A stretch of 64,000 nt of DNA from Flavobacteriales bacterium (GTDB lineage Bacteria > Bacteroidota > Bacteroidia > Flavobacteriales_E > Vicingaceae), in contig JADYZM010000056.1 in the NCBI GenBank assembly GCA_020853105.1, positions 1 through 64,000 on the forward strand. Direction: 5' to 3'. Under the pieces are notes generated by a model. The model did no database searches and was not told where the DNA came from. It saw only the letters and a list, made by a program, of their open reading frames with translations. The translations under genes were made by a program, and so were the position numbers. Below, in pieces: positions 1 through 64,000 of this stretch (positions are counted from its first letter, which is position 1; the number at the start of each line of letters is the position of its first letter).

Positions 1-223
1 TAAAGAAATGATCAACTGCGTTTTTACTGGTTAGAATCACAGAATCAAAATCTGCAAGATTAATTTTTTGTTGTCTGAATTCTTTTGCCGAAACTCCTTC
101 AATGTGAATAAATTCGCGAAAATCTATTTTCACTTTACATTGTTCTGACAAATCAAAATATGGAGATTTTACTGTTTCAGGTTTGGGTTGAGAAACCAAA
201 ATGCTTTTTACTTTCAACATCAT
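1..223 (-). CDS. hemD: Uroporphyrinogen-III synthase, N-terminal part (runs off the window)
   Basis: Reading leftward from the ATG at 223-221 gives an open frame of 74 codons that continues past the window edge. It begins MMLKVKSILVSQ and contains SPYFDLSE, KIDFREFIHIEGVSAKEF and SVILTSKNAVDHFF. These are characteristic of the Bacteroidota form of HemD, which cyclises hydroxymethylbilane to uroporphyrinogen III in the cytoplasm (haem synthesis). A second ATG at 220-218 is an equally good start. It lies 38 nt downstream of the DUF4271 membrane protein gene, an arrangement commonly seen in this phylum. The call rests on recognised sequence and this neighbour. Only about the first 30 percent of the protein is visible, so active-site completeness cannot be judged. 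Confidence 0.85.
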   Translation of the reverse strand, partial: MMLKVKSILVSQPKPETVKSPYFDLSEQCKVKIDFREFIHIEGVSAKEFRQQKINLADFDSVILTSKNAVDHFF

Positions 224-261
224 CCTATCGTTTTGTTTTTTTAGTCGAATGGAGATATTTT

Positions 262-1131
262 TTAGATTAAAAACTTTCCAACAACGACTAAAGGTAAAAT
301 TTCAAGGGTGCAAATGTACAAAAAAATATATAAAACTGAAATTTTATTATAAATACCTAAGGTAAAAAAACGAATGAATCTGAAAATTAGGACAATAATT
401 ACAAGGGGAATTACTACCGCTTTTATAATTATTAAAGCTTCAAAGTTGGAAAAAAAGAGTAGTGCAATTGCCGGGATAAGCAAAATACCTAGGAAATAAT
501 TATACAACATTACTGTATATGAATACATTGGGACTATTTGTTCGTTTGAAAATATTTTTGCCAGTAAAAATCCAAAAAGTAATTTAAAAAAGTAAGAACA
601 AGCTACGCATAAAAGAATAAATGGAAAAAGAACAAATATTGAAAAATTTCCTCCGGCATTCATATAAAAATAAAAAATCAATAGCGAAAGATTAAAAATG
701 TAGATAATCATTAAGCTAAAATTTACCCGGTGAAAGAAAACTCTTTCTTCTCTTGCAACTTCTTGAGAGGCATAGAATGAAAACATAGATTTATAAATTT
801 GATTGAATCGGCTCAACCCAAAAGCCCTTGTAAAAGCTAACAACAAAACTACTAGAGTTAGCACAATTGCTGGCCATTCTGAATGGATGTCTTTTTTAAC
901 TTCTGGAGTAAATAAAGGAGTTTGAGAAGTAATTCCTTTAGATTTGTCAGTTACAGTTGATTTTCGATGAGGAAAATTTTCTACAGAAGTCCAAATATTC
1001 ACTAAACTGTCGTGTTTTATCGAATCAGCAATTGCAACAGAATCTATTGCGGATAAGCTATCTTGAGCGACGGAGCTGTCTGATACTTGTGAAATATTTT
1101 GACTTGAAGGAGAAATGATAGTTTGAAACAT
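262..1131 (-). CDS. DUF4271 family integral membrane protein
   Basis: A protein of about 289 residues with a polar, Ser/Asp-rich N-terminal 70 residues, then at least six hydrophobic segments separated by short basic loops (for example near WPAIVLTLVVLLLAF, FSLMIIYIFNLSLLIFYF and VVIPLVIIVLIFRF). The conserved-looking FYASQEVAREERVFFHRVNF stretch between the first and second helices, and the position directly upstream of hemD, fit the DUF4271 family of Bacteroidota, which has no established function. The open frame can extend to a TTG at 1155, but the ATG at 1131-1129 is the better start. It continues the co-directional run from the response regulator gene (72 nt gap from this start). Inner-membrane location is inferred from hydrophobicity only. 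Confidence 0.75.
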   Translation of the reverse strand: MFQTIISPSSQNISQVSDSSVAQDSLSAIDSVAIADSIKHDSLVNIWTSVENFPHRKSTVTDKSKGITSQTPLFTPEVKKDIHSEWPAIVLTLVVLLLAFTRAFGLSRFNQIYKSMFSFYASQEVAREERVFFHRVNFSLMIIYIFNLSLLIFYFYMNAGGNFSIFVLFPFILLCVACSYFFKLLFGFLLAKIFSNEQIVPMYSYTVMLYNYFLGILLIPAIALLFFSNFEALIIIKAVVIPLVIIVLIFRFIRFFTLGIYNKISVLYIFLYICTLEILPLVVVGKFLI

Positions 1132-1203
1132 AGAAAAACAAAACTCTTTATACAAAAATAGTGTATTTGTAGAGATGAGTTTTATTGGGAAGAAAATCTT
1201 TTT

Positions 1204-1857
1204 TTACAGCAGTTTATGCTTCTGTGCTTTTTGAATGGCTTCAATTTTATTGTGAACTTGAAGTTTTTTGTAAATATTTTCAATGTGTTTTCTGACGGTT
1301 CCTGAGCTAATAATTAAATTTTCTGCAATGCTCTGATAGTTTAAACCCTTAGAAAGTTGTTCTAATATTTCTATTTCTCTTTTGCTGAGTTCTATTTCTT
1401 CAGTTTCTATATTTTGCTCAGAAACTCGTTGAGGAGATCGTAATAGGTTTAGTGTTTTTAAAGCTACTGATGGAGTCATTGCCGCACCACCATCTAGCAC
1501 CTGTTTAATTCCGTTGTAAAGTTCATCGGGGTTGGTTTCTTTCAACAAATATCCATCTGCTCCAGATTTTATAGAGTTGAAAATATTGTTATCGTCATCC
1601 ATAACTGTTAGCATAATTATTTTGATGTGTGGATATTTGGCTTTGATAATTTCAGTAGCTTCCATACCGTTCATTTCGGGCATTTGAATATCCATCAATA
1701 TTACATCAATATTACTGTCAGCAGCTAACTTGCCAATCAATTCTGCACCATTTGCACCTTTGAACTTAAATTTTAAATCATCAAAGAAAGATATCTTTTC
1801 TTCGATAGCTTCGGCTAAAAAATTATTATCCTCGGCAATCGCAATTTTTATAGGCAT
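1204..1857 (-). CDS. NarL/FixJ-type response regulator
   Basis: A 217-residue two-domain protein. The receiver domain (about 1-120) has the acidic pocket E9/D10, the phospho-acceptor D56 in LMDIQMP, T84 in MLTV and K106 in YLLKE. A LuxR-type helix-turn-helix (about 155-212) contains LSKREIEILEQLSKGLNYQSIAE and the recognition-helix stretch SGTVRKHIENIYKKL. It is a cytoplasmic DNA-binding regulator activated by phosphorylation. The gene lies 43 nt downstream of the histidine kinase gene on the same strand, so the two are very likely a cognate pair. Targets cannot be read from the window. The family assignment is secure; the partner assignment is inferred from adjacency. Confidence 0.93.
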   Translation of the reverse strand: MPIKIAIAEDNNFLAEAIEEKISFFDDLKFKFKGANGAELIGKLAADSNIDVILMDIQMPEMNGMEATEIIKAKYPHIKIIMLTVMDDDNNIFNSIKSGADGYLLKETNPDELYNGIKQVLDGGAAMTPSVALKTLNLLRSPQRVSEQNIETEEIELSKREIEILEQLSKGLNYQSIAENLIISSGTVRKHIENIYKKLQVHNKIEAIQKAQKHKLL

Positions 1858-1900
1858 TGTAAATTTTTTATCAAAGATAAATATATACGTTTAACATTTC

Positions 1901-3730
1901 CTATACGACATTTAACGTATCTTTTGGGATTATAAGAGTAATTTTTGTACCTGTATCAGGTTTAGATTCTATATTTAACGAAGCATTGATTTTTTTAGCT
2001 CTGTTTTTCATGTTGAGCAGTCCATTTCCGGTTTGAATGTGATTCAAATCAAAACCTATTCCATCGTCTTCTATTGAAACTACAATACTTTTTGAAGTTT
2101 CCATTAAAATGAGTTTAATACGAGAGGCTGCAGAATATTTTATGGAATTATTAATAGATTCTTGTACAATTCTGTGGCAATTAACTCCCTGAATGGTATT
2201 TAACAGATAATTTGATTTTATTGTATTTTCAAACTCAAATGTAATTTGTTCTTGGGCAGATCTTGCTGTGGTAATATAATTTTGGAGTCTCCCGGTAAGG
2301 TCGCCAAAAGTTATTTGTTCTTGATTTAAAGCCCAAATAGTATCTCTTAGTTGAGTGATTGTGGTTTTTGTAAAAGACGAGATGTCTCTAAGTTTATTGT
2401 TGAGTTTTTCGTCAGTAGTTTTGAATAAATATTTCATATTGTCAACCGAAGAAATGATAAAAGTGAGTTGAGAGCCAATATTGTCGTGTAAATCCCTTGA
2501 AATTCTTAAGCGTTCTTCATGAATTTCGTTTTGAATTTTAACTAGGGCGAGTTGGTCTTTCAGTCGGTTTTCTTCAAGCAATTGCTGTTGTTTTTGTTTT
2601 TGTTGCTTATAGATGAAAAATCCTGATAATACAACGATTAACAAAATTGCAGAAATGAGTATAAGAGTATTGGTTTTGGTTTTAGATTCAAGTTCTTTTT
2701 TTGCGATTTCAATTTTTTGTTCGGCAATTTGTTTTTCGTTTTTTTCTGTTTCAAATTGAATTTCGAGTTCAGCAATGGTTTTGTTGGTGCTTTCATTTAG
2801 CAAAGAATCTTTTAAAGATTGGTGTATTCGTAAGTAATCTATTGCTTTTTGTGGGGATTTTGTATTTTCAAAACACAACGATAAGTGTTCTGCGGCATAT
2901 TGCGCCATGTGAATATAATTATTTTCTAAAGCCATTTTATAACATGCTTCCATCCACGTTATTGCTTCCAAATAATTTTTTTGAGCGAAATAATAGTCGC
3001 CATATAAAACTAAACATTCGGCAATTCCATAGATATCATTTCTTTTTTTTCGGATGTTATATGCTTGGTCTAGGTATGCTTTGGATTTTATAAAATCTTT
3101 TTTTTCTAAATAAACACCTGATAAATGTCCAAGAGCAAAGGGAATTCCAATGCTGTCTTTTTGTTTGATTTTCAGTTCGAGAGCTTTGTTAAAGAATAAT
3201 ATTGCACTGTCTAAGTTTCCCGACGATTGTAGTAAAATTCCGTAGTTGTCGTAAATTGGGTTGAGTAATATTTCATTTTCCTCTTTTTCAAGCAACTCAA
3301 TGCCCTTTTTCATGTAGTATTTAGCTTTATTAAGATCTCTCAAACGCATGGAATATCCTAAATTACCATAGGTATTTCCGGCTTTGGAATGATTTCCAAT
3401 GGATTCATAAATTACAATGGCTCTTAAATCATGAGTCAAGCGTTTGCCGTAATCTCCTAAATATGCATAAATCAATGCCAATTCGGTGCATACATCTGCT
3501 TCTAATTCTTTGTTTTGTATTAGTCTGGCATGCTCAAGTGCAGTTGAAAACAATTTTTCGGATTTAACTGTATTGCCTAGAACTTTGTCGTGTGGAATGG
3601 CTAAAACTTGCCTTACTTGCTCTTCTGTCGATAAATTTTTTATAGCAATTTCTACACTGTCTATGTAGTTTTTTTGTGCAAAAACCGTAACACTTACTAG
3701 CAGAAAAATTCCAATCAAACTTTTTTTCAT
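1901..3730 (-). CDS. TPR-containing sensor histidine kinase (HisKA_3/HPK7 type)
   Basis: A 609-residue protein with a signal peptide (1-19, ending TVFAQ), TPR-like helical repeats (about 60-310), a coiled coil, one transmembrane helix (about 354-374) and a cytoplasmic kinase. The dimerisation and phosphoacceptor motif is RISRDLHDNIGSQ with H415. The ATPase domain has an N-box (IVQESINNSIKYS, about 521-533), EDDGIGFD (554-561) and GNGLLNM (568-574). The sensor part is therefore predicted to be periplasmic and made of TPRs, a common Bacteroidota design whose ligand is usually unknown. It sits 13 nt after pheS and just before a NarL-type regulator, its probable partner. All expected kinase motifs are present. 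Confidence 0.92.
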   Translation of the reverse strand: MKKSLIGIFLLVSVTVFAQKNYIDSVEIAIKNLSTEEQVRQVLAIPHDKVLGNTVKSEKLFSTALEHARLIQNKELEADVCTELALIYAYLGDYGKRLTHDLRAIVIYESIGNHSKAGNTYGNLGYSMRLRDLNKAKYYMKKGIELLEKEENEILLNPIYDNYGILLQSSGNLDSAILFFNKALELKIKQKDSIGIPFALGHLSGVYLEKKDFIKSKAYLDQAYNIRKKRNDIYGIAECLVLYGDYYFAQKNYLEAITWMEACYKMALENNYIHMAQYAAEHLSLCFENTKSPQKAIDYLRIHQSLKDSLLNESTNKTIAELEIQFETEKNEKQIAEQKIEIAKKELESKTKTNTLILISAILLIVVLSGFFIYKQQKQKQQQLLEENRLKDQLALVKIQNEIHEERLRISRDLHDNIGSQLTFIISSVDNMKYLFKTTDEKLNNKLRDISSFTKTTITQLRDTIWALNQEQITFGDLTGRLQNYITTARSAQEQITFEFENTIKSNYLLNTIQGVNCHRIVQESINNSIKYSAASRIKLILMETSKSIVVSIEDDGIGFDLNHIQTGNGLLNMKNRAKKINASLNIESKPDTGTKITLIIPKDTLNVV

Positions 3731-3743
3731 GGAAAAACTTTTG

Positions 3744-4766
3744 TTAAAGAGAACCTTTAAATTGCTTTAAAAATCGAATATCACCTTCAGAAAACAACCT
3801 TAAATCATTGATTTTGTATTTCAGCATTGCTATTCGTTCAACGCCCATTCCGAAAGCAAAACCGGTGTATTTTTTTGAGTCTATACCACAATTTTCTAAA
3901 ACTTTCGGGTCAACCATTCCACAGCCCAATATTTCCAAGTAACCGGAATATTTACAAATGTTACAGCCCTTACTGTTACAAACAGAACAAGAAACGTCAA
4001 CCTCGGCACTAGGTTCTGTAAAAGGAAAATACGATGGACGTAGTCTGATTTCAGTATTTTCACCAAACATTTCTTTGGCAAAATACAATAGAGTTTGTTT
4101 TAAATCTGCAAAAGATACATTCTCTGCAATATATAAACCTTCAATTTGGTGAAAAAAACAATGGGCTCTGGCAGAAATAGCCTCATTTCTATAAACTCTT
4201 CCCGGAGATAACGTTCTGATAGGTGGCTTTTGGCTTTCCATAACCCGAACTTGCACTGAAGACGTGTGTGTGCGAAGAGCAATTTCACCGTTGTTCGATT
4301 CAACAAAGAATGTGTCTTGCATATCTCTGGCAGGGTGCTCAGGAGGAAAATTTAATGCTGAAAAATTGTGCCAATCGTCTTCTATTTCAGGTCCGTCAGA
4401 AACTGTAAATCCAATTCTGGAAAAAATTTCAACAATTTGATTTTTTACCAATGTTATCGGGTGTAGAGAGCCTATTTCAATTGGATATGGAGTCTTAGTT
4501 AAATCAATATCAATTGATTCTTTGGATTGAGAGTCTTGTGTGTTTTTGAATGCGTCAATTTTCGATTGAGCTTTATCTTTTATCTGATTGATAAGTTGAC
4601 CGATTTCTTTTTTTTCTTCGTTTGGAACATTTTTAAAATCTACCAATAAATCTTTTAAAATGCCTTTTGACCCCAAAATTTTTATTCTGAATTCTTCAAC
4701 TTGTTCGGCGTTTTGGGCTGTAAAGTTTTCTACATTTTTTAATACTTCTAGAAGCCTGTCTTTCAT
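3744..4766 (-). CDS. pheS: Phenylalanine--tRNA ligase alpha subunit
   Basis: A 340-residue protein, the normal length for bacterial PheS. The N-terminal coiled-coil tRNA-binding region (1-95) includes KILGSKGIL. The class II catalytic core has HPITLVKNQIVEIFSRIGF, the motif 2 region TLSPGRVYRNEAISARA and motif 3 GFAFGMGVERIAMLKY near the C-terminus. A Cys-rich insert (CSVCNSKGCNICKYSG) is the variant seen in Bacteroidota. With PheT (not in the window) it charges tRNA-Phe in the cytoplasm. It starts 9 nt downstream of the peptidyl-prolyl isomerase stop and ends 13 nt before the histidine kinase, so these genes are probably co-transcribed. Confidence 0.97.
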   Translation of the reverse strand: MKDRLLEVLKNVENFTAQNAEQVEEFRIKILGSKGILKDLLVDFKNVPNEEKKEIGQLINQIKDKAQSKIDAFKNTQDSQSKESIDIDLTKTPYPIEIGSLHPITLVKNQIVEIFSRIGFTVSDGPEIEDDWHNFSALNFPPEHPARDMQDTFFVESNNGEIALRTHTSSVQVRVMESQKPPIRTLSPGRVYRNEAISARAHCFFHQIEGLYIAENVSFADLKQTLLYFAKEMFGENTEIRLRPSYFPFTEPSAEVDVSCSVCNSKGCNICKYSGYLEILGCGMVDPKVLENCGIDSKKYTGFAFGMGVERIAMLKYKINDLRLFSEGDIRFLKQFKGSL

Positions 4767-4775
4767 AGGAAAGGT

Positions 4776-5468
4776 TTATTTTTTTACAAGTTTTACTGTC
4801 ATCTTGATGTCTTCGACAGGTCTGTCTCTTTTATCTGTCTTAACGGCAGCAATTTTATCTACTACATCTAAGCCTTCAACAACTTCACCAAAAACGGTAT
4901 AATTCATATCTAAATGCGGAGTTCCACCAAGAGTTTCATAAATTTTTATTTGCTCTTCGGTATATTCAAATTTGTTTTGAGTATTTGCATTTTTTGATTT
5001 TAACATAGCCTCTAATTCTGCTCTTTTGAATGTTCGTCCTTGAACAATATAAAATTGTGTGCTAGATGAAGCTTTTTGGGGGTTAACATCATCACCTTCT
5101 CGTGCAGCAGCCAAAACGCCTTTTTTGTGAATGATTCCTCTTACAAACTCTGCGGGAACAGTATAACCCAAACCACCTTCACCAAGGACTGAACCAGGTT
5201 TGGCATTTTTTGAATCAGGGTCGCCTCCTTGAATCATGAAATTTTGAATCACCCGATGAAATAAAGTTCCGTCTAAAGCTCCATCTTTGGCTAATTTCAT
5301 AAAATTATCACGGTGTTTTGGGGTTTCATTATATAGGCTGATTTTTATATCACCAAGTGTGGTAGAAATTAGTACCAGAGTGTTTTTTTGTGAATTTTGG
5401 GCAATAGAAACAAAGCTGATTAAACTGATTATCAGCATAGAAATCAATTTTTTTGTAGTTGGTATCAT
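4776..5468 (-). CDS. Cyclophilin-type peptidyl-prolyl cis-trans isomerase, exported
   Basis: A 230-residue protein with a signal peptide (MIPTTKKLISMLIISLISFVSIAQ) followed by a cyclophilin domain. The catalytic motif FHRVIQNFMIQGGDP is visible, as are GLGYTVPAEF, STQFYIVQGRTF and NYTVFGEVVEGLDVVDKI. A loop of about 40 residues (RAELEAMLKSKNANTQ...) is inserted before the last motif, as in many Bacteroidota homologues. It isomerises X-Pro bonds during folding of exported proteins, presumably in the periplasm. It is the first gene of the minus-strand run leading into pheS. The ATG at 5468 gives a complete signal peptide. Confidence 0.93.
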   Translation of the reverse strand: MIPTTKKLISMLIISLISFVSIAQNSQKNTLVLISTTLGDIKISLYNETPKHRDNFMKLAKDGALDGTLFHRVIQNFMIQGGDPDSKNAKPGSVLGEGGLGYTVPAEFVRGIIHKKGVLAAAREGDDVNPQKASSSTQFYIVQGRTFKRAELEAMLKSKNANTQNKFEYTEEQIKIYETLGGTPHLDMNYTVFGEVVEGLDVVDKIAAVKTDKRDRPVEDIKMTVKLVKK

Positions 5469-5556
5469 TATTTTTTATAAATTTGTTAATTACAAAGCTA
5501 ACAAATGATAGAATATTTTAGCTTTAAAACTTAAATAATTCAAAAGAAAAATTTAA

Positions 5557-5985
5557 ATGAAACAGATTCTAAACATTAAAACAATTGTATTGGTTTTTGC
5601 AGGATTAATTGTATTTTCTTGTGCCAAAGAACGTTCGCCAAGTTTACATATTACTGTTTTAGATGAAAAAGGAGCCCCAGCTTCAGGTGCAACGGTTCAT
5701 GCTTGGCCAAGTAATGATGCAACTAGTGCGGGAAGTACTGTAAATGAAGCTGAAATGGACAAAACCGGAACAACTGATGCGGCAGGCTATATTAAATTTG
5801 ATTTTAAATTCTCTGCTGTATTAGATGTTGATGTGGTTTATTATAGAACCAATCAAACAGTTGATACATCTGGAACTTTGATTACGACAATTGACTCATT
5901 GAGTGGGCATAAAGTTGTAAAAATTGAAACGGTAAGACAAACAGACGAAGCAAACGACTACAGAGAAACTGTAAATCTTAGATAA
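5557..5985 (+). CDS. Small lipoprotein with a predicted beta-sandwich domain
   Basis: A 142-residue protein starting with a lipoprotein signal (hydrophobic stretch then VFSCAKE, lipidated Cys about residue 22). The mature part contains LHITVLDEKGAPASGATVHAW, which resembles the first strands of carboxypeptidase-regulatory-like or SpaA-like folds, and TTDAAGYIKFDF, the usual follow-on motif. No catalytic residues are evident. It is likely anchored in the outer or inner membrane and small enough to be a single domain. It is divergent from the isomerase gene and its stop codon directly abuts the stop of the next, convergent gene. Function unknown. Confidence 0.7.
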   Translation: MKQILNIKTIVLVFAGLIVFSCAKERSPSLHITVLDEKGAPASGATVHAWPSNDATSAGSTVNEAEMDKTGTTDAAGYIKFDFKFSAVLDVDVVYYRTNQTVDTSGTLITTIDSLSGHKVVKIETVRQTDEANDYRETVNLR

Positions 5986-6327
5986 TTACTGGTTTAAATA
6001 AGTAATTATTGCTTTTTTCATAAACACATTTTGTTGTTCCCCAACTAAATCTTGAGGAAGTTTTTTTATACATTTAAAATGGGGCCAACCTTCATTGTCC
6101 ACCCCAAGTTTTTTATAATAACCAAAAGGTGTTAGAACTGTGCAGATTCCAACGTGTATCAAGTCAATTTTTTGTTCGCGTTTTAACACTTGATGATTCA
6201 TTCCCAACTCCTGTAGCCCAATTATAAATAAAACTGATTGTAAATCTGGAATTTCACCAAATTTTTTTCTGAGCATAAGTTGGATTTTTACCCATTCTGT
6301 ATTTATATCAATATCCTGAGGATGCAT
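5986..6327 (-). CDS. Conserved hypothetical protein
   Basis: A 113-residue soluble protein with no signal peptide or membrane segment. It contains EWVKIQLMLRKKFGEIPDLQSVLFIIGLQELG and later a Pro/Trp-containing stretch (NEGWPHFKCIKKLP). The composition and clear start suggest a real gene, and I recall similar small proteins in Bacteroidota genomes, but I cannot name a characterised family. The stop codon abuts the stop of the convergent lipoprotein gene (0 nt between them), so the two genes must share whatever transcription-end signal exists. Function unknown. Confidence 0.6.
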   Translation of the reverse strand: MHPQDIDINTEWVKIQLMLRKKFGEIPDLQSVLFIIGLQELGMNHQVLKREQKIDLIHVGICTVLTPFGYYKKLGVDNEGWPHFKCIKKLPQDLVGEQQNVFMKKAIITYLNQ

Positions 6328-6424
6328 GACACAAAATTATCGATTTAACAATAAACAATAGGGTATTGAAAAAATCATTTAATATAAAACAAAATAAAAA
6401 GGATGCTTCAATAGTTTTGTAAGT

Positions 6425-6952
6425 ATGAATTTTTTTGATTTTCTATTTATTGTACCGCTTTTGTGGGGGGCATACACAGGCTTTGTAAAAGGACTTGTTA
6501 TAGAATTGGCATCATTTGTTGCTTTAGTATTAGGGGTTTGGGGCGGTTTAAAATTTTCATATTTATCATCAGCCTATTTGAGCAAATTTTTTGATATTTC
6601 AGATAACATTATGCCTTTGATTTCTTTTTCTATTACGTTCATAACAATTGTAATTCTTGTTTTTATTTTAGCAAAATTGTTACAAGGAGTTTTAAAGAAG
6701 GCAGCTCTTGGAATTTTCAATAAAATTTTAGGATTGGCATTTGGCGTTCTAAAGTTTGCTTTTATTATAAGTATAGTTCTCAATTTACTTAATGTTTTTA
6801 ATAAAGAAGTAGAATTTATTAAACCAGAACAAAAGCAATCGTCGTTATTATATAATTCGATTGAAAAATTAGGACAAATGATAATTCCCGGAATTAAAGA
6901 ATTGAAGCTAAACTCAGCCCTTTCTACCGATGAAAATGGATTAAATGAATAA
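6425..6952 (+). CDS. CvpA family inner-membrane protein
   Basis: A 175-residue protein with four predicted membrane segments in the first 125 residues: FFDFLFIVPLLWGAYTGF, LVIELASFVALVLGVWGG, LISFSITFITIVILVFILA and GVLKFAFIISIVLNLL. The N-terminal pattern D-(hydrophobic)-GAYTGFVKGLVIELAS is typical of the CvpA family (named from colicin V production in E. coli, molecular role unclear). The polar C-terminal tail of about 45 residues is also typical. A TAGTTTTG sequence lies at 6412-6419, but only 5 nt before the ATG, too close for an ordinary promoter. Confidence 0.88.
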   Translation: MNFFDFLFIVPLLWGAYTGFVKGLVIELASFVALVLGVWGGLKFSYLSSAYLSKFFDISDNIMPLISFSITFITIVILVFILAKLLQGVLKKAALGIFNKILGLAFGVLKFAFIISIVLNLLNVFNKEVEFIKPEQKQSSLLYNSIEKLGQMIIPGIKELKLNSALSTDENGLNE

Positions 6953-7105
6953 ATTCTCAAAAAAAGTTCTTTAAAAGGTAAGTAGCAATTAATTGATAAA
7001 CAGTTATACAACTATAGATATTTCAATCTTCTTGAAGATAAAACACATCTAAATCAATTAGATTCAGTACATTTACAACAGTTCTCTTATGAAATCCTTG
7101 ATTAG

Positions 7106-7453
7106 ATGAGGAAAATAGGTTTAATTTTAGTATTTTTTAGTCTTATATATTGTTCTCCGAAAGGACCGGTAACATATTCCAGTCCAATGGTCGGAAAAAC
7201 AAAGTCAGATTTGATTAAAGAAAAAGGGACTGCTCAAAAAGTGAAAATATTTGGTAGTGATGAAGCTTTGATATACGTTGTAAGAGAAGCCTATTTTGGG
7301 CGAATTAAAGAAATTAAACCAGAAACCAAACCCAAACAGATTGTTGAGATTGAGCACATTTATTATGTAAATTCTTTAGGAAAGATATATAAATATCAAG
7401 TGTGGAAAAAGAAAATTAAGCCTAATCAAAACAAATCTGCCGAAAAACAATAA
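7106..7453 (+). CDS. Small lipoprotein of unknown function
   Basis: A 115-residue protein. Its N-terminus (MRKIGLILVFFSLIYCSPKG) is a lipoprotein signal with the Cys at residue 16. The mature part has GKTKSDLIKEKGTAQKVKIFGSDEALIYVVRE, a pattern like the small outer-membrane SmpA/BamE-like lipoproteins (glycine near a helix, then a strand pair), but I do not claim that homology. The tail is Lys-rich. The last 28 nt overlap the 3' end of the convergent 5-formyl-THF cyclo-ligase gene. The upstream gap of 152 nt shows nothing obvious. Confidence 0.6.
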   Translation: MRKIGLILVFFSLIYCSPKGPVTYSSPMVGKTKSDLIKEKGTAQKVKIFGSDEALIYVVREAYFGRIKEIKPETKPKQIVEIEHIYYVNSLGKIYKYQVWKKKIKPNQNKSAEKQ

Positions 7454-7977
7454 ATGTCAGAAAATTGTTGGTCGTGAGGTTCTGTAGGGACGTGCTCCAT
7501 TTCTTGGAAAGGATAAAAAATACCAATTTTTAGTGCGTTGGGTTGGTTAACAAGAAAACCATCATAATAACCACCTCCATAGCCCACTCTATATCTATTT
7601 TTGTCAAAAGCCAATCCAGGAACAACAATCAAATCATAATTACCATCAAATTCGATGCTATTTGCAGGGTGTTGAGTGCCTGCAATACCTGTTTCTAGTT
7701 CGTCGAGAGAATTTAAAATAAGGTTCTGTAGTTTTCTCTGTTTTAATGTTTTGGGAACAACAACGGTGATTTTGTTATCAAGTAATTTTTGAATCAATGG
7801 AGAGATATTGATTTCGCTTCCGAGCGGAATGTATGCATGAACAACCTTTGCATTTATTTTAGAAATAGTTTCCCAAAGTTGTTTGCAAATGACATTATCA
7901 TAAATTTGTTTTTTGTAAGGGTTAAGCTGAGCTCTCCTTTTAAGCATTCTAATTCTGATGTCTTTTTTTTCTTGCAA
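7426..7977 (-). CDS. 5-formyltetrahydrofolate cyclo-ligase
   Basis: A 183-residue protein of normal family length. It shows the N-terminal basic stretch MLKRRAQL, the substrate-site segment AYIPLGSEINISPLI, VVPKTL and the signature DLIVVPGLAFDKNRYRVGYG followed by GGYYDGFL. The enzyme uses ATP to convert 5-formyl-THF to 5,10-methenyl-THF in the cytoplasm (folate one-carbon metabolism). It begins 10 nt after the recQ stop and is probably co-transcribed with it. Its 3' end overlaps the convergent lipoprotein gene by 28 nt. Confidence 0.94.
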   Translation of the reverse strand: MQEKKDIRIRMLKRRAQLNPYKKQIYDNVICKQLWETISKINAKVVHAYIPLGSEINISPLIQKLLDNKITVVVPKTLKQRKLQNLILNSLDELETGIAGTQHPANSIEFDGNYDLIVVPGLAFDKNRYRVGYGGGYYDGFLVNQPNALKIGIFYPFQEMEHVPTEPHDQQFSDIYCFSADLF

Positions 7978-7987
7978 AACAAAAGAT

Positions 7988-10186
7988 TTAGTTGGCTACA
8001 TTGGAGAAAAATTTCAACCGTAGTAATCTCATCTCGTGTTCGGAAAAAGCATTGTCAAATTCTGCCATTGCCTCTTCAATGCTATCTGAATCTGCTTCCA
8101 TAAAATATTCAAAAACTTCTTCTTGGTCAGATTCATCAATTATCTCGTTGATGTAATAGTCTAAGTTTAATTTTGTTCCTGAATGGACAATCATTTCCAG
8201 TTCATTAATCACATCATCTAGGCTAATTCCTTTCGAAATAGCAATGTCTTCCAAATCAATTTTACGGTCGATACTTTGAACAACAAATACTTTAAGTCCG
8301 GATTTGTTCACTACAGATTTAACCACCATATCCATGGGGCGTTCTATATCATTTTCCTTAACGTATTTATCAATTACTTCAATAAATTCTTTTCCAAATT
8401 TTTCAGCTTTTCCTTGTCCAACACCGGAAATTGTGGTTAATTCTTCAATGGTGATCGGGTAACGGGTTGACATGTCTTCTAACGAAGGGTCTTGAAAAAT
8501 CACAAATGGAGGAAATCCTTTTTGTTTAGCTATTGATTTTCTTAAATCTTTTAAAATTGAAAATAACACTTCGTCGGTTGCACCGCTACTTCGTTGAGGT
8601 ATTATTCCGTCACCATCATCAACATCGCTGTAATCATGAGGTTTTACTAAATGGAAAGATTGAGGTGAATTTAAAAATTCTTTCCCTTGTAAAGTAACTT
8701 TTAATATTCCATAGTTTTCTATTTCTTTAATTATCATTCCTCCCACAATAGATTGTCTGATAACTGCTTCCCAGTATTTGTTGTCTTTTCCTTCGGCTTT
8801 TCCTTTTCCAAACATTTTGTGAGAGTCGTGTCCGAAAGACTTTATTTCTGAAGACACAAATCCGGCAATGAAGTTTGCAATGTATTTGGCTTTGAAAACT
8901 TCGTTTAGAGAAAGAATAGTGTTTAACAACAATTCTACATCTTCTTTTCCTTCAAATTTTTCTTTTGGATTTGAGCAATTGTCGCACATTCCTTTTTCGC
9001 TGCAATCTTCATCAATATATTTTTCTCCAAAATAATTGAGCAATTGTTTTCTTCTACATACTGCAGTTTCAGCGTATGAAACCATTTCGAAAATGAGTTG
9101 TAACCCAACCTCAAGCTCTGCAACCGGCTTCCCGTGTAAAAATTTTTCAAGTTTTTCAATGTCCTTATAGCTATAAAACGCCACACACAAACCTTCACCA
9201 CCATCTCTACCAGCTCTACCAGTTTCCTGGTAATAACTTTCAAGACTTTTGGGGATGTCGTGATGAATTACATATCTCACATCAGGTTTGTCTATACCCA
9301 TTCCAAATGCAATTGTTGCAACAATTACGTCTGCTTCCTCCATCAAAAACATATCTTGGTTTTTGGCTCTTGAAGCTGAATCGAGTCCGGCATGGTAGGG
9401 AAGTGCTTTTATACCGTTTACTTGTAAAAACTCAGCAATTTCTTCTACTTTTTTTCTGCTCAAACAATAAATAATACCGCTTTTGCCTTCGTTTTGTTTT
9501 ACAAATTTGATGATTTCTTTTTTAACATCTTTTTTGGGTCGTACTTCATAATATAGGTTATGCCTGTTAAAAGATGATTTGTAAACTTTTGCATCTATCA
9601 TGCCTAAGTTTTTTTGAATATCTTCCTGAACTTTTGGAGTTGCAGTGGCAGTTAGAGCAATAATTGGTACTCGGTCTATGGATTCAATAATTGTTCTTAG
9701 TCTTCTATATTCAGGCCTGAAATCGTGTCCCCATTCTGAAATACAATGAGCTTCATCAATGGCAAAAAATGAAATTTTTATACTTTTTAAAAATTCTACA
9801 TTTTCTTCTTTGGTTAGAGATTCAGGGGCAACATAAAGCAATTTGGTGATTCCGTCAGCTACATCTTGTTTAACTTGGCGGGCTTCGGTTTTGTTTAGAG
9901 ATGAGTTATAAAAGTGGGCAACACCATCTTGGCTGGAAATTCCTCGAATAGAATCTACTTGATTCTTCATTAAAGCAATTAGCGGAGAAACAATAATAGC
10001 TGTTCCATCACACATAAGTGCAGGTAATTGGTAGCATAGTGATTTTCCACCACCTGTTGGCATAATAACAAAAGTGTCTTTGCCTTCTAGCAGATTATTG
10101 ATTACTTTTTCTTGTTCACCTTTGAATTGGTCGAATCCGAAGTGAGTTTTTAAATAGTCCGTAAGGGAAACTTCTAAGGTTTGCAT
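7988..10186 (-). CDS. recQ: ATP-dependent DNA helicase RecQ
   Basis: A 732-residue superfamily 2 helicase. The DEAD-type domain has Walker A PTGGGKSLCYQLP, the DEAH box AIDEAHCISEWGHDFRPEY and motif III ALTATATP. Helicase-C contains IIYCLSRKKVEE, VATIAFGMGIDKPDVRYVIH and QETGRAGRDG. Then come the RecQ zinc-binding Cys cluster (CRRKQLLNYFG...CSEKGMCDNC), the RQC winged helix, and an HRDC domain (ISGVGQGKAEKFGKEFIEVI). About 100 residues follow with ISKGISLDDVINELEMIVHSG, which looks like a helix-turn-helix of the HTH_40 type seen at the end of some Bacteroidota RecQ proteins. It acts in DNA repair and recombination. Confidence 0.96.
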   Translation of the reverse strand: MQTLEVSLTDYLKTHFGFDQFKGEQEKVINNLLEGKDTFVIMPTGGGKSLCYQLPALMCDGTAIIVSPLIALMKNQVDSIRGISSQDGVAHFYNSSLNKTEARQVKQDVADGITKLLYVAPESLTKEENVEFLKSIKISFFAIDEAHCISEWGHDFRPEYRRLRTIIESIDRVPIIALTATATPKVQEDIQKNLGMIDAKVYKSSFNRHNLYYEVRPKKDVKKEIIKFVKQNEGKSGIIYCLSRKKVEEIAEFLQVNGIKALPYHAGLDSASRAKNQDMFLMEEADVIVATIAFGMGIDKPDVRYVIHHDIPKSLESYYQETGRAGRDGGEGLCVAFYSYKDIEKLEKFLHGKPVAELEVGLQLIFEMVSYAETAVCRRKQLLNYFGEKYIDEDCSEKGMCDNCSNPKEKFEGKEDVELLLNTILSLNEVFKAKYIANFIAGFVSSEIKSFGHDSHKMFGKGKAEGKDNKYWEAVIRQSIVGGMIIKEIENYGILKVTLQGKEFLNSPQSFHLVKPHDYSDVDDGDGIIPQRSSGATDEVLFSILKDLRKSIAKQKGFPPFVIFQDPSLEDMSTRYPITIEELTTISGVGQGKAEKFGKEFIEVIDKYVKENDIERPMDMVVKSVVNKSGLKVFVVQSIDRKIDLEDIAISKGISLDDVINELEMIVHSGTKLNLDYYINEIIDESDQEEVFEYFMEADSDSIEEAMAEFDNAFSEHEMRLLRLKFFSNVAN

Positions 10187-10302
10187 GTTTTATTTTTTAG
10201 TATAATGTTTACATTTGCAAACTAAAGTTACGACAATAACTTATATATAAAAAAAATTTTTAACATACTTTAGCTAAACGTATCATAATAAACTGTTAAT
10301 GA

Positions 10303-11271
10303 ATGACATTTGCAGATGAAATAAAAAATAATGCGATAAGTTCACTAAAAATTGAAGCCAAATCAATTGAAAACTTAATTCAGTTTATTAATGATGATTT
10401 TGTTGCTGTTGTAAACCTTATTCTTAATTCAAACGGGAGGGTTGTAGTAACGGGAGTTGGAAAAAGTGCTATTGTCGCTCAAAAAATTGTGGCAACGCTC
10501 AACTCAACCGGAACACCTTCAATTTTTATGCATGCTGCAGATGCTATTCATGGAGATTTAGGAAATATTCAGAAAGATGACATTGTAATTTGTATTTCAA
10601 AAAGTGGAAATACTCCCGAAATAAAAGTGTTGGTCCCTTTTGTTAAAGGGTTTGGAAATCAATTGGTTGCCATAACAGGAAATATAGATTCATATTTAGG
10701 AAAACAAGCCAATTATGTGTTGAATACCTATGTAGAGGCGGAGGCTTGTCCAAACAATTTGGCACCAACAAGTAGCACAACTGCTCAAATGGCTATGGGT
10801 GATGCTCTTGCCGTTTGTTTGCTGCATCAACGAGGGTTTACCGATAGGGATTTTGCTAAATATCATCCCGGTGGGGCATTGGGAAAGAAATTATACTTAC
10901 GAGTTTCTGATTTAATGGTTCGTAATGAAAAGCCTGAAGTTACCATAAATCAATCGTTGAAAGAGGTGATTATTGAAATTTCTAAAAAACGATTAGGGGT
11001 TGCAGCTGTTGTCGATAATTCAAAATTAGTTGGAATTATAACCGATGGAGATATTCGTCGGATGCTAGAGAAAAATATGGATATCAATCAAGTGTTGGCA
11101 AAAGACATTATGGGTAAATCGCCCAAAACCATTCAGGAAAATTGTATGGCTGTTGAAGCTTTAGCCTTGATGGAAAGCAATGGTATTTCACAATTGATTG
11201 TTGTTAATGAAAGTGATGCATACTCGGGAGTTATACACATTCACGATTTACTCAGAGAAGGAATTATTTAA
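10303..11271 (+). CDS. D-arabinose-5-phosphate isomerase (KpsF/GutQ family)
   Basis: A 322-residue protein with an N-terminal SIS sugar-isomerase domain (GRVVVTGVGKSAIVAQKIVATLNSTG, MHAADAIHGDLG, ICISKSGNTPEI, APTSSTTAQMAMGDALAV) and two C-terminal CBS motifs (about 205-320; LGVAAVVDNSKLVGIITDGDIRR and ISQLIVVNESDAYSGVIHIHDLL). This is the full KpsF/GutQ architecture. It interconverts ribulose-5-phosphate and arabinose-5-phosphate, the first step towards Kdo for lipopolysaccharide. It is divergent from recQ across a 116-nt gap and convergent with RNase R, with 3 nt between stops. Confidence 0.95.
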   Translation: MTFADEIKNNAISSLKIEAKSIENLIQFINDDFVAVVNLILNSNGRVVVTGVGKSAIVAQKIVATLNSTGTPSIFMHAADAIHGDLGNIQKDDIVICISKSGNTPEIKVLVPFVKGFGNQLVAITGNIDSYLGKQANYVLNTYVEAEACPNNLAPTSSTTAQMAMGDALAVCLLHQRGFTDRDFAKYHPGGALGKKLYLRVSDLMVRNEKPEVTINQSLKEVIIEISKKRLGVAAVVDNSKLVGIITDGDIRRMLEKNMDINQVLAKDIMGKSPKTIQENCMAVEALALMESNGISQLIVVNESDAYSGVIHIHDLLREGII

Positions 11272-11274
11272 CTC

Positions 11275-13440
11275 TTACTCATCAATTCCGCCCCAAAAAT
11301 CTTCCTCTTGTTCGGTTAAAACAAAGTCAAGTTGTTTTCTGGAAAGATCAGCTCTTTTTACTCGAATCCGGACTTTATCTCCCATTCGATATGTTTTTTT
11401 GTGTTTTCTTCCGATTGCTTGGTAATTGTCGGGGTCAAACGAGTAAAAATCGTCGGTCATATCTCGTAAACGAACCATTCCTTCACACATTCCACTCATA
11501 ATTTCTACATATATTCCCCACTCGCTCACACCTGAAATGATTCCGTCAAAAGCCTGACCGATTTTGTCTTGTAAAAATTCTACTTGTTTGTATTTTATAC
11601 TGGCTCTTTCTGCTTCGGCTGCCAGAAGTTCCATTTTGGATGAATGTTTACATTGCTCTTCAATTTCGGTTTGGTTAAAAGATTGCCCGCCATCCAAATA
11701 GCGTTGTAATAAACGATGGGCAATAATATCAGGATAACGCCTGATGGGTGATGTAAAATGGGAGTAGTAGGAAAAAGCTAAGCCATAATGACCAATATTA
11801 TTGGTTGAATAAGCAGCTTTTGACATGGTACGGATGGCAAGTTGTTCGATTAAATTTTCTTCGTTTTTACCTTTAACTTCTTCCAGCAAATTGTTTAAAG
11901 ATTTTGCCAATTTACTTTCATCTAAGCTGAGGTTATAGCCAAATTTTTTAATGAAATTTGAAAATACTTGTAGTTTTTCTTGGTTGGGTTCATCATGAAT
12001 TCGATAAACAAAGGTTTTGGGTTTTTGATTTTTTGGAGTTTTTCCAATAAATTCAGCAACTCTTTTGTTAGCCAAAAGCATAAATTCTTCAATAAGTTTG
12101 TTTGAATCTTTGCTTTCTTTGAAGTAGATCCCTATGGGATTTCCATCTTTATCTAGGTTAAACTTTACTTCTATTCTGTCAAAAGCAATAGAACCTTTTT
12201 TAAAGCGGTCTTTTCGGAGCAATTTTGCTAATTTGTCCATTTGAAGAATTTCTTCAGCAAAGTCGCCTTTGCCTGTTTCAATGCGTTCTTGGGCTTCTTC
12301 GTAGGTAAAACGTCTATCCGAAAATATAACTGTTCTGCCGAACCACTCTTTTTTTACTTCAGCACTATCCGTAAGTTCAAAAACAGCTGAAAAACAAAGC
12401 TTAGTTTCGTGTGGACGAAGCGAACAAGCATTGTTCGATAATACTTCAGGAAGCATTGGCACAACACGATCAACTAAATATACAGAAGTTGCCCGTTGTA
12501 AAGCCTCTTTGTCGAGCAAAGTTCCGGGTTGTACGTAGTGCGACACATCAGCAATATGCACTCCTATTTCCCAGATACCATTTTCCAGTTTTTTGATGGA
12601 AAGAGCGTCGTCAAAATCTTTGGCATCAAGGGGGTCAATAGTAAATGTAGTTACGGTTCTGAAGTCTAAACGATTTTTTATTTCGGCATTACTAATCTCA
12701 ATATTCAGTTTTGCGGCATCTTGTTCTACTTTTTCAGGGAATTTGTATGGCAACCCATATTCAGCAAGAATTGCATGCATTTCTGTGTTTCTTTCACCTG
12801 CTTTTCCTAAAACATCTATAATTATACCGTAAGGATTTTTTTTATTTTTTGGCCACTCGGTAATTTTTACGACAACTTTATCGCCGTTGTTGGCACCTTT
12901 TAATTTGTCGTTTGAAACAAAAACATCAACGGGCATTCGAGGGTCGGTGGTAACTACAAAGGAGAAATTTTTAGATTTATCGATAATTCCAACAAATTCT
13001 GTTTTTGCACGTTCAATGATTTCAACAATTTCACCTTCGGGTTTACGCTTTTGTTTGCTAGAAAACACGTTAACTTTTACTTTGTCGCCATTTAAAGCTC
13101 CATTTGTATTTTTTGGAGAAATAAAAACATCGTCTTCTTCTTCTGAAATAATAACATAGGCAATTCCAGATGCTGTCATATCAACGGTTCCTTCTACAAA
13201 TGCACCTGAAGAATTTAGTTTGAATGTTCCACTTTTTGTTTCGACTAGTTTGCCTTGAACAGCGAGTTCTTCTAAAACAATTGACACTAATCGTTTGTTT
13301 GAAATGTCTTTGAATCCAAAAGCTTGACTGATTTGTTTGTAGTTAAATGTGTATGAAGGATTTTTTTCAAACAGACTGGATATTTGTTGAATTAGATTTG
13401 ATTTAAAGCCTCCAGTATTGTGTTTTTTGTGTTTAGACAT
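11275..13440 (-). CDS. rnr: Ribonuclease R
   Basis: A 721-residue protein, close to usual RNase R length. The order is an N-terminal winged-helix-like segment, cold-shock/OB domains, the RNB catalytic domain with DPLDAKDFDDALSI (metal-binding Asp residues), VHIADVSHYV, and the conserved HFTSPIRRYPDIIAHRLL, then an S1 domain (FDGIISGVSEWGIYVEIMSG) and a short acidic tail. It is a processive 3'-to-5' exoribonuclease acting on structured RNA. It stands alone on its strand between a convergent isomerase gene and a divergent phosphatase gene, so it probably has its own promoter in the gap at 13441-13542. Confidence 0.95.
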   Translation of the reverse strand: MSKHKKHNTGGFKSNLIQQISSLFEKNPSYTFNYKQISQAFGFKDISNKRLVSIVLEELAVQGKLVETKSGTFKLNSSGAFVEGTVDMTASGIAYVIISEEEDDVFISPKNTNGALNGDKVKVNVFSSKQKRKPEGEIVEIIERAKTEFVGIIDKSKNFSFVVTTDPRMPVDVFVSNDKLKGANNGDKVVVKITEWPKNKKNPYGIIIDVLGKAGERNTEMHAILAEYGLPYKFPEKVEQDAAKLNIEISNAEIKNRLDFRTVTTFTIDPLDAKDFDDALSIKKLENGIWEIGVHIADVSHYVQPGTLLDKEALQRATSVYLVDRVVPMLPEVLSNNACSLRPHETKLCFSAVFELTDSAEVKKEWFGRTVIFSDRRFTYEEAQERIETGKGDFAEEILQMDKLAKLLRKDRFKKGSIAFDRIEVKFNLDKDGNPIGIYFKESKDSNKLIEEFMLLANKRVAEFIGKTPKNQKPKTFVYRIHDEPNQEKLQVFSNFIKKFGYNLSLDESKLAKSLNNLLEEVKGKNEENLIEQLAIRTMSKAAYSTNNIGHYGLAFSYYSHFTSPIRRYPDIIAHRLLQRYLDGGQSFNQTEIEEQCKHSSKMELLAAEAERASIKYKQVEFLQDKIGQAFDGIISGVSEWGIYVEIMSGMCEGMVRLRDMTDDFYSFDPDNYQAIGRKHKKTYRMGDKVRIRVKRADLSRKQLDFVLTEQEEDFWGGIDE

Positions 13441-13542
13441 TTGGTATAAATAAAGTTTAAAGATAGGTATTAGTTGTACTAAACCATAAAAAGTCCTCAG
13501 AAAAGTTACAACTGTAAATTTAAATTTTTTAGGAAGGATAAT

Positions 13543-15468
13543 TTGTTTAGTGTTTTTGAATCAATTGTTAATTATACAATTATCGGGCTTTTTGGTAATT
13601 TCGTTGTCTTAAATGCCTTTACTATGCAAATTTTTGAAAACCAAAACCTAACAAAAGCAAGGCAACTTCTTTTGGAGAATAAGGTTGAAGAAAGTTTGAT
13701 GGTTTTCGAGTCAATAGAAAGTGAACTTACCGCTTTAGACAAATTGTTGTATAAAGGAAACTATTACCTTGTTGCACAAAACTTTAAAGAATCGGTTACA
13801 GCACTGATTCAGGCAAAACAATTGGCTGTCGAACAAAATGAAATTTCTAAATTACTTATCGCTTATGAGTTGTTAACCACTCTGTATTATAAAATTGCCG
13901 ATTATTCTTCTGCTGCAGAAAATTGTCTGGAATACATTGAATTGCTTCAAGATACAAACCAATCCAAGACAAAACTGTTTGATGCGTTTTTACAGCTGGG
14001 GAATATCTACCAAAGCACACATAACTTTCAAGAAGCAATTTCAAACTATACCCGTGCAAACAAGTTGGCAAAACAACTAAAAAACACAAAACAAGATTCT
14101 GAAACTCTATTTAAAATTGGTAATGCGTACAATTGGAACGAAGAGTTGGAATTGGCTGAAAATTTCTTGCTTCAAAATATTTCTATTAATAAAAATGAAG
14201 GGTATTATAACGCCTGGTCGTTAGCCAGCTTATCTATTCTATATACCAAACAAAAAAAATACAGTGAGGCTCAATCTACTTTTGAGAAAAGCCTATCGGA
14301 AGCAAAGCAAGCTAATGATACACAACTTATTTCCAATATTTACAAAAGCCTAGGTAATTTGTTTTTAGTTACAAACCGATTCGACCAAGCTATTGAAACA
14401 CTTTCTAAATCAATAGATATTTGTAAACAACTCAATTTGAAGGTTGTGTTGATGAAGGCTCACGAATTTATTGCAGAAGCCTACGAAAAGAAAGGCGATT
14501 TAGCAAGTGCATACCACAACTTTAAAGCATATTATATTTTAAACGAAGAAATAAAACAGACAGATACGGATATTAAACTAAAAGGGCTTCAACTAAAATT
14601 TGATGTTGATGAGGCTAAAAATGAGGCTGAACTCTACCGATTAAAAAATATAGATTTAGTTACTGCCAACAACGAAATTGAACGCCAAAAACAAGAAATT
14701 GTACTAAAAAATCAAGAAATAACTGATAGTATTGTATATGCAAGAAGGATTCAAAATTCCATTTTACCAGAAACATCAGCTATTCAAACAATTTCTCAGG
14801 AACATTTTGTGCTCTATAAGCCCAAGGATATAGTTAGTGGTGATTTTTACTGGATTTCGGAAAACGAAGAAAAAGTTTATTTTGCTGTTATCGACTGTAC
14901 GGGTCATGGTGTTCCCGGTGCATTTTTAAGCATCATCGTTAACAATTTGTTTAATAAAGCTATTCACGAACAAAATTTGGTTGAAACCCAAAAAATTTTG
15001 GAATATATTCATCAAGAATTGATTGTTTCATTGAATAAGAAAAATAATGATTCCGGCAAAGATGGTATGGATGTAGCTCTTTGTTCAATTGATAAAAAAA
15101 CTCGTGAACTTCAGTATTCAGGTGCCAATAATCCATTGATAATAGTTCGAAACGGACAACTTATTGAATTGAAACCAGACAAAATGATGATTGGAAATAA
15201 TCTTGTTTACACAGATAAACAAATTTCACTAAACAGTATCAATCTCTTTAAAAATGATATGCTTTATCTATATTCCGATGGATATGCCGACCAATTTGGC
15301 GGTCCAAAAGGTAAAAAATTCAAAAGCAAAAGACTAAAAAGTTTGTTCCTCGAAATTTTTGAAAAAAGCTGTGTCAAACAACTTCAAGAATTAGAAAACA
15401 CTTTTGTAGAGTGGAAAAGCAACTTGGAACAAATTGATGATGTTTGTATTATGGGTATTAAAATTTAG
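13543..15468 (+). CDS. TPR protein with C-terminal SpoIIE-type PP2C phosphatase domain
   Basis: Up to 641 residues: TPR-like repeats (about 30-350), a coiled coil (about 345-400) and a SpoIIE/PP2C phosphatase domain (about 400-641). The phosphatase has DSIVYARRIQNSILP, LYKPKDIVSGDFYW, the metal-binding Asp in IDCTGHGVPGAF, KDGMDVAL, YSDGYADQFGG and the C-terminal QIDDVCIMGI. SpoIIE phosphatases usually act on anti-anti-sigma-type proteins; no such partner is in the window. The start is uncertain. TTG at 13543 has an AGGAAGG five nt upstream and adds a hydrophobic stretch of about 25 residues, whereas ATG at 13624 gives a cytoplasmic protein. Unlike its two relatives at 55545 and 57676 it has no membrane helix between TPRs and phosphatase. 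Confidence 0.85.
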   Translation: MFSVFESIVNYTIIGLFGNFVVLNAFTMQIFENQNLTKARQLLLENKVEESLMVFESIESELTALDKLLYKGNYYLVAQNFKESVTALIQAKQLAVEQNEISKLLIAYELLTTLYYKIADYSSAAENCLEYIELLQDTNQSKTKLFDAFLQLGNIYQSTHNFQEAISNYTRANKLAKQLKNTKQDSETLFKIGNAYNWNEELELAENFLLQNISINKNEGYYNAWSLASLSILYTKQKKYSEAQSTFEKSLSEAKQANDTQLISNIYKSLGNLFLVTNRFDQAIETLSKSIDICKQLNLKVVLMKAHEFIAEAYEKKGDLASAYHNFKAYYILNEEIKQTDTDIKLKGLQLKFDVDEAKNEAELYRLKNIDLVTANNEIERQKQEIVLKNQEITDSIVYARRIQNSILPETSAIQTISQEHFVLYKPKDIVSGDFYWISENEEKVYFAVIDCTGHGVPGAFLSIIVNNLFNKAIHEQNLVETQKILEYIHQELIVSLNKKNNDSGKDGMDVALCSIDKKTRELQYSGANNPLIIVRNGQLIELKPDKMMIGNNLVYTDKQISLNSINLFKNDMLYLYSDGYADQFGGPKGKKFKSKRLKSLFLEIFEKSCVKQLQELENTFVEWKSNLEQIDDVCIMGIKI

Positions 15469-15473
15469 ACCGA

Positions 15474-17318
15474 TTATTCCACAGTTACTGATTTTGCCAA
15501 GTTTCTTGGCTGATCCACATTACAACCTCTCATAATTGCTATATAATACGATAGTAATTGCAATGGAATTGTTGTCAACAAAGGACTTAAAGCCTCATCA
15601 GTTTCTGGAACTTCAATAGTATAATCAGCAATTGCTTTTACTTCGGTGTCGCCCTCTGTAACAATGGCAATAATTTTCCCATTTCTTGCTTTAACTTCTT
15701 CAATGTTGCTGACTACTTTTTCGTAGTTTCCGTGTTTGGTAGCAATAACTACAACAGGCATTTCCTCATCAATTAAAGCAATAGGACCGTGTTTCATCTC
15801 TGCGGCAGGGTATCCCTCGGCGTGGATATATGAAATTTCTTTCAATTTTAATGCTCCTTCCAGAGCTACAGGAAAATTATAACCACGACCCAGGTATAGA
15901 AAATTTCGGGCGTTTTTAAATTTTTCAGCAATGGCTTTTATTTGATTATCAGTATTTAGTAGTTTCTCTACTTTTTCAGGTATGGTGCTCAGTTCTACCA
16001 TTAGTTGTCGCAATTTGGAATCAGACAGAGAGCCTTTTGCTTGTGCCAATGATAATGCCATCAGACTCAATACGGTTACTTGAGCTGTAAATGCTTTAGT
16101 AGAAGCTACTCCAATTTCTGGTCCTGCATGTGTATATGATCCGGCGTCGGTTGCTCTTGAGATTGAAGAGCCTACAACATTACAAATTCCAATAATGGTA
16201 GCACCTTTTTCCTTTGCTAGTTTAATTGCAGCAAGTGTATCGGCAGTTTCTCCTGATTGAGAAATGGCAATCACCACATCACTCTCAGTAATAATCGGGT
16301 TTCGGTATCTAAATTCTGAAGCATACTCAACCTCAACAGGAATTCGGGCAAAATCTTCAATCAAATATTCACCAACCAAGCCAGCATGCCAAGATGTTCC
16401 GCAGGCTACTATGATAATACGCTCCGCATTGATTATTTTTTGTTTGTATTCCCTAATTCCACCAAGCGAAACAATCCCTTTATTCAGGTCTATTCTGCCC
16501 CGCATACTGTTTTTAATAGAGGTGGGTTGTTCAAATATTTCTTTAATCATAAAATGATCAAATCCACCTTTTTCAATAGCTTCAAGTTGCATTTCAAGTT
16601 CCTGAATATAAGGAACTTTAGGTTGGTTTTTGATGTTGATTAATCGTAGTTCCTCTCCCTTTTTCAGTATGGCTATTTCTTCGTCGTTGAGGTACAACAC
16701 ATTTTTTGTGTATTCAATTATTGGTGTGGCATCAGAAGCTATATAATATTCATCAGTTTCGCCAATGCCAATAACAAGCGGACTGCTTTTTTTTGCAGCA
16801 ATCAGCATATCCGGATTTTTTTTAGACAACACAACAATTGCGTAAGCTCCAACAACTTCATTCAAAGCTATTCGAACAGCTTCTTCAAGATCTACTCCTG
16901 CTTTTATACGAATGTCCTCTATCAGATGAATCAATACTTCTGTGTCAGTATCACTTGAAAATTGATGCCCTCGTTGAGATAATTCTGCTTTTAAAGAAGC
17001 ATAATTTTCAATAATCCCATTGTGAATAATAGCTAAATCACTATTTCCGGAAAAGTGAGGGTGAGCATTTCTGTCGCTTGGAGCTCCGTGTGTTGCCCAA
17101 CGTGTATGTCCAATTCCAATTGTGCCAGAGGTGTCTTTGTCTGACGCAAAAGATATCAACTCCGAAACTTTACCCTGTTTTTTGAATAAATTAAGTTCTT
17201 GGTTATGAATTAAAGCAACTCCAGCACTGTCGTAACCTCTGTATTCTAATCGTTGTAATCCTTTAATTAATATAGGATAGGCTTCTTTTTTGCCTATATA
17301 TGCAACTATTCCACACAT
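15474..17318 (-). CDS. glmS: Glutamine--fructose-6-phosphate aminotransferase
   Basis: A 614-residue protein. MCGIVAYIG supplies the N-terminal Cys2 nucleophile of the class II glutaminase. GIGHTRWATHGAP, the two SIS isomerase domains (VACGTSWHAGLVGEYLIED, SQSGETADTLAA, YPAAEMKHGPIALID) and the C-terminal QPRNLAKSVTVE are all diagnostic. It makes glucosamine-6-phosphate from fructose-6-phosphate and glutamine for cell-wall and LPS precursors. The DUF4270 gene ends 3 nt upstream of its start, and a GT5 synthase gene precedes that, forming a cluster often seen in Bacteroidota. Confidence 0.97.
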   Translation of the reverse strand: MCGIVAYIGKKEAYPILIKGLQRLEYRGYDSAGVALIHNQELNLFKKQGKVSELISFASDKDTSGTIGIGHTRWATHGAPSDRNAHPHFSGNSDLAIIHNGIIENYASLKAELSQRGHQFSSDTDTEVLIHLIEDIRIKAGVDLEEAVRIALNEVVGAYAIVVLSKKNPDMLIAAKKSSPLVIGIGETDEYYIASDATPIIEYTKNVLYLNDEEIAILKKGEELRLINIKNQPKVPYIQELEMQLEAIEKGGFDHFMIKEIFEQPTSIKNSMRGRIDLNKGIVSLGGIREYKQKIINAERIIIVACGTSWHAGLVGEYLIEDFARIPVEVEYASEFRYRNPIITESDVVIAISQSGETADTLAAIKLAKEKGATIIGICNVVGSSISRATDAGSYTHAGPEIGVASTKAFTAQVTVLSLMALSLAQAKGSLSDSKLRQLMVELSTIPEKVEKLLNTDNQIKAIAEKFKNARNFLYLGRGYNFPVALEGALKLKEISYIHAEGYPAAEMKHGPIALIDEEMPVVVIATKHGNYEKVVSNIEEVKARNGKIIAIVTEGDTEVKAIADYTIEVPETDEALSPLLTTIPLQLLSYYIAIMRGCNVDQPRNLAKSVTVE

Positions 17319-17321
17319 AGT

Positions 17322-18671
17322 TTAATATTTTGAATAGGTGATGTTTAATTTTAATTTATTCGATGGGTGATTGAATGAATTGATTATAGACCGATTTGCA
17401 TTTACTGAAGAACCAGATGCTACTAAATAATATCCATAATCGGTGGTATTGTTGGTTATTAAACTTTGTAAATGTCTGGCAATATTGAATTTGTAAGTGT
17501 TTGTGACTTCATCAAATGTTCCGCCAAAATAGGTAGAGCCTTCAAAATAATCAATTAAAAACACGGATTCACCGGTTGCATCGATTCCTGCTAAAGCTAC
17601 GTTGTTTAATGCTTTATAGTTTGAGTTTGAGCCTTCATTTATGGTTAAAACTAATTCTGCTTTGTTGATGATGATTCTGTTGTCTTTGCCAAGATTTTTG
17701 ATAAAGGGAATTTCAATTTTTGTTTTTAGTCCGCCCAAGGCTTGAACATAAGTAACTGTGCTGTCAAATCCAAATCCGGTTAAGTGTTTTTCAACGTCTG
17801 TGTTTGTGTAATTATGAGCAAAACGATTGAATTTTTTGCTTTCAGAATTAATAATAAAACTATATGATTTATCAGTACTTTGGTCGTTGTGATAATATAA
17901 AGTAACTGTAGAAAGTGTTGAGTTCATGTCAAACGATATAATTGCTCCTTGTCCTTTGCTAAGAGTTGTATTATTAACTGTAGTTGAAGTGGTAATATAT
18001 AATCCATTTACTAAATCATTGAAAACAGAATTACTGGTGATTATGTTGCTGTTATTTCCGGCATCAATTATTTCTTGGCCAAATGTATTGTCTAATAAAA
18101 TTCTAAGGTGAGGGGCTTGTTTAATAGTGTCTCCACTCAGAATTACTGACACAGAATCATTCAAATAAGGTTGGAATGTTAAGCTTCCAATTGGAGTTGG
18201 ATATGAAGAATAACTCAAAGTATCATAAGCATAGTATTCTGACTTTGTAAATTTTTCACTCAAACGATAGACCTCAACACTCATGGGGTCCAACAGACTC
18301 CCATAAAATGCAGTGTTTTCTAAATATTTCATAGTTAAAACTACCGAATCTATGACTGCATTATTTCCAAAATTTACATTTGAACCGGCTAGGGTAAGTT
18401 CAGTGTAAAAAGAAGATGAGGCTATCCCCATTAAACTATCGTGATAAATACCCAGTAGGTTTGTTCCGGCTATATCGGTTTGAACAGAATCGTCTTTTAT
18501 TGTTGTTGTGAAAATGGTTGATGTATCAGTAAAAATTGTGGTTAAATTTTCCTCATTAAAAGAAGGGTATAGTTCTCCGTCTTTTTTACACGAAGTTTGG
18601 ATAAGTATAAACACAACAGAAAGTAGCACGACTTTCCGCAATAAAATCTGATGAAAATGGTTTAAAGTCAT
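17322..18671 (-). CDS. DUF4270 family lipoprotein
   Basis: A 449-residue protein with a lipoprotein signal (VVFILIQTSCKKD, Cys about 28), then a mature region rich in Ser, Thr and Asn with alternating hydrophobic strands. Repeated elements such as VDSVVLTMKYLENTAFYGS and a late segment IIINKAELVLTINEG fit the DUF4270 family, predicted beta-rich surface or periplasmic proteins of Bacteroidota with unknown function. It lies 3 nt from both the GT5 synthase and glmS, implying one operon. The family call depends on recognised sequence features and this characteristic neighbourhood. Confidence 0.8.
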   Translation of the reverse strand: MTLNHFHQILLRKVVLLSVVFILIQTSCKKDGELYPSFNEENLTTIFTDTSTIFTTTIKDDSVQTDIAGTNLLGIYHDSLMGIASSSFYTELTLAGSNVNFGNNAVIDSVVLTMKYLENTAFYGSLLDPMSVEVYRLSEKFTKSEYYAYDTLSYSSYPTPIGSLTFQPYLNDSVSVILSGDTIKQAPHLRILLDNTFGQEIIDAGNNSNIITSNSVFNDLVNGLYITTSTTVNNTTLSKGQGAIISFDMNSTLSTVTLYYHNDQSTDKSYSFIINSESKKFNRFAHNYTNTDVEKHLTGFGFDSTVTYVQALGGLKTKIEIPFIKNLGKDNRIIINKAELVLTINEGSNSNYKALNNVALAGIDATGESVFLIDYFEGSTYFGGTFDEVTNTYKFNIARHLQSLITNNTTDYGYYLVASGSSVNANRSIINSFNHPSNKLKLNITYSKY

Positions 18672-18674
18672 GGA

Positions 18675-19505
18675 TTAGTCTTGTAAAACACCCACAGATT
18701 CTAATATTTCGTCATAAAAGTCGGAATGAGCTTTAATAAACGATTCAGCGTCTTGAAAGTTTAGTTTTGGTTTATTGATGTTGTCAAAATGACTTTGTAA
18801 TTCGGGATGAATTTTCTCGCTGGCTTGAATAACAGCATCTGAAATATTCATTGCAGCTTTGTTAATGTCAACAAATGATGTCTTTTTATAGTCAGAAATA
18901 TCTGAATTTTGAATTCCGTCCATCATGGCTTTATCGGCAAGATTTTTACACAAGGGTTTGTCGAAAGAATTGTCGTAAACCGAATACACTACTTTGGATT
19001 TTTCAAATATGGGGTCTTTGCTGTATGAAGTTTTGATATAGAGTGGAACCAAACTTGTCATCCAACCGTGGCAATGAATAATATCTGGAACCCAGCCTAA
19101 TTTTTTAACGGTTTCTAAAACTCCTCTGGCAAAAAATATTGCTCTTTCGTCGTTGTCTTCAAAAAACTTACCTGTTTCTCTACAATTTACAGTACCTTTT
19201 CTGCTAAAAAAATCATCACTGTCAATAAAATAAACTTGCATACGAGCCGGCTGTATTGAGCCTACTTTAATAATGAGAGGGTGGTCGGTGTCGTTGATAA
19301 TTAAATTCATTCCAGAAAGTCGAATAACTTCATGCAATTGATTTCTTCGCTCATTAATGCAACCGAATTTGGGCATAAAAGTTCTAATTTCTTTTCCGGA
19401 TTCTTGAATTCCTTGAGGCAAAACTCTACTGTTTTTTGACAGTTCTGTTTCATCTAAATATGGGGTGATTTCTTGGGAAATAAATAAAACTCTGCTTTTT
19501 TTCAT
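18675..19505 (-). CDS. Short glycogen/starch synthase-like GT5 protein
   Basis: A 276-residue protein that matches only the N-terminal catalytic (GT5) domain of glycogen synthase: KSRVLFISQEITPYLDETEL at the start, ESGKEIRTFMPKFGCINERR, and DIIHCHGWMTSLVPLYIK. True GlgA is about 480 residues with a second Rossmann domain (GT1 family), which is absent here. The N-terminal K-x-G-G glucose-binding motif of GlgA is also not evident. Such short forms are recurrent in Bacteroidota next to DUF4270 and glmS, so this is probably the normal local form rather than a broken gene. Whether it makes glycogen is doubtful. In many relatives the gene is divergent from panC; here about 10 kb separates them. Confidence 0.75.
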   Translation of the reverse strand: MKKSRVLFISQEITPYLDETELSKNSRVLPQGIQESGKEIRTFMPKFGCINERRNQLHEVIRLSGMNLIINDTDHPLIIKVGSIQPARMQVYFIDSDDFFSRKGTVNCRETGKFFEDNDERAIFFARGVLETVKKLGWVPDIIHCHGWMTSLVPLYIKTSYSKDPIFEKSKVVYSVYDNSFDKPLCKNLADKAMMDGIQNSDISDYKKTSFVDINKAAMNISDAVIQASEKIHPELQSHFDNINKPKLNFQDAESFIKAHSDFYDEILESVGVLQD

Positions 19506-19843
19506 AGGTAAAAATTTAATTAAAAAGTGTATGATTTATTCAATTGAAGGTCTTTGATGATTTATTTTGATATACTATGATTTTTTCGTCTTACGAAATT
19601 AACCATATTTTTTGATATAAAAGATGTCTAACAAAGTTACTAATTTTTTGTGTTTTAAAAACTAAATTAAAAAGTGTAAGAATTGACTATCTAAATCCGG
19701 TTAATGAATTGAAGGAAGATATATTGTCTTTTTATTGTTTTATTTTTTTTGTGAGCCCTCAAAGTAGTTAATCTGGTTTTTTAAATTGTATTTTAAAAAA
19801 ATTACTAGTTTTCTTTTTCTATTTTTGAGTCAAACCTTGAAAA
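19506..19843. other. Intergenic gap at the left edge of the accessory block
   Basis: This 338-nt AT-rich stretch separates the GT5 synthase gene and the divergent sensor kinase. I see no protein, RNA gene or strong hairpin. It contains a short duplicated word AATTAAAAAGTGTA (about 19518 and 19666), each followed downstream by AATTGAAGG at different distances. No copy of the ACCRTTGCT operator found upstream of the neighbouring genes is present. A perfect TAnnTTTG box (TATTTTTG) is at 19820-19827. Confidence 0.6.
19820..19827 (+). promoter_or_regulatory. Candidate -7 box of the sensor kinase gene
   Basis: TATTTTTG matches the Bacteroidota TAnnTTTG consensus perfectly. There is no TTG or TTTG at the usual 17-23 nt upstream (the nearest is about 31 nt away), so this is a weak call. 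Transcription from here would leave a leader of roughly 10 nt to the TTG at 19844 or 65 nt to the TTG at 19898. Confidence 0.3.
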
Positions 19844-22738
19844 TTGAGTTATTACAGCATATATCGAAAAGCCGTTTGTTTCACATCAACTGCAATATTG
19901 AAATGTCTGATTATCTTTTTATTATCGAATCAGATATTCGCCCAGCAACCAGCCTACTTCATGCTGGGTGAAGACCAGTTTAGAGGCGTGCAAATTTATG
20001 ATGTCATCCAAGATAACCTACAAAACTATTGGTTTTCAACAAACAACGGACTTTACTTTTACAATGGAGTAAATTTTGAACAAATTCAGTGTCCGGATTC
20101 TAAAAGTATTTCTTTTTTTAATTTGGTAGTGGATTCTAAAGGGACAATCTACTGTAAAAACTTAAACAATCAAATTTTCAAGTTAAATAATAAAAAAGCA
20201 ACTTTATTCCACACACTCAAAAAAGATGAAGTCAACTCAGACGTAAAATTATTAATTAATGGAAATGATGAATTGATGGTGTTTTCAAAAGTCATTAAAC
20301 TCATAGATAAAAAAGGTAAAGTAAAATCACAAATTCATTTAGAAAATCATTATTGCGGACAGCCTAGATTAACAAAAGATAAGTCAGTTATTGCTCACTT
20401 AAATGATTCAGACTCTTTGATTCAGTACCAAAACGGTAAATTTAATTATATAAAAATAAGGCACAAAGAAAGCTATACTTCCCCACCTGTAACCCTTAAT
20501 TTCTATCAAAATGGACAAGATTTGTTTGCTGTTGATATGATTCGTAAAACAACGTATCTATATCAAAATAAACAATTAAGTATAGTTACATTTAAGCAAA
20601 AAGCTCAAATCCATAAAACAGAATCAGTTCGAATATATGAAACATCTAAGGGGTTGTGGATAGCTGGAACACTGCCTGGAATATCATTAGAATCTTATTT
20701 ATACCCCGATTTTCCCACATCTTTTTACAACAGTTTTTTTATCTCTGATGTTTATGAGGATAAGGAAGGAAATATTTTGTTAAGCACCTTTGATAAAGGA
20801 ATCATGGTTATTCCAGATTTATTAATTAATGATGTCATTAAAATTGGAAATGATGCTATTGTTTCATGTATCAATTCAAATGATACCTCAAGTATTTTTG
20901 CGGGAACTTCAAAAGGTGAAATTTACATTAAACACAATGGGAATTTTAAGTTATTAAGCAATAATGGTACACGTCCAATTAATATTGTAGAAAAATTCCC
21001 AGGTAACGATTGGGTAATCACTGACAATGGATATATTAGAGCAATCAATATTCATTCAGGCAAAACAGTTGATATTTATAATGCGTCTCTGAAAGGTGTT
21101 GCTTTTGTTGATGAACATCAATTTTATATAGGGACAAATATAGGGGTTTTTCATGTTAGCAAACAAAAAGACCAATTTGTTGTAACTCCAATCAGTGGCT
21201 TGAATTCTCGTGTGTATCATCTTCATTTTGACAAAGAAAATAAAATACTATACATTGCTACATCTGATGGATTATATGTTTATAGTGAGAGTAAAATTCG
21301 TGAGTTGAAAATAAACAATAATTCCTTATTTGTCAGTGGGATGGCTTTAGATGGGCAAAATTTATACATTTCAACTAGAATCCATGGAATCACCTTAATA
21401 AAAAATGGGAAAATAATCTCATCTCAACAATATTTCTATAATAAACACCATTTAACATTCAAAAAAATACTAGTACAATCATCTGTATTAGTTGCAGAAA
21501 CGTCAGATGGATTTTATTTGATAGAATTGGTTAGTAAAAAAATCAAAGCACTTCATTTTATTTATGAGTTTTCCAACAATCGTATCATTGATTTTGAGAT
21601 GTATAACAATCAATTATGGGTTAGTCACTCCGGTGGTGTTCAAAACATTAATTTGAATTATAAAGCAAATACTAAAACTAGATCGTTTGTCCGTATTGAA
21701 ACTATTCAAATCAACAATAACGACGTAAATTATGACAATTTACAAAAGTTGTCGCACAATCAAAACAAAATACAATTTACTTTTTCTTCCAATTCATTAA
21801 GAAACAGAGGGGTATTGCAATACCAATTCCGTTTATTAGGCAGTGACACTACATGGCAAGTGAATGATTTCAATCAAAATTCGGTAACTTTTAATGCACT
21901 TTCACCGGGCAAATATACATTTCAAATCAGGGTTATAAACCAAAATTATACCAGTGAGATAGAAGAAGTACAATTTAGAATTACACCTCCTTTGTATTTG
22001 CGTTGGTGGTTCACAGTGCTTACTTCAATAGTGTTTTTGGGTATTGTTTATTTCATTTACCGTTGGCAATTACAACGTCAACGAGAAAAATTACAACGGA
22101 TCAATGAGTTGAACAGCTCTAAACTCACCGCTATCAAATCGCAAATGAATCCACACTTCATTTTTAATTCATTGAACTCTATTCAAGATTTGATATTAAA
22201 AGGAGATGTGGAACATTCTTATTCCTATATTTCGACCTTTTCGAACATGGTTAGGGCAACCTTAAACAATTCTGAAAAAGAATTTATTGATGTGGAACAA
22301 GAAATAAAGTTATTGGAGCTTTATCTATCGTTAGAAAAACTCCGCTTCAAAAACGACTTTGAATACGAAATGATTTATGACAAAAACATGAATATTTTGA
22401 TTCCTCCAATGCTGATTCAACCCTTTATCGAAAATGCTTTGGTGCATGGATTGCTACATAAAAAAGGTGCAAAGAAAATAAGCATTCGTTTTCAGTTGAA
22501 CGAAGTTTTTGAATGCATTGTGGAAGATAACGGAATTGGGAGAAAGGCAGCACTCGCCATTCAAAGTCGCCAACAACGCCATGAATCTTTCTCTAGCAAA
22601 GCCATCAAAAAAAGATTTGAAATATTGAGCCATGTGTACAATGGAATATTTGGTTTTGAATACGAAGATTTAGAAAAAGATGGACAAAATATGGGTACAC
22701 GAGTTACCATGAAAATGCCTTATAAAGACAAATTTTGA
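19844..22738 (+). CDS. LytS-like sensor histidine kinase with a beta-propeller sensor domain
   Basis: Up to 964 residues: a signal peptide (KCLIIFLLSNQIFAQ), about 600 residues of predicted periplasmic propeller repeats, a Y_Y_Y-type Ig domain (about 620-715), a membrane helix (about 722-740), and a His_kinase (PF06580-like) domain with MNPHFIFNSLNSIQDLIL (H771). An ATPase domain follows, with IPPMLIQPFIENALVHG and VEDNGIGR. Propeller signs include YDVIQDNLQNYWFSTNNGLY and ISDVYEDKEGNILLSTFDKG. There is no ATG before the signal peptide: the frame is closed by TGA at 19838, so the start is TTG 19844 or TTG 19898. The next gene is a LytTR regulator, 82 nt after this stop, the obvious partner. 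No receiver domain is fused, so it is not a hybrid (HTCS) system. Confidence 0.92.
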   Translation: MSYYSIYRKAVCFTSTAILKCLIIFLLSNQIFAQQPAYFMLGEDQFRGVQIYDVIQDNLQNYWFSTNNGLYFYNGVNFEQIQCPDSKSISFFNLVVDSKGTIYCKNLNNQIFKLNNKKATLFHTLKKDEVNSDVKLLINGNDELMVFSKVIKLIDKKGKVKSQIHLENHYCGQPRLTKDKSVIAHLNDSDSLIQYQNGKFNYIKIRHKESYTSPPVTLNFYQNGQDLFAVDMIRKTTYLYQNKQLSIVTFKQKAQIHKTESVRIYETSKGLWIAGTLPGISLESYLYPDFPTSFYNSFFISDVYEDKEGNILLSTFDKGIMVIPDLLINDVIKIGNDAIVSCINSNDTSSIFAGTSKGEIYIKHNGNFKLLSNNGTRPINIVEKFPGNDWVITDNGYIRAINIHSGKTVDIYNASLKGVAFVDEHQFYIGTNIGVFHVSKQKDQFVVTPISGLNSRVYHLHFDKENKILYIATSDGLYVYSESKIRELKINNNSLFVSGMALDGQNLYISTRIHGITLIKNGKIISSQQYFYNKHHLTFKKILVQSSVLVAETSDGFYLIELVSKKIKALHFIYEFSNNRIIDFEMYNNQLWVSHSGGVQNINLNYKANTKTRSFVRIETIQINNNDVNYDNLQKLSHNQNKIQFTFSSNSLRNRGVLQYQFRLLGSDTTWQVNDFNQNSVTFNALSPGKYTFQIRVINQNYTSEIEEVQFRITPPLYLRWWFTVLTSIVFLGIVYFIYRWQLQRQREKLQRINELNSSKLTAIKSQMNPHFIFNSLNSIQDLILKGDVEHSYSYISTFSNMVRATLNNSEKEFIDVEQEIKLLELYLSLEKLRFKNDFEYEMIYDKNMNILIPPMLIQPFIENALVHGLLHKKGAKKISIRFQLNEVFECIVEDNGIGRKAALAIQSRQQRHESFSSKAIKKRFEILSHVYNGIFGFEYEDLEKDGQNMGTRVTMKMPYKDKF

Positions 22739-22808
22739 CCATTGCTAAACTAAACCTGACCATTGCTGAATTTAGTTTTCTTTTTCTAATTTATAAATTA
22801 CAATTTTG
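22738..22808 (+). promoter_or_regulatory. Predicted LytTR operator-promoter element, copy a (autoregulatory)
   Basis: Two identical 9-bp half-sites ACCATTGCT (22738-22746 and 22759-22767) lie in direct orientation with a 12-bp spacer, 21 bp start to start. Exactly 33 nt later comes CAATTTTG (22801-22808), a 7-of-8 match to TAnnTTTG. The first half-site overlaps the A of the kinase stop codon TGA. The same layout, 71 nt long in every case, recurs at 23583 and 26505. Paired 9-bp direct repeats with about 12 bp between them are the established geometry for LytTR-family DNA binding (AgrA, for example). The transcript leader would be only about 6 nt to the ATG at 22821. Confidence 0.65.
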
Positions 22809-22820
22809 AAGAAAAAAAGC

Positions 22821-23573
22821 ATGAAAGCAATTATTGTAGATGACGAAGAACGAGCAAGAGATGTTTTGGGAAGTTTATTGACCCGATTTTGCACAGGTGT
22901 TGAAGTTATTGCTTCGTGCGAAAATTTGATGACTGCTGTTGAAGCTATAAAAATCCACCAACCGGATGTTGTTTTCTTAGACATTGAAATGCCTCAATAT
23001 GCAGGCTATGAAATTGTAGATTTTTTTGACGAAATAAATCCGACAGCTATCGGATTTGAAATTGTCTTCACTACCGCATACGAACAATACGCTATTAAAG
23101 CGTTTGAAGTCGCAGCTATTGATTATTTGCTCAAACCAATTGACATCGAACGACTTCGCATGTCGGTAGATAGAATAAACAGTAAGCATAACAATAAATT
23201 ACAAACGACTCAGTTTGAAGTGCTGAAAACCCAATTAGAAAGCAATGAAATTCAGCAAATTGTAGTAACCGACAAAGGCAACCAAGTTGTAGTGCAAGTC
23301 AATGACATTATAGCCTTTGAAGCCAATGAATCTTATACCACTGTTCACACTGTTCAAAAAAGCATGCTGGTTAGCAAGAATCTCAAGCACTTTGAAGCTA
23401 TTTTTGAAAGCAGCCAACAATTCATCCGTACACATAAATCGTGGTTAATCAATCCGCTGTTTATTGAACAGTATTGCAAAGCAGAAGCTCAAATTAAGTT
23501 ACGAAACAATATTATCGCCAAATTATCGCGATACAAGAAGAATGAATTTGAAGAATTTGTGGCTTTGAAATAG
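22821..23573 (+). CDS. LytTR-family response regulator
   Basis: With the ATG at 22821 the protein is 250 residues. The receiver domain (1-120) has D7/D8 in IIVDDEE, the phospho-acceptor D54 in VVFLDIEMP, a TTAYEQYAIKAFEV segment and K in YLLKPID. A LytTR DNA-binding domain (about 145-248) includes IIAFEANESYTTVHT, SKNLKHFEAIF, FIRTHKSWLINP and IAKLSRYKKNEF. The frame also opens at a TTG (22806), but that TTG belongs to the conserved -7-like element, so I prefer the ATG. It follows a LytS-like kinase and is probably activated by it. The three copies of an operator with LytTR geometry upstream of this gene and two target units suggest it binds them. Confidence 0.94.
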   Translation: MKAIIVDDEERARDVLGSLLTRFCTGVEVIASCENLMTAVEAIKIHQPDVVFLDIEMPQYAGYEIVDFFDEINPTAIGFEIVFTTAYEQYAIKAFEVAAIDYLLKPIDIERLRMSVDRINSKHNNKLQTTQFEVLKTQLESNEIQQIVVTDKGNQVVVQVNDIIAFEANESYTTVHTVQKSMLVSKNLKHFEAIFESSQQFIRTHKSWLINPLFIEQYCKAEAQIKLRNNIIAKLSRYKKNEFEEFVALK

Positions 23574-23582
23574 CCAAAATTG

Positions 23583-23653
23583 ACCATTGCTAAACTAAAC
23601 CTGACCGTTGCTGAAGTTCTTTCCCACTTTTTGAAGTAAAAAGTTTAGACTTG
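23583..23653 (+). promoter_or_regulatory. Predicted LytTR operator-promoter element, copy b (repeat-protein gene)
   Basis: Half-sites ACCATTGCT (23583-23591) and ACCGTTGCT (23604-23612) with the same 12-bp spacer as copies a and c, then 33 nt, then TAGACTTG (23646-23653), 7 of 8 to TAnnTTTG. A word TTGAAGTAAA occurs twice downstream (23631-23640 and 23651-23660), 20 bp apart; copy c has the same pair at the same spacing while the bases in between differ. The start codon of the T9SS-type repeat protein is at 23678, giving a leader of about 18 nt if the second TTG is the -7 box. Confidence 0.65.
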
Positions 23654-23677
23654 AAGTAAATTTTTAAAAATATAATT

Positions 23678-25120
23678 ATGAGAAAACTTTTATTATCAAT
23701 TGCCTTATTTGTAGGGACGAGTAGTTTATTTGCTCAAACAACATGTATAACAGATACTACATATAACTATGATTTTATATCATCTGTAAAAACATTAACT
23801 GGAAGATATCTTCACAGCTACGATGCTAACAACAATCAAACTCAAGTATTAGTTCAAAATTGGGATGCCGGAACGAGTTCTTGGGTAAACGCAGAGAAAT
23901 ATGACTACACCTACGATGCTAATAACAATAAAACACAATTTATTAGTCAAACGTGGGATGCTGGAACCAGTTCTTGGGTGAATACTAATAAGGAAAACTA
24001 CACCTACGATGCCAACAACAATAAAACACAATTCATTAAACAAACTTGGAATACAGGAACCAGTTCATGGGCAAACGTAGAAAAACATGACTACACCTAC
24101 GATGCCAATAACAATCAAACATATATATTAAATCAAACGTGGGATGCGGGAACAAGCTCTTGGGTGGGCGTAGATAAATATGACTACACTTTCGATGCTA
24201 ACAACAATAATACACAATATTTTAGACAAACTTGGAATACAGGAACAAGTTCTTGGGTGAATGGAAATTTAGAAGATTATACCTACGATGCTAACAACAA
24301 TAATACTCAAAAAATAGCTCAATATTGGAATGTAGGAACAAGCTCTTGGGTGAATTATCAAAAAATTGACTACACCTACGATGCAAACAACAATAACACA
24401 CAAATGTTGAGTAATTACTGGGATGCAGGAACAAGCTCTTGGAATGTTAATCATAAACATGACTTTACCTACAATGCTAACAACAATTTAATAGAGCATA
24501 TAGGACAAAATTGGGATTTTGGAACCAATTCTTGGAAGAACTCAATTAAAGTCAATTTTACCTACGATGCCAACAACAATGAAACAGAAAAATCAGTCAA
24601 AAGCTGGGATGCAGGAACCAGTTCATGGTTAAATAGCAGTATAGAAAACCACTCTTACACTGCAAACAACGATCTAACACTACATTCATCTAAAAGTTGG
24701 GATGCCGGAACCAATTCTTGGGGGTATAGTTATAAATATACTCTTGAATATAACCCTAATAACTGTATGATAGCTAATGACAATTATGATGCATGGAATA
24801 GTAGCACTTCTGATTTTGACGACCACAAACGTTATGAATATGTGGTACATACTGCAACAACAGGTATTGAAGATTTAGCTAAAAATATTTCTTCCATCTA
24901 TCCCAACCCATCAAACGGTACGTTTACCATTGCCTTAGACAAAAACTACAGTCAAGCTACGGTACAAGTGCTTGATTTAATGGGTAAAGTGGTACTTTCA
25001 ACTGCACTTAATCAGCAAACTAGCACTATTGACATGAGCAAGGCTACCAAAGGCGTTTATTTCGTAAAAGTGAATACAAGCGAAGGGACACAAAGCACTA
25101 CAAAAGTGGTAGTGGAGTAA
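23678..25120 (+). CDS. T9SS-type secreted protein with ten tandem 31-residue YD-like repeats
   Basis: A 480-residue protein: signal peptide (1-19, ending SLFAQ), about 28 residues, ten 31-residue repeats plus a degenerate eleventh, a linker, and a C-terminal domain of about 75 residues. That domain begins IYPNPSNGTFTIAL and continues with VLDLMGKVVLST and ATKGVYFVKV, a type A sorting domain of the type IX secretion system, which is cleaved as the protein reaches the surface. Each repeat starts YDANNN and contains WDAGTSSW, recalling RHS/YD repeats with an added Trp motif. Function unknown; an adhesive or structural surface role is inference. A LytTR-type element lies directly upstream. The gene converges on an ATPase gene. 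Confidence 0.88.
   Translation: MRKLLLSIALFVGTSSLFAQTTCITDTTYNYDFISSVKTLTGRYLHSYDANNNQTQVLVQNWDAGTSSWVNAEKYDYTYDANNNKTQFISQTWDAGTSSWVNTNKENYTYDANNNKTQFIKQTWNTGTSSWANVEKHDYTYDANNNQTYILNQTWDAGTSSWVGVDKYDYTFDANNNNTQYFRQTWNTGTSSWVNGNLEDYTYDANNNNTQKIAQYWNVGTSSWVNYQKIDYTYDANNNNTQMLSNYWDAGTSSWNVNHKHDFTYNANNNLIEHIGQNWDFGTNSWKNSIKVNFTYDANNNETEKSVKSWDAGTSSWLNSSIENHSYTANNDLTLHSSKSWDAGTNSWGYSYKYTLEYNPNNCMIANDNYDAWNSSTSDFDDHKRYEYVVHTATTGIEDLAKNISSIYPNPSNGTFTIALDKNYSQATVQVLDLMGKVVLSTALNQQTSTIDMSKATKGVYFVKVNTSEGTQSTTKVVVE
23819..24748 (+). repeat. Ten 93-bp tandem coding repeats
   Basis: Units start with TAC-GAT-GC at 23819, 23912 and every 93 nt thereafter and stay in frame (31 codons). Nucleotide words such as ACCTACGATGCTAACAAC and the codons for GTSSW recur with few changes, while the four to six codons after NNN and before the next YDYT vary. 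Units 8-10 are more diverged, and a degenerate eleventh runs to about 24840. High nucleotide identity points to recent expansion or homogenisation by recombination, so copy number may differ among strains. Confidence 0.93.
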
Positions 25121-25132
25121 TTTTTTTCATAA

Positions 25133-25195
25133 CCGATAGTTATCGGATTTAAAGTTTTCATCAACAGCTCTGTTAGAAATAGTGGGGCTGTTTTT
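25133..25195. terminator. Probable bidirectional terminator between convergent genes
   Basis: Two inverted repeats lie in the 78-nt gap. CCGATA (25133-25138) pairs with TATCGG (25141-25146). AACAGCTC (25163-25170) pairs with GGGCTGTT (25185-25192, one G-T pair), followed by a run of T on the plus strand. The position between the repeat-protein stop and the convergent ATPase stop suits a terminator used from one or both sides. Confidence 0.5.
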
Positions 25196-25198
25196 GAT

Positions 25199-26353
25199 TT
25201 ACTCCAATTTTGCGATATTTCGCCAAGAAATAAAATTACCATTAGAGGTAATAACATCCTCGTCTCCGCCAAAAATTACGTTTAATTCCATGGTTTGATT
25301 TTCATTTAGTTTTTTCCAATACAAAAGATTATCAAAAAAGCTTAGATGTTTTGTTTTAGATGATTTTATTTCAAACAGCTGAAAATCATTACCTTTTTCA
25401 AACAAGAGGTCAATTTCTTTTTTATCCTTTGTTTGCCAGAAAAAAGAATTTGCATTTTTACCTAAATTTGTTCTTTTCTTTAAAAATTCATTCATCACCA
25501 AGTTTTCAAACAAATTCCCCTTCAAATAGTGAGATACTACTTGACCTTCATTTTCAATTCCTAAAAGTGAGCATGCCAATCCGGTATCGTAGAAGTATAA
25601 TTTAGGTGTTTTAACTAAACGTTTATTAAAATTCTTATAGTGAGGTTGTACTTTGTATATAATATAACTGGCTTCCAAAATGACAATCCAAGATTTTGCT
25701 GTGTTCAAGCTAATTCCAGCATCAATTGCCAACGATTGTAAATTGAGTAATTGTCCTATTCTGCCTGCACATAATTTCAAAAACAAAGTAAATACGGATA
25801 GGTTTTCAATATTTTTTATTGCCCTAACATCTCGTTCAATATAGGAATTAATGTAATTGGGGTAAAAATCACTTGGGTGAATGTTTTTGTCGTAAATTCG
25901 TGGATAACCACCATTATAAATTAACGTTTCATAATTTTCAATTGTCCTTTTAGATGCTTGTAATTCACTGTACGAAAAAGGTAATAATTTTAGTAATGCT
26001 GTTCTTCCAGCCAAAGATTGTGCAATGTTTTCAAGTAATAAAAAATTTTGTGAACCCGATAACACAAACTTTACTTCATTACTATCTACGATTGTCTGGA
26101 TGTAAGAAAATAAATCTGGAACTCTTTGAATTTCATCTAAAATAGCACCTTTAGGATAATTTGCTAAGAAGCCTTTCGGGTCGTTTTGTGCTAGCAACCT
26201 ATCGTCAATATTTTCAAGTGAAATATACGGTAACTGCTTAAAAACAGCTTTTATTAAGGTTGTTTTTCCTGTTTGCCGTGGACCAGTCAAAGTAACTATT
26301 GGAAATTTTTCTAAAAGCTCCCTTAATTTGTATTCTAATTCTCTTTTTATCAT
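25199..26353 (-). CDS. AAA-type ATPase with C-terminal DUF4143 domain
   Basis: A 384-residue protein. The AAA_14-like ATPase domain has Walker A TLTGPRQTGKTTLI (about 20-33), Walker B GAILDEIQRVPDL, sensor FVLSGSQNFLLL and AGRTALLKLLPFSYSEL. A helical middle follows, then a C-terminal DUF4143 part containing KEIDLLFEKGNDFQLFEIKSSK, an E-x-D ... E-x-K pattern reminiscent of PD-(D/E)XK nuclease folds. The family is widespread and patchy, with no settled role; the nuclease-like motif is often thought degenerate. It is the only minus-strand gene in the accessory block and lies between two operator-linked units without having an operator itself. It may be an independent arrival. Confidence 0.9.
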   Translation of the reverse strand: MIKRELEYKLRELLEKFPIVTLTGPRQTGKTTLIKAVFKQLPYISLENIDDRLLAQNDPKGFLANYPKGAILDEIQRVPDLFSYIQTIVDSNEVKFVLSGSQNFLLLENIAQSLAGRTALLKLLPFSYSELQASKRTIENYETLIYNGGYPRIYDKNIHPSDFYPNYINSYIERDVRAIKNIENLSVFTLFLKLCAGRIGQLLNLQSLAIDAGISLNTAKSWIVILEASYIIYKVQPHYKNFNKRLVKTPKLYFYDTGLACSLLGIENEGQVVSHYLKGNLFENLVMNEFLKKRTNLGKNANSFFWQTKDKKEIDLLFEKGNDFQLFEIKSSKTKHLSFFDNLLYWKKLNENQTMELNVIFGGDEDVITSNGNFISWRNIAKLE

Positions 26354-26504
26354 TTAACAAACATAAATATATTTAGACAAATATGCAATAAAAAAGCAAA
26401 TTAGTATAGTATTAAATATTAAAGTAGTCTGGATTATGCCTTTTCAATTTTAAAAATCAAAAAATATTTTTTACTCAAAAAGAGTCAAATTTTTAACAAA
26501 AATA

Positions 26505-26575
26505 ACCATTGCTAAACTAAACCTGACCGTTGCTGAATTTCCTCCCGACATTTTGAGGTAAAATATCTACTCTTG
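26505..26575 (+). promoter_or_regulatory. Predicted LytTR operator-promoter element, copy c (glycine-rich operon)
   Basis: Half-sites ACCATTGCT (26505-26513) and ACCGTTGCT (26526-26534) with the same 12-bp spacer as the other copies, 33 nt, then TACTCTTG (26568-26575), 7 of 8 to TAnnTTTG. The pair TTGAGGTAA (26553 and 26573) is 20 bp apart, as in copy b. The intervening sequences differ from copy b, so conservation is concentrated in the half-sites, the spacer and the TTG-containing words. The start codon is at 26594, giving a leader of about 12 nt from this -7 box. Confidence 0.65.
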
Positions 26576-26593
26576 AGGTAATTTTTATATGTC

Positions 26594-27931
26594 ATGAAAA
26601 AAATGCCAATTTACATCCAAAAAATAAAATTAGTCTTGCTATTGCTATTTGTTAGTTTACAACTAAAAACAAATGCACAAGAAAATCAAAATATCGAACT
26701 ATCTAAGTTAGCCAATGGTAATTTTCCAGTATATAAAATAGTAGAAAATCATGGTGATTTTAAAATTGAATCCTCATCAAAACCATGGCCAGTAAGTTTT
26801 ATAAAAGAAAACGGAGCATTTAGTGAGATAATAATTAATAGGTCTGGAATTATTGAAGAAAAGTACCAGGCCGATTTAATTGGCTATCCTGCCTATTATA
26901 AATCAGCCACTAGCGAAATTGTAGTTACAGCCATTGATAAAAAAATATATTATTATTCATGGAGTGTTAAAACCGGAGCATCGATTAAATATATTTTATC
27001 TGAAAGTAATGTAAAAAATTATGAAAATGAAAAAAATCAGTTAGACCAATATAGAAATAGTATTAAAATGCTTCAGTCCGATACAAGAAATCAACGAATT
27101 GAAGAAAATAACGCAAAGGCAGAAAAACTAGCTGAAGAAAATACCTTAAAAGGCAAAACGATTAAATCGATTAAAATTGTTGCAATTGAAAAACCAGCTG
27201 AAATTGGTTTGCTAAGTATTTTGGCAATAGGTGTTGAGTTTGAATTAGCGGATGGAAAAATACTTAAAACAAAAAATTTAGGTGGAAACACACCATACAC
27301 AGATTTTGAAGCAGATGTAAAAGGAGGCAGTTTTGAAGGGGGAGATTTTAAAGTGGCTGACGATAGTAGAAAAATTCCAAATGATAAAATTGAAATAAGC
27401 GTTTGGTCTAAATATGATGACAAAAAAATTACTGGAAAATACAGTAGTACTATCAATTACAAAAAAGATATCCATTACAATTACTCTGGTAACGCAGGTG
27501 CAAACGGTAGGGCTTACACATCTGGATATACAATTAATGGGTCCAATGGAAGCGATGGAAAAAGTGTGACCATTTCAGCAACAAACACAACTGTTAACGG
27601 TGAATTAGTAAACAAACTGATTATAACAGATACCTTTTCGGGTAAAGTATTAGCAGAAGCAAAATTGAACATTAATAACACCATTCATATTAATGTTAGC
27701 GGTGGTAATGGCGGTAATGGAAGTATTGAAAAAACTGGAGATGGAGGAAATGGAGGGAATGGTGGTAATGGCGGAAAAATAAACTTAACAGGGAATGGTT
27801 CGGCGTCTTTAAAAATTGTAGAAACCAATAATGGCGGCACAGGTGGAGAAGGCGGTAAAACAAAGTCAGCGGCTTACTATAATGGCAAAAATGGTAACTC
27901 AGGTAAAAAAGGAATATTAATCAAACAATAA
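26594..27931 (+). CDS. Secreted protein with a glycine/asparagine-rich C-terminus
   Basis: A 445-residue protein with a signal peptide (about 1-28, ending LKTNAQ). The N-terminal 150 residues look like a compact domain, followed by a Lys/Glu-rich helix (about 140-180), a segment with KIVAIEKPAEIGLLSILAIGVEFELADGK split by polar loops, and a C-terminal 150 residues dominated by Gly and Asn (GGNGGNGSIEKTGDGGNGG and NNGGTGGEGGKTK). Such G-G-N/G-x-x tracts can form extended or polyglycine-type helices, but no family is claimed. There is no recognisable T9SS sorting domain. It has a LytTR-type element upstream and is 13 nt from the next gene, so the two are probably one operon. Confidence 0.75.
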   Translation: MKKMPIYIQKIKLVLLLLFVSLQLKTNAQENQNIELSKLANGNFPVYKIVENHGDFKIESSSKPWPVSFIKENGAFSEIIINRSGIIEEKYQADLIGYPAYYKSATSEIVVTAIDKKIYYYSWSVKTGASIKYILSESNVKNYENEKNQLDQYRNSIKMLQSDTRNQRIEENNAKAEKLAEENTLKGKTIKSIKIVAIEKPAEIGLLSILAIGVEFELADGKILKTKNLGGNTPYTDFEADVKGGSFEGGDFKVADDSRKIPNDKIEISVWSKYDDKKITGKYSSTINYKKDIHYNYSGNAGANGRAYTSGYTINGSNGSDGKSVTISATNTTVNGELVNKLIITDTFSGKVLAEAKLNINNTIHINVSGGNGGNGSIEKTGDGGNGGNGGNGGKINLTGNGSASLKIVETNNGGTGGEGGKTKSAAYYNGKNGNSGKKGILIKQ

Positions 27932-27944
27932 AAACAAAAAAACA

Positions 27945-29153
27945 ATGAAAAAAGTAAAAATTATTTTAACAGCAGCTATAATTGGATTAGCAAGTGTACA
28001 TGCTAACGCACAATTTGGAAAACTAAAAGAAAAAATAAATAGTGGCGGTGGTGGAAAAGCATCTGGAAATTTTGAAGCATTTAATCAAGAAAAAGATGAA
28101 ATGGGAATAACCGGACAATATTTTGGAATGTCTGATAAAAAATCCTACGGCTTTAGATTTGTAAAAGAAGCAAATGGTAAAATTATAAACGAATTACAGT
28201 ATTTTGAAAAGAAAGGTACCGAGCCTCAACTTAAATTGTATTTAAAAGAAAGTTATTATACTAAAAACAATGTAAAACTTTTTTTTATTTGGGTTACAGC
28301 AAATGCAGATGGTTATGTTGAATTAATTGAACTTGAACCCGGTGTACTTGCACAAATAGTACAAACAACAGAAAGTGCTAACGGTGGTCCGGCTACTTTA
28401 GATGCTAAAAGAACTGTAAAAGATATTTATGCCAAAGATCAAACAAAATTTACAACCTATGATATTGAAACAGCTCAAGCAAAAGTAGATATGATAATAG
28501 CTTCGTTAAATACCGAAAAAATCGCAAAAGAAACTGCTGAATGGATGAAAATCGAAGTGTATGCGAAAAATGTAAAAAAAGTAGTTTTTTCAAATCAACA
28601 TTACAATTTACAAAAACCAGGATATCCTCATAAAATTGCAGTTACCGGTGACGGTTTTAAAACTGAACTAGATATGGCTGGAAACATGAATTTTATGGCA
28701 TTTTTCAATTCGCCTCCAAAAGTTTCTTATCCTGGACAACAAATAAATATTGAATATGAAATGAATGGACAAAAAGTTGACAGAGAAACACTAAGAAAAA
28801 AATCTGCAGCATGGAGTAATATGGTAAAAATTATTGAAACAAAAGATTTTGAATATCGTCAATCACCAATAAGAACAATCCGTGAGTATAACACATACCA
28901 TAGTGCTTATGTTCAGGATTATGCTTGTATTCAATTACTATACAACAATAAAGATAAATTTAAAGTTGACCAAACGTATCAATTAACCGTTAGATTTTAT
29001 GCGAACAGAGATGGTGAAAACGGTGATTTATTAGCGGAAGGAATCATAAAACTAAAATATACTAAAGAAGCGAAATTAGCTTTTGAAGGAGATCCAAGTA
29101 AACCAGAAGAAAAAGGTGTTTGGGCTCAGTTTGAAGCGTTTTTAAATGAATAA
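27945..29153 (+). CDS. Secreted protein of unknown function
   Basis: A 402-residue protein starting with a clear signal peptide (MKKVKIILTAAIIGLASVHANAQ) followed by FGKLKEKINSGGGGKASGN. The mature region is Lys/Glu-rich with predicted alternating strands (YGFRFVKEANGKIINELQYF, QLTVRFYANRDGENGDLLAEG) and no membrane segments or catalytic motif that I recognise. It begins 13 nt after the glycine-rich protein gene and is followed by a strong terminator at 29196, so it is the last gene of that unit and falls under the same upstream element. A partner role for the glycine-rich protein is inference from operon structure only. Confidence 0.72.
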   Translation: MKKVKIILTAAIIGLASVHANAQFGKLKEKINSGGGGKASGNFEAFNQEKDEMGITGQYFGMSDKKSYGFRFVKEANGKIINELQYFEKKGTEPQLKLYLKESYYTKNNVKLFFIWVTANADGYVELIELEPGVLAQIVQTTESANGGPATLDAKRTVKDIYAKDQTKFTTYDIETAQAKVDMIIASLNTEKIAKETAEWMKIEVYAKNVKKVVFSNQHYNLQKPGYPHKIAVTGDGFKTELDMAGNMNFMAFFNSPPKVSYPGQQINIEYEMNGQKVDRETLRKKSAAWSNMVKIIETKDFEYRQSPIRTIREYNTYHSAYVQDYACIQLLYNNKDKFKVDQTYQLTVRFYANRDGENGDLLAEGIIKLKYTKEAKLAFEGDPSKPEEKGVWAQFEAFLNE

Positions 29154-29195
29154 TTTTAGATAAAGGGTTTAACTAAAATACCAATATTTCAAACG

Positions 29196-29224
29196 AATGG
29201 TCGGGATTCCCCCGACCATTTTTT
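29196..29224 (+). terminator. Strong intrinsic terminator
   Basis: A perfect 10-bp stem, AATGGTCGGG (29196-29205) with CCCGACCATT (29211-29220), has a 5-nt loop and is followed by TTTT. It lies 42 nt after the stop at 29153 and closes the glycine-rich operon. As the stem starts with A-A and ends with T-T, it may also act weakly on the other strand. Confidence 0.9.
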
Positions 29225-29446
29225 ATGCTTTATAAGACCTAATTTAGACCTATTGAAAAAATGGAGGGCTTACATAACCCCAAACCATAAAACGCACTTT
29301 CAATATAGCTTTAGATAAAAAAACCACTAACTCCACCTGAAAACTACTAGTAAAGATTGCTCTGATTTAAACAAGCAGAAACCAATAAAAAGAAATATTT
29401 AACTCCACAAATTTGATTTTTAATAGAAAAGAGACTTTAAATTTCG

Positions 29447-29473
29447 TTGACGTTAACTATTTTATTTATTTTG
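29447..29473 (+). promoter_or_regulatory. Weak promoter candidate for panC
   Basis: TTG (29447-29449) lies 16 nt before TTATTTTG (29466-29473), which matches TAnnTTTG at 7 of 8 positions. The TTG start of panC is at 29499. The spacing is slightly short for this promoter class. Confidence 0.3.
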
Positions 29474-29498
29474 CACCCCTTTAAAAAATTTTTCTGAG

Positions 29499-30332
29499 TT
29501 GAAAATAATAAAAACGATAAGTGAAATAACTCAATTTTTGCAACAAGTCAGGCAACAGTCAATTGGGTTTGTTCCAACCATGGGGGCGCTTCATGCAGGT
29601 CATTTATCGCTGATTCAGATGTCTAAAACAAAAACAGATATTACTATTTGTAGCATTTTTATTAATCCTATTCAGTTCAATAAAAAAGAAGATTTAGATA
29701 ATTACCCCAGAACATTAGATGCAGATATTCAAAAATTAGAAAAAGAAAACTGTGATGTCTTGTTTCTACCAAATGTTAGCGAAATGTATCCAACAAATAA
29801 GCTAAACACATATAATTTTGGTGCAATAGCAACAGTTATGGAGGGAGCTTTTCGTCCAGGGCATTTTGATGGTGTTGCAAATGTAATTCAACGGTTTTTT
29901 GAAATTATTAAACCTACGTATGCTTTTTTTGGTGAAAAAGATTTTCAACAACTAGCCGTCGTTAAAGAATTAACAAAACAACTCAATCTTTCTGTTAAAA
30001 TTGTAGGATGTCCAATTTACAGAGAACCAGGTGGACTTGCCATGAGCTCCAGAAACGAAAGACTTTCCCCAATTGAAAGAACACAAGCTTCGATAATATA
30101 CAGAACGTTGCAGAAAATTAAAAATGAGTACTCAACCTACACCACCCAACAAGCAAAGGAAAATTTCAATTCTGCAATGAGACAGGCGGGATTTGTTCCT
30201 GAATATATTGAGTTTGCAGATGTAAATACTCTTCAACCAATTGAAAATTGGAACGAAACATCTAATTGCTTTGCTTTTGTTGCAGTAAATGTTGGAAATG
30301 TTAGGCTAATAGATAATCTTTCAATATTTTAA
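29499..30332 (+). CDS. panC: Pantothenate synthetase (pantoate--beta-alanine ligase)
   Basis: A 277-residue protein of usual length. It has [16 protein letters not shown] (HIGH-like ATP site), [44 protein letters not shown] and MSSRNERLS (KMSKS-like). It condenses pantoate with beta-alanine using ATP. The start is TTG at 29499, which places the [10 protein letters not shown]-terminus correctly; no ATG is available before the conserved region. panD follows after 17 nt, so the two steps that make and use beta-alanine are in one operon. In many relatives the divergent neighbour is the GT5 synthase seen here about 10 kb to the left. Confidence 0.96.
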
Positions 30333-30349
30333 TTAATTTTGTCGCCGCA

Positions 30350-30700
30350 ATGCAACTACACGTTTTAAAATCAAAAATTCACAGGGTTAGAGTTACTGAG
30401 GCTAACTTGAATTATATTGGAAGTATTACCATTGATGAAGATTTGATGGAAGCCTCATCTATTATAGAAGGCGAAAGGGTTCAAGTGGTTAATATTAATA
30501 ATGGTGAAAGGCTGGAAACTTATGTTATCAAAGGAAAAAGAGGTTCGGGTGAAATTTGTTTAAATGGACCTGCTGCACGCAGAGTTGCAGTTAATGATAC
30601 CATTATTATAATTTGCTATTGCATTTTAGATGCTGAAGAGGCAAAAACTCACAAACCAATTTTGATATTCCCCGACGAGAACACCAATAAATTAAGATAA
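30350..30700 (+). CDS. panD: Aspartate 1-decarboxylase
   Basis: A 116-residue proenzyme. The processing site is NYIGSITID, cleaved between Gly24 and Ser25 to create the pyruvoyl group on Ser25. [32 protein letters not shown] and the [15 protein letters not shown] segment are diagnostic. It makes beta-alanine for PanC, whose gene is 17 nt upstream. The flippase-like gene starts 5 nt after this stop, so panC-panD-flippase is probably one transcript. Confidence 0.96.
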
Positions 30701-30705
30701 TTGCG

Positions 30706-31680
30706 TTGAAAAAATTCTTAATAGCTTCCCTAAAAATATTCATTCCTTTAGGCTTAGGATTGTTTTTGATATGGATGGTTTATAAAGACTTATCTCCCAC
30801 TGATATTGAGGATATTAAATCAGCATTTTCAGAAATGAACTACGGATTTATTGTTTTTTCATCATTTATCGGTTTGTTGAGTCATATAAGCCGAGCCTGG
30901 AGATGGAAATATCCATTGAATGAAATGGGCTACAACTCTCGATTTTGGAATAGTTTTCACACCATTATGATTGGCTATTTTGCCAATTTAGGAATTCCCA
31001 GAAGTGGTGAAATCATGCGTTGTGGTTTGATGTCGAAATACGAAAATATTCCACTTACTAAAATAATAGGCACCGTTATAGCCGAACGAGTTGCTGATTT
31101 GGTGGTATTGTGTTCACTAATTTTTCTGGTGTTTTTGTTGCAGTTAGAAACACTATCAAAATATGCAGTAGAAACAGGATTGGTTGACAAATTTTCCCCA
31201 AAAAAAATTGTTTTTATACTATCTGTTTTTGTCCTTTTTTCATTTTTAGGATTGTTGCTTTTAAGGAAGTCGAACCATAAAATTGCACTAAAAATCAGAG
31301 AGATTATTGGAGGAATATACGAGGGGCTAAAAACTATTTTTACTATGAAAGAAAGATGGTGGTATTTAGCACACACGTTGTTGATTTGGGCTTTATATTT
31401 ATTGATGTTTTATGTTACTTTTTTCAGCCTACCGGCAGTAGAAAACATTCCTTTCACAGGAGTTTTAACCGGATTTGTAATGGGAGGTATTGCCGTAACT
31501 GTTACCAATGGTGGTATTGGGGCATATCCACTAGCTGTATCAGGTGTTTTGGCAATTTATGGAATTTCTCAAAGTCAGGGATATGCTTTTGGATGGGTGG
31601 TTTGGACCGGTCAAACTGTTATGTTGATTTTGGCAGGTTTGCTTTCAATGTTAATATTGCCACGAATCAATAAAGATTAG
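30706..31680 (+). CDS. Lysylphosphatidylglycerol synthase-type flippase-like membrane protein (UPF0104)
   Basis: A 324-residue protein with about eight hydrophobic segments and the family signatures SHISRAWRWKYPL, GYFANLGIPRSGEIMRCGLM (near residue 90) and VTNGGIGAYPLAVSG near the C-terminus. The family corresponds to the membrane domain of MprF without the lysyl-transferase part. A lipid-translocating role is assumed from homology but not shown for this stand-alone form. Start is TTG at 30706 (MKKFLIASLK), 5 nt after panD. The gene overlaps the convergent recJ by 4 nt through shared stop-codon bases (TTAG). Confidence 0.88.
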   Translation: MKKFLIASLKIFIPLGLGLFLIWMVYKDLSPTDIEDIKSAFSEMNYGFIVFSSFIGLLSHISRAWRWKYPLNEMGYNSRFWNSFHTIMIGYFANLGIPRSGEIMRCGLMSKYENIPLTKIIGTVIAERVADLVVLCSLIFLVFLLQLETLSKYAVETGLVDKFSPKKIVFILSVFVLFSFLGLLLLRKSNHKIALKIREIIGGIYEGLKTIFTMKERWWYLAHTLLIWALYLLMFYVTFFSLPAVENIPFTGVLTGFVMGGIAVTVTNGGIGAYPLAVSGVLAIYGISQSQGYAFGWVVWTGQTVMLILAGLLSMLILPRINKD

Positions 31681-33392
31681 TCGAACTTGATATCTATAAT
31701 ATTGAGTTGTAACTTAGTTTCATTTCTCCATATATTTTCTTCAATTTTGAAAGCCATACTAAATGGGGCTCCCGGAGTCAATTGGTCAGCAAAGACTGAC
31801 ATATTAAATCCAATACAAGAAAATTCCACATCAGGATTGTTTTCTTGAAAAACGATCATCTTCAGGTGGTCTTCTTTTAAAACTAGAGGATTTTCTTTAC
31901 AAAGTAAATTTTTACTCATAAAAGTAGGACGCATATTGCCTGGACCAAAAGGTTCGAATTGATTTAAAATTCTCATGAATTTCTCGTTAATATCAGTCAA
32001 ATTGATTTCTTGGTCAATATAAATTTGAGGAATTAGTAATTCATCAGAAATACTTTCCGAAACAACTTTATCAAAAAGTTCAGAAAACGAATTGATGTTT
32101 TCGATTTTTAATGTTAATCCGGCAGCATGCGCATGACCGCCAAACTGTTCCAACAAATGACTACAGGATTCTATTGCACTATACAAATTGAATCCATCAA
32201 TTGAACGAGCAGAGCCTGTTGCTTTACCATTTGATTCAGTCAGTACAATTGTTGGTCTATAATGAGTCTCAATTAATCTAGAAGCTACAATTCCTATTAT
32301 TCCTTTACTCCATGATTCATCATAAACCACTGTTGTTTTTCTTTGGCTAAAGTTTTCATCACTTTCAATTTTTCTAAGTGCTTCTTGAGTAATGTTTTTA
32401 TCGTGTGTTTTACGGTCTGAATTCAGTTTGTTGATTTGAGCACCTAAATCATTTGCTGTTTCTATGGTTGAAGAGATAAGTAATTCAACTGCTTTATTTC
32501 CGGATTTAAGTCTTCCGGCAGCATTGATTCTTGGGGCAAAGTGAAAAACAATATTATGCGTGCTTAGTATATTTTGGTGTTTAATTCCTGAAGTTGAGAT
32601 TAGAGCTTCAATACCTTTTCGAGGAGAAGAATTTAACAACTTCAAACCGTGATAAACAAAAATTCTGTTTTCATCGATTATAGGTACTATATCTGCACAA
32701 ATACTGATGGCAAGCAAATCTAAATAACTAGATAAAACAGTTGGGTTGTGGTTGTTTTGTGAGCTCCAAGCTTGCATAAATTTGTAACCAACACCACATC
32801 CCGATAATTCTTTGAAAGGATAGTTGCAATCTTTTCTTTTGGCGTCAAGCACAGCAACAGCATCAGGAATTGTTTCTCCTGGCTCATGGTGGTCACAAAT
32901 AATAAAATCAATATTTTTTTTATTGGCGTATTTTATTTTATCAATAGCCTTAACACCGCAATCGAGGGCAATTATTAGCGAAAAATCATTTTCCTCAGCA
33001 TAATCTATCCCTTTGAATGAAATTCCATAACCTTCAGCATAACGGTCGGGAATATAATAGCCTAAATTGTCATAAAATTGGCTTAAATAGGAATAGACAA
33101 GAGCAACTGAGGTGGTTCCATCTACATCATAATCTCCATAGATTAAAATTTTTTCTCTGTTTTGAATTGCTAAATTTAATCGATTTACAGCCTTTTCCAT
33201 GTCTTTAAAAAGAAAAGGGTCATGAGTTTCATTTAAATTGGGTCTGAAAAATGATTTCGCTTGTTCTAATGTTTCTATATTCCTTCTTATCAACAACTCT
33301 GTTAAAAAAGGGTTGAGGTTATTTAGTTCAAGAGATAATTTTTTTATTTTTTCTGATGCCTCAGGTTCAATTATTTTCCAACGAATCGTCAT
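31677..33392 (-). CDS. recJ: Single-stranded-DNA-specific exonuclease RecJ
   Basis: A 571-residue protein of normal length. DHH phosphoesterase motifs are IYGDYDVDGTTSVALVY, ALDCGVKA and FIICDHHEPG. The DHHA1 domain shows ARSIDGFNLYSAI, EQFGGHAHAAGLTL, and the C-terminal OB part contains LNQFEPFGPGNMRPTF. It degrades single-stranded DNA 5' to 3' in repair and recombination. It is a single gene on this strand with its stop overlapping the convergent flippase-like gene by 4 nt. No neighbour suggests extra roles. Confidence 0.96.
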   Translation of the reverse strand: MTIRWKIIEPEASEKIKKLSLELNNLNPFLTELLIRRNIETLEQAKSFFRPNLNETHDPFLFKDMEKAVNRLNLAIQNREKILIYGDYDVDGTTSVALVYSYLSQFYDNLGYYIPDRYAEGYGISFKGIDYAEENDFSLIIALDCGVKAIDKIKYANKKNIDFIICDHHEPGETIPDAVAVLDAKRKDCNYPFKELSGCGVGYKFMQAWSSQNNHNPTVLSSYLDLLAISICADIVPIIDENRIFVYHGLKLLNSSPRKGIEALISTSGIKHQNILSTHNIVFHFAPRINAAGRLKSGNKAVELLISSTIETANDLGAQINKLNSDRKTHDKNITQEALRKIESDENFSQRKTTVVYDESWSKGIIGIVASRLIETHYRPTIVLTESNGKATGSARSIDGFNLYSAIESCSHLLEQFGGHAHAAGLTLKIENINSFSELFDKVVSESISDELLIPQIYIDQEINLTDINEKFMRILNQFEPFGPGNMRPTFMSKNLLCKENPLVLKEDHLKMIVFQENNPDVEFSCIGFNMSVFADQLTPGAPFSMAFKIEENIWRNETKLQLNIIDIKFD

Positions 33393-33465
33393 AAAATAAA
33401 ATTAATTGAAATTCTTGTAATTTCTATTTGGAAAATAAATTTAGCTTATGAAATTATTAACCGTT

Positions 33466-35148
33466 TTAAAAAGAATAGGTTAAACCGCCCAACATATGGA
33501 ATCGCTGTGTCGGGTAATCTTGCCATTTTTGGTAACGAACAGCACCAATATTATTAAAGTTTATGAATGCAGAAAGTTTTTTGGTGTAGCGATATTCGAA
33601 TCCTAAATTGGCATCAAAAATTCCTTTGAGTTCTTTTACTTTCTCGATTTTTGAGATTGTTCCAAGTGCATCAGTATTCCAAATAAATTCTTGGGCATAT
33701 TGTTTATTGATGAAAAATAAATCGCAACGGACAACAATTTTATCTCCTAAGTCATAGATACCGGAAAGGCTTACTTTCAAATCCGGTTTATGCCAAGCTT
33801 TAGTTTGGTTTTTAGTTGAGTACATATAATAATCTGCTCGCATCAATAGGTTTAATTTTTCTAGTTTTTGATAGCCCATTTCGCCGCTTATTTGACTCAT
33901 ACCAATTGTATCATAAAAAACAGTAAATTGATTTTCTAACAAGCTACCATAATCTTTAACGTATAATGGTGCAGATTCTAATTGTTGCCTGCTAAAACTA
34001 GTGTTGAATGTAAGGTATTTACTTAAACTTCCTCTGATACCGGCATACAAATTATATTTTTGATTGGTATTTACCAGTGCTAAATTGTTTGTGTTGATGA
34101 AGGGATTTTCGTAAAAAAATGAATTAAGAGTATTTGAAATTATTCCTCCGGTAGCTCCAACATAAGGAATAAGGATATCATCAACCACATTATATTTAAA
34201 CTCAACATCGGGATAGAAATGGAATTTTGAGTTGGTATTCATTTGATTAATTACAAGACCAACTCCAGCCTTGAAATGCCAATTTTTACGGGAAGTTTTG
34301 ATTTGAGGAATGAGTCCGGCAACAAGGTTGTGCCCTAAGTTTAAAGTGTTATTTAAGTTGTTATAATTAACCTTTGTGCCTAAAGAATACAGTTCGTTGT
34401 TATAATGTTTTCCAATATTTCCATCGAGTTCAAAATGATTTTCTTCTGTTGCGTATAAGTCAGTTATGTTGTAGTATTTGATATCAAAATTATAGTCGAA
34501 CTGTGAAGAATCAGTATAATTTCTGGTTAGTGAGGCTTCTGCACCTAATTTTGTTAAGCGTTGACGGATTTCTTTTTGGCTGTTTATTATAGGTTTGGTT
34601 TGTTCCGGAAATCCATAATAATGCACAACATTTCTATCGAAATTAACTTTTGAAAGGATGGTAAAATCTTTTAGAAAACGTTTTCCAAACAAGCTTAAAT
34701 GATTGTCGCTATACCCGCTGTAGTCAATTGTCGAAATTCCACTCGAACTGAGATGTTTTCCATGAAAACCAAATGCATAATCTTTTGATCTGCCGGAATT
34801 GTAATACAACTCTGCCAGTGGAGTTGATTGTGTTCCAAACCCTAATTTTGCATAACCTCTATATAGCTTTACTAAAGGTTCGCCTTTGATTTTAGCGGGC
34901 AAAATTGGTTCAACATTAAAGGTTACAGGCACTTGTTTGCTGATAAATGAGTATTTCAGTTCGGGAATTATTTTTTCTGTATCTTGAATAGTTGGACTTT
35001 CTTTGATTTTGAAAGCATCGCTCAGAACAGGGTCATACGGCTTTATGGTTAACACTGATGCAGTGTCTATTTGTTGAGCAAATCCCAAAGAACCAATTTG
35101 ACACATCAGCGACAAAATAAAAAGCCTATATGAATGTTCTATTTTCAT
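33466..35148 (-). CDS. Outer-membrane beta-barrel protein (TonB-dependent receptor-like)
   Basis: A 560-residue protein with a signal peptide (ending GSLGFAQ), a short N-terminal region rich in Pro and Lys, and then many alternating amphipathic strands with aromatic ends (for example LYRGYAKLGFGTQSTPLAELYYNSG) up to a terminal aromatic residue in the C-terminal segment QRFHMLGGLTYSF. This is typical of an outer-membrane barrel. There is no recognisable plug domain or TonB box, so it is barrel-like rather than a complete TonB-dependent receptor. It starts directly after the large TPR gene (no gap between stop and start), so the two are probably translated from one transcript and act together. 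Confidence 0.8.
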   Translation of the reverse strand: MKIEHSYRLFILSLMCQIGSLGFAQQIDTASVLTIKPYDPVLSDAFKIKESPTIQDTEKIIPELKYSFISKQVPVTFNVEPILPAKIKGEPLVKLYRGYAKLGFGTQSTPLAELYYNSGRSKDYAFGFHGKHLSSSGISTIDYSGYSDNHLSLFGKRFLKDFTILSKVNFDRNVVHYYGFPEQTKPIINSQKEIRQRLTKLGAEASLTRNYTDSSQFDYNFDIKYYNITDLYATEENHFELDGNIGKHYNNELYSLGTKVNYNNLNNTLNLGHNLVAGLIPQIKTSRKNWHFKAGVGLVINQMNTNSKFHFYPDVEFKYNVVDDILIPYVGATGGIISNTLNSFFYENPFINTNNLALVNTNQKYNLYAGIRGSLSKYLTFNTSFSRQQLESAPLYVKDYGSLLENQFTVFYDTIGMSQISGEMGYQKLEKLNLLMRADYYMYSTKNQTKAWHKPDLKVSLSGIYDLGDKIVVRCDLFFINKQYAQEFIWNTDALGTISKIEKVKELKGIFDANLGFEYRYTKKLSAFINFNNIGAVRYQKWQDYPTQRFHMLGGLTYSF

Positions 35149-38100
35149 TTATTCGTTTTCTTTTAGTTCCTGTTGTTGAGGTGATGGTATAGATTCTTCT
35201 ATGGGTTTTTCTGGTTCAGAAAATAATTTTTGTATATCCAATTCACTACCAAAATTGATGTTAATTTCTTCTTCTTTTTGTTCAACCTTTTTCGAGGCTT
35301 CATTTTCTTCAATAATTCTTAATTTTTCTTTTGCATTGGCTACCAAATCCGAGTGTTTGCTTTTATCTATAACGGTGTTTAGTGTAACTTTTGCTTGAAA
35401 CAAATCTTCTTTTGCGATGTAGTTGTCGCTCAACAAAATCAATGACTTACCCGTCCAATAATCATAGCTGCCAAACTTTTTAATTAAACCAAATACTTCT
35501 GTTTCACAATTGTCGTATTCCCCTCTCAGATAAAGAATTTGAGCAACATGATATTTTGCCTCAGCACCATATTTATTACTGTTTAATGACGCTGTTTTAA
35601 AGTTTTTCAGTGCAAGATTATAATCGTCTTTAGTCAATAAACATTTTCCGTAAATCAAATGGGCTTCGGTGGTTAAAGTGATATTGTCATCACTTTTATT
35701 GATAACAAACTCGCAGTATTTAATTGCATTATCAAAATTGTTCATTTGGAAATTCAATCGCATTTGCTCGATTTGCGCAAGGAACACATTGTTTTGAACA
35801 TCAGCAATATATTCCAATTGGTTGTAATTGTTTAAAGCTGCAGCAGCGTTACCTAATTCTTGGTTAAGGATTGCTGCATTGAGTAATGCCTGTTCGGTAA
35901 ATTTGTTTTTAGGAGATTCCAACACTTTATTGTAGCCAATGAGAGCTTCGTTTTTAAACCCTGATTTTTGTTCACAAACCGCTTTATAGAAATTAGAATT
36001 TACAACATAATTTCCGTTCGGAAATTTCTCTAAATATTTTGTAAAATCAGCAACAGCTTTATTACAATTTCCATTCATGTAGCTGTTTTCTGCTACTTCA
36101 TAGTAATCTTCATCAAGTAAAGAAGCTGATTCGCTAGGAGAACCAATTGAACTTAGATAGGTTTCGTAAGTTGCCAAATCGCTATTGTCGATGTATATTT
36201 TTTTTATTTTATCCAGAGCTTGTTTAGATTCTTCTGAGCCAGGATATTTAGCAATCACATTTTTAAAAATGGTTAAAGCATCATTGTCTTGATTTTGATT
36301 AAAGAAAATCAAGCCTTGTTTCACCATAGATTTACTCAAATAGGGGCTGTTTTGATGATCTTTTTCGAGTTGTCGGAATGCAGTTAACGCTTTTTCGTTC
36401 TGATTTTGTATTAAATAGGTTTCTCCCAATTCGTAAAATGCATCATCGAGTAAATGAGATTTTTCTTTACGAGAAACAAGAGTTTGTAACAGGTTTATTT
36501 TGTCGCTATAATTTCCAATAACTCCGTTACAAACAGAACTTTGATAAAGTGAGTAGTCGGATTGATAAACACCCATCATCGAAGCTTTGTCGTAAAACTC
36601 GATAGCTCCTTTGTATTGTTTTTGAATAAAAAAACAATCTCCTATTCTGTTGAGTACATCGTTCATTACTTTTGATTGTTCGGTTGGTGCGTTTTGTGTA
36701 TATTTTCTAAACCAATCTTTAGCATTTTCATACTCTTTCAGATTAAAATAGGCATATCCCAAATTATAGTTAGCGTTGTTTTTATTTTTTGAAATAACTT
36801 CGGGTTCATAAATAAATTTCTTGTACTCGTGAACGGATTTTACAAAATCATCCATTCTATAATATGCTTCAGCTCTCCAATAGGTGTTTTCAGCAGTAAC
36901 TTCTTTTTCATAGGGATATTTGTCGCTTTTATCAAAATGAGCAATTGCTTCTTGATATTTTTGATTGTTAAATAATTCCAACCCTCTGTAATGGGCTACC
37001 TTTTGATAGGCTACCTGAAGTTTAGGGTCTAGAGTTTTGATGTTTTCAAGAGATTTTAGTGCAGCTTCGTAGTTTTTGGTTGTAAAATATACAGCAACTA
37101 AATATTCATAAGCATCATTCAGTTTTGTTGAATTGGGGTAGGTATTGATAAACTCCTCAAAAGCAATGATAGCGTCATTGAAAGGGTGTATTGAGAGTTC
37201 ATACGAAATTTTTGCATAGTTAAACAAAGCATCTTCTTTGATTTGAGTGTCAAAAGGTTGTTTGTATGCTTCTCTGAAAGAGTTTCGAGCATAATTCTTT
37301 TTATTGAGTTTCACATAACATTCAGCCAAGTGATAGTGGGCTGTTTGTGAAATACTATCAGGCTCTCCAATGGATTTTTTAAACCAGTCTTCTGCTAAAT
37401 TGCAACTGTCTGTTTTATAATAAGCAAATCCAAGTTGATAGTAATCGGAACGGGTTGCCAATGTCGGTTTTTCGTTGTTGAATCTTTTTAAATAGGGTAT
37501 TGCTAGGTTGTATTGTTTTGTTCGGTAATACGACTCACCAATAATACGAGCAATTTCGGAGCTTCTAGCTGGCATTGCCGTATCTAATAAGGCAGGGGCA
37601 TACTCAATAACCTTGTCGTATTTATTCTGTAAGTAATATATCTGAGCAATGTAATACGGAGTTAATGGAGAGAATTTTTCGTCGTTGTTGAGTAGCAAAA
37701 ATGTTTGAAGAGCCGATTCGTACTTCTTTTGCAAGTAGGCAATATGTCCATAATAGTAGCGAGCTGGAGAGGTGTATTTATTGTCGCTGTCTTTGATTTC
37801 GTAAAAAAATGTAGATGCTTTGTCGAATTGCTCGACACAGAAATAGGAATATCCTGTTTTGAATTTATACTCAATTAAATCTTCTGCCGATAAATCTAAA
37901 GGGTCTAATTTGCTGTACCAAGCTATAGCCTCATCATATTTTTTACCTCTGAAGTGAAAATTTCCGAGATGAAAATATGCCAATTTTTTTTTAGGACTGT
38001 CCGGATAGTCCTGAATAAACTCTATAAATAAATTTTCAGCATCGTTGTTAAAAAGATTAAGTCCACAAAGTGCTATATAAAATTTTGCATTAACAGCAAC

Positions 38101-38301
38101 TTCCGATTTTTTATCGGCGGTAGAACTATAAATCAACCTAAACTTTTCTTGAGCAGCACTGTATTTTTCTTTGTCAAACAACTCTCTAGCACTTTTGTAT
38201 TCAATATTTTGATGAGTATAAATGGTGGTTTTTTGAGCCTTTGAAATATGGTTAAAGCCAATGAAAATGATAAAAAATAATATGGAGTTAATAAATTTCA
38301 A
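35149..38301 (-). CDS. Large periplasmic TPR-repeat protein
   Basis: A 1050-residue protein with a signal peptide (MKFINSILFFIIFIGFNHISKA) and more than fifteen TPR-like repeats over nearly its whole length. Repeat signatures of the type ARELFDKEKYSAAQEKF, YDEAIAWYSKL and NYEAALKSL recur about every 34 residues. The tail is acidic and Glu/Lys-rich. It is probably a periplasmic scaffold. The gene is divergent from the FtsE-type ATPase gene and continues without a gap into a barrel gene, a combination common in Bacteroidota. Such long TPR proteins often assemble or stabilise outer-membrane complexes; that role is inference here. Confidence 0.85.
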   Translation of the reverse strand: MKFINSILFFIIFIGFNHISKAQKTTIYTHQNIEYKSARELFDKEKYSAAQEKFRLIYSSTADKKSEVAVNAKFYIALCGLNLFNNDAENLFIEFIQDYPDSPKKKLAYFHLGNFHFRGKKYDEAIAWYSKLDPLDLSAEDLIEYKFKTGYSYFCVEQFDKASTFFYEIKDSDNKYTSPARYYYGHIAYLQKKYESALQTFLLLNNDEKFSPLTPYYIAQIYYLQNKYDKVIEYAPALLDTAMPARSSEIARIIGESYYRTKQYNLAIPYLKRFNNEKPTLATRSDYYQLGFAYYKTDSCNLAEDWFKKSIGEPDSISQTAHYHLAECYVKLNKKNYARNSFREAYKQPFDTQIKEDALFNYAKISYELSIHPFNDAIIAFEEFINTYPNSTKLNDAYEYLVAVYFTTKNYEAALKSLENIKTLDPKLQVAYQKVAHYRGLELFNNQKYQEAIAHFDKSDKYPYEKEVTAENTYWRAEAYYRMDDFVKSVHEYKKFIYEPEVISKNKNNANYNLGYAYFNLKEYENAKDWFRKYTQNAPTEQSKVMNDVLNRIGDCFFIQKQYKGAIEFYDKASMMGVYQSDYSLYQSSVCNGVIGNYSDKINLLQTLVSRKEKSHLLDDAFYELGETYLIQNQNEKALTAFRQLEKDHQNSPYLSKSMVKQGLIFFNQNQDNDALTIFKNVIAKYPGSEESKQALDKIKKIYIDNSDLATYETYLSSIGSPSESASLLDEDYYEVAENSYMNGNCNKAVADFTKYLEKFPNGNYVVNSNFYKAVCEQKSGFKNEALIGYNKVLESPKNKFTEQALLNAAILNQELGNAAAALNNYNQLEYIADVQNNVFLAQIEQMRLNFQMNNFDNAIKYCEFVINKSDDNITLTTEAHLIYGKCLLTKDDYNLALKNFKTASLNSNKYGAEAKYHVAQILYLRGEYDNCETEVFGLIKKFGSYDYWTGKSLILLSDNYIAKEDLFQAKVTLNTVIDKSKHSDLVANAKEKLRIIEENEASKKVEQKEEEININFGSELDIQKLFSEPEKPIEESIPSPQQQELKENE

Positions 38302-38431
38302 ATGAGTTGAAAATCGTCTTTATAAGATTTGGATAAAATTAAAATGATAAAACCAACATACCAGCTAACACAATTCAAGTTTTCAACGTGGCTTTGTTGA
38401 AATTATTTCATTTGAGAGATAGTGTTTGGGG

Positions 38432-38461
38432 TTTGTGAGCAATAATTATGTAATATCTTTG
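38432..38461 (+). promoter_or_regulatory. Promoter of the FtsE-type gene
   Basis: TTTG (38432-38435), 18 nt, then TATCTTTG (38454-38461) is a perfect Bacteroidota promoter (TTTG-N17-19-TAnnTTTG). The predicted start is near 38468, leaving a leader of about 27 nt to the ATG at 38495. Confidence 0.65.
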
Positions 38462-38494
38462 TTAGGTATTTAATGTGTTGTAAATCAAAAAATA

Positions 38495-39229
38495 ATGATA
38501 GTAGATATTTCATCAGCAACAATATATCAAAGAGACAATCAGGTGCTACAAAATGTGAACCTAAAAATTGATTCAGGAGAATTCGTTTATTTGATTGGAA
38601 AAACCGGGTCCGGTAAAAGTAGCTTACTCAAAACTTTATACGGAGAGCTTGCTCTTAAAGAGGGAAATGCAACTGTTGTAGATTTTGATTTGAATACGAT
38701 TAAACGCAACAAAATTCCATTTTTGAGAAGAAAATTGGGGATTGTTTTTCAGGACTTTCAGTTGCTAACCGACCGAAATGTGTATGACAATTTAAAATTT
38801 GTGCTTACTGCAACGGGTTGGGACGACAAATCAAAAATGGAATCACGCATAAACGAAGTACTTAGCAGTGTTGGCCTTACCAACAAAGGGTATAAATTTC
38901 CACATGAATTATCGGGTGGAGAGCAGCAAAGAGTGGTAATTGCCAGAGCTTTACTCAATGAACCGGATTTAATATTGGCAGATGAACCTACCGGAAATTT
39001 AGATCCTGAGACGTCGGAAGAAATTTTAAAATTACTTGTTGAAATAAGCAATCGCGGAAAAGCAATTTTGATGGCTACCCATGATTTTCATTTGATGGAA
39101 AAATTTCCGTCGAGAACTCTGAAATGTGAAAATGGTCAAGTGGTTGATACGCCAAGCCCAAAAAGAAAAAATTCGGGTTTACAAACAGAAATTACAGAAG
39201 AGAGAAGGTCTGGAGGAGAAAATTTGTAG
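38495..39229 (+). CDS. FtsE-type ABC transporter ATPase
   Basis: A 244-residue ATPase. Walker A is LIGKTGSGKSSLLKTLYGE, the Q-loop is in VFQDFQLL, the signature is LSGGEQQRVVIARALL, and Walker B is LILADEPTGNLDPETSEE with H in ATHDFHLM. The early motif MIVDISSATIYQRDNQVL and length match FtsE of Bacteroidota, which with FtsX (absent from the window) links the divisome to cell-wall hydrolases. A C-terminal tail of about 25 polar residues (PSPKRKNSGLQTEITEERRS) is extra. MacB/LolD-type ATPases are close relatives, so the symbol is withheld. It precedes a glycosyltransferase by 24 nt and may share its transcript. Confidence 0.82.
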   Translation: MIVDISSATIYQRDNQVLQNVNLKIDSGEFVYLIGKTGSGKSSLLKTLYGELALKEGNATVVDFDLNTIKRNKIPFLRRKLGIVFQDFQLLTDRNVYDNLKFVLTATGWDDKSKMESRINEVLSSVGLTNKGYKFPHELSGGEQQRVVIARALLNEPDLILADEPTGNLDPETSEEILKLLVEISNRGKAILMATHDFHLMEKFPSRTLKCENGQVVDTPSPKRKNSGLQTEITEERRSGGENL

Positions 39230-39253
39230 TATTCTCAAACAACAACTTTAAGA

Positions 39254-40141
39254 ATGCTCTCCGTTTTAATACCCATTTATAATTTTGATGTAACAGAATT
39301 GGTTACTAGCTTGCAAAATCAGGCTACAGACTGTAAAATTGACTTTGAAATTCTATGTTTTGACGACAACTCCTCAGAAACGTTCAAATCAAAAAATAGT
39401 CAAATCAAAAATATAAATCGTGTTGTTTATAAAGAATTACAACAAAATGTAGGACGTTCAAAAATTAGAAATTTATTGGCAAAAGAAGCTCAATACGAGT
39501 ATATTCTTTTTCTCGATTGTGATTCAAAAATTAATTCTAAACAGTTTATAGCTAACTATATTAAAAATTGTTTGCCCAACACTGTAGTTTGTGGGGGAAG
39601 GAATTATGAATCCAGCTCACCGTTGCAACAGGAAAAACATTTTAGATGGTGGTATGGCACAAACAGAGAAACTACAACGGCTGAAGAGCGAACAAAACAG
39701 CCCTATCGCTCGTTCATGACAAATAATTTTTTACTCCCAAAGGCTGTGTTTTTAACTATACAGCTAGATGAAAACTTAATCGGATATGGACACGAAGACA
39801 CATTGTTTGGATTGGAGTTAAAAAACAAGGCAATTGCAATAAAACACATCAACAATCCACTCTGTCATATCGGGCTTGAGGATACAAATGAATTTATCTG
39901 TAAAACCAAAGAAGGTATAAAAAACTTACTCAAATTAATTGAATCAAAAAAAATTGATAAATCAGTCAGATTATTCAGGTATTACAGTTTAATAAAAATG
40001 ATGGGGCTCGAAAATAAGCTATATCAGTACTTTATTAAAAATCAAAAAATAATAGAAAGTCAATTTTTCAAAGAAAAACCTTCTCTCAAATGGTTTGATT
40101 TATACAAACTTTGTTACTTGATTTCGTTGACAAAAGAGTAG
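39254..40141 (+). CDS. Family 2 glycosyltransferase
   Basis: A 295-residue protein that starts MLSVLIPIYNFDVTELV, the nucleotide-sugar-binding start of GT2 enzymes. DDNSSET and the D-x-D-like motif ILFLDCDSKI (metal and UDP binding) are visible, and an acidic GHEDTLFGLE region may be catalytic. The family moves sugars from NDP-sugars to glycans or lipids, probably on the cytoplasmic face of the membrane. It is 24 nt downstream of the FtsE-type gene. Its last 28 nt overlap the convergent family 4 glycosyltransferase gene. Acceptor unknown. Confidence 0.87.
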   Translation: MLSVLIPIYNFDVTELVTSLQNQATDCKIDFEILCFDDNSSETFKSKNSQIKNINRVVYKELQQNVGRSKIRNLLAKEAQYEYILFLDCDSKINSKQFIANYIKNCLPNTVVCGGRNYESSSPLQQEKHFRWWYGTNRETTTAEERTKQPYRSFMTNNFLLPKAVFLTIQLDENLIGYGHEDTLFGLELKNKAIAIKHINNPLCHIGLEDTNEFICKTKEGIKNLLKLIESKKIDKSVRLFRYYSLIKMMGLENKLYQYFIKNQKIIESQFFKEKPSLKWFDLYKLCYLISLTKE

Positions 40142-41220
40142 AGTTTTTTTTCTTCAACTTCCCAGCATAGTTCTTTTTTTGCAAGTTTACAATTGTTTGA
40201 ATAAGCTGATAATCTGGATTTATCAGCCAACAGAATATTTATTTTTTCTGCAATTGCCTTTGGGCTTATATCAGATAGGGTTTCTCCTACATTGTAATTT
40301 TCAACAATAAACTTCATTTCCGGTAGTTCTGAGGTGAGTACAGGAACATTGGCATTTATGTAATCGAATAACTTATTTGGTAATGCGTATTTGTAATTTA
40401 AACCCATATTTTCCTCAAGGCTCACGCCTAAATTGGCTTGAAAAGTATAGTGATGAAGTTGTTCTAATGGAATTTTTCCAAGCATTATTACTTTATCTTC
40501 CAATTTGTATTTTCTTATTTTTTGAACAATTGCATCAAAAACATCACCATCTCCGATAATATACAATATTGCATTGTTTACGTATTGCATAGCTTCGACT
40601 AATGGTTCTAATCCTCTGCCTACATTAACAACTCCTTGATAAATAATCACATCTAACCCAAGAATTTTAATGTTTTTTACAGGATAAAAATCGGTAATGC
40701 TCAAAGGCAAATTACGAATTACAGTAATTTTTTTGTCGTAAAGTTTTGAGTAATCTTCGGCAATTTTATCACTAACGGTAATGATATTTTTTAATTTCGG
40801 AAAAATCATTTGCTCTATAAATTTCCAAAAACTTTGAATGCGAGGTCTGTTAACCAATTCGGGGACTTCGGTAAAATATTCGTGGCTATCATAAACCAAC
40901 TTCTTTCTTTTTATTTTTGAAGCAAGAAAATTTGCCGGTAATGTGTCTAAATCATTGCTCCAGCAAATATCTGCTTTTGAAAAGAGTAAATAAAAAAGCA
41001 GACAAATATTAAAATTTGCGTAAAACAGAAACCCTTTGTTGAACCACAAATTGAAACGTTTAGTTCTATAATTTCTTTTAATAGGCAAACTGTGTTTCAA
41101 GCTACGCCCTACTAATAGTATTTCATAATCCATTTTTTGTAACGATAGACAAACTCTATTAACCCGTTGGTCAGTCATTAAGTCATTGGTTACAGAAATA
41201 ATTATTTTTCCTTTATTCAT
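40114..41220 (-). CDS. Family 4-type glycosyltransferase
   Basis: A protein of about 368 residues from the ATG at 41220 (the frame extends 14 codons upstream to another start, which only adds LILSSSF-type residues). Features are IIISVTNDLMTDQRVNRVCLS at the N-terminus, DICWSNDLDTLPANFLASK, KLVYDSHEYFTEVPEL, and in the C-terminal Rossmann domain VIYQGVVNVGRGLEPLVEAM, IIGDGDVFD and LPNKLFDYINANVPVLTS. This is a GT-B fold enzyme. It probably acts in surface polysaccharide synthesis with the GT2 gene, whose 3' end it overlaps by 28 nt. Donor and acceptor are unknown. Confidence 0.86.
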   Translation of the reverse strand: MNKGKIIISVTNDLMTDQRVNRVCLSLQKMDYEILLVGRSLKHSLPIKRNYRTKRFNLWFNKGFLFYANFNICLLFYLLFSKADICWSNDLDTLPANFLASKIKRKKLVYDSHEYFTEVPELVNRPRIQSFWKFIEQMIFPKLKNIITVSDKIAEDYSKLYDKKITVIRNLPLSITDFYPVKNIKILGLDVIIYQGVVNVGRGLEPLVEAMQYVNNAILYIIGDGDVFDAIVQKIRKYKLEDKVIMLGKIPLEQLHHYTFQANLGVSLEENMGLNYKYALPNKLFDYINANVPVLTSELPEMKFIVENYNVGETLSDISPKAIAEKINILLADKSRLSAYSNNCKLAKKELCWEVEEKKLYSFVNEIK

Positions 41221-41314
41221 AGCGAATGTAAAGCTACTTGATAATATTAAATGTTTTAACAACGGTTTATGAATATTTATTTTTATATAAATCCAAATGC
41301 AACGTAAACAGTTT

Positions 41315-41322
41315 TATTTTTG
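41315..41322 (+). promoter_or_regulatory. Candidate -7 box of ddl
   Basis: TATTTTTG is a perfect match to TAnnTTTG, 21 nt before the ATG at 41344. No clear TTTG is seen 17-23 nt upstream, so the -33 element is weak or absent. Confidence 0.4.
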
Positions 41323-41343
41323 ATAATATAAATAAATGAATTC

Positions 41344-42318
41344 ATGAAAAAAACAATTGCCGTATTAGAAGGAGGCTATAGCCACGAAAAAATAATTTCG
41401 TTAAGAAGTGCAGAAACCGTTTTCCAACATATTGACAGAGAAAAATACAATCCCATAAAGGTTAGAATTGATGAAGAAGGTTGGTTTGCTTTTATTGACG
41501 GAAGTAAAGTTGAAGTAAATCGGAATGATTTTTCAATTGTTCATAACGGCAACAAAATAACCTTTGATTTGGCTTTTATTGTTATTCACGGAACTCCGGG
41601 TGAAGACGGCAAGCTGCAAGCCTATTTTGATATGTTAAGTATTCCATACACCACTTGTAACCAGTTGGCATCAACACTAACGTTTAATAAATTCGTTTGT
41701 AATCAGTTTCTCAAAAATTTCGATATTCCTGTTGCCAAAGCCATTTTGATTAGAAAAGGGGATACTATTGATGAAAAAAAGATTATAGCTGAAGTTGGGC
41801 TCCCTTGTTTTGTAAAACCTGCTGATGGAGGAAGTAGTTTTGGAGTGACTAAGGTTAAAGAATTAAATCAACTAAAAGAAGCTGTTGAACTTGCCATATC
41901 ACATGGAACACAAGCAATTATTGAATCGTTTTTAAAAGGGAGAGAATTCACAAACGGAATTTATAAAGACAGTAACGGAATTAAAGCACTTCCGGTAACT
42001 GAAATTTTGTCAAACAACGAGTTTTTTGATTTTAATGCAAAATATTCCGGAGAATCAAAAGAAGTTACTCCAGCACAGATAGATAAAGAATTAGAAGATA
42101 AAATTAAATTCACCACTAGAAAAGCGTATGAAATAGTAGGTCTTTCAGGAATTTGTAGAATAGACTATATTGTTGTAGATAAAATCCCACATTTAATTGA
42201 AATAAATACTGTACCCGGACAATCTGCACAAAGCATTATTCCCCAGCAGGCTGCATGTGAAGGGATTTCTTTAAAAGAATTGTTTAACAGTGTCATTGCT
42301 GTTGCAATTGGGGAATAG
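41344..42318 (+). CDS. ddl: D-alanine--D-alanine ligase
   Basis: A 324-residue ATP-grasp enzyme. Features: MKKTIAVLEGGYSHEKIISLRS at the N-terminus, VIHGTPGEDGKLQAYFD, the ATP-site PCFVKPADGGSSFGVTKVK, AIIESFLKGREFTNGIY and the metal-binding LIEINTVPGQSAQSIIPQQ. The TTCNQLASTL motif that recognises the substrate is also visible. It joins two D-alanines for peptidoglycan precursor synthesis in the cytoplasm. It is divergent from the GT4 gene across 123 nt. No cell-wall cluster surrounds it, so it appears to be a stand-alone gene. Confidence 0.96.
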   Translation: MKKTIAVLEGGYSHEKIISLRSAETVFQHIDREKYNPIKVRIDEEGWFAFIDGSKVEVNRNDFSIVHNGNKITFDLAFIVIHGTPGEDGKLQAYFDMLSIPYTTCNQLASTLTFNKFVCNQFLKNFDIPVAKAILIRKGDTIDEKKIIAEVGLPCFVKPADGGSSFGVTKVKELNQLKEAVELAISHGTQAIIESFLKGREFTNGIYKDSNGIKALPVTEILSNNEFFDFNAKYSGESKEVTPAQIDKELEDKIKFTTRKAYEIVGLSGICRIDYIVVDKIPHLIEINTVPGQSAQSIIPQQAACEGISLKELFNSVIAVAIGE

Positions 42319-42404
42319 AAGCACATCTTTTTGATATTTTTTTGTGTTAGGATTTATTGTGTTGTTTTGATTGCTAATTTTATGACCAAAATCATAGAAA
42401 GCAA

Positions 42405-43220
42405 ATGAGAAGATTTTTGGTGCTGGGATTGGTTTACTTTTTAGCAGGATTTGATTCGGTTAAAAGTCAAGTGAGCGAAAATGCGGGTCTAAAACATATC
42501 GAAGATAATTCATATTTCTTGGAAGAAGGGTATAATCAAGATCCGGGTGTTGTACAACATTATTCGAGTTTTCAGTACATGAAAAATAAAACTTGGGAAT
42601 ATAATTTAACAGTGGAATTACCTTTAAACGGAATAAAACATCAGTTTTCTTTTATTGCTCCATATTTAAACAATGGCAATACAGGTTTTGGAGATAAATA
42701 CCTAAACTATCGGTATTTAGTAATTTCAACTGAAAGGTTAAAATTTGCTACTCGAGGGTCATTAATTTTGCCCGTTGGAAAATACAAGGAAGGACTAGGA
42801 AGCTCTGCGTTTGGTTACCAATTTAATTTACCGCTTACTTATATTTTATTTCCATGGCTTTCAACTCATTACAACCTAGGTGCAACTTTTACTCCAAATG
42901 CAAAAGACATAACAGGGAATAAGTTTAACAACACGAGTTATAATTATGGAGCAAGTTTTATAGTCCTTTTAAAGAAAACCTTTCATTTTATGTTTGAAAC
43001 TGTTGGAACCACCAACATTTCAAACGCAAAAAATGGCGAGTCATTCACAACAAAAACTTTATTTATTAATCCCGGAATACGCTTTGCAATAAATCATAAA
43101 TCAGGACTACAAATTGTTCCCGGGATTTCTGTCCCGATAGGTGTGGGTCCGTCAAATGGTGAACTGGGTATTTTCACTTATTTATCGTTTGAACACGTCT
43201 TTTTGAAGAGTAAAAAATAG
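42405..43220 (+). CDS. Putative small outer-membrane beta-barrel protein
   Basis: A 271-residue protein with a signal peptide (ending SVKSQ). After NSYFLEEGYNQDPGVVQHYSS come paired amphipathic strands such as TVELPLNGIKHQFSFIAPYLN and FATRGSLILPVGKYKEGLGS, and the protein ends with a strand (TYLSFEHVFLKSKK). The architecture resembles transporter-type small barrels such as the phenol MetA-degradation-like family, but I am not certain. The family members are proposed to help uptake or to mark an outer-membrane porin. The gene is 86 nt after ddl and may be independent; it converges on a GNAT gene with 55 nt between stops. Confidence 0.62.
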   Translation: MRRFLVLGLVYFLAGFDSVKSQVSENAGLKHIEDNSYFLEEGYNQDPGVVQHYSSFQYMKNKTWEYNLTVELPLNGIKHQFSFIAPYLNNGNTGFGDKYLNYRYLVISTERLKFATRGSLILPVGKYKEGLGSSAFGYQFNLPLTYILFPWLSTHYNLGATFTPNAKDITGNKFNNTSYNYGASFIVLLKKTFHFMFETVGTTNISNAKNGESFTTKTLFINPGIRFAINHKSGLQIVPGISVPIGVGPSNGELGIFTYLSFEHVFLKSKK

Positions 43221-43275
43221 ACTGAAGTTCTATGCAGCTTTAAAAGGGATACAATAGATTTGATATAAAGTTATA

Positions 43276-43767
43276 CTATAGCTCTTTTTGATAAGTCAAA
43301 ACATCTAGTGTTCTGCCGAATTTGACACCAATATTTTTAAGGTGTCCGCATTTAAGGTATCCGCATTTTTCAAATAACTTTATACTTTCTTTGTTTTCGG
43401 CAGTAATAACGGCGATTAAATTTTTAATGCCCTGTTCTTTGGCACATTTTTCCATAAAGTCTAGTACTGTTTTTCCGGTGTTTTTACCAGTAAAATCTGA
43501 TTTTAGATACAATGTAACTTCAGCAGAAATATCATAAGCTTCTTTTTTTCTAAACGGACTAATATAGCAAAATCCAATTGTTTCACCATCTGAAAGTATT
43601 AAATATGATTTGTAGATGAGATGATTAACATACAACATTTGCTCCATTTCAATTTCATCAACTTCATGCAAATGAAAAGTTGCTGTTGAGTGTTTTACGT
43701 AATAGTTGTAAATAGAAACAACTTGATTAAGATTGCTCTTTTGTACAGGCAAAAATGAAATTTCCAT
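43276..43767 (-). CDS. GNAT N-acetyltransferase (phosphinothricin acetyltransferase-like)
   Basis: A 163-residue protein with the GNAT fold. Evidence includes QVVSIYNYYVKHSTATFHLHEV near the N-terminus, GFCYISPFRKKEAYDISAEVTLYLKSDFTGKNTGKTVLDFM, the acetyl-CoA-binding region, and NLIAVITAENKESIKLFEKCGYLKCG at the end. The N-terminal layout is closest to phosphinothricin/methionine-sulfoximine acetyltransferases; substrate cannot be inferred. It follows the truncated RND adaptor gene by 47 nt, but there is no functional link. Confidence 0.88.
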   Translation of the reverse strand: MEISFLPVQKSNLNQVVSIYNYYVKHSTATFHLHEVDEIEMEQMLYVNHLIYKSYLILSDGETIGFCYISPFRKKEAYDISAEVTLYLKSDFTGKNTGKTVLDFMEKCAKEQGIKNLIAVITAENKESIKLFEKCGYLKCGHLKNIGVKFGRTLDVLTYQKEL

Positions 43768-43814
43768 ATTTGCAAATGTAATGCATTAACATTTATTCTT
43801 TAACTACCAATAAA

Positions 43815-44666
43815 CTATGGAATTATGTTAACGAAATAATTTTGCCCGACAATCAATTTTTTCTCATCTGCTGCTTGATCAAAATGACCATGAACTCTGA
43901 CGGTATTATCATCGTTGACTATATCGTTTATTAAATGGATTTTTCCTCTGATGGTGTCTGAATTATGAAGAATAAAAAAAGCTTGATTTAGTTGTATTTT
44001 CTGAATATCATTGGCAGAAATTTTCATTTCCATGTGAATATGACTTTTATCAATTACAGTCAACAAATGATTTTCTGAACTAACTCTTGAACCATTTTTA
44101 GCATTTAATATTACAACCACACCGTGTATTTTGCTTGTGATGTTTAATTTATTGCTAATTGAAGAAAGTACTTTTTCGCTGTCAAAACCAATGGCTTTAA
44201 TTTGCTCTCTTAATCCCATATAATTGGCTTGAGCGACTTCAAATTCTTTTTCGATGGTTTGAATTTCTTTTTCAGAAATAGCTTTATTGGAAAATAGAAT
44301 TCGGTTCCTTTCTACATTCTGTTTGTGCCAATCGAAATTTGCTTTTGCAGATTTGTATTCTTTTTGAAGGATTGCAAATTCGGGAGATTCTATTTCAAGC
44401 AAAGTTTCTCCTTTATTGACGTGTTGTCCTTCCAACACTTTTACATCAGCAATATATCCGTTTGCTTTTGCATAAATTTCAAAAATTTGATTTGGAGGAA
44501 TATCAACAACCCCAAAACATTCTATATATTTTGAGACGGGAGTTTCAACCACAACAGATGAAGTATCATTTTCTTTTGCTTCACTTTCTTCTATTCCTTC
44601 ATTTTGTTTATTTCCGCAGGAATATAATATAACTACTAGGAAAGATATATACATTACGTTTTTCAT
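43815..44666 (-). CDS. RND efflux periplasmic adaptor, apparently C-terminally short
   Basis: A 283-residue membrane fusion protein with a lipoprotein signal (VVILYSCGN, Cys about 17). The lipoyl-like half is seen in IPPNQIFEIYAKANGYIADV, followed by a helical hairpin (FAILQKEYKSAKANFDWHK... to about 155) and the beta-barrel segment HMEMKISANDIQKIQLNQAFF. The protein stops at KLIVGQNYFVNIIP. Adaptors of this family usually continue about 70-100 residues with the membrane-proximal domain. This form may be natural or truncated; only 47 nt separate it from the next gene, so no obvious pseudogene tail exists. It is 10 nt downstream of the CusA-TolC gene in one operon. Confidence 0.83.
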   Translation of the reverse strand: MKNVMYISFLVVILYSCGNKQNEGIEESEAKENDTSSVVVETPVSKYIECFGVVDIPPNQIFEIYAKANGYIADVKVLEGQHVNKGETLLEIESPEFAILQKEYKSAKANFDWHKQNVERNRILFSNKAISEKEIQTIEKEFEVAQANYMGLREQIKAIGFDSEKVLSSISNKLNITSKIHGVVVILNAKNGSRVSSENHLLTVIDKSHIHMEMKISANDIQKIQLNQAFFILHNSDTIRGKIHLINDIVNDDNTVRVHGHFDQAADEKKLIVGQNYFVNIIP

Positions 44667-44676
44667 TTCTTTAGAT

Positions 44677-47600
44677 TTAATTTGCTGTTAAAAAATTGTA
44701 TTTGATTATGTTTTGGTTGTATTGATTTATCATTTCCATTTCACCAATTGAACCATCTATTAATATTGAACAATATTTAATAAATTCAAAAGCATTGATT
44801 TCTCCTGTATTTAGCTTTTGTTGAAGATTTTTTATTCCTAAATTGTCATAATTAAGTTGATTTCCCTGTTTGAAATTCAACTTTTCAAACAATTGAATAT
44901 TTCTGACTATTATCTCTAATTCTTTGGTTAGTTGACGTTTAATATCGGACTGACTGGCTAGTGCAGCATCTATGTTTAACCGATTAAGGGCAATTTCTTT
45001 TCGATTTGCTCCAAAAATTAGTGGTATTGCCAACCCTCCTTTAATACCCTGATGACCTGAAACTTTGTCAAGCGTTTGATTAAAATAGCCAAGTTGAATA
45101 GTTGGTAGATTACCGGCTTTTAAAACTGCATTTTCTTGCTTTAGTAAGTTGATTTTCAGTTCATTTTCACTGTATAAAGTGGGGCTGAGTTCTAGTCCAG
45201 TTTGAACAGGAAGCACAACCATTAAAGTATCCTTAGGGACAGCTTTAATACGGGTTTGATACTCCAAATTTTGTTCAATATGCACCAATTGAGATGAATA
45301 GTGTTGAATTTTCTGTAGAATAGTGTTATTTAATTGTTTGATTATTAAAAAACCGGTATTGTCGATTTCTCCGGATTCTAAAACAAGTAGATTTTTCTTT
45401 TCAGATTCTACCAAAACTTCACTTACTTGAGTTAATATGTTCAATACATTTTTATTAAAAATCCAATTGTAATATTCTGAAGTTATGTTATACCTGATTT
45501 CTCGTTCAATAGATTTTGATTTTTGATTTGCAAAGTCTATTCCCAATTGAGCATGTCGTTTTTTTATACCGATACTCCAAGGTGAGCCAATGTCTTGCAT
45601 AACCTCAACATAAGTATCCATGGTCTTTCCGTCGTTTTGACCATATTGTACGCCTACTTGAAACGGTTGAATAGTATATGGGTTGTTCTTTTCATTTTCC
45701 CATTTCTTCAGTTCAAATGTATTGTTTTTAATAGAAATATTATTTTCAATTGATGCTTTGACAAAACTTTCCAAATCCGCCTTTTCTTGTCCAAAAATTG
45801 GATTAACAAAACACAAACCAGTGATTAGCAAGGTAGAAATGGATTTGAACCCTGATGGGATACTTTTTTTAGTGTTAAAAATTAAATAATAAAGAATAGG
45901 AAGGATAAACAATGTTAAAAATGTAGATGTGATTAATCCTCCGATAACAACAGTAGCAAGTGGTCGTTGAACTTCAGCTCCATTTGATGTGGCAAGAGCC
46001 ATAGGTAAAAACCCGATTGACGCCACCAAAGCGGTCATCAATACAGGACGTAAACGAGTACCGGTTCCGGTAATAATCAATTCTTTAATATCGCTAATGT
46101 TTAATTTTTCTCTAAGTCGTATAAATTCACTGATTAGAACAATTCCGTTGAGTACCGCTACTCCAAAAAGGGCAATAAATCCAATAGCTGCTGAGATACT
46201 AAAAGGCATTCCCCTTAACAACAAAGAAAAAATACCTCCGATAGTCGCCAGTGGCACTGCCATAAATATGATTAACGATTCTTTTGTTTTCTTAAAAGCA
46301 ATAAATAATAGGACCAGAATACTTAACAATGTAACCGGAACAACAAGTTTTAATCTATCTATTGCATTTTGTAAGTTTTCAAACTGACCGCCATATTTTA
46401 ATGTGTATCCCGGTGGTAGTCCCAATTCAGAATCAAGTTTATTTTGAATCTCACCAACAAATGAAGCTACATCTCTGTCCCTTACGTTAACACCAATTGT
46501 TATTCTTCTTTTAGCATCTTCTCTGGATATTTGCATAGGAGCAATTGATTCTTTGATATCGGCAACTTCTGATAAAGGAATGTGTTTGCCATTGGCTTTT
46601 GCAACCATTAATTTTGCTAAAGATAAATTTTGAATACTCAATGAGTCCAAGCGTACAACTAAGTCAAAGTGCCTTTCGTTTTCAAAAACTAAACCTGTAT
46701 TGGCTCCTCCGTAAGCTGCTTGAATGGTTTTATTAACATCATCAACATTTACTTGGTGTAATGCCAATTTATTTCTATTTATTACAACACTCAATTGTTT
46801 TAATCCTTCAGTCTGTTCAACTTTAACATCACCAATTCCATTGATATTTTTAATGATATGTGCTGTTTTATCAGCTAATGTTTTGAGTTGTTTTACATCT
46901 TCACCAAAAATTTGAATTGCAATATCGGTTTTTGCTCCGGTCATCAGTTCATTAAATCGTAATTGAATGGGCTGGCTAAACTCAAAAGAGGTTTTTTCGA
47001 TGACTGAAAGTTTTTCTTTTATTTTAGAAACTAATTCTTCTCGAGTAGTTGCATTTTCCCATTCTTCTTTTTCTTTTAATAAAATCATGACATCAGCATC
47101 TTCAATTGCCATTGGGTCGGTTGGCACTTCGGCAGTTCCAATTTTAGATACAACATGAATTATTTCACTGAAGTTTTGTTTTAATAGTTGTTCTGCTTTT
47201 GTTGTTGTTTCAATACTTTTTTCCAGTGAACTTCCCGGTTCAACAGACATTTGCATTGCCAAATCGCCTTCTTCCAATGTAGGAATAAACTCTGACCCCA
47301 TAAATGAAAAAGAAATGATGGAAACAATAAAAATAAGAAGAGTTGTTACTAAAACTTTTTTAGGATGGTTGAGGGCTTTTGTAAGTAACGGCAAATAACC
47401 TTGTTGTATTTTATTTGAAATTTTATCAGAAAATGTATTGTTGTTGCTGATATGTTTTTTTAGTGCCAACGATGAAACTACAGGCACATAAGTAACCGAC
47501 AATAGAAGGGAGCCAATTATTGCAAAACTCACGGTTTGAGCCATAGGCAAAAATGTTTTGCCCTCAATTCCTTCAAGCGTAAAAATTGGAATAAAAACAA

Positions 47601-48966
47601 CCAGAATTATCAATACTCCAAATGAGGCAGAACTATATATTTGACTCGATGACTGATGAATTTCATGGTTCATTTGTCCTTGAGAAAGGGTATTTCCTTT
47701 GTGTTTACTGTGTAAAGTATGTAAAATCCCCTCTACAATTATTACAGCTCCGTCAACTACAATTCCAAAATCTATTGCTCCTAATGACATCAAGTTTGCT
47801 GAAACATCAAAATAATTCATCAGTATAATAGCAAATAACATTGAAAGTGGAATTACTGAAGAAACAATTAACCCAGCTCTAAAGTTTCCTAATATCAATA
47901 CCAACACAAAAATTACAATCAGTCCGCCTTCAATAAGGTTTTTTGTAACGGTATTGATGGTTTTGCTCACCAATTTTGACCTGTCTAAGTATGGATAAAT
48001 CTCTAATCCCTCTGGCATTGACTTTTGAATTTGTTTCATTCGTTCAGATACATTTTTAACAGCATCTGATGAATTGGCTCCTTTTAACATCAGAGTTATT
48101 CCTCCTACAACTTCACCTTTACCGTCCATAGTTATTGCTCCGTAGCGTTTTGAGCTACCAAACCTCACTTTTGCAATATCTTTTATTTTTACAGGGACTG
48201 TTTCGTTTTTAACAATGATGTTTTCAATATCTTCGATGGATTCAACTCTACCCTCGGTTCTGATGTAAAATGCGAAATTGTCACGCTCAATATAACTTCC
48301 TCCACTATTATTGTTATTGTCCCTTAAAGCATGTTCTACTTCACTGATAGTTATATTGTATGACAACATTTGTAGAGGATTTACACCCACTTCATATTGC
48401 TTAACTTGTCCGCCAAAACTGCTAACTTCACTAATCCCTTGTATGCCGGCAAGTTGACGTTTTATTATCCAGTCTTGAATGCTTCTGAGTTCAGTGGTAC
48501 TGTATTTTTTTTCGTATCCCGATTTTACTTGAATAATGTATTGATATATTTCTCCAAGTCCTGTTGTTATGGGCATCATTTGCGGAATTCCAAATTCAGT
48601 AGGAATTTCGTCCTTTACAATCATTAATTGTTCAGCAACTAATTGTCTGGCTTTTAAATTATCAAAATCATCTGAAAAAACTACTGTAACAACTGATAAT
48701 CCATATCTGGATACGCTGCGAACTTCTTTAACGTTTTGAATATTTGATAACGACACCTCAACCGGAAAAGTGATGAATTTTTCTATTTCTTCTGCAGCTA
48801 AATTAGGGGAGGTGGTTACAATTTGTACTTGATTATTTGTAATGTCAGGAACTGCGTCAATAGCAATCTGTCGCAGAGAAATAATTCCCGCCAATATTAA
48901 TGCTGCAATCATCAGCAACACCAATGCTTTATTCTTTAATGAAAAAGCAATTATTTTTTCAAACAT
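44677..48966 (-). CDS. CusA/CzcA heavy-metal RND pump fused to a TolC-like outer-membrane domain
   Basis: A 1429-residue protein. Residues 1 to about 1030 form a metal RND pump: MFEKIIAFSLKNKALVLLMI at the start, NQVQIVTTSPNLAAEEIEKF, membrane segments including MSLGAIDFGIVVDGAVIIVEG (the charged D-x-x-x-D site), PLSMLFAIILMN and GTGTRLRPVLMTALVASIGF. After about residue 1045 there is a signal-peptide-like segment (STLLITGLCFVNPIFGQEKAD) then about 380 residues of TolC-type helical hairpins (SIKNNTFELKKWENEKNN, LLKQENAVLKAGNLPTIQLG). Thus two of the three tripartite-pump components are one chain. Substrate is likely a divalent or monovalent heavy metal. It follows a small membrane protein gene and precedes the adaptor. 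Confidence 0.94.
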   Translation of the reverse strand: MFEKIIAFSLKNKALVLLMIAALILAGIISLRQIAIDAVPDITNNQVQIVTTSPNLAAEEIEKFITFPVEVSLSNIQNVKEVRSVSRYGLSVVTVVFSDDFDNLKARQLVAEQLMIVKDEIPTEFGIPQMMPITTGLGEIYQYIIQVKSGYEKKYSTTELRSIQDWIIKRQLAGIQGISEVSSFGGQVKQYEVGVNPLQMLSYNITISEVEHALRDNNNNSGGSYIERDNFAFYIRTEGRVESIEDIENIIVKNETVPVKIKDIAKVRFGSSKRYGAITMDGKGEVVGGITLMLKGANSSDAVKNVSERMKQIQKSMPEGLEIYPYLDRSKLVSKTINTVTKNLIEGGLIVIFVLVLILGNFRAGLIVSSVIPLSMLFAIILMNYFDVSANLMSLGAIDFGIVVDGAVIIVEGILHTLHSKHKGNTLSQGQMNHEIHQSSSQIYSSASFGVLIILVVFIPIFTLEGIEGKTFLPMAQTVSFAIIGSLLLSVTYVPVVSSLALKKHISNNNTFSDKISNKIQQGYLPLLTKALNHPKKVLVTTLLIFIVSIISFSFMGSEFIPTLEEGDLAMQMSVEPGSSLEKSIETTTKAEQLLKQNFSEIIHVVSKIGTAEVPTDPMAIEDADVMILLKEKEEWENATTREELVSKIKEKLSVIEKTSFEFSQPIQLRFNELMTGAKTDIAIQIFGEDVKQLKTLADKTAHIIKNINGIGDVKVEQTEGLKQLSVVINRNKLALHQVNVDDVNKTIQAAYGGANTGLVFENERHFDLVVRLDSLSIQNLSLAKLMVAKANGKHIPLSEVADIKESIAPMQISREDAKRRITIGVNVRDRDVASFVGEIQNKLDSELGLPPGYTLKYGGQFENLQNAIDRLKLVVPVTLLSILVLLFIAFKKTKESLIIFMAVPLATIGGIFSLLLRGMPFSISAAIGFIALFGVAVLNGIVLISEFIRLREKLNISDIKELIITGTGTRLRPVLMTALVASIGFLPMALATSNGAEVQRPLATVVIGGLITSTFLTLFILPILYYLIFNTKKSIPSGFKSISTLLITGLCFVNPIFGQEKADLESFVKASIENNISIKNNTFELKKWENEKNNPYTIQPFQVGVQYGQNDGKTMDTYVEVMQDIGSPWSIGIKKRHAQLGIDFANQKSKSIEREIRYNITSEYYNWIFNKNVLNILTQVSEVLVESEKKNLLVLESGEIDNTGFLIIKQLNNTILQKIQHYSSQLVHIEQNLEYQTRIKAVPKDTLMVVLPVQTGLELSPTLYSENELKINLLKQENAVLKAGNLPTIQLGYFNQTLDKVSGHQGIKGGLAIPLIFGANRKEIALNRLNIDAALASQSDIKRQLTKELEIIVRNIQLFEKLNFKQGNQLNYDNLGIKNLQQKLNTGEINAFEFIKYCSILIDGSIGEMEMINQYNQNIIKYNFLTAN

Positions 48967-49000
48967 GTGATTTTGATTTCTTTTAACTTATTATAATATT

Positions 49001-49408
49001 TTACTTGAAAATAATATAAGTTAAAGGTGGAGGTCGAACTCCAATCGAATTGAAAAATCCTGAAAATGTAGGAGAAGTATTAAAATTTGATTTGTATTGT
49101 TTTATTGGAATTATTTTTTCTATTTCTCCGAAATTAAAATCAAAGAAAGTATCGAAGGAAAATAGATTAATAAAATCTACATTGTTTTCAAAACTGCTCC
49201 TAACAATAAAGTTTTCCATATCGCCCTCATCAGTATATTCATGAAATAGATAGGAGAGAAAATCAAAAAAAGAACTATTTTCTGATTTGTGAATGGATAT
49301 GTCTTGGTTTAAAGTAGCTTGAGATTCATGAACATGAGAAATAAGGGCATGTGCCAACACAAAAAGCATTGCCACAGTTATAAAAAAATATTTTAAAAAC
49401 CTGAACAC
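49001..49408 (-). CDS. Small exported protein at the head of the metal-efflux operon
   Basis: A 135-residue protein. The chosen start is GTG at 49408, which gives a good N-terminal signal or anchor (FRFLKYFFITVAMLFVLAHALISHVHES). The mature part is acidic with many Phe and Asn residues (DFLSYLFHEYTDEGDMENF, FDTFFDFNFGEIEKIIP) and ends GFFNSIGVRPPPL. HVHES could coordinate metal, and similar small proteins appear beside CusA-type genes in Bacteroidota, but no function is established. It is 34 nt upstream of the pump gene on the same strand and is likely its leader gene. Confidence 0.62.
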   Translation of the reverse strand: MFRFLKYFFITVAMLFVLAHALISHVHESQATLNQDISIHKSENSSFFDFLSYLFHEYTDEGDMENFIVRSSFENNVDFINLFSFDTFFDFNFGEIEKIIPIKQYKSNFNTSPTFSGFFNSIGVRPPPLTYIIFK

Positions 49409-49426
49409 AATTGCAAAGGTAATAAA

Positions 49427-50224
49427 TTATGAGTTATCACCATCGAGTAATCCCCCTAATCCACCGAGTATGCTGCCTTCTCCTTTTCTAGAACCTCCCA
49501 AACTAGGTGCAGAAGCAACAATTCTATTTGCAAGTCTGCTAAACGGAAGTGATTGAATCCACACCTTGCCAGGACCGGTTAGTGAAGCAAAGAAAACTCC
49601 TTCACCACCAAATAGGGTATTTTTTATTCCGCCAACAAATTCAATGTCATAATTAACATCTCGGGTAAGTGCAACCAAACAACCTGTGTCAACATGTAAT
49701 TTCTCCCCCGCTTGTAAAGTTTTTTCAATGATAGTACCACCTGCATGAACAAAAGCCAACCCGTCACCTTCTAGCTTTTGCATAATAAATCCTTCGCCAC
49801 CAAAAAGACCTGTTCCAATTTTCTTTTGAAATTCTATTCCTACCGCAACTCCCTTTGCTGCACATAAAAAGGAATCTTTTTGGCAAATTATTTTACCCTG
49901 ATATTGGGTTAAATCAAATGGAACAATTTTTCCGGGAAAAGGAGCGGCAAAAACTACGTGTTTTTTTCCTTGTCCGATGTGAGTATATGCCGTAAGAAAC
50001 AGACTTTCTCCGGTAAGTAATCGTTTTCCTGCAGAAAAAATCTTTCCAAAAACTCCGGAATCTTGATTGGTTCCGTCGCCAAAAATAGTTTGCATACTCA
50101 CTTCGGAGTCTTTCATCATCAAACTACCGGCTTCAGCAATAACTGCTTCCTGTGGGTCGAGTTCTATTTCAACACATTGCATATCGTCACCGATAATTTT
50201 ATAATCTATTTCGTTTGTATTCAT
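49427..50224 (-). CDS. AIM24/TIGR00266 family protein
   Basis: A 265-residue protein matching the TIGR00266 (AIM24-like) family: YKIIGDDMQCVEIELDPQEAVIAEAGSLMMKD near the N-terminus, then repeated beta-prism-like strands (TAYTHIGQGKKHVVFAAPFPG, GFIMQKLEGDGLAFVHAGG, TGCLVALTRDVNYDIEFVG, GEGVFFASLTGPGKVWIQSLPF) and a Gly-rich end (GSILGGLGGLLDGDNS). No signal peptide is seen. The family is widespread with a role in bacteria unknown; the mitochondrial relative affects inner-membrane structure. It is 3 nt downstream of the TerC gene and probably co-transcribed with it. Confidence 0.88.
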   Translation of the reverse strand: MNTNEIDYKIIGDDMQCVEIELDPQEAVIAEAGSLMMKDSEVSMQTIFGDGTNQDSGVFGKIFSAGKRLLTGESLFLTAYTHIGQGKKHVVFAAPFPGKIVPFDLTQYQGKIICQKDSFLCAAKGVAVGIEFQKKIGTGLFGGEGFIMQKLEGDGLAFVHAGGTIIEKTLQAGEKLHVDTGCLVALTRDVNYDIEFVGGIKNTLFGGEGVFFASLTGPGKVWIQSLPFSRLANRIVASAPSLGGSRKGEGSILGGLGGLLDGDNS

Positions 50225-50227
50225 GGT

Positions 50228-51028
50228 TTATTTTTTATGTTTTTTTGTTTTAGGATAGTTAAAAAATATGTTTGTTAAAATGGGAATAAAAAATACCGAA
50301 GCTGTAATTAGTGAAACTCCCGCATCTGCATAATGACTGGTCAATACTTTTGTTATGGCGGATTCGGGATAGAAATGTTCAAAAATAGAGAATGAAAGTT
50401 TTGTTCCTAAAATAGCAATTACAATAAATGCGGCAGTTTCTAAAAAGGGATATTTGTTCATTAGCTGGACAAACCATTGAGCAATAAATCGCATGGCTAA
50501 AATACCTATAAAAACTCCTATCCATACCAATACAATATTGGGAGTAAATGCAACTGCGGCAAAAACGTTATCTATCGAAAATGCTACGTCCATTAATTCA
50601 ACAAGAACAACAGTAGCCCAAAAATTTCCTATTGATCCAACAGTTACGCGATAAAACCAATTGCTTTTTTTATCTAATACGTCGTCTTTTTTACTTTTTG
50701 TTTGCTTACCTTTCCAATAATCATATACCAGATATAGCAAGTAAACACCTCCTAGTGGTTTTAGCCACCATATTTGAATTAATATGGAAGCAAAAAGCAT
50801 GGCTAACCCTCTAAAAATATAAGCTCCCCAGATACCATATTTCAAAGCCTTTACTCGTTGATTTTCAGGTAAATCACGAACCATTGTTGCTAAAACGGCT
50901 GCATTATCAACCGACAGTAAACTTTCAATTAAGATAAGGTTTCCAATAACAGCAAGAGAGGTGTAGGGGTTGTTAATAATATCTTCTATAAAATGATGTT
51001 CTGAAAAGTATTGAATTAAATCCCCCAT
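50228..51028 (-). CDS. TerC family integral membrane protein
   Basis: A 266-residue protein with about seven hydrophobic helices. The typical TerC charged motifs are visible: IESLLSVDNAAVLATMVRDLP (near residue 35), IFRGLAMLFASILIQIWWLKP, LVELMDVAFSIDNVFAAVAF and an ending that is rich in basic residues (NYPKTKKHKK). The family is linked to tellurite resistance, manganese or other metal export, and membrane protein stress. Substrate cannot be read here. It is the first gene of the pair with AIM24 and divergent from the methyltransferase gene. Confidence 0.9.
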   Translation of the reverse strand: MGDLIQYFSEHHFIEDIINNPYTSLAVIGNLILIESLLSVDNAAVLATMVRDLPENQRVKALKYGIWGAYIFRGLAMLFASILIQIWWLKPLGGVYLLYLVYDYWKGKQTKSKKDDVLDKKSNWFYRVTVGSIGNFWATVVLVELMDVAFSIDNVFAAVAFTPNIVLVWIGVFIGILAMRFIAQWFVQLMNKYPFLETAAFIVIAILGTKLSFSIFEHFYPESAITKVLTSHYADAGVSLITASVFFIPILTNIFFNYPKTKKHKK

Positions 51029-51050
51029 TATTTATTTGTCTGTTGTTTGA

Positions 51051-51080
51051 TTTGACTATTAACGTTTACTTGTATTTTTG
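51051..51080 (+). promoter_or_regulatory. Promoter of the methyltransferase gene
   Basis: TTTG (51051-51054), 18 nt, TATTTTTG (51073-51080): both elements are perfect and the spacing equals that in front of the FtsE-type gene. The predicted start near 51087 leaves a leader of about 30 nt to the ATG at 51117. Confidence 0.65.
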
Positions 51081-51116
51081 TTAACTCAAAAATACAGAAA
51101 TTAATACCTCAAAGAT

Positions 51117-52268
51117 ATGGGTGATTTGAAATTATTTTTAAATAAAGTTTCTAACTCCTTTGTAGAAAAGAGATTGGTTAAAATTACCCTAAGCAAACCA
51201 GTATTAAAAAGTGCTCAATTGTTGAACGTTTACATCAGACCCGTTGAAGTAAAAGGAGAAATAATGTTGTCTTTTACGTATCACAACAAAACCAATGATC
51301 AAGTAAAAAACTATTCAATAAATCAAGCTCTTGAGCAGCTTGAAAGTATGATGGAAAAGCTATTTAAAAATGCCGTGATTTTCACTTTAGATGAAGATTT
51401 TACTGTTCAATTTTCAAAAAAGGGAAAGTCAATATGCAGAACATCAGCTCCTAGTTTTAGTACTACTATATCTTCTCAACATAACAAACAGAAAACAAGT
51501 AAAGTTTCACACGGTAAGTATTTGAATACAATCGGGATTACTAATGAAAATGGTATGGTAATTCCAAAAATGGCTGATAAGTATAAACAAATCAATAAAT
51601 ATATTGAAATAGTTGAAAGTTTGATTAAAGATATATCCCTTAAAAAAAAGCTTTATGTTGTTGATATGGGCTCAGGAAAAGGATATTTAACTTTTGCCTT
51701 GTATGATTATTTAGTAAATCAATTGAATATTGAAGCGAGAATTACAGGTGTGGAAACCCGACAAGAATTGGTTGATTTTTGTAATCAAACTGCTAAAGAA
51801 TGCGAGTTTGAAAATTTAAAGTTTGAGCACGCGTCCATTCAAGAATTTAATCCTCAACATATTGATATTTTAATTGCTCTTCATGCTTGTGATACAGCGA
51901 CTGACGATGCACTATTTAAAGGAATTCAACACAAAGCTCAATTGATTATTACCGCTCCATGCTGCCACAAGCAAATTCGCCAACAGTTAAAAGGGAAAGA
52001 CCCGGTAAATCCGATAATGAAATATGGAATTTTTAAAGAGCGACAGTATGAAATGGTTACAGATACGCTACGTGCTTTAATTCTTGAAAAGAATCAATAC
52101 GACTCTCATATTTTTGAGTTTGTATCTAATGAACATACCCGTAAAAATGTGATGCTTATTGGAAAAAAAACCAACAAAAAGCACGACTTAGAAGCGATTG
52201 AACAGAAAATCAAGGCACTTAAAAATTCCTTTGGAATATCTCAGCACTATTTGGAAACGTTGATTTAA
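51117..52268 (+). CDS. SAM-dependent methyltransferase of the class I fold
   Basis: A 383-residue protein. A less conserved N-terminal region of about 150 residues precedes a class I methyltransferase domain with KLYVVDMGSGKGYLTFALYDYL (SAM-binding glycine loop, about residue 180), RITGVETRQELVDFC, FEHASIQEF, DILIALHACDTATDDALFKG and ITAPCCHKQIRQQL. The ALHACD and PCCHK signatures resemble a methyltransferase family (PF13679-type) that includes uncharacterised Bacteroidota members. Substrate unknown, possibly RNA or a small molecule. It overlaps the convergent UspA gene by 4 nt. Confidence 0.85.
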   Translation: MGDLKLFLNKVSNSFVEKRLVKITLSKPVLKSAQLLNVYIRPVEVKGEIMLSFTYHNKTNDQVKNYSINQALEQLESMMEKLFKNAVIFTLDEDFTVQFSKKGKSICRTSAPSFSTTISSQHNKQKTSKVSHGKYLNTIGITNENGMVIPKMADKYKQINKYIEIVESLIKDISLKKKLYVVDMGSGKGYLTFALYDYLVNQLNIEARITGVETRQELVDFCNQTAKECEFENLKFEHASIQEFNPQHIDILIALHACDTATDDALFKGIQHKAQLIITAPCCHKQIRQQLKGKDPVNPIMKYGIFKERQYEMVTDTLRALILEKNQYDSHIFEFVSNEHTRKNVMLIGKKTNKKHDLEAIEQKIKALKNSFGISQHYLETLI

Positions 52269-52702
52269 TCCTTTAGAGGTACAACAAGCACAGGAACATT
52301 TGAAAATTCCAACAACGACTCGTCTGTGCTTACCATAAAGGTTTTAAAGAAAAATCCGCGTTTATTTTTTCCGATAACTATTAAATCAATTTTGAGTTTT
52401 TGAGTAAGATTTACAATGGTTTCAATTGTTGTTCCTTGAACCAATAGTCCTTCAGCTTCTATATTTTTTCTTTTTAATACGTCAGCAAACTCTTGAAGTT
52501 GCTTGTGTTCTTTTCGTAAATCTTTTGCTAATACATCTCTAATGTATTGAGGGCCAACATCTAAACCGATAAAATCCGGTTCTGGAGCTGCTACATGAAC
52601 TATCCATAATTTTGAGCCAAATTTTGCAGCTATTTCTGAGGCTTTATCGATTAAAAATTGACCTTTTTCTTCGAAATCAATAGTTACCAGTATATTTTTC
52701 AT
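52265..52702 (-). CDS. Universal stress protein (UspA family)
   Basis: A 145-residue protein with the UspA alpha/beta fold: MKNILVTIDFEEKGQFLIDKASEIA at the start, LWIVHVAAPEPDFIGLDVGP, AEGLLVQGTTIETIVNLTQ and KIDLIVIGKNKRGFFFKTFMVSTDESLLEFSNVPVLVVP. The G-x2-G-x9-G-(S/T) ATP-binding pattern is not clear, so it may not bind ATP. It is 13 nt downstream of the acyl-CoA carboxylase gene and probably co-transcribed with it. Role in stress tolerance is known for the family in general. Confidence 0.9.
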   Translation of the reverse strand: MKNILVTIDFEEKGQFLIDKASEIAAKFGSKLWIVHVAAPEPDFIGLDVGPQYIRDVLAKDLRKEHKQLQEFADVLKRKNIEAEGLLVQGTTIETIVNLTQKLKIDLIVIGKNKRGFFFKTFMVSTDESLLEFSNVPVLVVPLKD

Positions 52703-52715
52703 GTTGTTGAATTTA

Positions 52716-54281
52716 TTACAGTGGAATGTTTCCGTGTTTCTTTTTTGGTAAAGTAGCTACTTTGTTTTCTAGCATTTTAAATGCCTTAATCAGTTTTTCT
52801 CGAGTTTGTTCGGGTTTAATAACTTCATCAATATAACCTCTTGCAGCAGCTTTGTATGGGTTGGCAAACATTTCTGCATATTCAGCTTCTTTTTCTTTCC
52901 ATTTTTCTTCAGGATTAGATGCTTCTTGAATTTCTTTCTTAAAAATTATTTCAGCTGCACCTTTGGCTCCCATTACTGCAATTTCAGCGTTGGGCCATGC
53001 GTAGTTCATATCTGCTCCAATGTGTTTTGAGTTCATAACATCATAGGCTCCGCCATACGCTTTGCGGGTAATTACTGTAATTCTTGGAACTGTGGCTTCA
53101 CTGAAAGCAAACAATAGTTTTGCTCCATTTGTAATTATGGCATTCCATTCTTGGTCGGTTCCGGGTAAAAATCCAGGAACATCTTCAAACACAAGCAATG
53201 GTATATTAAATGCATCACAAAAGCGGACAAATCTGGCTCCTTTTTGAGAGGATTTAATGTCTAATACCCCTGCTAAAAATGCCGGTTGATTGGCGATAAT
53301 TCCTATTGAACGCCCTGCTAGTCGAGCAAAACCAACAACAATATTTTCTGCAAAATCTTTATGAATTTCATAAAAACTGCCTTCATCAACAGTATTCGTA
53401 ATCACTTCTTTTATATCATAAGGTTGATTGGCATTTTCAGGTATGATGTTGTTTAATGAAGGTCTTGCTTCGTTTGAAAGTTCATAAGGAATTCTTGGTG
53501 CATCTTCTTCACAGTTTTGAGGCATATAGCTCAACAATTTTTTTATACCGTTGATACACTCCATTTCATTGGTATATGTTAAATGGGTTACACCTGATTT
53601 TGTTGAATGTGCTGATGCTCCACCCAAATCCTCAGAACTTACTTCTTCGTGCGTAACTGTTTTGACCACATTTGGACCTGTAACAAACATATATGAGGTG
53701 TTTTCAACCATCATAATAAAATCGGTTAGAGCAGGAGAATAAACTGCACCACCTGCACATGGACCCATGATAGCCGAGAGCTGAGGTATTACACCGCTAG
53801 CCAATGTATTTCTATAAAAAATATCTGCATAACCTCCTAAACTAACAACTCCTTCTTGAATTCTGGCACCACCCGAATCATTTAGTCCAATTACAGGAGC
53901 TCCGTTTTTCATGGCTAAGTCCATTATTTTACAAATTTTTTCAGCATGTGCTTCAGCCAGAGAGCCTCCTAACACCGTAAAGTCTTGAGAAAAAACATAA
54001 ACAAGTCTGCCATTGATTGTCCCATAGCCGGTTACAACCCCATCACCTAAAAATTTGGTTTTATCCAGCCCAAAATTTACCGAACGGTGAGTAACAAACA
54101 TTCCGATTTCTTCAAAGGAACCGTCATCTAACAAAAAATGAATGCGTTCGCGAGCAGTGAATTTTCCTTTTTTATGTTGAGCTGCAATTCGGTCTTCTCC
54201 ACCGGCAACTTTAGCTTTTTCAATTTTTGATTCTAGTTCAGCCAATCTATCTTTAGTCATATCTTTTTCCATAGTATTCAT
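52716..54281 (-). CDS. Acyl-CoA carboxylase carboxyltransferase (beta) subunit, propionyl-CoA type
   Basis: A 521-residue protein of normal length. Features include [88 protein letters not shown] and, in the C-terminal half, [35 protein letters not shown] and [16 protein letters not shown]. It transfers carboxyl from biotin to an acyl-CoA, most likely propionyl-CoA (methylmalonyl-CoA decarboxylase type is an alternative). The biotin-carrier and biotin carboxylase partners are not in the window. Two ATG codons at 54281 and 54272 are both plausible starts. Confidence 0.93.
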
Positions 54282-54373
54282 ACTGTAAAAGTATTAATTC
54301 CTATTCGAAAAATTCATGATTTAGAGTTTTTATTAAATTACCTAATAATTTATCAAACTTTCTGTTGATTCAC

Positions 54374-54381
54374 TAATTTTG
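54374..54381 (+). promoter_or_regulatory. Candidate -7 box of the marC-rnhA unit
   Basis: TAATTTTG matches TAnnTTTG perfectly. The best -33 candidate is TTTA at 54349-54352, 21 nt upstream, which is one base from TTTG. The ATG is at 54426, giving a leader of about 38 nt. Confidence 0.45.
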
Positions 54382-54425
54382 TTTGATTTTTAACTTAAAA
54401 TATAAGAGTAATAAATTCTTAAAAA

Positions 54426-54998
54426 ATGAACTTTGATCTGAAAGAAATAGCCTCTGCAACTATGGTTTTGTTTGCTGTAATTGATATTGTTGGGTCGATA
54501 CCCGTTATAATTGATTTGCGCCAAAAAATAGGACATATTCAATCTGGTAAAGCCAGTATTGTATCGTTGTTTATAATGGTATTGTTTCTTTTTGTTGGAG
54601 AGTCTATTTTGAGTTTGATTGGAATTGACATCAAATCGTTTGCTATAGCGGGTTCGTTTATCATTTTCTTTCTGGCTTTAGAAATGATTTTGGGAATCCG
54701 CCTGTATAAAGATGACGAAAACTCTTTAAAAACAGCATCTATTGTTCCAATTGCCTTTCCACTTATTGCGGGAGCCGGTACAATGACTTCATTACTTTCA
54801 TTGCGTGCAGAATATGCTTTAGAAAATATTGTGGTTGCTATAATCATCAACGTAATTTTGGTTTATATTGTACTCAAATCTTCGGTTTATATAGAAAAGT
54901 TTATCGGCAAGGGAGGAATTGCTGTGCTACGAAAAGTATTCGGAATAATTTTATTGGCAATAGCTGTAAAACTGTTTAGAACCAATACCGGATTTTAA
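54426..54998 (+). CDS. MarC family membrane protein
   Basis: A 190-residue protein with six predicted membrane segments. Family features: ATMVLFAVIDIVGSIPVIIDL at the start, SIVSLFIMVLFLFVGESILSLIG, FAIAGSFIIFFLALEMILGI, VPIAFPLIAGAGTMTSLLSL (the conserved P-x-A-G-x-G signature) and a C-terminal LRKVFGIILLAIAVKLF. The function of the family is unknown; the early link with multiple antibiotic resistance was not upheld. The stop codon TAA overlaps the ATG of rnhA by one base (TAATG), so they are translationally coupled. Confidence 0.9.
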   Translation: MNFDLKEIASATMVLFAVIDIVGSIPVIIDLRQKIGHIQSGKASIVSLFIMVLFLFVGESILSLIGIDIKSFAIAGSFIIFFLALEMILGIRLYKDDENSLKTASIVPIAFPLIAGAGTMTSLLSLRAEYALENIVVAIIINVILVYIVLKSSVYIEKFIGKGGIAVLRKVFGIILLAIAVKLFRTNTGF

Positions 54999-55474
54999 TG
55001 GCTCAAATTACAATATATACCGATGGGGCTGCCAAAGGAAATCCCGGAAGAGGAGGCTATGGCATTGTTATGATTAGCGGAAATCACTACAAAGAATTAT
55101 CACAAGGGTTTAGAAACACAACTAACAATAGAATGGAACTGCTTTCGGTAATTGTAGCTTTAGAAACTATAAAATCTGCCAAGTCAGATGTTTTCATCTA
55201 TTCCGATTCAAAATATGTAGTTGATGCTGTTGATAAAAAATGGGTTTTTGATTGGCAAAAAAAAGGGTTTAAAGGCAAAAAAAATATTGATTTATGGCAG
55301 CGGTTTTTGCGTATTTACCCGAAACATAATCTCAAGTTTTTCTGGGTTAAAGGTCATGCCGGAAATATTCATAACGAACGTTGTGATGTGTTGGCAGTTC
55401 AAGCCGCCGAATCTAATAACCTGCTGGTTGATGCTGCGTACGAATCTGAACTATCTTCAGGCTCCTTACTTTAA
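54998..55474 (+). CDS. rnhA: Ribonuclease HI
   Basis: A 158-residue enzyme of usual RNase HI length. Catalytic residues are visible in YTDGAAKGNPGRGGYG (D8), TNNRMELLSVIVAL (E of the RME motif), VFIYSDSKYVVDAV (D of YSDS) and the late Asp in HNERCDVLAV. KGHAGN with the conserved His precedes this. It cleaves RNA in RNA-DNA hybrids. Its start overlaps the marC stop by one base. No N-terminal hybrid-binding domain is present. Confidence 0.95.
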   Translation: MAQITIYTDGAAKGNPGRGGYGIVMISGNHYKELSQGFRNTTNNRMELLSVIVALETIKSAKSDVFIYSDSKYVVDAVDKKWVFDWQKKGFKGKKNIDLWQRFLRIYPKHNLKFFWVKGHAGNIHNERCDVLAVQAAESNNLLVDAAYESELSSGSLL

Positions 55475-55491
55475 TCTTTTTATAATTAGCA

Positions 55492-55522
55492 TTGATTTAG
55501 AAAGGTTTTATATATAACTTTA
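55492..55522 (+). promoter_or_regulatory. Promoter candidate of the tandem TPR-SpoIIE pair
   Basis: TTG (55492-55494), 20 nt, TAACTTTA (55515-55522; 7 of 8 to TAnnTTTG). The ATG at 55545 would have a leader of about 17 nt. No hairpin separates this promoter from the second phosphatase gene. Confidence 0.4.
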
Positions 55523-55544
55523 GCACTTTATCAATATTTTTAAC

Positions 55545-57662
55545 ATGAGTCTTCGTTTTCTTTTTGTTCTGTGTTGTTTTGGAATAGCTCTTAATGGCAG
55601 TTCCCAACAGAATGAATTTGATTCTTTGTATAATATTGCAGTAAACTCCAAAACGGACTACGATAAAGCATTAAATTATGATAATGCCGGACATAAACTT
55701 GCTTTCATTAATCCTGATTCTGCACTTTCTATAGCTAAAATTGGACTTACCTACGCCATAAAATCAAAAAATGATACATTAATTTCTGACTCCTACTATA
55801 GTTTAAGTATTTTTTTCAGATACCTTAGTAATTACGATGAATCCATATTCAACTCAAAAAAAGCAATAGAACATGCTATAAAAGTGAATGCTCTCAGACA
55901 GATTGTAAATGCCGAAAAAAGTTTAGGGATTACCTATACCGAACAAGGGAATTACTCCTTGGCAATTGAAATATTTTACAAACAACTTTTCCAAGCAAGA
56001 AACAGAAAAGACACCAATGAAATTGCTCAGATATCAACCAATTTGGCGAATGTATATTTTTATCAGGAATTATATCCGAAGGCTCTCTCATACTTTGAGG
56101 AGGCATATAAATGTGCGGTGGATATGAAATCGGAATTCGGTCAATCTTTGCTTTTAGGAAATATTGGTGGTGTTTATCAAAAACTAAATCAATTCGATTT
56201 GGCTCTCGACTATTACAATAAATCAAATGAAATAGCTCAAAAAATTGAAGATTACGAAGGATTAGGGGCAAATTACGGAAATATTTCCAGCACATATTAT
56301 ACTCTGGAAAAATACGACCAAGCACTTGATTATCGGTTAAAATCTCTAAAAATTAAAGAGGAAATGAATAACTTATATGGTATTAGTCAAAGCTGGAACG
56401 AGTTGGGAAAGATATATCAAATGAAAAAAAATATTCAAAAGGGATTAACATACAGCACAAAAGCATTGGATTTAGCCGAGCAAATTGGAGCAAAAGATTT
56501 AGTGAAAGAAGTTCATGAGACAATTTATAAAATGTACACAGACATAAACAACCCAACAAAAGCATTCATTCATTTTAAAAAATTTATTGAGTTAAGGGAC
56601 TCATTATTCAATGAATCAAATAGAAAGAAAGACATGCGAACCGAATTAAACTTTTTGTTTCAAAAACAACTTTTGACAGATTCCATTGAGCAAGCAAAAA
56701 AAGTAGAAATTTTCAACCAAAAAGTAGAGGCAGAACAATATAAAGTAGCTTCTCAAAAAAAGTTGACTCTTGTTTTTAGTGTCGGTTTCGTGTTGATGAT
56801 GATATTAGCAGTATTTATTTTTAAAGAATACAGAGCCAAGAAAAAGTCGTATCTGGTTATCCAACAACAAAAGATAGAAGTTGAAAAACAAAAACAATTG
56901 GTTGAAGAAAAAAACAAAGAAATTTCTGACTCTATAACCTATGCCAAGCGTATTCAAGAAGCCATTTTGCCCTCTCGATATTCACTCACCGAACACCTTA
57001 AAAACGGATTTGTACTCTACAAACCTAAAGATATTGTTAGCGGTGATTTTTACTGGCTGGAAAACTATAAAAACCATATTTATTTTGCTGCAGCAGATTG
57101 CACAGGACATGGTGTACCCGGAGCAATGGTTAGTGTGGTGTGTGCAAACGCTTTGAGTAAAGCATTGTTGGAAGAAAATCAAACAGAAACAGGCAAACTG
57201 CTTGACAGAACACGAGAATTGGTTGTAGAACGCTTTACCAAAAACGACGATAACGTTAAAGACGGAATGGACATTTCTCTGTGTAGAATTTCCAATAACC
57301 AATTGCAATGGAGCGGAGCCAATAATCCGCTGTGGATTATCCGAAAAAACGGAAAAGAAGTAGAAGAAATAAAAGCCAATAAACAACCCATCGGGAAAAC
57401 CGATAATTCAAGCCCATTCACCACTCATGAAGTTGAATTATTCATTGGCGACAGCATTTACATTTTCACCGACGGTTTTGCAGACCAATTTGGTGGAGAA
57501 AAAGGTAAAAAATTTATGTACAAACAACTCAAAGAACTTTTATTAACTATTCAACACCTAAAAATGGACGAACAGCGGGAAAAACTTAACCAAGCATTCA
57601 TAAATTGGCAAGGCAGCCAGGAACAAGTAGATGATGTTTGTATTATTGGGGTGAGGGTTTAG
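55545..57662 (+). CDS. Membrane TPR-SpoIIE phosphatase, first of a tandem pair
   Basis: A 705-residue protein: signal peptide (ending LNGSSQ), about nine TPR-like repeats (35-360), a membrane helix (406-427), a coiled coil (about 430-460) and a SpoIIE-type PP2C phosphatase (460-705). Metal-binding residues are visible: D501 in SGDFYW, D518 in ADCTGHGVPGAM, D576 in KDGMDIS, D643 in FTDGFADQFGG and D696/D697 in QVDDVCIIGV. The TPR part is predicted to be periplasmic and the phosphatase cytoplasmic, so it would carry an envelope signal inward. The partner (usually an anti-sigma or STAS protein) is not in the window. It is 13 nt upstream of a paralogue. Confidence 0.9.
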   Translation: MSLRFLFVLCCFGIALNGSSQQNEFDSLYNIAVNSKTDYDKALNYDNAGHKLAFINPDSALSIAKIGLTYAIKSKNDTLISDSYYSLSIFFRYLSNYDESIFNSKKAIEHAIKVNALRQIVNAEKSLGITYTEQGNYSLAIEIFYKQLFQARNRKDTNEIAQISTNLANVYFYQELYPKALSYFEEAYKCAVDMKSEFGQSLLLGNIGGVYQKLNQFDLALDYYNKSNEIAQKIEDYEGLGANYGNISSTYYTLEKYDQALDYRLKSLKIKEEMNNLYGISQSWNELGKIYQMKKNIQKGLTYSTKALDLAEQIGAKDLVKEVHETIYKMYTDINNPTKAFIHFKKFIELRDSLFNESNRKKDMRTELNFLFQKQLLTDSIEQAKKVEIFNQKVEAEQYKVASQKKLTLVFSVGFVLMMILAVFIFKEYRAKKKSYLVIQQQKIEVEKQKQLVEEKNKEISDSITYAKRIQEAILPSRYSLTEHLKNGFVLYKPKDIVSGDFYWLENYKNHIYFAAADCTGHGVPGAMVSVVCANALSKALLEENQTETGKLLDRTRELVVERFTKNDDNVKDGMDISLCRISNNQLQWSGANNPLWIIRKNGKEVEEIKANKQPIGKTDNSSPFTTHEVELFIGDSIYIFTDGFADQFGGEKGKKFMYKQLKELLLTIQHLKMDEQREKLNQAFINWQGSQEQVDDVCIIGVRV

Positions 57663-57675
57663 TTTTTAATATAAG

Positions 57676-59832
57676 ATGCTAAATACAAATGATAAACTAC
57701 TAATTAAACCAATCAAAACAGTTCTTGTTTTTAGTTTTGTTTTTTGTTCACTATATTCAAAAAGCCAAAAAACAGATAGCTTGATTAATGCGTTGCATCA
57801 AGCAAAAACCAAATTAGAGGTAGTTACAACTTTGAACCAACTTGGAGCCTTTTACGAAAGTATTAGCGATTACCCAAAATCACTCTATTACCTAAAGAAA
57901 TCAAAAAACCTGAATCAACAAGACCAATTTGTTGAACAAGCAATTTATACAAATAACTACATTGGCTATGTTTATTGGCACATGAGTGATTACGATAATT
58001 CGTTGTATTATCACTTTGCAGCACTAAAACTGGCAGAAAATAATAACATCAAAGACGAAAATTTAGCATTTACTTACCTGATGCTTGGGAATGATTATTA
58101 CGATAAAGGAGTTTTTAACAAAACTTCAGAGCATTATTTTCAAAGTCTAAAATTAGCCGAATCAATTAAAGACACTATACTTTTGGTTCAGATACACAAC
58201 CGACTTAGTAAACTGTATTTTAAACTGAAAGATTATAGTCTTTCAATTGAGCATTCCCAATTGGCTTTAAAACTGAATCATAACAATGATTTCAGAGAAC
58301 AAGCTGTTTCATTCAATAATTTAGGAAATGTTTCTTTAGAAAAGGGAAAAACCGATTCTGCCCTGTTTTATTTTACCGAAACCTACACTAATTTTCTAAA
58401 AAGCGGAGATAGAATCGGGCAATCTATTGCATGTATAAATATTGGAGACACCTATTTTTCACTCAGTGAAAAGACTAATTTTAACTTATTGGATTCCAGT
58501 TATCGGTATTACGAAAAATCCTATAATCTCAATACCCAAGTGGAAAATAAGTTTGGAATGATATACGGTTTGTGGGGAATGGCAGACATAGATTTGATAA
58601 AATTAAACACCAATAATTCAATGAGACTTTATCAATACGCACTGAAGCTGGCTGACGAAATTGGTGCAGAAAGCGAAAAGCTGAACCTGTACTATAAACT
58701 ACATGAATTATTTGACATAACTGGAAAAACCGATAGCAGTTTAGCTTTTTTAAAGATGCACCTCTCACTAAAAAACAAAATCGAAAGCAGCGACCAAGCC
58801 AAACAGTTGATGAAGCAAGAAAGTAAATACGAATTTGAAAAAAAAATAGCACAACAAAAAGCTCAAACTGAACTCGAAAAATCTATTAATAAAGAAAAAA
58901 ACAAATGGAAAAACATCATAATTATTATAGTGATTTTTGTTGCTGCTGTTCTTACTTATGTTACCTTAAAATCAATAAAACAACTCAAGCTTATTCGTTC
59001 AAAAAATGAAATTATCAACTCAATCAATCAACAACTAAACGAACAAAAACAAGATATTTTAGATAGCATTACTTATGCTAAACGCATACAAAATGCCATT
59101 TTACCACCAGATAGACTTTTTAAGAAAGAATTGCCCGAAAGTTTTATTTTTTATTTACCCAAAGATATTGTTGCCGGCGATTTTTATTGGTTGGAGAAAA
59201 AAGATAAAAAAATTCTTTTTGCCGCTGCTGATTGTACAGGCCATGGGGTTCCGGGAGCAATGGTTAGTGTAATTTGCAACAACGGGCTAAACCGAAGTGT
59301 TCGTGAACACGGACTTACCGACCCCGGAAAAATACTTGACAAAACTCGTGAAATTATTATCAACGAATTTGAAAAAAGTGACGAAGAAGTGAAAGACGGT
59401 ATGGACATATCCTTATGTTCGCTTGATGTTAAAAGTAACACAATGATGTGGGCTGGAGCAAATAATCCGTTGTGGATAGTTCGAAAAAATACAAGATCAA
59501 CTGAGCCGGAAAACAAATCAAATTATGAATTTATTGAGCTTAAACCCAACAAACAATACATCGGCAAACATGAGAATCCTTTGCCCTTCGATACTCAAAC
59601 CGTAACAGTTCAGAAAGGAGATAATATCTACTTGTTTACAGACGGGCTAAAAGACCAATTCGGAGGTAAAAAAGGTAAAAAATTCAAAACTTCAAATCTC
59701 AAAGAATTGATTTTAAGCATTCAAGATAAATCTATGAACGAGCAATTTTCAATTATTGAATCTGTTTTTATGGGTTGGAAAGGAGACACAGAACAAATTG
59801 ATGATGTTTGCCTCATTGGAATTCGTATTTGA
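57676..59832 (+). CDS. Membrane TPR-SpoIIE phosphatase, second of a tandem pair
   Basis: A 718-residue paralogue of the preceding gene with the same plan: N-terminal hydrophobic segment (about 11-28), TPR-like repeats (40-370), a helical linker, a membrane helix (413-432), a coiled coil and a phosphatase domain. Metal ligands visible include D502 in AGDFYW, D519 in ADCTGHGVPGAM, D577 in KDGMDIS, TDGLKDQFGG and QIDDVCLIGI. Sensor halves have diverged far more than the phosphatase, which suggests different signals feeding one target. The gene starts 13 nt after the first and must be co-transcribed. Confidence 0.9.
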   Translation: MLNTNDKLLIKPIKTVLVFSFVFCSLYSKSQKTDSLINALHQAKTKLEVVTTLNQLGAFYESISDYPKSLYYLKKSKNLNQQDQFVEQAIYTNNYIGYVYWHMSDYDNSLYYHFAALKLAENNNIKDENLAFTYLMLGNDYYDKGVFNKTSEHYFQSLKLAESIKDTILLVQIHNRLSKLYFKLKDYSLSIEHSQLALKLNHNNDFREQAVSFNNLGNVSLEKGKTDSALFYFTETYTNFLKSGDRIGQSIACINIGDTYFSLSEKTNFNLLDSSYRYYEKSYNLNTQVENKFGMIYGLWGMADIDLIKLNTNNSMRLYQYALKLADEIGAESEKLNLYYKLHELFDITGKTDSSLAFLKMHLSLKNKIESSDQAKQLMKQESKYEFEKKIAQQKAQTELEKSINKEKNKWKNIIIIIVIFVAAVLTYVTLKSIKQLKLIRSKNEIINSINQQLNEQKQDILDSITYAKRIQNAILPPDRLFKKELPESFIFYLPKDIVAGDFYWLEKKDKKILFAAADCTGHGVPGAMVSVICNNGLNRSVREHGLTDPGKILDKTREIIINEFEKSDEEVKDGMDISLCSLDVKSNTMMWAGANNPLWIVRKNTRSTEPENKSNYEFIELKPNKQYIGKHENPLPFDTQTVTVQKGDNIYLFTDGLKDQFGGKKGKKFKTSNLKELILSIQDKSMNEQFSIIESVFMGWKGDTEQIDDVCLIGIRI

Positions 59833-59840
59833 GTGAAAAA

Positions 59841-60794
59841 CTAAAAAACTTGTTTAATAATTTCTCGCGTGGTAACTGATTTCCCCATAGTATAATAATG
59901 AATACATGGCGAACCAAATTTTAACAAATCTTTTGATTGTTGTATTGCCCATTCAATGCCAACTTGCTTTACAGCATCGTCATTTTTACATTTTTCAATA
60001 GCATCTACCAAATCATCTGGTAAATCAATGTGAAAGAATTTGGAAAGTGAAACCAACTGGCTTTTGTTAGATATGGGTTTTAACCCGGGAATAATTGGCA
60101 CATGAATTCCTACTTCCCTACAAGAAGACACAAAATTTTTAAACTTTTCTGTATCGTAAAATAGCTGAGTAATAATATATTCCGCACCAGCATCAACTTT
60201 AGCTTTTAAATGTTTGATGTCGGTTTTGAAATTAGGCGACTCAAAATGCTTTTCGGGATAACCGGCAACCCCGATACAGAAATTCGTTGGGTTTGCATTT
60301 TGTAAATCTTCATCAAAATATTCACCATTGTTGAGTTTTACAATTTGCTTTACCAAGTCAATAGCGTTCGCATGCCCTCCAGTTTCCGGAACAAAAGCAG
60401 ACTCCGATTTAATAGGGTCGCCTCTTAAAGCCAAAACATTGTCAATTCCTAAAAAGTTCAAGTCTATCAATGCATTTTCAGTCTCCTCTTGGGTAAAACC
60501 TCCACAAATAATATGAGGAATTGCGTCAATTTCATATCGGTTCATGATTGCCGCACAAATTCCAACAGTTCCGGGGCGTTTTTTTATGGAAATACGCTCC
60601 AAAAAACCTTTCTCTCTTTTTTTAAAAACAAATTCTTCGCGATGATAAGTAACATTGATAAACGAAGGTTTGAAATCCATCAGGGGGTCTATACTGTCAT
60701 ATATAGATTGAATACTTTTTCCTTTTAAAGGAGGTAATATTTCAAAAGAGATAAGTGGTTTTTTAGCTTTTTGCAAGTGTTCACTAACTTTCAT
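59841..60794 (-). CDS. metF: Methylenetetrahydrofolate reductase
   Basis: A 317-residue protein. Features: ISFEILPPLKGKSIQSIYDSI at the start, INVTYHREEFVF, AAIMNRYEIDAIPHIICGGF, NVLALRGDP (folate and FAD site), EYIITQLFYDT and VPIIPGLKPISNKSQL near the end. It reduces 5,10-methylene-THF to 5-methyl-THF for methionine synthesis and uses FAD. The gene is convergent with the phosphatase pair (8 nt) and divergent from lepA. Confidence 0.95.
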   Translation of the reverse strand: MKVSEHLQKAKKPLISFEILPPLKGKSIQSIYDSIDPLMDFKPSFINVTYHREEFVFKKREKGFLERISIKKRPGTVGICAAIMNRYEIDAIPHIICGGFTQEETENALIDLNFLGIDNVLALRGDPIKSESAFVPETGGHANAIDLVKQIVKLNNGEYFDEDLQNANPTNFCIGVAGYPEKHFESPNFKTDIKHLKAKVDAGAEYIITQLFYDTEKFKNFVSSCREVGIHVPIIPGLKPISNKSQLVSLSKFFHIDLPDDLVDAIEKCKNDDAVKQVGIEWAIQQSKDLLKFGSPCIHYYTMGKSVTTREIIKQVF

Positions 60795-60904
60795 GCACGA
60801 AAAAGAATGTAATTAAAAATTTAATTCGGCAAATGTATGAAATCAGTTGCTAATACAAAATAAAATTTTATATGATTATTTGATACAGAATCTAACAAAT
60901 CACA

Positions 60905-60933
60905 TTTACGAAAAGGTAAATAATGTATTTTTG
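60905..60933 (+). promoter_or_regulatory. Promoter of lepA
   Basis: TTTA (60905-60908; one base off TTTG), 17 nt, then TATTTTTG (60926-60933), a perfect TAnnTTTG. The ATG of lepA is at 60953, so the leader would be about 13 nt. Confidence 0.5.
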
Positions 60934-60952
60934 TGCTTCTTAAAAACCCAGA

Positions 60953-62746
60953 ATGGAAAACATACGAAATTTTTGTATCATTGCTCACATTGACCACGGC
61001 AAAAGCACATTGGCTGACCGTTTACTTCAAACCACAGGAACTATCAGCGACAGAGAACTTCAAGAGCAAACGCTTGATGATATGGACTTGGAACGTGAAA
61101 GAGGGATAACCATCAAAAGCCATGCAATACAAATGGAATACACCTTTCAAGGTAAGCCTTATATTCTAAACTTGATAGACACTCCAGGACATGTTGATTT
61201 CTCTTATGAAGTATCTCGTTCAATAGCTTCATGCGAAGGAGCCTTACTTATTGTTGATGCCACACAAGGAATTCAAGCACAAACCATTTCAAATCTCTAT
61301 TTAGCCATAGAAAACGATTTGGAAATTATTCCTGTACTTAACAAAATGGACTTAGATAGTGCCATGCCCGAAGAAGTAAAAGACCAAATTGTTGATTTGA
61401 TTGGCTGTAAACGAGAAGATATTATTCCTGCTAGCGGAAAAACCGGATTGGGCGTTGAAGAAATTCTAAAAGCTGTGATTGAAAGAGTTCCTGCTCCGGT
61501 TGGCGACCCAAACGCACCTCTACAAGCATTGATTTTTGATTCGGTTTTTGATTCATACAGAGGAATTAATGCCTATTTCAAAGTGTTAAACGGAGAAATT
61601 AAAAAAGGTGAAAAAGTAAAGTTTATTGCTACTAACAAAGAATACCACGCCGATGAAATTGGGACACTGAAACTAAAACAGGTTCCCAAATCGGTTATTA
61701 AAACAGGAGATGTAGGTTATATTATTTCTGGTATCAAAGTAGCAAAAGAAGTTAAAGTGGGTGACACAATCACTACCGTTGCTAACCCAGCTCCGGCAAT
61801 TCAAGGATTTGAAGATGTTAAACCCATGGTTTTTGCTGGAATTTATCCAATAGAAACAGACGATTATGAAGAGTTGCGTGATTCGATGGAGAAACTCCAA
61901 CTCAACGATGCTTCACTCACTTTTGAGCCAGAATCTTCTGCAGCCTTAGGATTTGGTTTTCGATGCGGATTTCTTGGCATGCTTCACATGGAAATTATTC
62001 AGGAGCGACTGGAACGCGAATTTGGAATGACTGTTATCACTACAGTTCCAAACGTTTCTTATCATTGTTTTTTAACCAGTGATAAAGAGAAAGCCATCGT
62101 ATTGAACAATCCTTCGGATTTTCCTGACCCAAGCCGAATTGAACGAATTGAAGAACCATACATTAAAGCCAGTGTTATTACCAAATCGGATTATGTGGGT
62201 TCTATCATGACTCTTTGTATTGAAAAACGTGGCGAATTAACTAATCAAGTGTATTTAACTTCAAATCGTGTTGAATTGAACTTTAATATCCCACTTTCTG
62301 AAATAGTTTTTGATTTTTACGATAGATTGAAATCTATTTCTCGTGGGTATGCGTCTTTTGACTATCATCCGATTGGATTTAGAGAGTCAAACTTGGTGAA
62401 AATGGACATTTTATTGAATGGAGACCAAGTAGATGCACTTTCTGCTTTGGTTCATAAAGACAATGCCTATGATTTGGGTAAAAAAATCTGCAATAAGTTA
62501 AGAGAACTAATTCCCAGACAACAATTTAATATTGCTATTCAGGCAGCAATCGGGTCTAAAATTATTGCCAGAGAATCGCTTTCGGCATTACGCAAAGATG
62601 TAACCGCCAAATGTTATGGGGGAGATATCAGCCGAAAACGAAAATTATTGGAAAAACAAAAAGAGGGTAAGAAAAAGATGAAACAGATTGGAAGTGTAGA
62701 GGTTCCACCTAAAGCATTTTTAGCTGTTTTAAAATTAAACGACTAG
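60953..62746 (+). CDS. lepA: Translation elongation factor 4 (LepA)
   Basis: A 597-residue GTPase of normal LepA length. Motifs: [15 protein letters not shown] (G1), [15 protein letters not shown] (G2), [10 protein letters not shown] (G3) and PVLNKMDL (G4). LepA-specific features are [22 protein letters not shown] and the C-terminal [29 protein letters not shown]. It acts on ribosomes as a back-translocation or stress-rescue factor. The gene stands alone with its own promoter and converges on the lipoprotein gene with 8 nt between stops. Confidence 0.97.
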
Positions 62747-62754
62747 AAAAACCC

Positions 62755-63906
62755 TTATTTTAAATAATCTGCATTTTTTACAATAATGTCTTTTGTCATT
62801 CCTTTGAGCACATTGCCGGCTTGAATTATCAAATCCGGTGATGGAGGAAAAGGAACGGGTTGAGACTGCAATTCTTTTTGAGATTGTGGGCTTAGTGCAT
62901 TAATATCACCATTTGCCATTGCATAAAAATTTTCAAACAGTGCATCTGAGGTTATAGGCTCTGATTTCATCAACTTGTTGCTGATGTTATCGTAGTAATT
63001 TATTTTACCTGAAATTCGGGCGGTTTTTCGTTGGTGAACTCGTTTCAAAGCACAGGTTATGGTTTTGTATTTGGGTACTTTTATGTCGTTTCCGAGTGAG
63101 TCTTTTTTTACATTTCCGTTGGCATCTAATACGTAATCAAACCCATCTTGAATTCGTTTGCTCTCTTGTGTAACAGCTTCTTTTACTTCTTCGGGAGAAA
63201 CCAAAATATCGGTCATGGATAAAATAATTGAATAGTGGTAGGTTCTTGATGAATCAACTGAATTATCATAGTTTAACCAACCTTTGTCTAAATCATCAAT
63301 AATAATGGATTGAAGTTCTTCCATCAATGTTTTTGGAGCCACAACTTTTGATTTATCCTCTATTGTAAAAAATACATTTGTTGTTCCTTTGAATCGTGAT
63401 TCGTTTATTTTATCATCAACATCTTTGAAGTTTGGCAAGTAATTTTTAGCATCTGTAAATAGCTGATACGCTTCTCTGGCAGCCATTTTGTCGTTTTTAT
63501 TTAACAGTTGAGTTCCTTTTGCGTAGGCATAATCGGCAGCTTTGGTTTTTGCGTTGTCTATTTCTGAATAAAAATCGCGATCTTCAAAAACTATTCCTAC
63601 TGGTGGTAGTGATTTTGCCAGTTCCTGACGACGATTCATGCGAACATAAATGGTGTATATTGTACCCCAGTTTGCAGGGTCGCCGGCACCTTTTAATCTG
63701 TTAACTTCAGCATTATCTTTTGTATAAGCCATTTTATAGGCATCATTAAAAACATCTACCTCTTCGTATTTACTCGGGTCTTTTTTTATTTTTTTGGCAG
63801 AAATCTCCATAGCCGAATCGTAATCGCCTTTTTCATATTTTTTGGAAGAAGATGCACACGCAACTAAGAATACAGTAACAATTGTGCTTATGATAAGATT
63901 TTTCAT
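62755..63906 (-). CDS. Lipoprotein of unknown function
   Basis: A 383-residue protein with a lipoprotein signal (IVTVFLVACASSSK, Cys about 17) and then GDYDSAMEISAKKIKKDPSKYEEVDVFND, a TPR-like helical start. Helical repeats continue to about 170, followed by a segment with TNVFFTIEDKSKVVAPKTLMEELQSIIIDDL and later strands (RISGKINYYDNISNKLMKSEPI). No catalytic motif is recognised. Likely attached to a periplasmic face of a membrane. I recall similar TPR-plus-domain lipoproteins in Bacteroidota, but none with a proven function. The 94-nt sequence to the window end has no gene. Confidence 0.7.
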   Translation of the reverse strand: MKNLIISTIVTVFLVACASSSKKYEKGDYDSAMEISAKKIKKDPSKYEEVDVFNDAYKMAYTKDNAEVNRLKGAGDPANWGTIYTIYVRMNRRQELAKSLPPVGIVFEDRDFYSEIDNAKTKAADYAYAKGTQLLNKNDKMAAREAYQLFTDAKNYLPNFKDVDDKINESRFKGTTNVFFTIEDKSKVVAPKTLMEELQSIIIDDLDKGWLNYDNSVDSSRTYHYSIILSMTDILVSPEEVKEAVTQESKRIQDGFDYVLDANGNVKKDSLGNDIKVPKYKTITCALKRVHQRKTARISGKINYYDNISNKLMKSEPITSDALFENFYAMANGDINALSPQSQKELQSQPVPFPPSPDLIIQAGNVLKGMTKDIIVKNADYLK

Positions 63907-64000
63907 AACAGTGATTTCTGAAAATAATTACAAAACTTGTTCCAAATATAGTGAAAACAATAAAAATGGAAAATAAAACAGAATTATCGAATTAATGTTA

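Follow-up and report, generated by a model that had tools for sequence, protein, structure and literature searches.

AgrA, the response regulator of the Staphylococcus aureus agr system, consists of a receiver and a LytTR domain and activates its own locus. It is paired with a kinase of the peptide-sensor family and acts through the divergent P2 and P3 promoters, which are of another type and carry a different half-site from those described below. The hybrid two-component systems (HTCS) of Bacteroides polysaccharide loci combine a Reg_prop/Y_Y_Y sensor with an AraC output and control surface proteins locally. The AgrA site pairs at P2 and P3 are centred at about -60 (PMC4227749). BtsS/BtsR and YpdA/YpdB each consist of a LytS-type kinase and a receiver-LytTR regulator with few targets (PMC5552118). 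The LytTR Regulatory Systems (LRS) HdrRM and BrsRM use 9-bp direct repeats that come in pairs, separated by 11-13 bp and set at a fixed distance from the promoter, and positive autoregulation has been shown for HdrRM; calculated from the numbers tabulated in the same paper, 16 of 19 LytTR promoters have 32-33 nt between the second repeat and the -10 hexamer (PMC6193735). LRS-like operons have also been predicted in Bacteroides thetaiotaomicron and B. ovatus, with a TATCTTTG box and 11-bp repeat words 22 bp apart (PMC6193735). LytS/LytTR systems of the propeller type recur in Bacteroidota; in the literature we searched, none of their targets is named, and the terms LytTR and regulator propeller are not combined.

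The locus analysed here lies in a 64,000-nt stretch of a Flavobacteriales genome (contig JADYZM010000056.1), which we call the window. It begins with a LytS-type sensor histidine kinase (19844-22738, + strand) that contains a periplasmic regulator propeller (Reg_prop, 3.2e-9; Y_Y_Y, 4.5e-10), a transmembrane segment and a His_kinase domain (PF06580, 1.6e-22). The next gene (22821-23573, +) encodes a response regulator of 250 residues with a receiver (Response_reg, PF00072, 2.1e-20) and a LytTR domain (PF04397, 1.6e-17). These Pfam matches bear out the original prediction, which had placed a LytTR regulator and its probable kinase in the same block. D54 and K105 of the regulator are invariant in the alignment of its orthologs, which are 45-60% identical. 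A sequence search against the PDB returned, among the matches listed, receiver domains only and no LytTR-DNA structure.

Two units of exported proteins follow. Cargo 1 (23678-25120, +) is a secreted repeat protein with a DUF3836 match (7.6e-18) and a C-terminal sorting domain of the type IX secretion system (T9SS; Por_Secre_tail, 4.8e-18). Cargo 2a (26594-27931, +), a glycine-rich protein with a signal peptide and no Pfam family, forms one transcription unit with cargo 2b (27945-29153, +), a secreted protein of 402 residues that also belongs to no family. Structures modelled for these two proteins scored mean pLDDT values of 55 and 44, so confidence in them is low. Our search found no relatives of either protein within the same taxonomic family; close orthologs were found only through the DNA pattern described below, in other families (genomes G284 and G369), and there is a distant homolog of 2a at locus L056 (2e-15). 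Between the two cargo units lies an inverted gene for an AAA_14/DUF4143 ATPase (25199-26353, -), which is missing from this place in G284 and G369 and looks like an insertion.

Direct half-site pairs had been described upstream of the regulator, the repeat protein and the glycine-rich operon, and all three are exact + strand matches to ACCRTTGCT-N12-ACCRTTGCT (22738-22767, 23583-23612 and 26505-26534). The pairs read ACCATTGCT-AAACTAAACCTG-ACC(A/G)TTGCT from 22738, 23583 and 26505. All three window copies share the 12-bp spacer AAACTAAACCTG, as claimed, and the proposed element length of 71 nt corresponds in each case to a span that opens with half-site 1 and closes with the last base of a -7 box. 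These boxes are of the Bacteroidota type (TAnnTTTG-like), each with one mismatch to the consensus, and begin exactly 33 nt after the second half-site in all three elements. Element 1 (22738-22808, +) has half-sites at 22738-22746 and 22759-22767 and the box CAATTTTG at 22801-22808; element 2 (23583-23653, +) has half-sites at 23583-23591 and 23604-23612 and the box TAGACTTG at 23646-23653; element 3 (26505-26575, +) has half-sites at 26505-26513 and 26526-26534 and the box TACTCTTG at 26568-26575. Taking the flavobacterial box as positions -12 to -5 (PMC9723704), we predict transcription starts at about 22813, 23658 and 26580, leaders of 8, 20 and 14 nt, respectively, and a repeat pair centred at about -60. 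Element 1 overlaps the kinase stop codon and starts inside it, so that the regulator could be boosted separately from the kinase. We saw no clear -33 element at the usual distance in the window elements, which would fit dependence on an activator.

Elements 2 and 3 are similar over their full length and look like recent duplicates; the three copies are therefore not independent. The shared spacer carries little functional information, because spacers vary from genome to genome. Copies 2 and 3 also have a second direct repeat with 20-bp spacing over the core promoter, which copy 1 lacks: TTGAAGTAA occurs at 23631-23639 and again at 23651-23659, and TTGAGGTAA at 26553-26561 and 26573-26581. The A-to-G change in this repeat is coherent inside each of the two copies.

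A strict search of relatives for ACCRTTGCT found little, because the half-site word changes between genomes, and was replaced by a scan that assumes no sequence. We examined 963 upstream regions, taken from the window, from 80 loci of response regulator homologs and from 16 further loci, for a direct repeat with a period of 13 to 30 followed 29-35 nt downstream by a -7 box. Period 20 yielded 14 regions with this combination and period 21 yielded 22; every other period yielded 0-4. With a matrix built from these sites, 28 regions score at least 20, compared with none at wrong periods and 1-4 at wrong box offsets. Orthologous elements precede the regulator gene at 14 loci or more, and in other genera the orthologs of the regulator show the same arrangement before the regulator gene and before linked genes for secreted proteins. 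The distance from repeat to box is 32-33 nt in nearly all relatives; their spacers are mostly 11 or 12 bp, giving a period of 20 or 21 bp depending on the genome. In the closest relatives, too, the geometry is kept and the word varied.

The words found include CCATTGCTRAA, CCATTCCTAAA, CATTAATGAA, TTCGTGAA and CACTTCCTCAA, and CCRTTNCTRAA describes the half-site better. Within a site, both halves match each other, and the promoters within one locus tend toward a common word, as expected for an operator evolving with its regulator. The elements thus conform to every testable part of the definition of a LytTR operator, as repeat size, spacing and fixed promoter distance all match: a pair of roughly 9-bp direct repeats separated by 11-13 bp (here 9-bp half-sites 12 bp apart, in three copies), at a fixed distance upstream of a core promoter (33 nt in the window, 32-33 nt in relatives).

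A quick tree of 88 response regulators places that of the window in a clade of 12 (SH-aLRT 98), all labelled element-positive, the labels of L058 and L166 on weak evidence. The element label is more clustered on this tree than in any of 500 shuffles. At the level of sequence, the element is inherited together with the regulator clade. Sites are weak or unrecognisable at some orthologs (L058, L160, L216, L217 and L222).

We made several further observations at these loci. Genome G284 has two paralogous cassettes, one (L224, contig C4) with the word ACGATTCATGAA and the other (L199, contig C1) with CCATTCCTGAA/CTGTTCCTGAA. Immediately after the regulator gene, L160 (G016, contig C8) and L163 have long tandem arrays of a 7-bp unit (TTAGTGG or TTAGGTG), at the place that the cargo promoter takes in other cassettes. 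L058 is annotated as gammaproteobacterial (CP034120.1, Glaciecola amylolytica chromosome) and encodes a regulator 54% identical to ours, together with its kinase; the regulator nests among those of Bacteroidota, and the locus reflects either gene transfer or a mislabelled record. In our own genome, an M61-peptidase gene near another LytTR gene (L173, contig C19) is preceded by a weaker promoter of the repeat-plus-box kind that uses a separate word; L114, L129 and L132 share this promoter.

As an out-of-sample test, we searched 395 Bacteroidia genomes with the composite pattern CNRTTNCTRAA-N9-CNRTTNCTRAA-N29-TANNTTTG, allowing at most one mismatch. This gave 12 matches in nine genomes, and the reversed control pattern gave none in the same 395. 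Each of the 12 matches is followed, at a distance of a few to about 34 nt, by the start of a protein with a signal peptide; SBBP-repeat proteins, LamG-like proteins and homologs of the glycine-rich protein are among these. An ortholog of the window regulator (45-57% identity) is encoded no more than about 10 kb from each match. The kinase ortholog adjoins the regulator in eight of the nine matched loci; the ninth (L205) stops at a contig edge. A separate protein search found close regulator orthologs in 17 of the 395 genomes, and all nine matched genomes are among these 17 (p ~4e-14). At most of the other ortholog loci the matrix scan finds sites before the regulator and the next gene; it finds none within 1.5 kb at L216, L217 and L222. 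The gene order in G284 and G369 is kinase, regulator, element, glycine-rich protein and 402-residue protein, with 63-66% and 70% identity to the window for the last two. The pair has thus accompanied the regulator for a long time. The window differs in that the repeat protein and the inverted ATPase gene intervene.

Among element-bearing genes other than kinases and regulators, 13 of 20 encode a Por_Secre_tail domain, compared with 3 of 57 control genes from the same loci (p 1.7e-7). The M61-peptidase promoters of L114, L129, L132 and L173 were left out of these 20, as they score low and look like one orthologous promoter. Three of the seven targets lacking the domain are truncated where their contig stops. 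In a same-genus relative, the third gene with an element (L162:7407-8729) is laid out like the 402-residue protein and is unlike it in sequence.

Regulator mRNAs are predicted, unexpectedly, to be nearly leaderless. Computed from box positions in the extended site set, the regulator leader has a median of 1 nt and is 0-3 nt long at 13 of 15 sites, whereas the median for cargo genes is 20 nt (p 1.7e-7). The regulator sites concerned are those of L199-L207, L162, L163, L164, L168, L059 and the window (22801-22821); the window regulator, with its predicted 8 nt, is an exception. For comparison, 5.5% of mRNAs in F. psychrophilum are leaderless (PMC9723704).

Could the elements have arisen by chance, or reflect general A+T-rich promoter composition? 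The half-sites are A+T-rich and TAnnTTTG is common, but at up to three mismatches the window contains three matches where 0.17 are expected, none of 100 dinucleotide shuffles reaches three, and the wrong-period and reversed controls are near zero. We give this explanation practically no credence. It is also very improbable that the elements are a dispersed repeat, a small mobile element or a promoter that was duplicated recently and has no regulator of its own, as might be supposed from the identical spacer and the likeness of copies 2 and 3. Many unrelated or intragenic copies would have spoken for a dispersed repeat. A pattern search of the own genome (2.87 Mb, 88 contigs) with ACCRTTGCT-N12-ACCRTTGCT found, at zero or one mismatch, the three window sites and no fourth copy, all within the block as predicted, on the same strand, and at similar distances from gene starts. 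The composite pattern including the -7 box returned the same three elements at up to two mismatches. The genome has 14 matches at two or three mismatches, 13 of them inside open reading frames, and none has a TAnnTTTG box (at least 5 of 6 positions) at 32-34 nt. Rfam has no match at 22500-27000, and orthologous genes in other genera keep the geometry with different spacers. By these searches, the regulon is strictly local.

It is unlikely, too, that the sites bind the regulator and repress, or bind another DNA-binding protein that is merely linked to them. The sign of regulation does not follow from sequence alone, and the genome encodes three other LytTR proteins. Around the genes for these three, however, we found no good match save a low-scoring site with a different word near the one on contig C19 (score 14.1), and element presence tracks the clade of the window regulator across genera. 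The sites lie wholly upstream of the promoter, in the position used by activating LytTR proteins, and overlap neither the -7 box nor the start.

The analysis strongly supports the interpretation first put forward, and we consider it highly likely that the elements are operator-promoters of the LytTR regulator at 22821-23573, activated by it, giving positive feedback and switching of the two linked exported-protein units. In this model, the phosphorylated regulator would bind both half-sites of the direct repeat from the same side of the helix, around a midpoint near -60, and would aid sigma-A RNA polymerase at a promoter that has a -7 box and no evident -33 box. A signal sensed by the propeller kinase would raise the regulator itself, and the same putative signal would raise the T9SS-sorted repeat protein and the glycine-rich/402-residue pair. 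In more general terms, these are very probably activator-type operator-promoters of the LytTR class, through which a response regulator controls its own synthesis and switches on linked secreted proteins, often cargo of type IX secretion.

What the relatives add is generality: judged from the genomes compared, the operator-promoter is conserved and portable, and across Bacteroidia it goes with a single regulator clade and with the exported proteins encoded near it. Its rule predicts targets from DNA alone, as each of the 12 matches in the 395 genomes pointed to a secreted-protein gene next to the regulator, and it opens the control of many T9SS cargo proteins to direct testing. More tentatively, a widespread self-contained Bacteroidota cassette may exist, made up of propeller kinase, LytTR regulator translated from a leaderless mRNA, and exported proteins, often T9SS cargo, encoded alongside, with each paralogous cassette using its own half-site word. 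If so, several surface-display switches could run in parallel with no interference between them, and gain of the portable 71-nt element could allow cargo genes to be swapped.

How does the locus compare with the known systems? With a receiver and a LytTR output domain in the regulator and a PF06580 kinase next to it, the locus encodes a LytS/LytTR two-component system whose sensor carries a propeller. It does not qualify as an HTCS, which is a one-piece hybrid with AraC output, whereas here the kinase and the LytTR regulator are encoded by separate genes. Nor is it an LRS: those regulators are one-component LytTR proteins, lacking a receiver and co-transcribed with a membrane inhibitor protein, whereas ours has a receiver domain and its partner is a histidine kinase with a propeller, and the regulator here would drive linked genes for exported proteins. 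BtsS and YpdA are integral-membrane, pyruvate-responsive kinases with transporter targets, in contrast to the periplasmic propeller sensor and secreted proteins of the present system (PMC5552118). Shared with AgrA are the receiver-LytTR regulator, the direct-repeat pair and, as proposed here, activation of the own locus; the centre of the window pairs, near -60, coincides with the AgrA position (PMC4227749). The repeat-to-box distance of 32-33 nt equals the published distance from LytTR repeat to hexamer (PMC6193735). Thus, the LytTR repeat-to-promoter geometry is kept although the Bacteroidota promoter sequence differs.
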